Shown here one piece after another: positions 1-24,101 of a stretch of DNA of 24,101 nucleotides. Within the stretch, counting starts at the first letter, position 1, and every line of letters begins with the position of its first letter. Location of the stretch: positions 1-24,101 of IMG/VR virus record IMGVR_UViG_3300025314_000101. One strand, given 5' to 3'. This DNA is from a virus. The translations under genes were made by a program, and so were the position numbers. Under the pieces are notes generated by a model that had not been told where the DNA came from, did not search any database, and saw nothing but the letters and a program-made list of their open reading frames with translations.

Positions 1-1467
1 TAATATATTTTTTTTTTTATTTGCCTGCGTTTGAGCGTGCCCAAAAAATGTTTGAGCAACACTAGATTGTGCTTGTGCAAAAACGTAATATGTTTGTTGG
101 ATATTTGCTTGCGCTTGACCGTTGCCATAATATGTAGTTTTAATATCAGCTTGTGCTTGTGAATTAGCATAATAAGTAGCTTTTATGTTTGCTTGTGCTT
201 GTGCATATGCTCTAAGTGTAGCTCCACCAGCAGCAGCAGGACGAACGGCAATGGTGAGAGCGGCCCAATCATCGGAGGCCGAGATGGTGAAGTTGCCCGC
301 GTCAAGTGAGGCTTGTGCAAGTTCGTCAGAACAAAGTGCCAGCGTTGCGCCCGTCGCACCACCCGAAACATCGTCGGAGTTCCGGTCAGGTAGCGGATAG
401 ACGGAAACGGTCCGGCTGGTATCCGCCGCCGCTGCGACAATCCAAAGGGTGTCCTCAACGTCCCAGTTTGTTGGGTTGTCCGAGCCGGGACTTGGGTTGG
501 AGCTAGACCCTGACGCGGGACCGCCGACGCCTAAGCTATCGGTCTGAGCAGCAGGACTCCCCGTACCGATAGAGCCTCCAAACCATGTCCCTGCCGGGAT
601 ACGGTAAACGCGCCAGCCGCCTTGCTCTGACGCACCGAGGCCAACGGTGAAGGTCCCCGTTTCCGTTCCATCGGCAATCCTTGCCCCTGCCGCAACATGG
701 ACAGCCACAGGGCCAGTGTTAGCAATCTGGACGAAGTTGGCATCGGTGGTAAACGTGCCCTCCCCGTCGCTGCCAATAAAAGCAAGAATCAAGTCACCCG
801 AAGCAAGGTTCGTCGGGTACGTCAGTGTCCATGTCGAGGCGTTGCTAGTCTGTGTTCCAAATTTTGTATCTTGACCAACAATAATCGGGAAGCTCGATGC
901 TGAACGAAGGCCAAAGTTTGCTCTAATGTACGCAGCCGAGCCAGAGAAAGTATAGGCAGTAGATTCATTAGTCGCAGGAGAGGCTTTATCGCAAACGGCT
1001 AATCTTGTGCCAGACCCAAATCTATCAGTCCAAGCAGATAAGCTGTTGCTTGAAATTGTTTGAGCGGACAGAATAAGTGTTATATGAACAGCGGTTTCAT
1101 AAGGTCCAGAATCGGTTGTTATCGGTCCCGAAGTTGAGCCAGAAGGAGAAGCTACTAACGTAGCAACACCTATACCGGCTTCAATAGGTTCAATTTGATG
1201 AACACCAGTATAAATAGCTACAGCAACGTGTGTAGCGTTCGTCCATGTGCCAATAGTTGTATCGCCAGATTGCAGCAATCTCCAACCCATAATAGTACCA
1301 TGAGCAGCACCATAAAAAGCTACTTGGGTCCAACCACTAGGCAACGATGGAACAGTTGTATCCGTAAGTCTGCCTGCGATAACTATAGCAACATCACCGG
1401 GCGACCAGCCAGAGGGCAAGTTAACAGTATCGCTTGCAGCGGTAGCGGCATTTATATATGTAGCCAT
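1..1467 (-). CDS. Virion appendage/tail-like protein with C-terminal 14-residue repeats (3' end outside window)
   Basis: The frame from the ATG at 1467 is open for all 489 codons to the window edge, so the C-terminus is missing. The N-terminal part reads as two successive beta-rich domains of the kind seen in phage tail or adhesin proteins (SPGDVAIVI...GWTQVAFY, then ASGDLILAF...GGWRVYRI), roughly residues 15-195 and 200-410. From about residue 419 the protein becomes a tandem 14-residue repeat of the form xxAQAQAxIKxTYY (five copies, the last degenerate) ending in a lysine-rich stretch. The middle of the gene (about 240-960) is much richer in GC than either flank, which suggests domain shuffling. 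An SD-like GGTGAG lies 7 bases before the start, in a hairpin loop. Role as a surface or receptor-binding component is inference; I do not recognise a named family. Confidence 0.75.
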   Translation of the reverse strand, partial: MATYINAATAASDTVNLPSGWSPGDVAIVIAGRLTDTTVPSLPSGWTQVAFYGAAHGTIMGWRLLQSGDTTIGTWTNATHVAVAIYTGVHQIEPIEAGIGVATLVASPSGSTSGPITTDSGPYETAVHITLILSAQTISSNSLSAWTDRFGSGTRLAVCDKASPATNESTAYTFSGSAAYIRANFGLRSASSFPIIVGQDTKFGTQTSNASTWTLTYPTNLASGDLILAFIGSDGEGTFTTDANFVQIANTGPVAVHVAAGARIADGTETGTFTVGLGASEQGGWRVYRIPAGTWFGGSIGTGSPAAQTDSLGVGGPASGSSSNPSPGSDNPTNWDVEDTLWIVAAAADTSRTVSVYPLPDRNSDDVSGGATGATLALCSDELAQASLDAGNFTISASDDWAALTIAVRPAAAGGATLRAYAQAQANIKATYYANSQAQADIKTTYYGNGQAQANIQQTYYVFAQAQSSVAQTFFGHAQTQANKKKNIL

Positions 1468-1488
1468 TTAGTGTCTCACCACACTAAA
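1467..1488 (-). promoter_or_regulatory. Hairpin presenting the Shine-Dalgarno of the appendage gene
   Basis: On the minus strand an 8-bp perfect stem, TTTAGTGT paired with ACACTAAA, closes a 6-base loop GGTGAG, which is the only ribosome-binding sequence for the gene at 1467. The last base of the stem is the A of the ATG. The stem could hold the start codon while showing the SD in the loop, so it may tune initiation. Confidence 0.5.
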
Positions 1489-1490
1489 AA

Positions 1491-1530
1491 GCAAAAAAAT
1501 AGCCAGAGCAACATTTCTGCTACTCTGGCT
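1491..1530 (-). terminator. Intrinsic terminator between small genes and appendage gene
   Basis: Stem AGCCAGAG/CTCTGGCT (1501-1508 with 1523-1530) is followed on the minus strand by ATTTTTTTGC. It would end transcripts coming leftward from the genes at 1595-3899. On the plus strand the following AATGTTTTT is weaker. Confidence 0.75.
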
Positions 1531-1594
1531 AATGTTTTTCTGCAATCAAATCAACCCCTTGTATGGAGCACCATATTGAATTATGGTTTATATT

Positions 1595-1732
1595 TTATTT
1601 CTTCTTTACCTTTGTTGGTAATTTTTTATAATTTACATTTTTATTATAATCTTCAAGCGTCTTTCTTGAAATTTTTCCTTGTTTGTAGAGAACTCCCATC
1701 ATACCAAATTGCTTTTTACTGACTGCTGGCAA
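1595..1732 (-). CDS. Small basic protein, PAVSKKQ N-terminus (DUF3008-like)
   Basis: A 45-residue gene starting at TTG (1732), with AAGGTGG six bases upstream inside the end of the preceding gene. The protein starts LPAVSKKQFGMMGVLYKQGK, the pattern of a family of tiny phage proteins (M-P-A-x-S-K-x-Q-x-x-x-M-G-...K-G) known to me as DUF3008-like. It ends in a lysine-rich tail (KKLPTKVKKK). The TTG start is preferred over the ATG pair at codons 11-12 because the PAVSKKQ motif is normally N-terminal and the RBS fits. Function unknown. Confidence 0.6.
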   Translation of the reverse strand: MPAVSKKQFGMMGVLYKQGKISRKTLEDYNKNVNYKKLPTKVKKK

Positions 1733-1733
1733 T

Positions 1734-1904
1734 TTATGCCACCTTATCTCTTACTTTCTCAACAAGACTAGTAACAAATGCTAGTACCCACAAAATAATA
1801 GTTAATACTGTATTTAGGGTCCACTTACTTAGTGAAAATCCTTTATCTATAGTAAATTTAGGTACATTAAGTAATTTAGTAAAAATATTTTTTAGAAAGT
1901 CCAT
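1734..1904 (-). CDS. Small single-span membrane protein (holin-like size)
   Basis: A 56-residue gene with a good RBS (AGGTGGTG, 7 bases before the ATG at 1904). Residues about 30-48 (LNTVLTIILWVLAFVTSLV) form one hydrophobic helix, preceded by a Lys-containing amphipathic stretch and followed by a charged tail EKVRDKVA. It lies 13 bases after the 1918-2394 gene and its stop nearly abuts the TTG start of the next small gene. Size and topology would fit a holin or lysis accessory protein, but no lysin is adjacent, so this is only a possibility. Confidence 0.6.
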   Translation of the reverse strand: MDFLKNIFTKLLNVPKFTIDKGFSLSKWTLNTVLTIILWVLAFVTSLVEKVRDKVA

Positions 1905-1917
1905 TAATATTCACCAC

Positions 1918-2394
1918 CTAATCTATTCCCAATCTCCCGTCAGAGAATAAGCTTACCATTTTCTTGATATTTTTTCCCCCTTGGTCCTCTGGTAATGTAG
2001 TTTGCGCTCCAATGACTTTTGTGGGGTCACCATTCGTAACACGAGTAAACCAAATTGGCCTCCAAACAAGAGAATAAATCTCCTGCTGATACCAACCTTG
2101 CTCATCCGGTTCTGTTAATTGTCTAATAAACTGCATTACGCCAACAGTATTTGTCTCATCAGTAATCCAAAAATGTGCTTTAGGATTAGCGATATAAGCC
2201 TCATTATTTTGAATTTCTATAGCTTCAAAATCTAGGAATATGATACCGTTAATTAAATCTATAGCAATATTATGGTTATAATCTCTCTGCGCAATCATCG
2301 CTAATAAGCCATCATTTCCATCTTGTACCGGACGACCATTCCCATCCTCTTCTCGGAGAACAGTGCCATCTTTATAATACGCTTCCCAACCCAT
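1918..2394 (-). CDS. Hypothetical protein, 158 aa
   Basis: The ATG overlaps the stop codon of the glycosyltransferase-methyltransferase gene (TAATG), so the two are probably translationally coupled. The protein starts MGWEAYYKDGTVLREEDGNG, is acidic and contains several Trp and Tyr residues (RPIWFTRVTNG), with no membrane segment or Cys cluster. I do not recognise a family. Its coupling to a sugar-modifying enzyme hints at a related role, but nothing in the sequence proves it. Confidence 0.8.
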   Translation of the reverse strand: MGWEAYYKDGTVLREEDGNGRPVQDGNDGLLAMIAQRDYNHNIAIDLINGIIFLDFEAIEIQNNEAYIANPKAHFWITDETNTVGVMQFIRQLTEPDEQGWYQQEIYSLVWRPIWFTRVTNGDPTKVIGAQTTLPEDQGGKNIKKMVSLFSDGRLGID

Positions 2395-3899
2395 TATACA
2401 GTTACCTTCGACTTTCTAGGGGTCTTTTTCTTAGCGCCCACAGGAACAATTTGTTCGGGAGTTCCAAAAGCAGACCTATCATTATCGGTATTAATATAAC
2501 TTTGCGTTCCCTCAATTATCTTTCTTTTACTAAGTTCAGCCTCAGCAACAATTTCATTATTGACCGCCCATTTAGCTTTTTCAGCGGCCATCTCTGCCTC
2601 AGTCATCTCTCTGGTAACTGAATCTGGATAAATAGCCATCGGCCAGTAATTAACGGTATTTGGCCCCGCTTCGATATGTGGTGGTGTAATATTATCAATA
2701 TCTGGAACATTTCTAACCTTTGTTGCTTTTAATTGAAGATTCCAATTCTCAGCCGCAGGAAGGCCAGATATATCTCCCTCTTTAACTTGAATATTTTCAA
2801 ATACCCCCATACTTGCAACTAAGGAAGTTAGTGTATTTGGAGTAAATCCCGAAGCATGGAAATTCTTTGGATAATCCTGCTCACCGTAAACTACCCAATA
2901 ATCCGAAGGGAGTATCATATCATCGAGAATTCTTTTCGACACATAGCGAAGATTGGGGACTACAATTCGTAATTCCCCACCAACCTTAAGAACACGACAC
3001 CATTCCTTTAATACTTTATCTACACCCGTCCAAGCAAAATGCTCAAGTGTGTGAGAACTAAAAACAATATCAAACGTTTCGTCAGGAATAGGAAGATATC
3101 GAACATCACAAACAACATCGGGTTTCATATCTTCCCGAATATCAAATGAGATTACCGTACCTTCATCTGACATATATGGGGAAATAGGACCGCTTCCAAT
3201 ATCAGCAATAAGTTTTTTACCACGAGGTTTAATTTCATAACCAGATTTAGCCTGCGGAGAATTCATTGGCATACCATACATTATCCCATTCATTTTATCA
3301 AAATGAAAGGCTTGTATACTTGTATCTACCCAAACTTTATATCCAGCACTTCTAGCTTTCCAGTAAAAATATAAATCTTCAGTGTTATTTGGGGGGCTTT
3401 CTTTTACCCCCGGAAAAGACGCATAATTTGTTGAATACCAAGGTTCTTTTATTTTTCTATATACATCAGTTTTAACAAGAGTTAATCCACTACCGCAGGC
3501 ATCTACTTCAAGTAAATCCCCTACATGCCAGTCCCAATATGGCCCTTCAAAATGGTTGCGAAAAATAAGTGGCATGGGAGGATTCGATTTCGACCAATAT
3601 ACACCATTCATAATATCAACACGATGCCTAAACATCTTTAAGAAAGCATCGGGCGGTGGAATAACATCATCATCGAGCCAATAGATATAATTAGCTCCTT
3701 GTGATAAGGCAAATTCCACTATTTCATTTCGTGCGTCTGCTATTGGTTTCCCAAGCACAATTTTATCAATAGCACTTGATACTAAAGGCATTTGCTGTGA
3801 TATTCTTCCTTGAAGGAAATATGTTGACACCATTCCAAAAGACGGAATACCAACAACAACATTCACACCAAATACCTTTGATGGTTTAAATTCTCCCAT
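2394..3899 (-). CDS. Glycosyltransferase (GT-A)-SAM methyltransferase fusion
   Basis: 501 residues in two parts. Residues about 10-215 look like a GT-A fold nucleotide-sugar transferase: VVVGIPSFGMV at the N-terminus, a metal-binding YWLDDDVIPP motif near residue 95, then DACGSGLTLVKTDVY and a TEDLYFYWKARSAGY segment. Residues about 228-360 form a class I methyltransferase of the Methyltransf_11 type: LIADIGSGPISPYM (SAM loop), VISFDIRED, LPIPDETFDIVFSSHTLEH, and VLKVGGELRIVVPNL. The Lys/Ser-rich C-terminus (KKKTPRKSKV) looks flexible. RBS AAGGAGAAGGT precedes the ATG. The protein probably transfers a sugar and methylates it or a partner; the substrate is unknown. A similar arrangement of separate enzymes is seen in the 7152-10185 cassette. 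Confidence 0.85.
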   Translation of the reverse strand: MGEFKPSKVFGVNVVVGIPSFGMVSTYFLQGRISQQMPLVSSAIDKIVLGKPIADARNEIVEFALSQGANYIYWLDDDVIPPPDAFLKMFRHRVDIMNGVYWSKSNPPMPLIFRNHFEGPYWDWHVGDLLEVDACGSGLTLVKTDVYRKIKEPWYSTNYASFPGVKESPPNNTEDLYFYWKARSAGYKVWVDTSIQAFHFDKMNGIMYGMPMNSPQAKSGYEIKPRGKKLIADIGSGPISPYMSDEGTVISFDIREDMKPDVVCDVRYLPIPDETFDIVFSSHTLEHFAWTGVDKVLKEWCRVLKVGGELRIVVPNLRYVSKRILDDMILPSDYWVVYGEQDYPKNFHASGFTPNTLTSLVASMGVFENIQVKEGDISGLPAAENWNLQLKATKVRNVPDIDNITPPHIEAGPNTVNYWPMAIYPDSVTREMTEAEMAAEKAKWAVNNEIVAEAELSKRKIIEGTQSYINTDNDRSAFGTPEQIVPVGAKKKTPRKSKVTV

Positions 3900-3921
3900 A
3901 CCTTCTCCTTAAATGCTTTAA

Positions 3922-4488
3922 TTATTGCTCATCGTATTGCATCGTGTACCCAAAGTATCCTGTGGTTCCGGCTGGTGCTGCTGCTGCTGCACTTAGCTGT
4001 ACCGATAAGAAGGTTCCATGTGTACCTGAGTTTCCTGCTGAGCTACCAAATGAGCCACCGGCACCGAATGTTAACGGTGCGCCCGGAGAGCTTGTTGAGT
4101 TAGCACTTGTAGGAACTTGTACGTTTGATGCAAAGTTTGTATGTGTTGCTGTTCCGGTAGATATCGAATATGCTGTTTGTGTCATACCAAACACAGTGAA
4201 CGATGCTGTATTTGCGCTTGATGCGGCGGGGTTAAACTGCCAAAACTTCAAGTTAGATACGGTATACGCTACAGTGTTTGTCCAATAACCTTTCAACCAT
4301 ACAGGATAACTTGCACTTCCTGCACTAACAGGGTTGGCTGTAAAGGTTACTGTGCCTGTGCTATCAGCGGTTTCAAAGTCCCATGACATTGCTGCTGCTG
4401 ATGATGTGGCTGTTAAACCAGAACCAGCGGGTGTTGTTGAGTTGCCTGAGCTACCTGTAAATTGAGCCCAACTGAATGTTGCTGCCAT
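3922..4488 (-). CDS. Ser/Thr/Ala-rich probable virion surface protein
   Basis: 188 residues, very low in Lys and Arg and rich in S, T, A and G (for example STTPAGSGLTATSSAAAM and LSAAAAAPAGTTGYFGY). The pattern is a compact beta-rich phage decoration, fibre or tail-surface protein; no catalytic motif is visible. A strong RBS (AAGGAGG, 7 bases before ATG) suggests high expression, as expected of a structural protein. The GCTGCTGCTGCTGCTG-like run (about 3971-3986) encodes poly-Ala and is prone to length change. The upstream terminator at 4552-4574 separates it from the tRNAs, so it probably has its own promoter in 4500-4550, where an inverted repeat TGACA/TGTCA (4531-4546) lies; I cannot define the promoter. 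Confidence 0.7.
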   Translation of the reverse strand: MAATFSWAQFTGSSGNSTTPAGSGLTATSSAAAMSWDFETADSTGTVTFTANPVSAGSASYPVWLKGYWTNTVAYTVSNLKFWQFNPAASSANTASFTVFGMTQTAYSISTGTATHTNFASNVQVPTSANSTSSPGAPLTFGAGGSFGSSAGNSGTHGTFLSVQLSAAAAAPAGTTGYFGYTMQYDEQ

Positions 4489-4551
4489 TTAATTACCTCC
4501 TTATTATCTTATTTGATAAATCCTTTCTTCTGACATTGTATTGTCATGGCC

Positions 4552-4574
4552 AAAAATAAAAGCCCTGAAGGGCT
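4552..4574 (-). terminator. Intrinsic terminator after tRNA-Thr
   Basis: Minus strand stem AGCCCT/AGGGCT with a TC loop, directly followed by TTTATTTTT. It ends the leftward tRNA-Ile/tRNA-Thr transcript before the 3922-4488 gene. Confidence 0.75.
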
Positions 4575-4588
4575 ATTTCTCTAAAATT

Positions 4589-4662
4589 TGGAGCTACCGA
4601 GAAGAATTGAACTCCCATGAACTGAGTACAAAACAGTCATAATTCCGTTATATGACGGTAGC
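4589..4662 (-). tRNA. tRNA-Thr(TGT)
   Basis: Acceptor GCTACCG/CGGTAGC, D stem ATA/TAT, anticodon stem ACTGT/TCAGT with loop TTTGTAC, T arm GGGAG-TTCAATT-CTTCT, discriminator T and encoded CCA. The closing anticodon-stem pair is T-T. Confidence 0.9.
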
Positions 4663-4668
4663 GTAATT

Positions 4669-4745
4669 TGGTAGGCCCCCAAGGAGTCGAACCTTGCCAT
4701 AGTGCTTTATAAGAACACCCTCGTCAACCGGCTGAGTCGAGGCCC
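4669..4745 (-). tRNA. tRNA-Ile(TAT)
   Basis: Acceptor GGGCCTC/GGGGCCT with two G-T pairs, D stem CTC/GAG, anticodon stem GTGTT/AGCAC with loop CTTATAA, T arm CAAGG-TTCGACT-CCTTG, encoded ACCA. A UAU anticodon reads AUA directly, a rare way for bacteria to decode this codon (most use lysidine-modified CAU). Confidence 0.9.
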
Positions 4746-4753
4746 ACGATTTT

Positions 4754-4906
4754 CTATTCTGCTTTCGCTTCCTTATAATCAGTATCTACCGGCTGAGATT
4801 CTAACGATATTATTTCTCCCTGAAATTTAATCCGACTCTGCAAGCGTTGTTTGGGCGCAAATCTTTTCAAAATACTTTCTAATTTCTTCTTAATTCCTAT
4901 CTTCAA
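4754..4906 (-). CDS. Possible small basic protein, 50 aa
   Basis: An open frame from a TTG at 4906, overlapping the end of the 4890-5141 gene by 17 bases, to a TAG at 4754-4756. It reads KIGIKKKLESILKRFAPKQR then an acidic tail ending DYKEAKAE. The charge pattern is protein-like, and a purine-rich GGAGGAAGG lies about 13 bases before the TTG, but there is no ATG or GTG. It fills the otherwise empty gap before tRNA-Ile. Function unknown. Confidence 0.35.
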   Translation of the reverse strand: MKIGIKKKLESILKRFAPKQRLQSRIKFQGEIISLESQPVDTDYKEAKAE

Positions 4907-5141
4907 ACCACATCACATATCCTTCCTCCCCATTAATTTCAGTTTGTCGTATATGTGCTTTTGCTCCATGATTCTTTGCCAAAGTATAAATATTACCCCA
5001 AGTTTTTTTAATCTTACCAGCAACAAACACAGTTTTCCTAGATAGCAGCGATTTAGATAGCGGTCCCATTGGTTTCCTTCCCCGGCGAATTGGGTCCCTA
5101 TTACGAATGATATCTGGAACTATTCTAAATTTATTTTCCAT
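4890..5141 (-). CDS. Hypothetical protein, 83 aa
   Basis: The ATG overlaps the stop of the AAA+ ATPase gene (TAATG coupling). The protein has an arginine-rich N-terminal part (IIRNRDPIRRGRKP) followed by FVAGKIKKTWGNIYTLAKNHGAK-type sequence, basic overall, with an acidic C-terminus (MWFEDRN). It is probably a partner or regulator of the ATPase because of the coupling, but this is inference and I do not recognise the family. Confidence 0.7.
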   Translation of the reverse strand: MENKFRIVPDIIRNRDPIRRGRKPMGPLSKSLLSRKTVFVAGKIKKTWGNIYTLAKNHGAKAHIRQTEINGEEGYVMWFEDRN

Positions 5142-6253
5142 TATGTATCTACTACTTCAAGATGAGGAAGAATAAATCCTAGCTTTTGTTCTCTAGGTCG
5201 ATTTGAAATAACTTTATTGCCAATCAACTCATATAACTCAGCTAAAGATATTTCTGATTTTCTAGGAATTTCGATTTTATGAAATTCCCCCCACTCTTTA
5301 ATAGTTTTAGGACCAAGTGGTTCAAATCGAATTGCTGCTGCGCATCTTCCCGGTCTAGAAACTGCCGGATGTATCTTTGTAATCTCCTCATTTGTTGTAA
5401 TAAGAATCAAAACACGTAATCCTTGCCCGATAATACCATCAGATACGTTAAGAAGTCTAGAAAGACCCTGACCAGCTTTATCCTTGGCTGTTTCAGATAA
5501 AAATTCTCCGGTATCTTCTAAAATAAGAAGCTTCCATTTATTTTCATCCCCATCATCTTCCTCACCTATAGAATACTCATCCTCCATATTGAGCAACATC
5601 GAAGATAGATATGCAGCACTATATCCAAATAGTGCCTCGGGGTCAAGAATGTATTCGGCTGAACACCAATCTTTCCACGCAGAACACAATGCTCGTAACG
5701 CATAAGTTTTTCCTGTGCCCGGAATGCCGTGCCAAAGAATCAATTGACCACTTTTTGTGGGTTTAAACTCCATTAATTTATCTAGATTATCTCTTGTAGA
5801 TTCTTCATAATTATGTTGAATCTGGTTCCAGATAGGAACAGAAATCACTCGACTATTAGAGCGTGGACCATCAGGAGCATTATACCAGAACTTAATTCGC
5901 ACATTTCCTAATGTGGGTTCAGGAACAGGGACAAGAATTTCCTGTATTTTTAATATATACGCTTCAATGGTAGAAATATCTGGCCCGTGAATGGTGCTAC
6001 TAATAACTCTTATTTTTTTATTTAATTGGAGTTTTCCGCACAAAATATCGTTAATAAAGTAAATGTTAGCATAACTGGATGAATCTGTAGCATAAAATAT
6101 TTGCCCAAGTAGAGTGGAAACTTTAAAAAGTTCAGGACTTTCAATCTCCCAAGAAGAATCTTGTTTATGGGAATAACCTAATGCCAAAACTTTTTCGTCA
6201 AGCTGTGCCTCCCCTAAATCATGTTCACCTAAATTAATATTAATAGTATTCAT
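5141..6253 (-). CDS. AAA+ ATPase
   Basis: 370 residues. The AAA core lies in about 170-330: Walker A WHGIPGTGKTYALR, a Walker B-like KLLILEDTGEF, sensor 1 VLILITTNEE, and an arginine finger in VSRPGRCAA. This order matches the classic AAA/BCS1-like clade, and the size and layout resemble actinobacterial DUF5925-type proteins. The N-terminal 150 residues have no recognised motif and may bind a substrate. The acidic insert EEDDGDENKW precedes Walker B. RBS AGGAGATTA lies just before the ATG. It is coupled to the 83-residue gene downstream. Role could be protein remodelling in replication, assembly or host takeover; substrate unknown. Confidence 0.88.
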   Translation of the reverse strand: MNTININLGEHDLGEAQLDEKVLALGYSHKQDSSWEIESPELFKVSTLLGQIFYATDSSSYANIYFINDILCGKLQLNKKIRVISSTIHGPDISTIEAYILKIQEILVPVPEPTLGNVRIKFWYNAPDGPRSNSRVISVPIWNQIQHNYEESTRDNLDKLMEFKPTKSGQLILWHGIPGTGKTYALRALCSAWKDWCSAEYILDPEALFGYSAAYLSSMLLNMEDEYSIGEEDDGDENKWKLLILEDTGEFLSETAKDKAGQGLSRLLNVSDGIIGQGLRVLILITTNEEITKIHPAVSRPGRCAAAIRFEPLGPKTIKEWGEFHKIEIPRKSEISLAELYELIGNKVISNRPREQKLGFILPHLEVVDT

Positions 6254-6268
6254 TAATCTCCTAAATTA

Positions 6269-6342
6269 TGGTGCCCCCTAGAGGAATCGAACCTCTACTA
6301 CTTGCATGTAAAACAAGCACACTTCCGTTATGTTAAGAGGGC
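6269..6342 (-). tRNA. tRNA-Val(TAC)
   Basis: Acceptor GCCCTCT/AGGGGGC, D stem ACA/TGT, anticodon stem CTTGT/GCAAG with loop TTTACAT, T arm AGAGG-TTCGATT-CCTCT, encoded ACCA. It lies between thyX and the ATPase gene with one base after the thyX stop. Confidence 0.92.
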
Positions 6343-6343
6343 A

Positions 6344-7030
6344 TTAAGGCGCAATAAATTCATTCTGCTCCCAAGCATTGTATGTCATTGGTAAGACTTC
6401 TTTAAACATCTCTTTCATTCCTATCGCATATTGACGAATTTCCCACATAGCGTCATCTGCTGCGCGCAAACTAAGAAAATTCATTAAAGACCTCGCATTT
6501 ACTGTAAAATAAAATTGAGAATACATGCTTAGTGGAAGTATTATTCGAGCTTGTTCTTTTGCAACTCCGTCACGGAGTAAGTCTTTGTACGTTCTAAAGC
6601 TTCGGTCAGCCGCATTAAAGATTGCGATGCGCATATTACGCTCGTATTCAGGGTACGGAGGTTCGCCGTCAATTTCTTGAGAACCTTGATGGTTTTTCTC
6701 CATCGGTACTCTGATACGAGTCGGGATATAGTATTTCGGCTCCATCTCAACATATCGTCCAGAAATTTCATTATAGCTCGCCATCCTATGTCTTTGCCAT
6801 TCTCGTATCACAAATATCGGAGCATCTACATACCACTGAAACGCAACATGTTCAAAAGGCGTGCCATGTCGGTGCTTCATTAAGTAATTTATAAGCTTCT
6901 GGTCTTTCTCTGGACCTTTTGAAGCCTCTTCATATTTTACGCCATTGCTGACTCTTGCTGCTGCTATTATCGTCAAGTCGTTTCCCATCTGATTTAGGAG
7001 TCGCACTTCGCCCTTGTCCAATATCTTCAT
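6344..7030 (-). CDS. thyX: Flavin-dependent thymidylate synthase ThyX
   Basis: Makes dTMP from dUMP with methylene-THF, FAD and NADPH. The family signature RHRxxSxNExSxR is present as RHRMASYNEISGR, with the usual EHVAFQWYV and FIREWQRHR-type helix before it and QARIILPLSMYSQFYFTVNARSLMNFLSLR near the C-terminus (substrate and FAD contacts). I start it at the ATG at 7030 (228 residues, MKILDKGEVRLL) because GGAG lies four bases upstream and the family begins about here; the frame is open up to 7105 but those residues (MCILGVLLGAGKM...) overlap another reading frame that codes a Zn-finger-like protein. With nrdJ it supplies thymidine and deoxynucleotides for phage replication. Confidence 0.95.
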   Translation of the reverse strand: MKILDKGEVRLLNQMGNDLTIIAAARVSNGVKYEEASKGPEKDQKLINYLMKHRHGTPFEHVAFQWYVDAPIFVIREWQRHRMASYNEISGRYVEMEPKYYIPTRIRVPMEKNHQGSQEIDGEPPYPEYERNMRIAIFNAADRSFRTYKDLLRDGVAKEQARIILPLSMYSQFYFTVNARSLMNFLSLRAADDAMWEIRQYAIGMKEMFKEVLPMTYNAWEQNEFIAP

Positions 7031-7115
7031 ATAACTCCATTCGACAAATTTTGCAGTATGGTTGCCCATTTTCCCTGCGCCCAACAAAACACCAAGGATG
7101 CACACAAGTATCCAT
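6930..7115 (-). CDS. Small zinc-finger-like protein overlapping thyX
   Basis: 61 residues. The first 30 (MDTCVHPWCFVGRRENGQPY then CKICRMELYEDIG) carry C-x4-C and C-x2-C pairs spaced like a small zinc ribbon, similar in style to other phage CxHP...YCxxC proteins. The C-terminal half is polar and low in complexity and overlaps the thyX start by about 100 bases in another frame. There is no RBS, but the promoter at 7121-7150 places its start point within one base of the ATG, so it could be read from a leaderless mRNA. The finger part looks real; the exact gene extent is uncertain. Confidence 0.5.
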   Translation of the reverse strand: MDTCVHPWCFVGRRENGQPYCKICRMELYEDIGQGRSATPKSDGKRLDDNSSSKSQQWRKI

Positions 7116-7120
7116 ACTTT

Positions 7121-7150
7121 ATCTTACCATACAACTAGCAGCAAAGTCAA
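7121..7150 (-). promoter_or_regulatory. Sigma70-type promoter for thyX unit
   Basis: TTGACT (7150-7145), 18-base spacer, TAAGAT (7126-7121). Predicted +1 at about 7114, at the ATG of the zinc-finger ORF and about 85 bases before thyX. Confidence 0.55.
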
Positions 7151-7151
7151 G

Positions 7152-7787
7152 CTAACGTTCAAAATAGTGCAATCCTCTGAGCCATTCAAATCTCTTTTCA
7201 TCAATTTTTCCTTCTTCCAATAATTTTTTGTATGTCTCTAAATACTCTTTCTCACGTTGACGCTGTTTATCGGAAGTCTTTCGATGAATAACAGAAAGTC
7301 CAATATTTACCGGGTCACCTGTAAATATATCATCAATATGAATCAAGTCAGAAAATGTAACAGACTCTTTTCGAAATAAATGAACTTTTTGGAAACTTCT
7401 AACTAAATATCTATCCAGATATTCATTTTTGGTAAAATACATATGAGTTATATTTTCGGGAGGGTTAGAATCTACCCATTCACGGATTTTCTCCAATACC
7501 CCATCTTCAAAGCGTTCATCAGCATCAAGCATTAAAATCCAACTACCGTCAGGAGCCATTTTAACAGCCTTATCCTTAACAGTTTCAGGAAGTCCTGTAT
7601 GTTTTATGGTTATATATGAAAAATACTCAAAGCCCCCATGTAACCAGTATAAATCTAAATATTCAGCAGTCCAATCAGTACTACCATCATCCACAATACA
7701 TATTGCATCAACAAAAGAGGCAACATGGTCTATTAGGGTTCCTATTTCATCTATCTCGTTGTAAACGGCAGCCACGAAGGTTAACAT
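7152..7787 (-). CDS. Family 2 glycosyltransferase
   Basis: About 211 residues from the ATG that overlaps the stop of the FkbM gene (TAATG); the frame opens five codons earlier, but coupling and the SD-like GGAAAGG favour this start. N-terminal MLTFVAAVYNEIDEIGTLI and CIVDDGSTDWTAEYL are the hallmark nucleotide-binding parts of GT2 enzymes, and LMLDADERFEDGV is the metal-binding D-x-D-E motif. The C-terminal part (HYFER end) is short, as in small waaE/KdtX-like GT2 proteins. It is the last gene of the glycan cassette and ends just before the thyX promoter. The acceptor sugar or protein is unknown. Confidence 0.9.
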   Translation of the reverse strand: MLTFVAAVYNEIDEIGTLIDHVASFVDAICIVDDGSTDWTAEYLDLYWLHGGFEYFSYITIKHTGLPETVKDKAVKMAPDGSWILMLDADERFEDGVLEKIREWVDSNPPENITHMYFTKNEYLDRYLVRSFQKVHLFRKESVTFSDLIHIDDIFTGDPVNIGLSVIHRKTSDKQRQREKEYLETYKKLLEEGKIDEKRFEWLRGLHYFER

Positions 7788-8407
7788 TACTCGCCTTTCC
7801 ACTCATAAATATATGTTTTACCAACTTCCCAGCCTTTAATACATTGATAACCTTTAGGCAACAATTCTTCATATTTATTATGCCAATCTTCTATAATGAT
7901 TAAAGGCTTCCATTTTGCTATAGTATCCTGAGCCCCATCCAGAACTTGAGGTTCATATTCTTCTACATCTATTTTTATCAATGTAACATTTTTATAATAA
8001 AGTCTATCTAAAGAAAACGCCTGAACTAACAATTCGCCGTCTGATTGAACTGCGGAAGCTCCCATATTTCCTCGATTAACACTCATTTTTAACATTTGTG
8101 TCTTATCTGATAAGGCACAGTTATACATGTAAATACCTTTATATCCTTCAAGATTTTTAACTAGGATGGCATAATTTTCTGGAACTGGTTCAAAACAAAT
8201 AATATACTCGTAAAATTTAAGAAAGTTAGCAAAATAAACAGCATGATTTCCAATATTCGCACCGATATCAATAACCACTCTCTGAACAGGAAAAAAATCG
8301 CGGATGAAATCTAAAACCTCAAATTCAAAAAAATCATTATCTCTTCGAATAGCATTGGAAAGTGCTTCATCTTTATGTAACTCAAGTTCCACTCCCCGCA
8401 CTTTCAT
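7787..8407 (-). CDS. FkbM-family SAM-dependent methyltransferase
   Basis: 206 residues. SAM-binding VVIDIGANIGNHAVYFA, ICFEPVPENYAIL and the FkbM signature LIKIDVEEYEPQVLDGA are all present, with LIIIEDWHN near the C-terminus. FkbM enzymes O-methylate sugars or polyketide groups and are frequent in glycan clusters. The start overlaps the GT4 gene by 26 bases and its stop overlaps the next GT2 start, so translation is coupled through the cassette. Probably caps or decorates the sugar built by the neighbouring transferases (inference). Confidence 0.9.
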   Translation of the reverse strand: MKVRGVELELHKDEALSNAIRRDNDFFEFEVLDFIRDFFPVQRVVIDIGANIGNHAVYFANFLKFYEYIICFEPVPENYAILVKNLEGYKGIYMYNCALSDKTQMLKMSVNRGNMGASAVQSDGELLVQAFSLDRLYYKNVTLIKIDVEEYEPQVLDGAQDTIAKWKPLIIIEDWHNKYEELLPKGYQCIKGWEVGKTYIYEWKGE

Positions 8408-9320
8408 CCAAGAACACTTCCTTAAACTTCCTCATTACTATTTCAGGGGTACATTTCTCATAGCCTGTACCATTTACCTTCCAAGTAGAATTATATAATA
8501 ATATATCTACCAGCTTTTCCTCACTATCATAATAAATTCCTTTATTACCTAATTCATGAATATGCGCCCGCTCTCCTGATAAATCGTATGTAATAACAGG
8601 TTTACCAGAAACAGCAAACTCCCCAACGGCAATACCAAATGTTTCCCCTCGACCTCTAGCGTGAAGCATAGCATCGCAGCTATTGATAAACGCTTTCTTT
8701 AACCAAGGATTTAATGAGGGGTCTACAAAAATAACCCTTTTAGGGTCTACAAGGGTTACTTCTGGTTTATTTGTACCCATGAATAAAAACCAAATATCTT
8801 TGGTGCGCCTTAATACCTCGTTGATAGCTTCCCACACAAAAGAGATATCAAAGGTATCTGGCGCTCCCAATCTTCCATAAACGATGGCATTTGCAGGAAT
8901 TCCAGCATCCTTTCTTATATTTTCATAATACTCAGGAAGTTCTACAATGTGGGGTACAAAAGGAAGATTATATCTTTGCCCCGACCATTCTGAAATCGTA
9001 GCGTACCTATCTCCGTGCGGCTCGTTATCAAAGACAGCATGTACGACGTATGAGATGCCCACAGGGGCTTGGAAACCGTCTTTATAGCCGCTCTTAATAT
9101 GATAAAGAACGTCAATATCCTCTATACCCTCATTAACAAAATAAATCTCTTTAAAACGTTCTTTATATATCTCTACCGCTGATTTACTGTGTTCTTTTTC
9201 TTGAAATGTGTAAATCTTTGAAGTATTACCTAAAATCGTTTCATTATAATGGGCATAGTGAAACATAGCGTTTCCTGTACCACGGGCATCAATTTGATTA
9301 TTCAAAAATCCTATCCTCAT
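8382..9320 (-). CDS. Glycosyltransferase family 4 (GT-B)
   Basis: 312 residues. The C-terminal half shows the GT4 donor-binding domain: IVYGRLGAPDTF, WFLFMGTN, a CDAMLHARGRGETFGIAVGEFAVSGKP segment with the E-x7-E motif (ETFGIAVGE), and VITYDLSGERAHI. The N-terminal domain (RIGFLNNQIDARGTGNAMFH) is short but consistent with a GT-B fold. RBS GGGAG six bases before the ATG, which overlaps the stop of the 9317-9508 gene (ATGA). Likely adds a hexose to a growing chain; donor and acceptor cannot be read from sequence. Confidence 0.88.
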   Translation of the reverse strand: MRIGFLNNQIDARGTGNAMFHYAHYNETILGNTSKIYTFQEKEHSKSAVEIYKERFKEIYFVNEGIEDIDVLYHIKSGYKDGFQAPVGISYVVHAVFDNEPHGDRYATISEWSGQRYNLPFVPHIVELPEYYENIRKDAGIPANAIVYGRLGAPDTFDISFVWEAINEVLRRTKDIWFLFMGTNKPEVTLVDPKRVIFVDPSLNPWLKKAFINSCDAMLHARGRGETFGIAVGEFAVSGKPVITYDLSGERAHIHELGNKGIYYDSEEKLVDILLYNSTWKVNGTGYEKCTPEIVMRKFKEVFLDESAGSGT

Positions 9321-9508
9321 CTAATACTCCCACCCAATTCCTTGGAATATCGATAAGGCCCATACAACTTCTTTCTTGCTCCACAATTACGCCCACATTT
9401 TTTCTCAAAAACTTCAAACCAAATCCCATCAACTGTAATTAAAGACCTTTCTCCGTATTTAGTCCAAACTTCGGGCCACTTATGTCCAAATACGCACACA
9501 AATTTCAT
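9317..9508 (-). CDS. Small Cys/His-containing hypothetical protein, 63 aa
   Basis: The ATG at 9508 overlaps the stop of the upstream transferase (TGATG) and its own stop overlaps the GT4 start (ATGA). The protein starts MKFVCVFGHKWPEVWTKYGE and has a CGRNCG cluster near residue 40, so a small zinc-binding fold is possible (C5, H9, C38, C42 region). I do not recognise it. Position inside the coupled cassette argues that it is a real gene. Confidence 0.7.
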   Translation of the reverse strand: MKFVCVFGHKWPEVWTKYGERSLITVDGIWFEVFEKKCGRNCGARKKLYGPYRYSKELGGSIR

Positions 9509-10185
9509 CAATCTATCCTATAATGGGTAAATAGCCCATCTCCTTGTACTACTTTAAAGTTATTTTTGGCCCACCAATCTTGAATATCTACTTCAAGTGA
9601 TATTCTAGGCCCTCCTGCAAACGGATAGATGTTTTTGCGCACAAATTCTGTCTTATACATACAGGGGTTATTCGTAAAATTGGCATATTGGGAGGTTGTA
9701 AAATACCAATTATTTACTTTCTGTATTTCTTGGAATTTTTCTGGATATTCTTCCCAATGGAGACAATCTAACAAGTATTCTGGTCGTGAAAATTCGTTAC
9801 CAGCAAATTGTCTGCTCCATAAGGGATTGCCGGGTAACTTACGATGCCGTAGCTTAACACAATCGGCCATGCCCGCCGATATAAACAACTTAGCCTGTGA
9901 AATCGTAGGCTGTGCTTTTTCGATTAACTTCCAATCATTTTCTAAAAATAAAAAGAAGTCGCCAGTAGCTTCATCAACTAACCGGCGTAATGCTTGTCCA
10001 ATCCCTATATTTGTCTTTTCTCCTATGTAATCATATTCAAAAAACTCCGCTATTTGAATATCGTCTTTGGAAATTTCCTGAAAGAAGATTAATTTTTGTG
10101 AATCGTCTAAACCATTATCTTCATAACTTTGAAGGGTATTTATAAGCGTTTGGTGTGCGCCCCAAGATAGTACCGCAATGGTCAT
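9508..10185 (-). CDS. Family 2-like glycosyltransferase
   Basis: 225 residues. MTIAVLSWGAHQTLINTLQSY, NIGIGQALRRLVDEATGDFF and the D-x-D-like FLFLENDWKLIE place it with GT2-like (GT-A) enzymes that use an E-N-D motif. The later NNPCMYKTEFVRK and EVDIQDWWAKNNFKVVQG match the region after the active site. It is the first enzyme of the cassette and its ATG overlaps the stop of the small ORF at 10182 (ATGA). Substrate unknown. Confidence 0.85.
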   Translation of the reverse strand: MTIAVLSWGAHQTLINTLQSYEDNGLDDSQKLIFFQEISKDDIQIAEFFEYDYIGEKTNIGIGQALRRLVDEATGDFFLFLENDWKLIEKAQPTISQAKLFISAGMADCVKLRHRKLPGNPLWSRQFAGNEFSRPEYLLDCLHWEEYPEKFQEIQKVNNWYFTTSQYANFTNNPCMYKTEFVRKNIYPFAGGPRISLEVDIQDWWAKNNFKVVQGDGLFTHYRID

Positions 10186-10283
10186 TTCTTACCAGAAAAA
10201 TCAATAAAGGACTCATAAGCTTCTGGCGACCAGTTGGGAATATTAACGCGCTTAATGCCGTCCCGCCTTTCGGGGGTCAACAT
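10182..10283 (-). CDS. Small protein, 33 aa, coupled to the glycan cassette
   Basis: An ORF from ATG 10283 reading MLTPERRDGIKRVNIPNWSP then AYESFIDFSGKK. Its stop overlaps the start of the glycosyltransferase at 10185 (ATGA), the same coupling as in the rest of the cassette. Codon composition and the IPNWSPEAY segment look coding. It overlaps the end of the 10252 gene by 32 bases and has no good RBS. It fills the gap between two genes; function unknown, possibly the remnant C-terminus of a longer gene. Confidence 0.45.
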   Translation of the reverse strand: MLTPERRDGIKRVNIPNWSPEAYESFIDFSGKK

Positions 10284-10641
10284 GACGCACCAGATGTGGT
10301 TTCACACCTAAGCCCAGCCTAGCGCCTTCTGCGCGGTCAATAAGAAATGGCTCCTGAACATGCATGTAATCAGCCGCGTCACAACAGCCAGTAACAAAAA
10401 CATGCTGAACAAACACCGAACCAGTCCAATTGACAGGTTGTGGGTCGCACTCAGCAGAACAGTATGCGAGGTCGTGGCCGTTGTATAGGCGTGGAGGGAA
10501 GGTTTTACCGCACGTATCACACGTCAGTTTCGTAACAAAACGGCAGGCGCACTTGTACTGGCAACCGAGGCATGTGTGGTCCCTTTCAAAAGGATGTAAA
10601 AAATTCTCATCAATATCTGCTGTCACTAAATCATCTCTCAT
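10252..10641 (-). CDS. Cysteine-rich zinc-ribbon protein
   Basis: About 129 residues from the ATG at 10641 (alternative 10662, seven codons longer; neither has a clear RBS). CLGCQYKCACRF, LTCDTCGKTFPPRLYNGHDL then AYCSAECD give at least two zinc-binding pairs (C-x2-C and C-x3-C) around residues 25-70, followed by CCDAADYMHV. The C-terminal half (LGLGVKPHLVRHVD) is basic. Base composition here is clearly more GC-rich than the genes on either side, so it may be recently acquired. Function unknown; a nucleic-acid or protein-binding role is plausible. Confidence 0.6.
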   Translation of the reverse strand: MRDDLVTADIDENFLHPFERDHTCLGCQYKCACRFVTKLTCDTCGKTFPPRLYNGHDLAYCSAECDPQPVNWTGSVFVQHVFVTGCCDAADYMHVQEPFLIDRAEGARLGLGVKPHLVRHVDPRKAGRH

Positions 10642-10876
10642 CAATATTAGGCCAAACATCATCGAGAGTTAAAGGAATAATACCCTTTCGATAATCATCT
10701 AATGTTATATAAAACCTGTCTCCATATTCAGCAAGACGGCTTTTTGTATCTACATCGTCTGCCAAATCCTCATCAATCCAAACATTCACATATTTTCCAT
10801 CACGGCGAATTTCTATAGATTGGATTCCACGTTTGTAATTTAATTCAATATAACCAAGAAAATAAGGCTCAGTCAT
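10631..10876 (-). CDS. Hypothetical protein, 81 aa
   Basis: I start it at the ATG at 10876 (MTEPYFLGYIELNYKRG) because GGAGG lies five bases upstream; the frame is open four codons further. The protein is a mix of beta-like segments (SIEIRRDGKYVNVWIDEDL, YGDRFYITLDDYRKG) and is acidic. It overlaps the start of the next gene by about 11 bases. I do not recognise the family. Confidence 0.75.
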   Translation of the reverse strand: MTEPYFLGYIELNYKRGIQSIEIRRDGKYVNVWIDEDLADDVDTKSRLAEYGDRFYITLDDYRKGIIPLTLDDVWPNIDER

Positions 10877-10895
10877 TAGTTCCTCCAAAAAGAAT

Positions 10896-10971
10896 TGGTT
10901 CGGGGCTTAGGTTTCGAACCTAAAATCTCCGCGTCCAAAGCGCAGCGTGTTACCAATTCCACCAGCCCCGA
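10896..10971 (-). tRNA. tRNA-Gln(TTG)
   Basis: Acceptor TCGGGGC/GCCCCGA, D stem GTG/CAC, anticodon stem CTGCG/CGCGG with loop CTTTGGA, T arm TTAGG-TTCGAAA-CCTAA, encoded ACCA. Confidence 0.88.
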
Positions 10972-10972
10972 A

Positions 10973-11047
10973 TGGCTCTCCCAACACGACTCGAACGTGT
11001 ACTCAAACGGTTAACAGCCGTACGTTTTACCATTAAACTATAGGAGA
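10973..11047 (-). tRNA. tRNA-Asn(GTT)
   Basis: Acceptor TCTCCTA/TGGGAGA, D arm GTTTAATGGTAAAAC, anticodon stem TACGG/CCGTT with loop CTGTTAA, T arm CACG-TTCGAGT-CGTG, discriminator G, encoded CCA. One base separates it from tRNA-Gln. Confidence 0.9.
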
Positions 11048-11051
11048 ATAA

Positions 11052-11579
11052 TTATGCTAAGCCACGAAAGATATATACTCCTACCGTTCCACCTTTCATG
11101 GTTTCTAAAACTTCATATTTCGAAAGTACCCCCAAGATACTTTCATGACTATACTGTTCTAAATGGGCCTCAAACCAATTACCATCATGGCCCCAACCTT
11201 GACAATAACCATAGATGGGGAGTGAAACTACCACATACTTTCCATGCTCAGCGGCTTTGTCTATTACTTCGCGTCCCTGTGACTCGACTAAATGCTCTAT
11301 CACATCACCTAAGATAACCATGTCATAAGTGCCAGCTTTATCCCAATCAAAATAATAAATATCAGAAATAAATATCTGGTTATACTTATCTCTCAATGCA
11401 TACTGATTTACATATGGTGCCCAAGACTCTACTCCATCCAATTTTTCGATGATGCCATCACCTTGTAGAGCAAAGTAATAGGTTCCTTCTCCCGGTCCAA
11501 CATCAAGAAAGGTGTGAAGGTCATTCTTTATACAAAATTCCTTTACTAAATCCTTTCCTTCAATAACTGAACCGGGCAT
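11052..11579 (-). CDS. Class I SAM-dependent methyltransferase
   Basis: 175 residues. TFLDVGPGEGTYYFAL is the SAM-binding loop, KLDGVESWAPYV the acidic loop after beta-2, and YDMVILGDVIEHLVESQGREV the usual post-I region with D-x-I-E-H. VVVSLPIYGYCQGWGHDGN follows strand 5. RBS GGAGAG lies 6-7 bases before the ATG. It is the first protein gene after the Y RNA array on this strand and is followed by tRNA-Asn and tRNA-Gln. Substrate unknown; sugar or small molecule methylation fits the neighbouring glycan genes. Confidence 0.85.
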   Translation of the reverse strand: MPGSVIEGKDLVKEFCIKNDLHTFLDVGPGEGTYYFALQGDGIIEKLDGVESWAPYVNQYALRDKYNQIFISDIYYFDWDKAGTYDMVILGDVIEHLVESQGREVIDKAAEHGKYVVVSLPIYGYCQGWGHDGNWFEAHLEQYSHESILGVLSKYEVLETMKGGTVGVYIFRGLA

Positions 11580-11599
11580 TCATTTCTCTCCTTTTAATA

Positions 11600-11625
11600 C
11601 TAGAAACAATTGAGCTACACGGGAA
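11600..11625 (-). other. D-arm-like remnant of a Y RNA or tRNA
   Basis: Minus strand CCCGTGTAGCTCAATTG is close to the acceptor/D-arm junction of Y-C (GGTGTGTAGCTCAACGG), but no partner arms surround it. It looks like a decayed eighth copy between Y-G and the methyltransferase gene. Confidence 0.3.
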
Positions 11626-11629
11626 TAAT

Positions 11630-11767
11630 ATTAGGAAGAATTATTCTTAATCAGAAACACAATTTAGCTGAACAACGGAAAGCACTAAATTGTTTGCGAA
11701 GGTTTGAACTCGCTTGGTGCTTTTACACACCGTAAACCGAAGTATCTGATTAATTCACTATCCTAAT
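11630..11767 (-). ncRNA. Y RNA-like Y-G
   Basis: Outer stem ATTAGGA/TCCTAAT and inner stem TTAATCAG/CTGATTAA enclose the family's internal loop (5' TAGTGAA, 3' ending AATTCT), followed by ATACTTC. The enclosed module has three hairpins: GGTG/CACC (11716-11731), a T-arm-like GCGA/TCGC stem with a TTCAAAC-containing loop (11696-11713), and CAATTTAG/CTAAATTG (11660-11692) at the acceptor-like position. Its D arm is not clear. The module is therefore a diverged tRNA mimic. Confidence 0.7.
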
Positions 11768-11770
11768 TTA

Positions 11771-11895
11771 TTAGAGAGAATTTATTAGGGCAAGTTTTTT
11801 TAGCTTCACCCTCATGGCGAGGGCGATAGGGTTTTAACCTACAATCTCAAACTCTAAAGGTTCGTGCGAAGTATCTTGCTCTGTCACTACTCTAA
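11771..11895 (-). ncRNA. Y RNA-like Y-F
   Basis: Outer stem TTAGAG/CTCTAA, inner stem GCAAG/CTTGC, internal loop 5' TAGTGACAG and 3' ending AATTCT, then ATACTTC. The module has a T arm GTAGG-TTAAAAC-CCTAT (11826-11842) and an acceptor-like hairpin CGCCCTC/GAGGGTG (11807-11825). The expected D arm is replaced by a short A-rich stretch, so the tRNA mimic is incomplete. Confidence 0.72.
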
Positions 11896-11908
11896 CAACA
11901 ATTTTATT

Positions 11909-11983
11909 TGGTGCCCCCACAGAGATTCAAACTCTGATTAACTGTCCGAGAAACAGTAGTCCTTATCATTAGACGATGGGGAC
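11909..11983 (-). tRNA. tRNA-Glu(CTC)
   Basis: Acceptor GTCCCCA/TGGGGGC, D stem GTC/GAC, anticodon stem ACTGT/ACAGT with loop TTCTCGG, T arm CAGAG-TTTGAAT-CTCTG, encoded ACCA. It lies between Y-E and Y-F, so the array and the tRNAs are probably cut from one transcript. Confidence 0.9.
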
Positions 11984-11989
11984 TCTAAA

Positions 11990-12207
11990 TAACTAAAGAG
12001 AATTAGTCGAGAACAGAAAATGCCAGAAAATCTTTGCCTTTTAACGTTGGCTGGCCTACGAATGGAATCACCATTATGCCTAAATACTTCTTCTAGACAA
12101 GAAAGCGTAGTCACTACCATAACGCTTCTACGCGGTATCGGCTCTCTATAGCTTTGACCCTATAAAGATAATACTTGAAGTATCTGTTTTCTGCACTACT
12201 TTAGTTA
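11990..12207 (-). ncRNA. Y RNA-like Y-E (long form)
   Basis: Outer stem TAACTAAAG/CTTTAGTTA (9 bp), inner stem AACAG/CTGTT, internal loop 5' TAGTGCAG and 3' ending AATTCT, then ATACTTC. At 218 bases it is the longest member. The insert has a T-arm-like hairpin TATAG/CTATA (12147-12164) and a GCGTAG/CTACGC hairpin (12105-12133) whose loop holds a second GTAGTG, plus other weak hairpins. No D arm is visible. It may be a fusion of two elements. Confidence 0.65.
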
Positions 12208-12223
12208 CTTATTCAGTTTTATA

Positions 12224-12292
12224 ATAGCGAGAAATAGAGGTGAATACGGAGGTTTCAATTGCAAGAAGTAACCGTATTCTTCACTACGCTAT
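12224..12292 (-). ncRNA. Minimal Y RNA-like Y-D
   Basis: Only 69 bases. Outer stem ATAGCG/CGCTAT, inner stem AATACGG/CCGTATT, internal loop 5' TAGTGAAG and 3' ending ATTTCT, then TTACTTC and a terminal loop of about 22 bases. It has the conserved helix of the family but no tRNA-like module. Confidence 0.72.
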
Positions 12293-12309
12293 CTTTTGCG
12301 CGAAATTTT

Positions 12310-12384
12310 TGGTGGCCCTCCGGGGAGTCGAACCCCGCTTACCAGATTGAAAGTCTGACGTACTTTCCGATATACGAGAGGGCC
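12310..12384 (-). tRNA. tRNA-Glu(TTC)
   Basis: Acceptor GGCCCTC/GAGGGCC, D stem GTA/TAC, anticodon stem TCAGA/TCTGG with loop CTTTCAA, T arm CGGGG-TTCGACT-CCCCG, encoded ACCA. Confidence 0.93.
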
Positions 12385-12391
12385 TTATTAT

Positions 12392-12481
12392 TACTGCTGC
12401 ATCTAACCTCGTCAGCTTTTATTGCTAATCGTACCCCGCCAGTCGGCTCGCGGTTGATGTTTTATGTGCGGGTCAGCAGTA
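12392..12481 (-). other. Structured element of unknown type in the RNA array
   Basis: Ends pair as TACTGCTG/CAGCAGTA (8 bp); inside, ACCCGC pairs with GCGGGGT (one extra G). It is GC-richer than its surroundings, has no T loop and lacks the Y family's TAGTG and TACTTC motifs. It sits between Y-C and tRNA-Glu(TTC), 8 bases from the tRNA. It could be a processed spacer RNA or an unrelated small RNA; strand is assumed from its neighbours. Confidence 0.4.
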
Positions 12482-12492
12482 TTGTATTTAAT

Positions 12493-12627
12493 TTAGAAGA
12501 GAATTAATTGCTATCAGATTATTTTCGCGCTCTGCCGTTGAGCTACACACCGTTTCCAGTGTAATAGGAATCGAACCTACAACTACGTCTTTACAAGAGA
12601 AGTAACTGATAACTTCACTGCTTCTAA
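12493..12627 (-). ncRNA. Y RNA-like Y-C with permuted tRNA-like module
   Basis: The clearest copy. Outer stem TTAGAAG/CTTCTAA, inner stem TATCAG/CTGATA, internal loop 5' CAGTGAAGT and 3' ending AATTCT, then TTACTTC. The module in order: T arm GTAGG-TTCGATT-CCTAT (12564-12580); an acceptor-like 7-bp stem TACACTG/CGGTGTG closed by a GAAA tetraloop (12546-12563); D arm GCTC-AACGGCA-GAGC (12529-12543). This is a tRNA with its acceptor end sealed and its anticodon arm replaced by the conserved helix, as known for bacterial YrlA RNAs. Confidence 0.85.
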
Positions 12628-12634
12628 TTTTTTG

Positions 12635-12740
12635 ATGGGGAAGAGCTAAAGATTCGAAAACCTTACCGGGGGTACTACTCCTCTTTTAGCCAAAGTTCAA
12701 CAATGATTAATTACTTCATCTCCCTTGGTTTCGGCCCATC
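12635..12740 (-). other. Degenerate tRNA-like or Y-like element
   Basis: The ends GATGGG and CCCATC pair. Near the 3' side TAAGG/CTTTA closes a T-loop-like TTTTCGAAT (two bases longer than normal), and GAGGAGT could pair with GCTCTTC ahead of CCCA. I find no D arm or anticodon arm and no TAGTG-TACTTC motif pair, so it does not qualify as a tRNA or as an eighth Y RNA. It lies between Y-B and Y-C. Confidence 0.3.
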
Positions 12741-12754
12741 TTTATTCACTTTTT

Positions 12755-12896
12755 ACTAGAGAGAATTTAGGTCGAATATCGACATCAAAGCTCCTGCTCT
12801 AACGATGAGCTACACCCGTCAAGTGTGACGGGGCTAGGAGTTTAACCTAGTACACAGAGCGCCCTACGAAGTAACGATATTCTACACTACTCTAGT
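12755..12896 (-). ncRNA. Y RNA-like Y-B with permuted tRNA-like module
   Basis: Begins 28 bases after the end of the Ro60 gene. Outer stem ACTAGAG/CTCTAGT, inner stem AATATCG/CGATATT, internal loop 5' TAGTGTAG and 3' ending AATTCT, then TTACTTC. Module: T arm CTAGG-TTAAACT-CCTAG (12834-12850), acceptor-like stem CCCGTCA/TGACGGG closed by CACT (12815-12832), D arm GCTC-ATCGTTA-GAGC (12796-12810). Sequences of all helices differ from Y-C while pairing is kept. Confidence 0.85.
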
Positions 12897-12924
12897 CCCC
12901 CGCCCCCTGAAAAGGGAACAGAGT

Positions 12925-14490
12925 CTAATACTTACGAATTTCCTTTTCCATTACATCGCCCTTCTCTACGAAGTTGATGTAATCCAAAATCTTATCTGAC
13001 CAACCATTAATTTGTGTAACATTCTTCTTTGTGCTCGGAGTTTGACTAGTACCATATGCTGACACATTCAAAGAATAAAGCCGAGCATTTGGATTGATTG
13101 CCGCTACATACTGTGTCCAAAGAATCTCAACAGAGCTATGCTTACCTAAATTCCAATAGGAAGAGTCATTTGTATTATAGCACTGCATATCTGAAATCAA
13201 AATAATTCGGTCAACTTTTATGCTATTTTTGATTAACTCTTCAAAAGCTAGCCAAGCGTTTGTTGAATGGCCAACATTTGTATTAACAATTTTCTGGATA
13301 TTACTAATCATCGTATCGTCTGGATTCAGACGGATGATTTTCGCACTTTCACCAAAACCAACTGTAATCGATTCTTCGGCCTTTTTTACCGAAAGCGCGC
13401 CAATTACAGCAGCAACTTCGGCATACGAAACTTCGCTCTTAGCACTTACTTGTGAGCCCGTCATTGACCCTGAAAGGTCAACAAATACGGCTGTAGAACC
13501 ACCAAGCTCAACATTCGTAATTGATTTCTCAAAAGCTTGGGCAATTGCTCGCTGAACCTTTTGATTATCACGAACATTCTTATAAGCACTATAGAACCGA
13601 AATGGTAGCTGCTTTGAACGCTTAATCTGCTCCTCGTCCGTTAAACGTTCAATTATAGCATCCAATTGAACATCTTTGTCGATAAAGTTTCTCAAATTAC
13701 GTAGTAACGCCATATAACCCATATTCGGCGCTACAAGCTCCCAAGTTTCCTTGGAAGAGCCAAACTTAGAAATCAGTGTTTCCCAAGTAACATTTGATGC
13801 CTTGATAAGCTCTTTTGCTTCACCGTCAATAGTTTCTTTGGCAAGTAGTTTCTTTAGCGCGCCAATCTTTGGTAGCGCATCAGCATCCACGATATCGTGT
13901 ACGAGATAATCGTACATAGCCTTAGAAACAGGATAATCCTTTTCACGATTAATCAAACGAAGAACATCACCAAGTTTAACCGCAGATTTATCTGAGTCAT
14001 ACTTGTTTAGCTGATATTCATCAAACTTATGAAAAGCGTCAGCCACACCCTTCTTCAATGAGTTAGGAATAGGCTTTCCATACTGAGCAAGCTGAAACGC
14101 TAAAACTTCTGATAATTCATCCGCACGCTTGATAATCTTTGGTGCATATTCACGAATAAAAGGCTTGCAAGCCGGGATACTCGCGCTTACAACTAAAATC
14201 ACTTGTGGAGTCGTGCGCAAATAAATCTCGTTGCGCGCATATGCCGCTAACTGCAAAGGAAACTTTGGGTCTATCTTTGCAACTTCAACTACATCATCGA
14301 TTGTATCTTGCGCCAACTTCTTGCCGCTTACATAGAACGTATCTTCGTTCCAAAATGCGCCAAGAACACGAGAAATAAGTCTCGCCTTTACTGGCAAAGT
14401 ATATGCTACTTCGCCCTCATAGTTTACCGTAGTTTCAGCGTCAATCTTTTCCAGACGTACGGCTGTTTTTGTCTTATTTAGTGTTGCCAT
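12925..14490 (-). CDS. rsr: Ro60-like TROVE/vWA protein (Rsr)
   Basis: 521 residues, the usual size of Ro60 and bacterial Rsr. Residues about 20-330 are the alpha-helical TROVE ring (FWNEDTFYVSGKKLAQ, LAAYARNEIYLRTTPQVILV, ASNVTWETLISKFGSSKETW, MGYMALLRNLRNF), and the rest a von Willebrand A domain with an intact MIDAS motif VFVDLSGSMTGS near residue 340 and ILISDMQCYN. Family knowledge: the ring holds single-stranded 3' ends of misfolded RNAs while Y RNA sits on its outer surface; in bacteria Rsr works with PNPase or other nucleases in RNA maturation and decay. Here it is flanked on the same strand by Y-A (34 bases upstream, in its leader) and Y-B (28 bases downstream). RBS GAGGTAAAAGGA precedes the ATG. 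Likely promoter at 14748-14777. Confidence 0.95.
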   Translation of the reverse strand: MATLNKTKTAVRLEKIDAETTVNYEGEVAYTLPVKARLISRVLGAFWNEDTFYVSGKKLAQDTIDDVVEVAKIDPKFPLQLAAYARNEIYLRTTPQVILVVSASIPACKPFIREYAPKIIKRADELSEVLAFQLAQYGKPIPNSLKKGVADAFHKFDEYQLNKYDSDKSAVKLGDVLRLINREKDYPVSKAMYDYLVHDIVDADALPKIGALKKLLAKETIDGEAKELIKASNVTWETLISKFGSSKETWELVAPNMGYMALLRNLRNFIDKDVQLDAIIERLTDEEQIKRSKQLPFRFYSAYKNVRDNQKVQRAIAQAFEKSITNVELGGSTAVFVDLSGSMTGSQVSAKSEVSYAEVAAVIGALSVKKAEESITVGFGESAKIIRLNPDDTMISNIQKIVNTNVGHSTNAWLAFEELIKNSIKVDRIILISDMQCYNTNDSSYWNLGKHSSVEILWTQYVAAINPNARLYSLNVSAYGTSQTPSTKKNVTQINGWSDKILDYINFVEKGDVMEKEIRKY

Positions 14491-14523
14491 TCCTTTTACC
14501 TCAATTCGTTGCTAGCGATAATT

Positions 14524-14597
14524 TAGTCCGAGAATAGGTGATTAGAGTTTTTATTAAAATGTTATTTAAGAAGTATCTCTAATCGCACTACGGACTA
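14524..14597 (-). ncRNA. Minimal Y RNA-like Y-A in the Ro60 leader
   Basis: 74 bases. Outer stem TAGTCCG/CGGACTA, inner stem ATTAGAG/CTCTAAT, internal loop 5' TAGTGCG and 3' ending TATTCT, then ATACTTC and an A/T-rich terminal loop of about 29 bases. There is no tRNA-like module. It ends 33 bases before the Ro60 start codon, so it can be a free RNA, or an mRNA element by which Ro60 controls its own synthesis. Confidence 0.75.
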
Positions 14598-14625
14598 CTT
14601 ATTATGTTCGGAAAAAGGGGTTCCG

Positions 14626-14757
14626 TTATTTTATATCACCCTCTTCCTTTGATTTTGGCCCACGCTTTTTCTTTCCCCCGGTCGGTTTTGGAGCCGGTCG
14701 TGGGCTACCAAATGGTCTATCTAATGTCCTAATAGGTTGTTTACTTGATTCTACCAT
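14626..14757 (-). CDS. Possible small Pro/Lys-rich protein
   Basis: 43 residues from the ATG at 14757, with GAGG nine bases upstream; longer starts reach back into the tRNA-Cys gene and are unlikely. It reads MVESSKQPIRTLDRPFGS then PRPAPKPTGGKKKRGPKSKE. It is basic, disordered-looking and could bind nucleic acid. The promoter at 14748-14777 overlaps its first codons, so it would have to be made from an upstream transcript. Low-complexity reading frames can be accidental. Confidence 0.35.
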   Translation of the reverse strand: MVESSKQPIRTLDRPFGSPRPAPKPTGGKKKRGPKSKEEGDIK

Positions 14758-14777
14758 AGGCATATACCTCATGTCAA
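14748..14777 (-). promoter_or_regulatory. Sigma70-type promoter ahead of Y-A and the Ro60 gene
   Basis: TTGACA (14777-14772), 18-base spacer, TAGAAT (14753-14748), predicted +1 near 14741. A transcript from here would carry Y-A, the Ro60 gene and the Y RNA/tRNA array beyond. Confidence 0.5.
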
Positions 14778-14802
14778 GCTCTCTAGCAAGATTAGTCAAA
14801 AT

Positions 14803-14879
14803 TGGAGATTCTGACCCGATTCGGACGGGTGAACACCTGTTTTGCAAACAGAGCTATTAGGCCACTCTAGCACAGAATC
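14803..14879 (-). tRNA. tRNA-Cys(GCA)
   Basis: Acceptor GATTCTG/CAGAATC, D stem CTA/TAG, anticodon stem TCTGT/ACAGG with loop TTGCAAA, T arm ACCCG-TCCGAAT-CGGGT, discriminator T, encoded CCA. Confidence 0.92.
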
Positions 14880-14884
14880 ATGAT

Positions 14885-14960
14885 TGGTGGAGGACACGGA
14901 GAATCGAACTCCGACCTACTGCGTGCAAAGCAGTCGTGCTACCATTACCACTACGCCCCC
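14885..14960 (-). tRNA. tRNA-Ala(TGC) with an odd acceptor end
   Basis: D stem GTG/CAC, anticodon stem ACTGC/GCAGT with loop TTTGCAC, T arm CGGAG-TTCGATT-CTCCG. The 5' acceptor strand GGGGGCG pairs with TGTCCTC, but eight bases rather than seven lie between the T stem and ACCA, so the discriminator position is shifted by one. Its 5' end overlaps the last codons of the 14951-15136 gene by 10 bases. Confidence 0.8.
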
Positions 14961-15136
14961 ACAGGCTTGAAACAACGTTTACAAAATGGATTTAACACAT
15001 CTTTAGTATTCATTGGAAGATGGTAGACATCTTTAGCTTGGTCAATATTACAAGCTTCAAAAACTTGAGGAGTTTTACTAGCCCCAATCAATGTTCCTAG
15101 ATGTGTTTTATTTCGCGTTATAACGAAAATTTCCAT
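14951..15136 (-). CDS. Hypothetical protein, 61 aa, overlapping tRNA-Ala
   Basis: The start has AAAGGAATAAATAT before the ATG. The protein reads MEIFVITRNKTHLGTLIGA near the N-terminus and ends NPFCKRCFKPVGA, with one C-x2-C pair that may bind a metal. It looks coding. The last three codons and the stop lie inside the tRNA-Ala gene, so processing of the tRNA would cut this message. I do not recognise the family. Confidence 0.6.
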   Translation of the reverse strand: MEIFVITRNKTHLGTLIGASKTPQVFEACNIDQAKDVYHLPMNTKDVLNPFCKRCFKPVGA

Positions 15137-15183
15137 ATATTTATTCCTTTCTTTAATCTCCTTCCAAGGATGATGGCACTCAT

Positions 15184-15396
15184 TTAATCATCCCAAAATC
15201 CCCACGGAGTATATCCTACTTCGTGACACTCACAAATATCACAATCATAGAAAACATCAAAAAAACAACAATCGTGTTCACACCAGCAAACTACAGGAGC
15301 AAAGTGGCGGGGAGTAGAAGATTCGAACTCCTGTCGGTTTAACCCGTCGCCCGTTTTCAAGACGGGAGCATTACCAAGCTCTGCCAACTCCCCCAT
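15184..15396 (-). pseudogene. Cysteine-rich reading frame with a tRNA-Ser gene in its 5' part
   Basis: The C-terminal 35 residues (VVCWCEHDCCFFDVFYDCD then ICECHEVGYTPWGFWDD) hold seven Cys and two His and look like a real small zinc-binding protein. The only in-frame ATG lies three bases upstream of tRNA-Ser(TGA), so codons 2-31 are simply the tRNA gene read as protein, and there is no RBS. I infer that the tRNA replaced or landed in the original 5' end. Alternative: translation begins at a non-standard codon just after the tRNA, which would leave a functional short protein. Confidence 0.4.
15305..15393 (-). tRNA. tRNA-Ser(TGA)
   Basis: Class II tRNA. Acceptor GGGGAGT/ACTCCCC, D stem GCA/TGC, anticodon stem CCCGT/ACGGG with loop CTTGAAA, long variable arm with CGG/CCG stem, T arm AGGAG-TTCGAAT-CTTCT, discriminator G, encoded CCA. 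Confidence 0.93.
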
Positions 15397-15400
15397 GATT

Positions 15401-15763
15401 TTATTTGTTTTTTACTAGGTCTGGCCATAATACAACCTCATCGAACAGAAAATCTTTTCCACTCTCTGTAGGTAATGGGCCAATACCTAGAACTTTAGCA
15501 TCCCATCCATCATCTTCTTTAATAACATAAATGGTTCTGCCTTTTAATTTTCCCCATTCTTCTACTCCACAAGCTTTTAAAATTCGTATAATATAGTTAA
15601 TACCCCCCGGTGCCCCAATATGTCCATCTTTATTATAAGAAAGTGTATGCAATCCTACACCTTGACCAGAGCCCCCATAATCAAGTGTTAACCAAGCTGT
15701 GAAAATTCCATGGTCCTCAAAACCAAGAAAAGTGCTTTCAATCTTAGCGATTTGCTTATGCAT
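15401..15763 (-). CDS. Conserved phage hypothetical protein, 120 aa
   Basis: The ATG follows directly on the stop of the SLOG gene, with GAGGAAGAATAA as RBS. The pattern IESTFLGFEDHGIFTAWLTL then DYGGSGQGVG, followed by IIRILKACGVEEWGKLKGR, is one I have seen repeatedly in unnamed phage proteins; the function is not known. The GGSGQG turn and the C-terminal KDFLFDEVVLW suggest a compact alpha/beta protein without membrane or metal-binding segments. Located among tRNA and small Zn-binding genes. Confidence 0.8.
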   Translation of the reverse strand: MHKQIAKIESTFLGFEDHGIFTAWLTLDYGGSGQGVGLHTLSYNKDGHIGAPGGINYIIRILKACGVEEWGKLKGRTIYVIKEDDGWDAKVLGIGPLPTESGKDFLFDEVVLWPDLVKNK

Positions 15764-16129
15764 TTATTCTTCCTCAAATTCCTGATATGGAACACCTAAT
15801 TCTTTGGCCCAATGGATAGTATTAGCTGTCCCTCCTTCACCGAGGCGTCCTTTACTATAAAAGGCGAGGACCAAATCACTGTTTTCAACGATTCTTCGAT
15901 TCCTGATGAATGTAGCACCGCGACCAAATCGACCGTATCTTGGGTAACAAACAAGGATATCGAAGCCCCTTTCTTTAGCATATCGTTGAGCCATGGAATC
16001 CACTCCAATGGCTCCCCCGGATACGATTGTATCATCTTCTTGGAGATATTCATCTAATGTCTTTTTTAATTGCTCCCAATTTTTGAATATGCGCGAACCA
16101 ACGACAGCTATCTTTCTATTCGCTATCAT
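15764..16129 (-). CDS. SLOG-superfamily (DUF2493/DprA-like) nucleotide-binding protein
   Basis: About 121 residues from the ATG at 16129; the frame extends 30 codons upstream but that part overlaps the zinc-ribbon gene. MIANRKIAVVGSRIFKNW is the first Rossmann strand with the V-G-S-R motif, DTIVSGGAIGVDSMAQRYA carries the SGG-A-x-G-x-D nucleotide-binding signature, and GRGATFIRNRRIVENSDLVLAF is the next conserved block. Family members bind nucleotides or nucleotide-derived signals (YspA-like). Possible roles are nucleotide salvage or sensing; no partner is evident. It is tightly coupled to the 120-residue gene downstream. Confidence 0.85.
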   Translation of the reverse strand: MIANRKIAVVGSRIFKNWEQLKKTLDEYLQEDDTIVSGGAIGVDSMAQRYAKERGFDILVCYPRYGRFGRGATFIRNRRIVENSDLVLAFYSKGRLGEGGTANTIHWAKELGVPYQEFEEE

Positions 16130-16322
16130 TAGGACTATCCGGCCAATGGCGTACTTTCCACTCTTGAACAACTCGCTTATATCCGCATCGCTTACAAGTA
16201 ACATGCATATGTTCACCACGCGCTGAGCAAGTAAACCAATAACATGTTTTTGTGGCGGGCTGGAATTCTATTAGAGGGCTATCTGCCCCACATTTACAAC
16301 AAGAACCGAAATTCGTTTCCAC
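16116..16322 (-). CDS. Zinc-ribbon protein, 68 aa
   Basis: Starts at GTG 16322 with AAGGA six to seven bases upstream, 15 bases after the end of tRNA-Ser(GCT). Two metal-binding pairs are visible: CCKCG near residue 8 and CKRCG near residue 43, with an additional C/H (CYWFTCSARGEHMHV) between. Such small ribbons are frequent in phages and may bind RNA, DNA or RNA polymerase. It overlaps the SLOG start by 14 bases. Confidence 0.75.
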   Translation of the reverse strand: METNFGSCCKCGADSPLIEFQPATKTCYWFTCSARGEHMHVTCKRCGYKRVVQEWKVRHWPDSPNDSE

Positions 16323-16336
16323 AAGTTTTCCTTCTT

Positions 16337-16428
16337 TGGCGGATAGAGCGAGATTCGAACTCGCGGTAGACGAATAACGCTACAACGGTTTAGCAAACCG
16401 TCGCTTTAAGCCTCTCAGCCACCTATCC
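16337..16428 (-). tRNA. tRNA-Ser(GCT)
   Basis: Class II. Acceptor GGATAGG/TCTATCC, D arm with GCTGAGAGGC, anticodon stem ACGGT/ACCGT with loop TTGCTAA, long variable arm, T arm GCGAG-TTCGAAT-CTCGC, discriminator G, encoded CCA. Confidence 0.93.
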
Positions 16429-16437
16429 ATTATTTTA

Positions 16438-16491
16438 GGAGCCCAGCCGCCGAGAAACCGTATCCAGCCCACGACGGTTCTCTGGCGCTCC
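16438..16491 (-). ncRNA. Long hairpin at the 5' end of the tRNA-Ser transcript
   Basis: Minus strand GGAGC/GCTCC, then CGCC/GGCG, then GAGAACCGT paired with ACGGTTTCTC (one bulged base), closed by a 12-base loop CGTGGGCTGGAT. The promoter at 16500-16529 predicts +1 at about 16493, so the RNA starts with this hairpin. It could be a leader, a processing signal for the tRNA, or a small RNA by itself. Confidence 0.5.
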
Positions 16492-16499
16492 CACTATGC

Positions 16500-16529
16500 A
16501 CTATATCACACCCACAATAACAATGTCAA
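16500..16529 (-). promoter_or_regulatory. Sigma70-type promoter for the tRNA-Ser/zinc-ribbon unit
   Basis: TTGACA (16529-16524), 18-base spacer, TATAGT (16505-16500). It starts just after the stop of the 16532-16867 gene and would feed the 16428-14500 genes. Confidence 0.7.
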
Positions 16530-16531
16530 GT

Positions 16532-16867
16532 CTATTTTTCCTTAGTGTCCGGGTCATTTTTAAAAGCATTTAGAGCCTCAGAAAGTGGTATTTCACCCAT
16601 TGTTGTTAGATTTTGATAAGATTGCTCACCATAATGTTTTCCCTGCCTATCTGTATAAAGATAGACAATCGTTTTAATTCGTTGAACAAATACCTTGGCA
16701 TTTCCATCATTAATCTTCTTTATTTTTGGTTCGATAGTTTCAATTGCGGGAGCACTAATACCATTTTCAGGCAAATTCTCGGATGGCGGGAGGTTATCAA
16801 TTAAATTCTTCCATATATTAGGGTCTTTAGGAATGGTCAGATTAATCACCTTTTTTCCAGATATCAC
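16532..16867 (-). CDS. Hypothetical protein, 111 aa, after the polymerase gene
   Basis: Starts at GTG 16867 (or GTG 16849, six codons later), overlapping the end of the polymerase gene. The N-terminal half is Pro/Asn-rich (LIDNLPPSENLPENGI) and probably flexible, and the C-terminal half KVFVQRIKTIVYLYTDRQGK then LTTMGEIPLSEALNAF looks folded. No known motif. It may be an accessory protein of the polymerase because of the overlap, which is inference. It is the last gene of the replication operon. Confidence 0.65.
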   Translation of the reverse strand: MISGKKVINLTIPKDPNIWKNLIDNLPPSENLPENGISAPAIETIEPKIKKINDGNAKVFVQRIKTIVYLYTDRQGKHYGEQSYQNLTTMGEIPLSEALNAFKNDPDTKEK

Positions 16868-18629
16868 TTACGTATGCATCTACCTTTACCGGAACCTTTT
16901 TTAATACCTCACTTGCTGAGCGAAGCATTGATTCCACAACTACTTCCTTAACACTTGCCGCGTGACGCTTATGGGCTAGTACAACGATTTCATCGTGGAC
17001 TTGAATAATGATTTTTGCGCGATATGAATAATTTTCTAAATCATTGTATAAATTAATCATCGCTAACTTAGTAATATCGGCATTTGTCCCCTGAATAGGG
17101 GCATTAGCACCTTGTCGTTTGATAGATGCTATCTCTTGTAGATAATTCGGAGCATCGCCCGAAGTTGGGCGCTTAAAATACCTTTTGCGCCCAAGCATGG
17201 TAACAGAAAACTCATTTCTGTACGCTAACTCACCCGCTTGATGCAACCACTCAACAACATCTTTATAGGCTGCTCGATAACGATTCATGATATTTTGAAC
17301 CTGTCTAAATGTAAACTTCGTAGACCGGCCTTCCTTCATTGATTCTAGATTTAGCATATCCATAAGTTTACTAGGACCCATCCCATAGGCTAACCCAAAG
17401 TTAATCGTCTTAGCAATAAATCGTTGTTCCTTAGTGACATTTTCTATCTTTAATCCAAAGATAGCTCCGGCTGTCGCTGTGTGTAAATCCTCACCAGAAG
17501 TAAACGCTTCCATGAATCGAGCATCGTTACTAAGCTCAGCTAAGATACGCAGTTCGATTTGTGAATAATCAGCAACCACAATTGCGTAGTCTTTTAGTGA
17601 CACGCATTGACGAAATTCATCTGGCATCTGCTGTAGATTCGGTTTTTTACATGCAAATCTTCCTGTTGCTGTTCCTATCTGTTGCCAATCAGGATGAATT
17701 CGATTTGTAAAAGGATGAATCTCCCCTAGAAATGTTTCCCCATAAGAGGACATAATCTTTTGGAGTTTTCGATAGTGTAAAAGCTCTTTTGCGGCTGGAT
17801 GATTAATAATACCAATTTCGCGCTCATTTGTAGCATTTAAATGCACGCCAATCTTCCCGAACGCTTCTTTTAGTTGCTTAGGACTGTTAAGATTAATAGC
17901 ATCCCTAACAAACATGCCTAATTGTTCTGACACTGTTTCAGGAAATAACAATTCATTCATCTTTACTCTGGAAGTTTCATGCTCTATAGCATAACCTTCC
18001 ATTTTTGCACGCCATTTTGGAACATCAATAGGCACGCCTTCTATCTCCATAGCAGCAATAACTTGTGTAAGCTGGAACTCAATATCAGCTACTTGTTCCA
18101 TTCCCTCTTTGGCTAAAATCTCTTTTTGTGCCTTCCAAATCGGGAATAAAACAACAACATCGTTAGCAGCATAGGATAGCTGCTCGTCTGTAAAGGCTTC
18201 TAAGGGCCGAATTTCCGTAAATGACATTCTGATGCCTTTACCTAGCTCAACACCCGCGTACTTAGCTGCTAGAGCCTTCAGACCTGTGTTTGCATAGCCG
18301 GGAGAAATAAGTGCTTCAGCTATCATCGTATCAAAAACATTGTTAATTTTTGCGCCTAAATGATTAAGGGTAAATGCTTGCTCAAACTTAGCATTCTGGA
18401 TAAGTTTTAACCATTTACGGCTTTCAAAAAACGGAATAAGCGGATGTAAATCCACCGTTCCTACATTGATGACATATTGCTTATCACCAAATCCTATCTG
18501 GCACAACAGAATTCTAGAATCTAGTGGGTTAAGTCCACTAGTTTCTAAGTCGAGTGCGAAAGTATCGTATCTGCCAAAGTCGGCAAGAACGTCTGTAAGG
18601 TTCTTTTCGACATAGATGAAATCAACCAC
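16842..18629 (-). CDS. polA: Family A DNA polymerase with 3'-5' exonuclease
   Basis: 595 residues, without the N-terminal 5' nuclease of cellular Pol I. The exonuclease shows Exo I DLETSG, Exo II IQNAKFEQAF and Exo III YAANDVVVL. The polymerase shows motif A VVADYSQIELRILAEL, motif B RFIAKTINFGLAYGMG, and motif C IIQVHDEIVV, so both activities look intact. Position 762 equivalent in motif B is Phe as in most cellular and phage enzymes. Starts at GTG with GGAG eight bases upstream; overlaps the primase end by 85 bases, indicating coupled expression. Likely the phage replicative polymerase. Confidence 0.95.
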   Translation of the reverse strand: MVDFIYVEKNLTDVLADFGRYDTFALDLETSGLNPLDSRILLCQIGFGDKQYVINVGTVDLHPLIPFFESRKWLKLIQNAKFEQAFTLNHLGAKINNVFDTMIAEALISPGYANTGLKALAAKYAGVELGKGIRMSFTEIRPLEAFTDEQLSYAANDVVVLFPIWKAQKEILAKEGMEQVADIEFQLTQVIAAMEIEGVPIDVPKWRAKMEGYAIEHETSRVKMNELLFPETVSEQLGMFVRDAINLNSPKQLKEAFGKIGVHLNATNEREIGIINHPAAKELLHYRKLQKIMSSYGETFLGEIHPFTNRIHPDWQQIGTATGRFACKKPNLQQMPDEFRQCVSLKDYAIVVADYSQIELRILAELSNDARFMEAFTSGEDLHTATAGAIFGLKIENVTKEQRFIAKTINFGLAYGMGPSKLMDMLNLESMKEGRSTKFTFRQVQNIMNRYRAAYKDVVEWLHQAGELAYRNEFSVTMLGRKRYFKRPTSGDAPNYLQEIASIKRQGANAPIQGTNADITKLAMINLYNDLENYSYRAKIIIQVHDEIVVLAHKRHAASVKEVVVESMLRSASEVLKKVPVKVDAYVSDIWKKGD

Positions 18630-19597
18630 TCCGTTTGCTCCAATACTAATTTTTTAAACTTTTCCCACTGTACAACATTCATTTCTAACTCTCCAACATC
18701 TTTCACACCAAGACTTGTATAATCTAGAATAATAGAATCTTCTCCAAGAGAATGTTGTAATGAAATAGCCGCACTTTTACCGGGGGCATCATTATCGGGA
18801 ACGATAACAATCTTCTTTCCGCGTAATAAACTTCGATTTGACCGTGTAATATGAGTTCCTCCGACGACTGCTGCCGGATATCCGTTTTGCCGAAGTAACA
18901 GCCAATCAAATTGACCTTCCGCAATAAAAATGATAGGCGAATGCCTAACTTCCCAAAAACCAAAAATGGGTTTAGGCATCCTTGTTCCAAGATATTTTAG
19001 TTTATCATTCGTAACAGTTCTTCCCATCATAAAATCACATAACAAACTCCCTGAAATGAGATTCGGAATAGTTATTCGATGAGACATGGCCTCATAACCA
19101 TCTTTGCTTATCAAGCCTATTTCTTGACCTAACTTATATTCTTCTGCGTAATTTAAACGTAAAACTTTACCATCTGTATATCCAATCTTATACTTCATGG
19201 CTGTATCAGCAGTTATCCCCCGCCCAAATAAATATGTTAAAGGACCGGGACTTTTTAAAGCAAATTGATGATACTCCTCTGCACAACCATATAAAAATTT
19301 ATATGTTTGAGTAGAATTTTTAACCTTTATAACGGTATTTTTATCTGATTTAAGAAATCGAAAATCTTCCCCAACATATTCCCTCGCAGCTTCGTCAGAC
19401 ATGCCTTTAAAGTCAGTCAGAAATTTTACTGCATCTCCCCACTCATGGCAACCAAAACAAAAATACGTCCCACTCGGATAAACAGTAAAGGATGGGTCAC
19501 GGTCACCCCTATGAAAAGGACAATGCGCAACCCACCGTTCCTGACTGCTCTCGATTAGCTTGATATTATTCTCTTTTAGAATATCATAAAGATTCAC
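18545..19597 (-). CDS. DnaG-type DNA primase (CHC2 zinc finger and Toprim)
   Basis: 350 residues from GTG 19597 (GGTGGAGAAGC upstream). The zinc finger is AHCPFHRGDRDPSFTVYPSG then TYFCFGCHEWGD (CHC2 type, residues about 25-65). The Toprim domain contains IFIAEGQFDWLLLRQNG (catalytic Glu) and KIVIVPDNDAPGKSAA (D-x-D). No helicase domain is fused, so a separate helicase is expected elsewhere. The start overlaps the methyltransferase stop by 14 bases and the end overlaps the polymerase by 85 bases. It makes RNA primers for the polymerase encoded next to it. Confidence 0.93.
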   Translation of the reverse strand: MNLYDILKENNIKLIESSQERWVAHCPFHRGDRDPSFTVYPSGTYFCFGCHEWGDAVKFLTDFKGMSDEAAREYVGEDFRFLKSDKNTVIKVKNSTQTYKFLYGCAEEYHQFALKSPGPLTYLFGRGITADTAMKYKIGYTDGKVLRLNYAEEYKLGQEIGLISKDGYEAMSHRITIPNLISGSLLCDFMMGRTVTNDKLKYLGTRMPKPIFGFWEVRHSPIIFIAEGQFDWLLLRQNGYPAAVVGGTHITRSNRSLLRGKKIVIVPDNDAPGKSAAISLQHSLGEDSIILDYTSLGVKDVGELEMNVVQWEKFKKLVLEQTEWLISSMSKRTLQTFLPTLADTILSHST

Positions 19598-20153
19598 GCT
19601 TCTCCACCACTGCGCCGATATTTAATTGTGTGTAAGCCTTAACAGGATAAAATCCTTTTAAATTTAGTGTTGGAATTTCGTTGATATAACCAGCTAATAT
19701 CTTTTGGCTAAAGCCTGTCTTATGTTCTTGCCCCGGACCTATCTGCAATCCAAATATTTGGTCCATTTCCATGCCATTAGACGGATTTCTAAGCCACCCA
19801 CGAATCACAAATTCCAAATCCGGTACTAAAAGCAATAATGTTGCACCGGGCTTCATTACTCTTGCAAATTCTCGTAATGTTGGTGGAACATGATATTTTG
19901 TAACATGTTCTAAAGTCTGCCAACAAACAATACCATCCACAGATTCGTCAGGAAAGGGCATATCCCACATATAAGCTTTGACATTTACTTGGTCACTTTC
20001 TTCATAAGCATCAACGCCAATAAAGCGGTCATCAAGTTTTGAATCTGCTCCACAGCCAACATCTAATAAAAGCCCGCCCTTGCCCATCATCTCATAGACA
20101 AGATTAACCCACGGGGAATTTATTGGTTCATCACTTCCAACAAATATTCTCAT
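19584..20153 (-). CDS. SAM-dependent methyltransferase (type 11)
   Basis: 189 residues. LLLDVGCGADSKLDDRF is the SAM loop, VDAYEESDQ the acidic residue after beta-2, and DMPFPDESVDGIVCWQTLEHV the typical motif-II region; PGATLLLLVPDLEFV is strand 5. Four bases lie between the nrdJ stop and the ATG, and it overlaps the primase. The unexpected position inside the replication operon suggests nucleotide or DNA modification as one possibility, but sequence shows only the generic fold, so a sugar or small-molecule role is equally possible. Confidence 0.85.
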   Translation of the reverse strand: MRIFVGSDEPINSPWVNLVYEMMGKGGLLLDVGCGADSKLDDRFIGVDAYEESDQVNVKAYMWDMPFPDESVDGIVCWQTLEHVTKYHVPPTLREFARVMKPGATLLLLVPDLEFVIRGWLRNPSNGMEMDQIFGLQIGPGQEHKTGFSQKILAGYINEIPTLNLKGFYPVKAYTQLNIGAVVEKRESL

Positions 20154-20156
20154 ACA

Positions 20157-22019
20157 TTAACCAACATATACAAGACCCTGTTCAACAGGAAAGTTTTCAT
20201 TGATTGTTCTTACCTCACAAGAACCCCCCACACAATCAAACATGCTTTGTTCTTCTATAGTAGCAGCTACAGAGTCAGAATGTCCAGCCGATATAATTTT
20301 TTTAGCTTCCTCAATGGGAATAGCTTCCAATGGTTCTTCTCCTCTACTTCCGGCTCTATAAAAGGTAGCGCCTTTTAAGTATGGTAAATACTCAAGCCAT
20401 AAATCAGATAGATTGTCAAGAGAATAGTTTTCTGGAAGATTGATGGTTTTGCTGGTGGCATTATCGATATGATTCTGGCAAACTCTTTGCATCTCAAAAT
20501 GCTTGAATGGCGAAATATCGTATGCTCCTTCAAGCACGCCAATATCTTTTCCTTGTTCTTCTAGTTCACCCCAAAGAGGGTCAATTACTAACTCTTTATC
20601 CAATTGTCTAGACCCATCGGATGTTGGACGATAAAATCTTCTCCAATAAGCGGGCGCAAATAATGGCTCAATTCCAGTTGAAACATCTGAAACCATACCT
20701 GTAGTGCCTGTTGGAGCAATCGTTAGAATAGCACAATTTCTAATACCATTATCACGAATATCATCAATAATACGTTGTGACAAAGCTCTTTTAACAAATC
20801 CAGAATCTAAAAATTTTTCATCATATGCGGGAAATGGTCCCTTTTCCACTGCTAAGTCAACAGAAGCTTGATATGCTTCTTCTTTAATAAATTCCATGAT
20901 TTGGTCAATCATATCAAGAGCGAATGAAGAGCTATACGGAATTCCCATTTTTATCAACATTGAATGAAGTCCCATGATGCCAAGACCAATACGACGCACA
21001 TTGTTGCAATTATCGCGTATTTCTGGAAGAGGGTATTCATTAACAGAAAGAACATTATCGAGAAATCTTACAGCAGTGCAAATAGTTTTTCTAAGCTGCG
21101 TGGTATCAAGTTTACCATAAGCATCAACAAATCTTGGTAATACCAAAGCTCCTAAATCACAGCAACCATACTCTTCCAGCCAAATCTCTCCACAAGGATT
21201 TGTACTGATAAGTGGCTTATAATACCAAATATTGGATTCTCTATTAGCTAGGTCCCCATTTAGAACTCCCGGTTCACCAGATTGCCAAGCATTATAAACA
21301 ATCTTATCCCACACTTCTTTAGCATTTATTTTTTTACTTGGTTGATTGCCCCAAATTAAATCGAAATCCTCATTCTTTCGAATTTTGTTGATAAAAGTCT
21401 CAGTATTTACTTTTTTATCAATAATAACAGATACATTAGCATTCGTAAGCTGTTTTCGGTCTAATTTTTTATCTAAGAATTCCGGCATATCTGGATGAGA
21501 AATATTTAGGTCTAACATAAGAGCTAATCTTCGCCCGCCACCGGCAACAAGAACATCACCAACAGCATTTATCATTTCCATCAAAGAAACAGCGCCAGTA
21601 GCTATTCCGCCAGTTCCGTGGATTTTGGAGCCTCTAGGTCGGATTGGACTGACATTGACACCAACGCCACCGCCCATACCAGAAATAACAATAACGTCAT
21701 GTATTGTTTTACCCCAACCTTCTCTCGAATCTTGTGTATTAAGAACAAAACAATTCAAAAGCTGCGCTCTAGGTCTGCCACTTCCATACCAAATCCTTCC
21801 TCCGGGCATAAATCTATTAGTGACAATTTCCTCATAAAATTCTTCTTTGATACCTTCACGTATAGAATCATCTTCTGCGCCTGATACATGAGAAGCTAAT
21901 CGCATTGATGCCCCATCCCAAGTTTCTTCGGGGTAGATTGTATACCTTTCCTTAAATATTGTTTCAGATAATCCTGTTGGAGTATATTTTTCACTTTTTT
22001 TAACCCTTACTGGTGTCAA
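20157..22019 (-). CDS. nrdJ: Adenosylcobalamin-dependent (class II) ribonucleotide reductase
   Basis: 620 residues. Reduces ribonucleotides to deoxyribonucleotides. Visible marks: TNRFMPGGRIWYGSGRP and NCFVLNT near the N-terminus, GMGGGVGVNVSPIRPRGS, the conserved active-site STNPCGEIWL, and APTGTTGMVSDVSTGIEP. The C-terminal CVGGSCEVR pair is the usual reductant shuttle cysteines. It has no neighbouring NrdB-like gene and matches the length and layout of B12-dependent enzymes, so the host must supply or salvage B12. Starts at TTG 22019 with AAGGAG ten bases upstream, overlapping the HNH gene by 20 bases. Confidence 0.93.
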   Translation of the reverse strand: MTPVRVKKSEKYTPTGLSETIFKERYTIYPEETWDGASMRLASHVSGAEDDSIREGIKEEFYEEIVTNRFMPGGRIWYGSGRPRAQLLNCFVLNTQDSREGWGKTIHDVIVISGMGGGVGVNVSPIRPRGSKIHGTGGIATGAVSLMEMINAVGDVLVAGGGRRLALMLDLNISHPDMPEFLDKKLDRKQLTNANVSVIIDKKVNTETFINKIRKNEDFDLIWGNQPSKKINAKEVWDKIVYNAWQSGEPGVLNGDLANRESNIWYYKPLISTNPCGEIWLEEYGCCDLGALVLPRFVDAYGKLDTTQLRKTICTAVRFLDNVLSVNEYPLPEIRDNCNNVRRIGLGIMGLHSMLIKMGIPYSSSFALDMIDQIMEFIKEEAYQASVDLAVEKGPFPAYDEKFLDSGFVKRALSQRIIDDIRDNGIRNCAILTIAPTGTTGMVSDVSTGIEPLFAPAYWRRFYRPTSDGSRQLDKELVIDPLWGELEEQGKDIGVLEGAYDISPFKHFEMQRVCQNHIDNATSKTINLPENYSLDNLSDLWLEYLPYLKGATFYRAGSRGEEPLEAIPIEEAKKIISAGHSDSVAATIEEQSMFDCVGGSCEVRTINENFPVEQGLVYVG

Positions 22020-22476
22020 TGCTATCTTTCTCCTTCTTTAATTCTTGGATTTCTTCTAGAAAATTCCAGAAACGGTTACATTTGTAGATATCACCTTCAC
22101 TTTGGTATGAACATATGTAAGGTAGGTACACCTTATGTTTACGCGCTAAGGGCGCACGAATCTCTTTCCAACATGGTTTTTGAAATTTACAAGGAATAAA
22201 AGATTTTGTTGAAGTTTTTTGAAATCTATTCGTCGGACTCATCAAATTTTGTGTTCTATAGTCAGAATTAGACGAAATAATTACCAAGTTGCTGGGACTG
22301 TTATCCTGTGTGTTACCGTTAACGTGTCTTACATCTTCATCAGGAGTAAGAGGTCTACCTAGCAAATCTTCGGCAACTAAGATTTGTTCTGGAACATACC
22401 CATTTCCCACAGCCCTAGAATTTTGGGGACTGTGAACTAATGTATAATAATCGTAGATTTTTTTAGGTTTTGTCAT
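22000..22476 (-). CDS. HNH endonuclease-like protein
   Basis: 158 residues. The block YVPEQILVAEDLLGRPLTPD followed by EDVRHVNGNTQDNSPSNLVII matches the phage HNH_3 pattern (EHRLVAE ... GEVVHHINGD..DNRPENL), but the first His of the H-H pair is Arg (VRHVNG) and the earlier His is Gln (EQILVAE). The central H and the final N-P-x-N-L remain, so activity is uncertain. A Cys-rich C-terminal part (CKFQKPCWKE, YICSYQSEGDIYKC) may bind zinc. Homing-type HNH genes often sit beside nrd and polymerase genes in phages. First gene of the leftward replication operon. Confidence 0.85.
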   Translation of the reverse strand: MTKPKKIYDYYTLVHSPQNSRAVGNGYVPEQILVAEDLLGRPLTPDEDVRHVNGNTQDNSPSNLVIISSNSDYRTQNLMSPTNRFQKTSTKSFIPCKFQKPCWKEIRAPLARKHKVYLPYICSYQSEGDIYKCNRFWNFLEEIQELKKEKDSIDTSKG

Positions 22477-22499
22477 AAGGGAATACTTCTTAACACTCC

Positions 22500-22529
22500 T
22501 TTATAGGGTATTGTTGGGCCTCCTGAGAA
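22500..22529 (-). promoter_or_regulatory. Putative promoter of the replication operon
   Basis: TTCTCA (22529-22524), 18-base spacer, TATAAA (22505-22500). The -35 is weak, but the spacer equals that of the other phage promoters, and +1 near 22493 is 17 bases before the HNH start. Confidence 0.4.
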
Positions 22530-22564
22530 GCTTAATTTTTAAGAAAATTTCTTTTTACTTTTCC

Positions 22565-22594
22565 TTGACATGGGGGGTCTAACATTGTTATAAT
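22565..22594 (+). promoter_or_regulatory. Strong sigma70 promoter, rightward
   Basis: Consensus TTGACA (22565-22570) and TATAAT (22589-22594), 18-base spacer, +1 near 22601. It lies back to back with the leftward operon promoter and drives the gene at 22691. Confidence 0.85.
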
Positions 22595-22638
22595 AGGTTT
22601 GCCGGGACAGCGGGGTGCACAGAAATACTATTATTACC

Positions 22639-22680
22639 TGAGCATATACTGTAGCATACTAAGCATACTGAGCAAATACG
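22639..22680 (+). repeat. Tandem AGCATACT-type repeats, possible operator
   Basis: Four copies of an AGCATACTG-like unit (AGCATATACTGT, AGCATACTA, AGCATACTG, AGCAAATAC) spaced 9-12 bases apart, between the promoter and the start of the 22691 gene. The position about 40-80 bases after +1 suggests a repressor or regulator binding site, or a leader element. Confidence 0.4.
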
Positions 22681-22690
22681 GAGTTATTAA

Positions 22691-22921
22691 ATGTTAGACT
22701 ATAATTATCGAAGTAGATGTTGTTTAGCTCCTATCAGATTAGGAAATAAAACTAAAAAAGGTATTCGCATCAAAGTTTGGGTATGTGTTCGTTGCAAGAA
22801 GGCTGATATAGACATTATATCAAAAGAGGAGGCTCAACTTCAAGGAAAAAATAGGCCGATAGAGGGTAATTTTTCCCACAATATTAAGGAACCTTCACTT
22901 GACAGCCCCGACTACGGGTAG
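22691..22921 (+). CDS. Small zinc-binding-like protein, 76 aa
   Basis: ATG 22691 has GGAG seven bases upstream. The N-terminal half is a zinc-ribbon pattern: RCCLAPIRLGNKTKKG followed by VWVCVRCKKAD (C-C then C-x2-C). The rest is polar and basic, ending SLDSPDYG. First gene of the rightward transcript from a consensus promoter, so it is probably made early and strongly. It could bind nucleic acid or host RNA polymerase; this is inference. Confidence 0.7.
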   Translation: MLDYNYRSRCCLAPIRLGNKTKKGIRIKVWVCVRCKKADIDIISKEEAQLQGKNRPIEGNFSHNIKEPSLDSPDYG

Positions 22922-22931
22922 GATACTCGCG

Positions 22932-23071
22932 TAGCCAAGTAAGGCGACTGCTCAATTCAGTCAAATTCGACGGAATTTGGAAGAATCGAACACAATCGCT
23001 TTGCTTGGCTAATTTAATAGCGGTTGGAAAATTCTCTCGATTAAAACGAGGTCGGGGAGTTTTTTACCGCT
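22932..23071 (+). ncRNA. Structured RNA between zinc-binding gene and transglycosylase
   Basis: A 16-bp stem pairs 22932-22947 with 22996-23011 (including G-T pairs); it encloses a short CTG/CAG hairpin and a perfect CAAATTC/GAATTTG hairpin with a GACG tetraloop (22962-22979). A second hairpin closes with AGCGGT/ACCGCT (23019-23071). Part of the same transcript as the 22691 gene, so it may be a 3' UTR RNA or an attenuator upstream of the 23130 gene. The 5' portion resembles a class II tRNA by eye but has no acceptor stem. Confidence 0.55.
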
Positions 23072-23078
23072 TAGAAAG

Positions 23079-23129
23079 AGCGAGTGGATAACCTGTACTG
23101 AGATACAGAATTTACTCGCTTTTTCTTTT
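23079..23129 (+). terminator. Terminator or attenuator just upstream of the transglycosylase
   Basis: Stem AGCGAGT/ACTCGCT with an inner CTGTA/TACAG hairpin, followed by TTTTCTTTT. The ATG of the next gene lies at the end of the U-tract, so it can only be read if this terminator is bypassed. Confidence 0.7.
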
Positions 23130-23696
23130 ATGGAGGTATTTGTTATTAAGTACTTACGTTTGCTCCCTATTTTTATAGTGGTTTTTTTACTAATAACTTT
23201 TGAACCAGTAGTATTTAGTGAATCCAAGCCAATCCAACACAAAAATCCACAAATTAGAATATATGAAAAGCCATATTTACCAATTCCATATCAAACTTTC
23301 GATGCTACTGAATTTATTCCATATTCGATAGAATTACCTGAAATTAGTCCAAAACCAACCAAAACGCCTATAATTACCATAATTGATGAAAGAGTTTTTT
23401 CACCTTCAATAATAGAAGTTCGTGAGTATGCTTTTCTTAAAATTGGTAGTTATCAATTTAGGTGTTTAGATAGACTTTGGACACGAGAAAGTAGATGGCG
23501 TACAACTGCACACAATAAGTATTCGGGCGCTTATGGTATCCCCCAAGCATTACCAGCCGATAAGATGGCATCTGCTGGAGATGATTGGCTTACTAATCCT
23601 ATGACTCAGGTAATATGGGGATTAAAATATATCAAAGGTCGGTATGGAACAGCTTGTAATGCTTGGCAACACTCTTTAAATGTAGGATGGTATTAA
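23130..23696 (+). CDS. Membrane-anchored SLT lytic transglycosylase
   Basis: 188 residues. The N-terminus IKYLRLLPIFIVVFLLITF is a signal anchor, then a Pro-rich linker (PKPTKTPIITI), and the SLT-like domain lies in about 115-188: LWTRESRWRTTAHN with the catalytic Glu in RES, YSGAYGIPQALPADKMASAG and the C-terminal WGLKYIKGRYGTACNAW. This matches actinobacterial transglycosylases that cut peptidoglycan glycan strands. Start is uncertain: the ATG has no SD, while GGAGG falls inside codons 2-4 and stands eight bases before an ATT at codon 6, which would begin IKYLRLL. Lysis or cell-wall entry role. Confidence 0.85.
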   Translation: MEVFVIKYLRLLPIFIVVFLLITFEPVVFSESKPIQHKNPQIRIYEKPYLPIPYQTFDATEFIPYSIELPEISPKPTKTPIITIIDERVFSPSIIEVREYAFLKIGSYQFRCLDRLWTRESRWRTTAHNKYSGAYGIPQALPADKMASAGDDWLTNPMTQVIWGLKYIKGRYGTACNAWQHSLNVGWY

Positions 23697-23723
23697 TTTA
23701 GAGGAAAATATTTCTAAAACGGC

Positions 23724-23753
23724 TTGACCTTATAGCTATCACTATGATATAGT
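23724..23753 (+). promoter_or_regulatory. Sigma70-type promoter, rightward
   Basis: TTGACC (23724-23729), 18-base spacer, TATAGT (23748-23753), +1 near 23760. Its transcript begins with the hairpin at 23761-23806. Confidence 0.7.
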
Positions 23754-23759
23754 ATAGAT

Positions 23760-24016
23760 GTCACCAGCGGATAGCCCTCAAGCAGTCCGAATGCTGGCTC
23801 TGGTGATAAGTGAGCAACGTTTATTGGTTTTATAGCTCCATGTAAAAAACAAACCATCGTGTCTCCTTCGCGTTTAAGGAGCGATGCTTATCGGGAAATG
23901 CTATCGTTAGGATTGTCTCCCCGTCTATGTCATGTGACGTTAAACATTGATGGAGTCGATTTCAGCCGGGAGCAAAGTACAAGCTCCCGGCCTAAATTCT
24001 TTGTAAAGGAGAAAAA
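23760..24016 (+). ncRNA. Long structured leader or small RNA ahead of the 24017 gene
   Basis: 257 bases without a gene. Hairpins: TCACCAG/CTGGTGA with inner CGGA/TCCG (23761-23806); CATCG/CGATG plus CTCCTT/AAGGAG (23855-23886); CCGGGAGC/GCTCCCGG with a 9-base loop (23966-23990). No U-tract follows the last, so it does not look like a terminator. It may regulate the following gene, for example as a riboswitch-like or antisense-regulated leader; I do not recognise a known class. Confidence 0.5.
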
Positions 24017-24101
24017 GTGGATATCTTGCAAATTATTCTTGATGCAGCTATTTTTCTTGCTTTGGTTGGTGTCGTAGGTGCTGTTATCACGACCCAAAGC
24101 G
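24017..24101 (+). CDS. Start of a membrane protein gene (incomplete)
   Basis: Starts GTG 24017 with AAAGGAG five bases upstream and runs open to the window end. The 28 visible residues begin MDILQIILDAAIFLALVG and continue VVGAVITT, so the N-terminus is a hydrophobic, likely membrane-spanning segment. It could be a holin-type protein near the transglycosylase, but too little is visible to name it. Confidence 0.65.
   Translation, partial: MDILQIILDAAIFLALVGVVGAVITTQS

Follow-up and report, generated by a model that had tools for sequence, protein, structure and literature searches.

A predicted three-hairpin RNA with a terminator between a promoter and the transglycosylase gene of a Stanwilliamsviridae-like phage

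Overview

The window analysed here, a stretch of 24,101 nt that forms positions 1 to 24,101 of the IMG/VR virus record IMGVR_UViG_3300025314_000101, contains a predicted three-hairpin RNA that ends in an intrinsic terminator and lies between a promoter and a transglycosylase-like gene (Table 1). Comparison with related phages suggests that RNA and terminator were added downstream of a pre-existing promoter in the lineage to which this phage belongs, and the loss of the RNA in all other relatives would be the less simple alternative. With moderate confidence, we regard the element as a lineage-specific small phage RNA that, lying in the transglycosylase leader, would also attenuate this gene passively. 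In its make-up the RNA belongs to kinds that are already known, namely phage small RNAs and 5′ terminators.

Table 1. Features of the small ORF–transglycosylase region of the window
Feature	Position	Strand	Description or basis
Upstream promoter of small ORF	22565–22594	+	TTGACA-18-TATAAT, TG before −10, 12/12 consensus
Small ORF	22691–22921	+	76 aa; cysteine pairs CC and CVRC; ORF list, relatives
Promoter adjoining the RNA	22899–22927	+	TTGACA-17-GATACT, 10/12 consensus
Hairpin 1	22932–23011	+	16-bp perfect base stem (22932–22947/22996–23011), interrupted inner arm
Hairpin 2	23019–23071	+	22 bp as 6+11+5; terminator-like, internal U6 (GGGGAGUUUUUU)
Hairpin 3, predicted intrinsic terminator	23073–23129	+	17-bp outer and 5-bp inner stem; ΔG −25.6 kcal/mol
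Shine–Dalgarno GGAGG of transglycosylase	23132–23136	+	Sequence
Transglycosylase-like gene	23145–23696	+	Hydrophobic N-terminus, phrog_12661, likely AUU start

Structure of the RNA

The extent originally predicted for the structured RNA, 22932–23129, holds: the + strand folds here into three abutting hairpins, the last of which is paired over 23073–23126. The fold of 22926–23131 (+) has a minimum free energy (MFE) of −88.2 kcal/mol, compared with a mean of −46.4 (SD 4.2) for dinucleotide shuffles, which corresponds to a z score of −9.94, with none of 200 shuffles as low. Both strands of the 24.1 kb were also scanned in 200-nt windows placed every 100 nt, with 20 shuffles for each of the 480 windows. 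The minimum, a z score of −7.7, was found at 22901–23100 (+), and the second and third ranks (−7.4 and −6.8) fell on the − strand at the position of the RNA itself, because the DNA is palindromic. When G–U pairs and spans of up to 95 nt were allowed, only five uninterrupted helices of at least 13 bp were counted in the 24.1 kb, three of them in the RNA stretch (17 bp, 23073/23126; 16 bp, 22932/23011; 13 bp, 23025/23066). Among 2000 dinucleotide shuffles of that stretch, 2 contained a helix of at least 17 bp and 12 contained three helices of at least 11 bp, overlaps counted. The + strand is the likelier RNA strand, since 12 of the 76 pairs in the fold are G–U and the − strand of 22932–23129 is predicted to fold to just −67.3 kcal/mol, compared with −88.2 for the + strand.

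The perfect base stem described in the original prediction was recovered, whereas the two inner hairpins placed upon it were not, the MFE structure showing a single interrupted arm; a GACTG/CAGTC hairpin would be in competition with the end of the 16-bp stem. The second long hairpin is present, and the terminator expected ahead of the transglycosylase gene appears to be real, in the form of the third hairpin, whose outer stem leads into the U-tract TTTTTCTTTT (23120–23129). A mechanical terminator scan of the 2.1-kb region returned 2 sites versus 1.4 expected, which is no more than chance; it flagged hairpin 2 and missed hairpin 3 through its loop rule. The predicted stability of hairpin 3 exceeds the mean ΔG values of a published terminator survey (5′ terminators, −16.5; 3′ terminators, −20.2; PMC2965389), a comparison that is rough owing to the different protocol.

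Without the terminator stem, the best alternative fold is less stable by 22.7 kcal/mol, and in prefix folds the hairpins form one after another without rearrangement, so that antitermination by a switching fold finds no footing. Riboswitch, T-box and switching attenuator identities were rejected as well, as there were neither mutually exclusive terminator and antiterminator folds nor matches to aptamer or leader families.

Elsewhere in the window, another strong intrinsic terminator is located at 1493–1531 (−), ~25 nt before the ATG (1467) of a 489-aa ORF, leaving no room for a promoter between them; this is the second place in the phage at which a terminator precedes an ORF.

Promoters and ends of the RNA

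The −10 element of the promoter adjoining the RNA ends at 22927, 4 nt before the base of stem 1 (22932), and transcription is predicted to start at ~22934, ~7 nt past the −10 element and at the stem base, while the 3′ end is predicted at ~23127, at the terminator. Promoter, RNA and terminator would thereby form a complete unit of ~195 nt, and, as judged by sequence, the RNA has two features of a discrete small RNA gene, an upstream promoter of its own and a 3′ intrinsic terminator. A transcript from the upstream promoter of the small ORF would also extend into the RNA. Consensus matches are common, with 8 promoter-like sites in the 2.1-kb region versus 6.2 expected; promoter and terminator scan matches alone mean little, and the support for the promoter comes from the relatives.

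Inside the RNA no sigma-70-type site of at least 9/12 starts, the best being 8/12 (at 22967 and 23005), and the 15 nt from the U-tract to the likely start codon are too short for such a promoter. A separate promoter after the terminator was looked for, and no sigma-70-type one was found. The proposal that the enzyme is expressed by readthrough gains from this layout, in which RNA and terminator separate both good promoters from the gene: since no sigma-70-type promoter was found in the RNA or after the terminator, the transglycosylase gene seems to depend on readthrough, unless another type of promoter is used. The sites were scored against a sigma-70-type consensus that may not be that of the host, and a putative phage sigma factor is present in Coruscant; for both reasons the RNA could contain a promoter of another type.

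Past the transglycosylase gene, the next promoter match (TTGACC-18-TATAGT) lies at 23724–23753 (+). It is followed, within 23724–24019 (+), by a moderately structured stretch of ~260 nt (z −2.74, with 1 of 200 shuffles as low), beyond which an SPFH/Band 7 protein (L004 6010–6918) starts with GTG at 24017.

Comparison with related phages

The window groups with Stanwilliamsviridae-like phages, and its nearest annotated records are Streptomyces phages, in which the gene order is ribonucleotide reductase, glycosyltransferase, at least one small ORF and transglycosylase. The homologous small ORF is also kept in the IMG/VR contigs L009, L226 and L229/L015 (114–120 kb), and it adjoins the transglycosylase gene in L009, L015 and L226, for which its homology was established. 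These contigs and seven Streptomyces phages, hand-picked from the 115 records with the gene (Coruscant, Wofford, Paradiddles, Riptide, Bmoc, PumpkinSpice and EGole), made up the 10 relatives compared.

In all 10, a predicted promoter (9 or 10 of 12 consensus positions) is found at the equivalent site, and the distance from the end of its −10 element to the start codon is 29–50 nt, compared with 217 nt in the window; the gap between small ORF and transglycosylase measures 54–98 nt in the relatives, compared with 223 nt in the window. Three of the 10 gaps also contain a second site of 8/12, and a small hairpin precedes the Shine–Dalgarno sequence in Wofford, PumpkinSpice and Coruscant. Inspection of the 10 gaps by eye revealed no terminator with a U-tract. 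It is because the relatives have the promoter without the RNA that the RNA is considered an addition.

Records left out of the promoter comparison were Wakanda and BillNye, which have no ORF annotated between glycosyltransferase and transglycosylase, Ankus, whose record is unannotated, and L225 and L227, which have no motif-bearing transglycosylase adjoining the small ORF. L005, L006 and L010 are not syntenic with the window, and L007 and L008 were left out as well. L144 shares a contig with L226, and L152 shares one with L015.

Between the 12/12 promoter and the small ORF of the window, short repeats centred on GCATACT occupy 22630–22690 (+); their counterparts are GAGCATACTCAGAG in L009 and TATATACTGAG and GTATACTCAG in L015.

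Search for homologues

The RNA was found in the window and in three contigs that are 99.6–99.97% identical to it, with no differences in the 261 bp around the RNA. No Rfam family covered the RNA at the gathering score, and cmscan of 22500–24101 at E up to 10 gave two weak matches, both outside the RNA. Among 50,697 records of phages and 72,556 of plasmids, BLASTN of 22899–23131 yielded only matches of 19–30 nt (E 8–9), and in a BLAST search of the RNA region against 127 loci, alignments longer than 39 nt were confined to copies of the window's phage. A 14-mer of stem 1 occurred in 114 stretches of viral contigs, a 23-mer of hairpin 2 in three, all from the window's phage, and two RNA patterns had no match in genome contigs. 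In a DNA search of four related records, one 20-nt match (E 0.004) was obtained beyond the window's phage, covering 22884–22903, upstream of the RNA.

Because the two copies behind the covariance model R1 are identical, it amounts to a single-sequence model and is weak, so that distant relatives could escape it; among 18 sources, 13 records and 79 loci it matched only the window's phage, and it had no match in three further records. There are at least 80 related loci, and those besides the window's phage entered through this model search alone. A minus-strand match of 36 bits at the RNA itself is explained by the palindromic stem 1. Neither BLASTN nor the pattern and covariance-model searches thus returned a diverged homologue, and among the titles listed by the literature searches, none concerned this RNA. 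As no Rfam family covers the RNA, a regulatory RNA of an undescribed kind is possible.

The transglycosylase gene and its start codon

The transglycosylase ORF is open, and 31 columns, including E115, are invariant in an alignment of 11 sequences. The product matches phrog_12661 with an E value of 1.2e-41 and Pfam SLT with an E value of 0.0027, which falls short of the cut-off of that family, while a PDB profile search gave one chance match (E 0.59). The N-terminus was judged hydrophobic by eye, and a putative signal peptide and lipobox (LAGC in L009) were likewise assigned by eye.

An ATG does abut the U-tract, at 23130 (+), as originally noted; as the start of the gene it is improbable because it overlaps the Shine–Dalgarno sequence. 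The likely start is AUU at 23145, with AUG 23130 fitting less well: the ATT lies 8 nt past GGAGG and aligns, at the hydrophobic N-terminus, with the start codons of L009 and L015, both TTG, which are preceded by GAGGAGGAG, and it is this spacing and alignment that make it preferable. AUU start codons are rare, and the relatives start with TTG, ATG or GTG. In the predicted readthrough mRNA, GGAGG would be mostly paired with the sequence just 3′ of it (unpaired probability 0–0.13).

The suggestion that readthrough times lysis did not find support, as Coruscant has an endolysin and a holin annotated elsewhere. In the annotations as deposited (the record was covered at 16242–22417 and 24000–123999), its endolysin is at 23689–24690, its holin at 52670–52897 and its transglycosylase at 19243–19860 on the other strand, opposite to the strand of the structural genes. 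Against this argument, the gene is named 'endolysin' in 16 of 60 listed phage records (115 records have the gene), and others call it transglycosylase, glycosyltransferase or hydrolase. A role in lysis timing is unsupported rather than excluded.

Possible functions

In the favoured reading, the transglycosylase leader would contain a small RNA gene. RNA polymerase would start from the adjoining promoter and make the three-hairpin RNA, and most polymerases would stop at the terminator. The released RNA should be stable and accumulate because both of its ends would be buried in helices, while a minority of polymerases would read through into transglycosylase mRNA, so that the insertion would also attenuate the gene passively, with little enzyme made compared with the RNA. 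What we infer is where transcription starts and stops, that the RNA is stable, that readthrough is partial, and whatever the RNA might do once released. With 77% of the bases predicted to be paired and no unpaired run longer than 7 nt, a protein partner of the RNA is more likely than antisense pairing. As the gene is open and keeps the 31 invariant columns, readthrough must either suffice or be regulated, a point that the passive reading fails to explain.

A comparable arrangement is Rli51 of Listeria, in the mpl 5′-UTR, reported as both an attenuator and a small RNA: according to that report, a short RNA is ended by a premature terminator and released, and the enzyme gene beyond is reached via readthrough (PMC11394854). 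Rli51 differs in being a 121-nt RNA of the Listeria chromosome with a predicted antiterminator and a reported role in trans (PMC11394854), whereas the predicted phage RNA has no antiterminator fold; no sequence relation is claimed. The small non-coding RNAs of the mycobacteriophages L5 and D29 and their relatives come from different phages and loci, and the abundant L5 left-promoter RNA is without an evident canonical terminator, unlike the RNA of the window.

Doubtful, in our view, is a regulated cis attenuator, with no separate role for the RNA, whose terminator would be opened at a certain time by a factor of phage or host origin, such as an antitermination protein or a ligand, to allow synthesis of the transglycosylase. 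A promoter, a structured leader and a terminator before an open gene that lacks its own sigma-70-type promoter would fit such a device, and terminator-bearing leaders are the usual form of attenuators according to PMC2965389. It is opposed, however, by the missing antiterminator fold (the 22.7 kcal/mol gap and the hairpin-wise folding of prefixes), by a hairpin 3 stronger than the mean 5′ terminator published there (PMC2965389) and by the absence of a comparable leader in the 10 relatives.

It is likewise unlikely that the stretch is an unselected terminator or hairpin block, or a leader for insulation or RNase III-type processing that only parts the small-ORF transcript from the transglycosylase. 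The RNA resembles the 5′ terminators and 'mobile attenuators' of Naville and Gautheret (2010), described in their paper as derived from insertion sequences or prophages and recurring before unrelated genes, a new terminator before a gene becoming a 5′ regulatory element (PMC2965389). This record of mobile terminators turned attenuators, the confinement of the RNA to one lineage and the terminator at 1493–1531 (−) would agree with an unselected block. Unlike mobile attenuators, however, the RNA was found at one place only and has two extra hairpins, and three long stems, the + strand bias from G–U pairs and a predicted start at the stem base exceed what a terminator needs; the promoter also lies directly in front of the RNA.

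Rather improbable is a trans-acting, protein-binding RNA of an undescribed family that captured the promoter from which the transglycosylase gene was ancestrally expressed, with the host RNA polymerase or the Ro60/TROVE protein as its partner. Least probable is a put-like mechanism. RNAs of the HK022 put type, located at or close to the 5′ end, cause antitermination through the β′ zinc-binding domain; in the window's phage the initial hairpins would likewise attach to the elongating polymerase, which would then disregard the terminator. In favour of this, the hairpins would open the transcript ahead of a terminator, as in HK022 putL just downstream of PL, which has two stem-loops and is paired from nt 3 (PMC9378689). 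Against it, the stem make-up and length differ (a 16-bp perfect stem 1 in a three-stem RNA of ~195 nt, compared with two indented stems in a putRNA of ~70 nt; PMC9378689), only a single gene precedes the next promoter match, and no Rfam match was obtained.

The Ro60/TROVE locus

The window also encodes a Ro60/TROVE protein at 12925–14490 (−; Pfam TROVE, 2.6e-33). A YrlA-like Y RNA match is found just downstream at 12508–12612 (−; 33 bits, E 5.7e-5), below the 69-bit cut-off of the family, and a weaker one at 12773–12880 (20 bits). The protein is present in six of six window-like records, and 2 of 10 Streptomyces phages gave weak matches to it; the gene of Coruscant is annotated as 'Ro-like RNA binding protein'. 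In G005 (30.9 bits), G002 (27) and G007 (16.6), a YrlA-like match follows Ro60/TROVE at a distance of up to 1 kb. Against a pairing of Ro60 with YrlA, Paradiddles (34.8) and EGole (32.9) are among the best scores without a match to the Ro60 query, and YrlA-like matches at E up to 1 occur in 13 of 14 control genomes, so that tRNA cross-matches have to be considered. A Y RNA or YrlA identity of the three-hairpin RNA itself was rejected, as no such Rfam match was obtained in 22500–24101 at E up to 10.

Conclusions

The relatives appear to represent the state before, and the phage of the window the state after, the insertion of a small RNA unit that parted a gene from its conserved promoter. If the RNA does not accumulate, it would be another strong leader terminator by which the output of the gene is merely lowered. 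If it does accumulate, it would show how a phage can acquire an attenuator together with a non-coding RNA in a single event.
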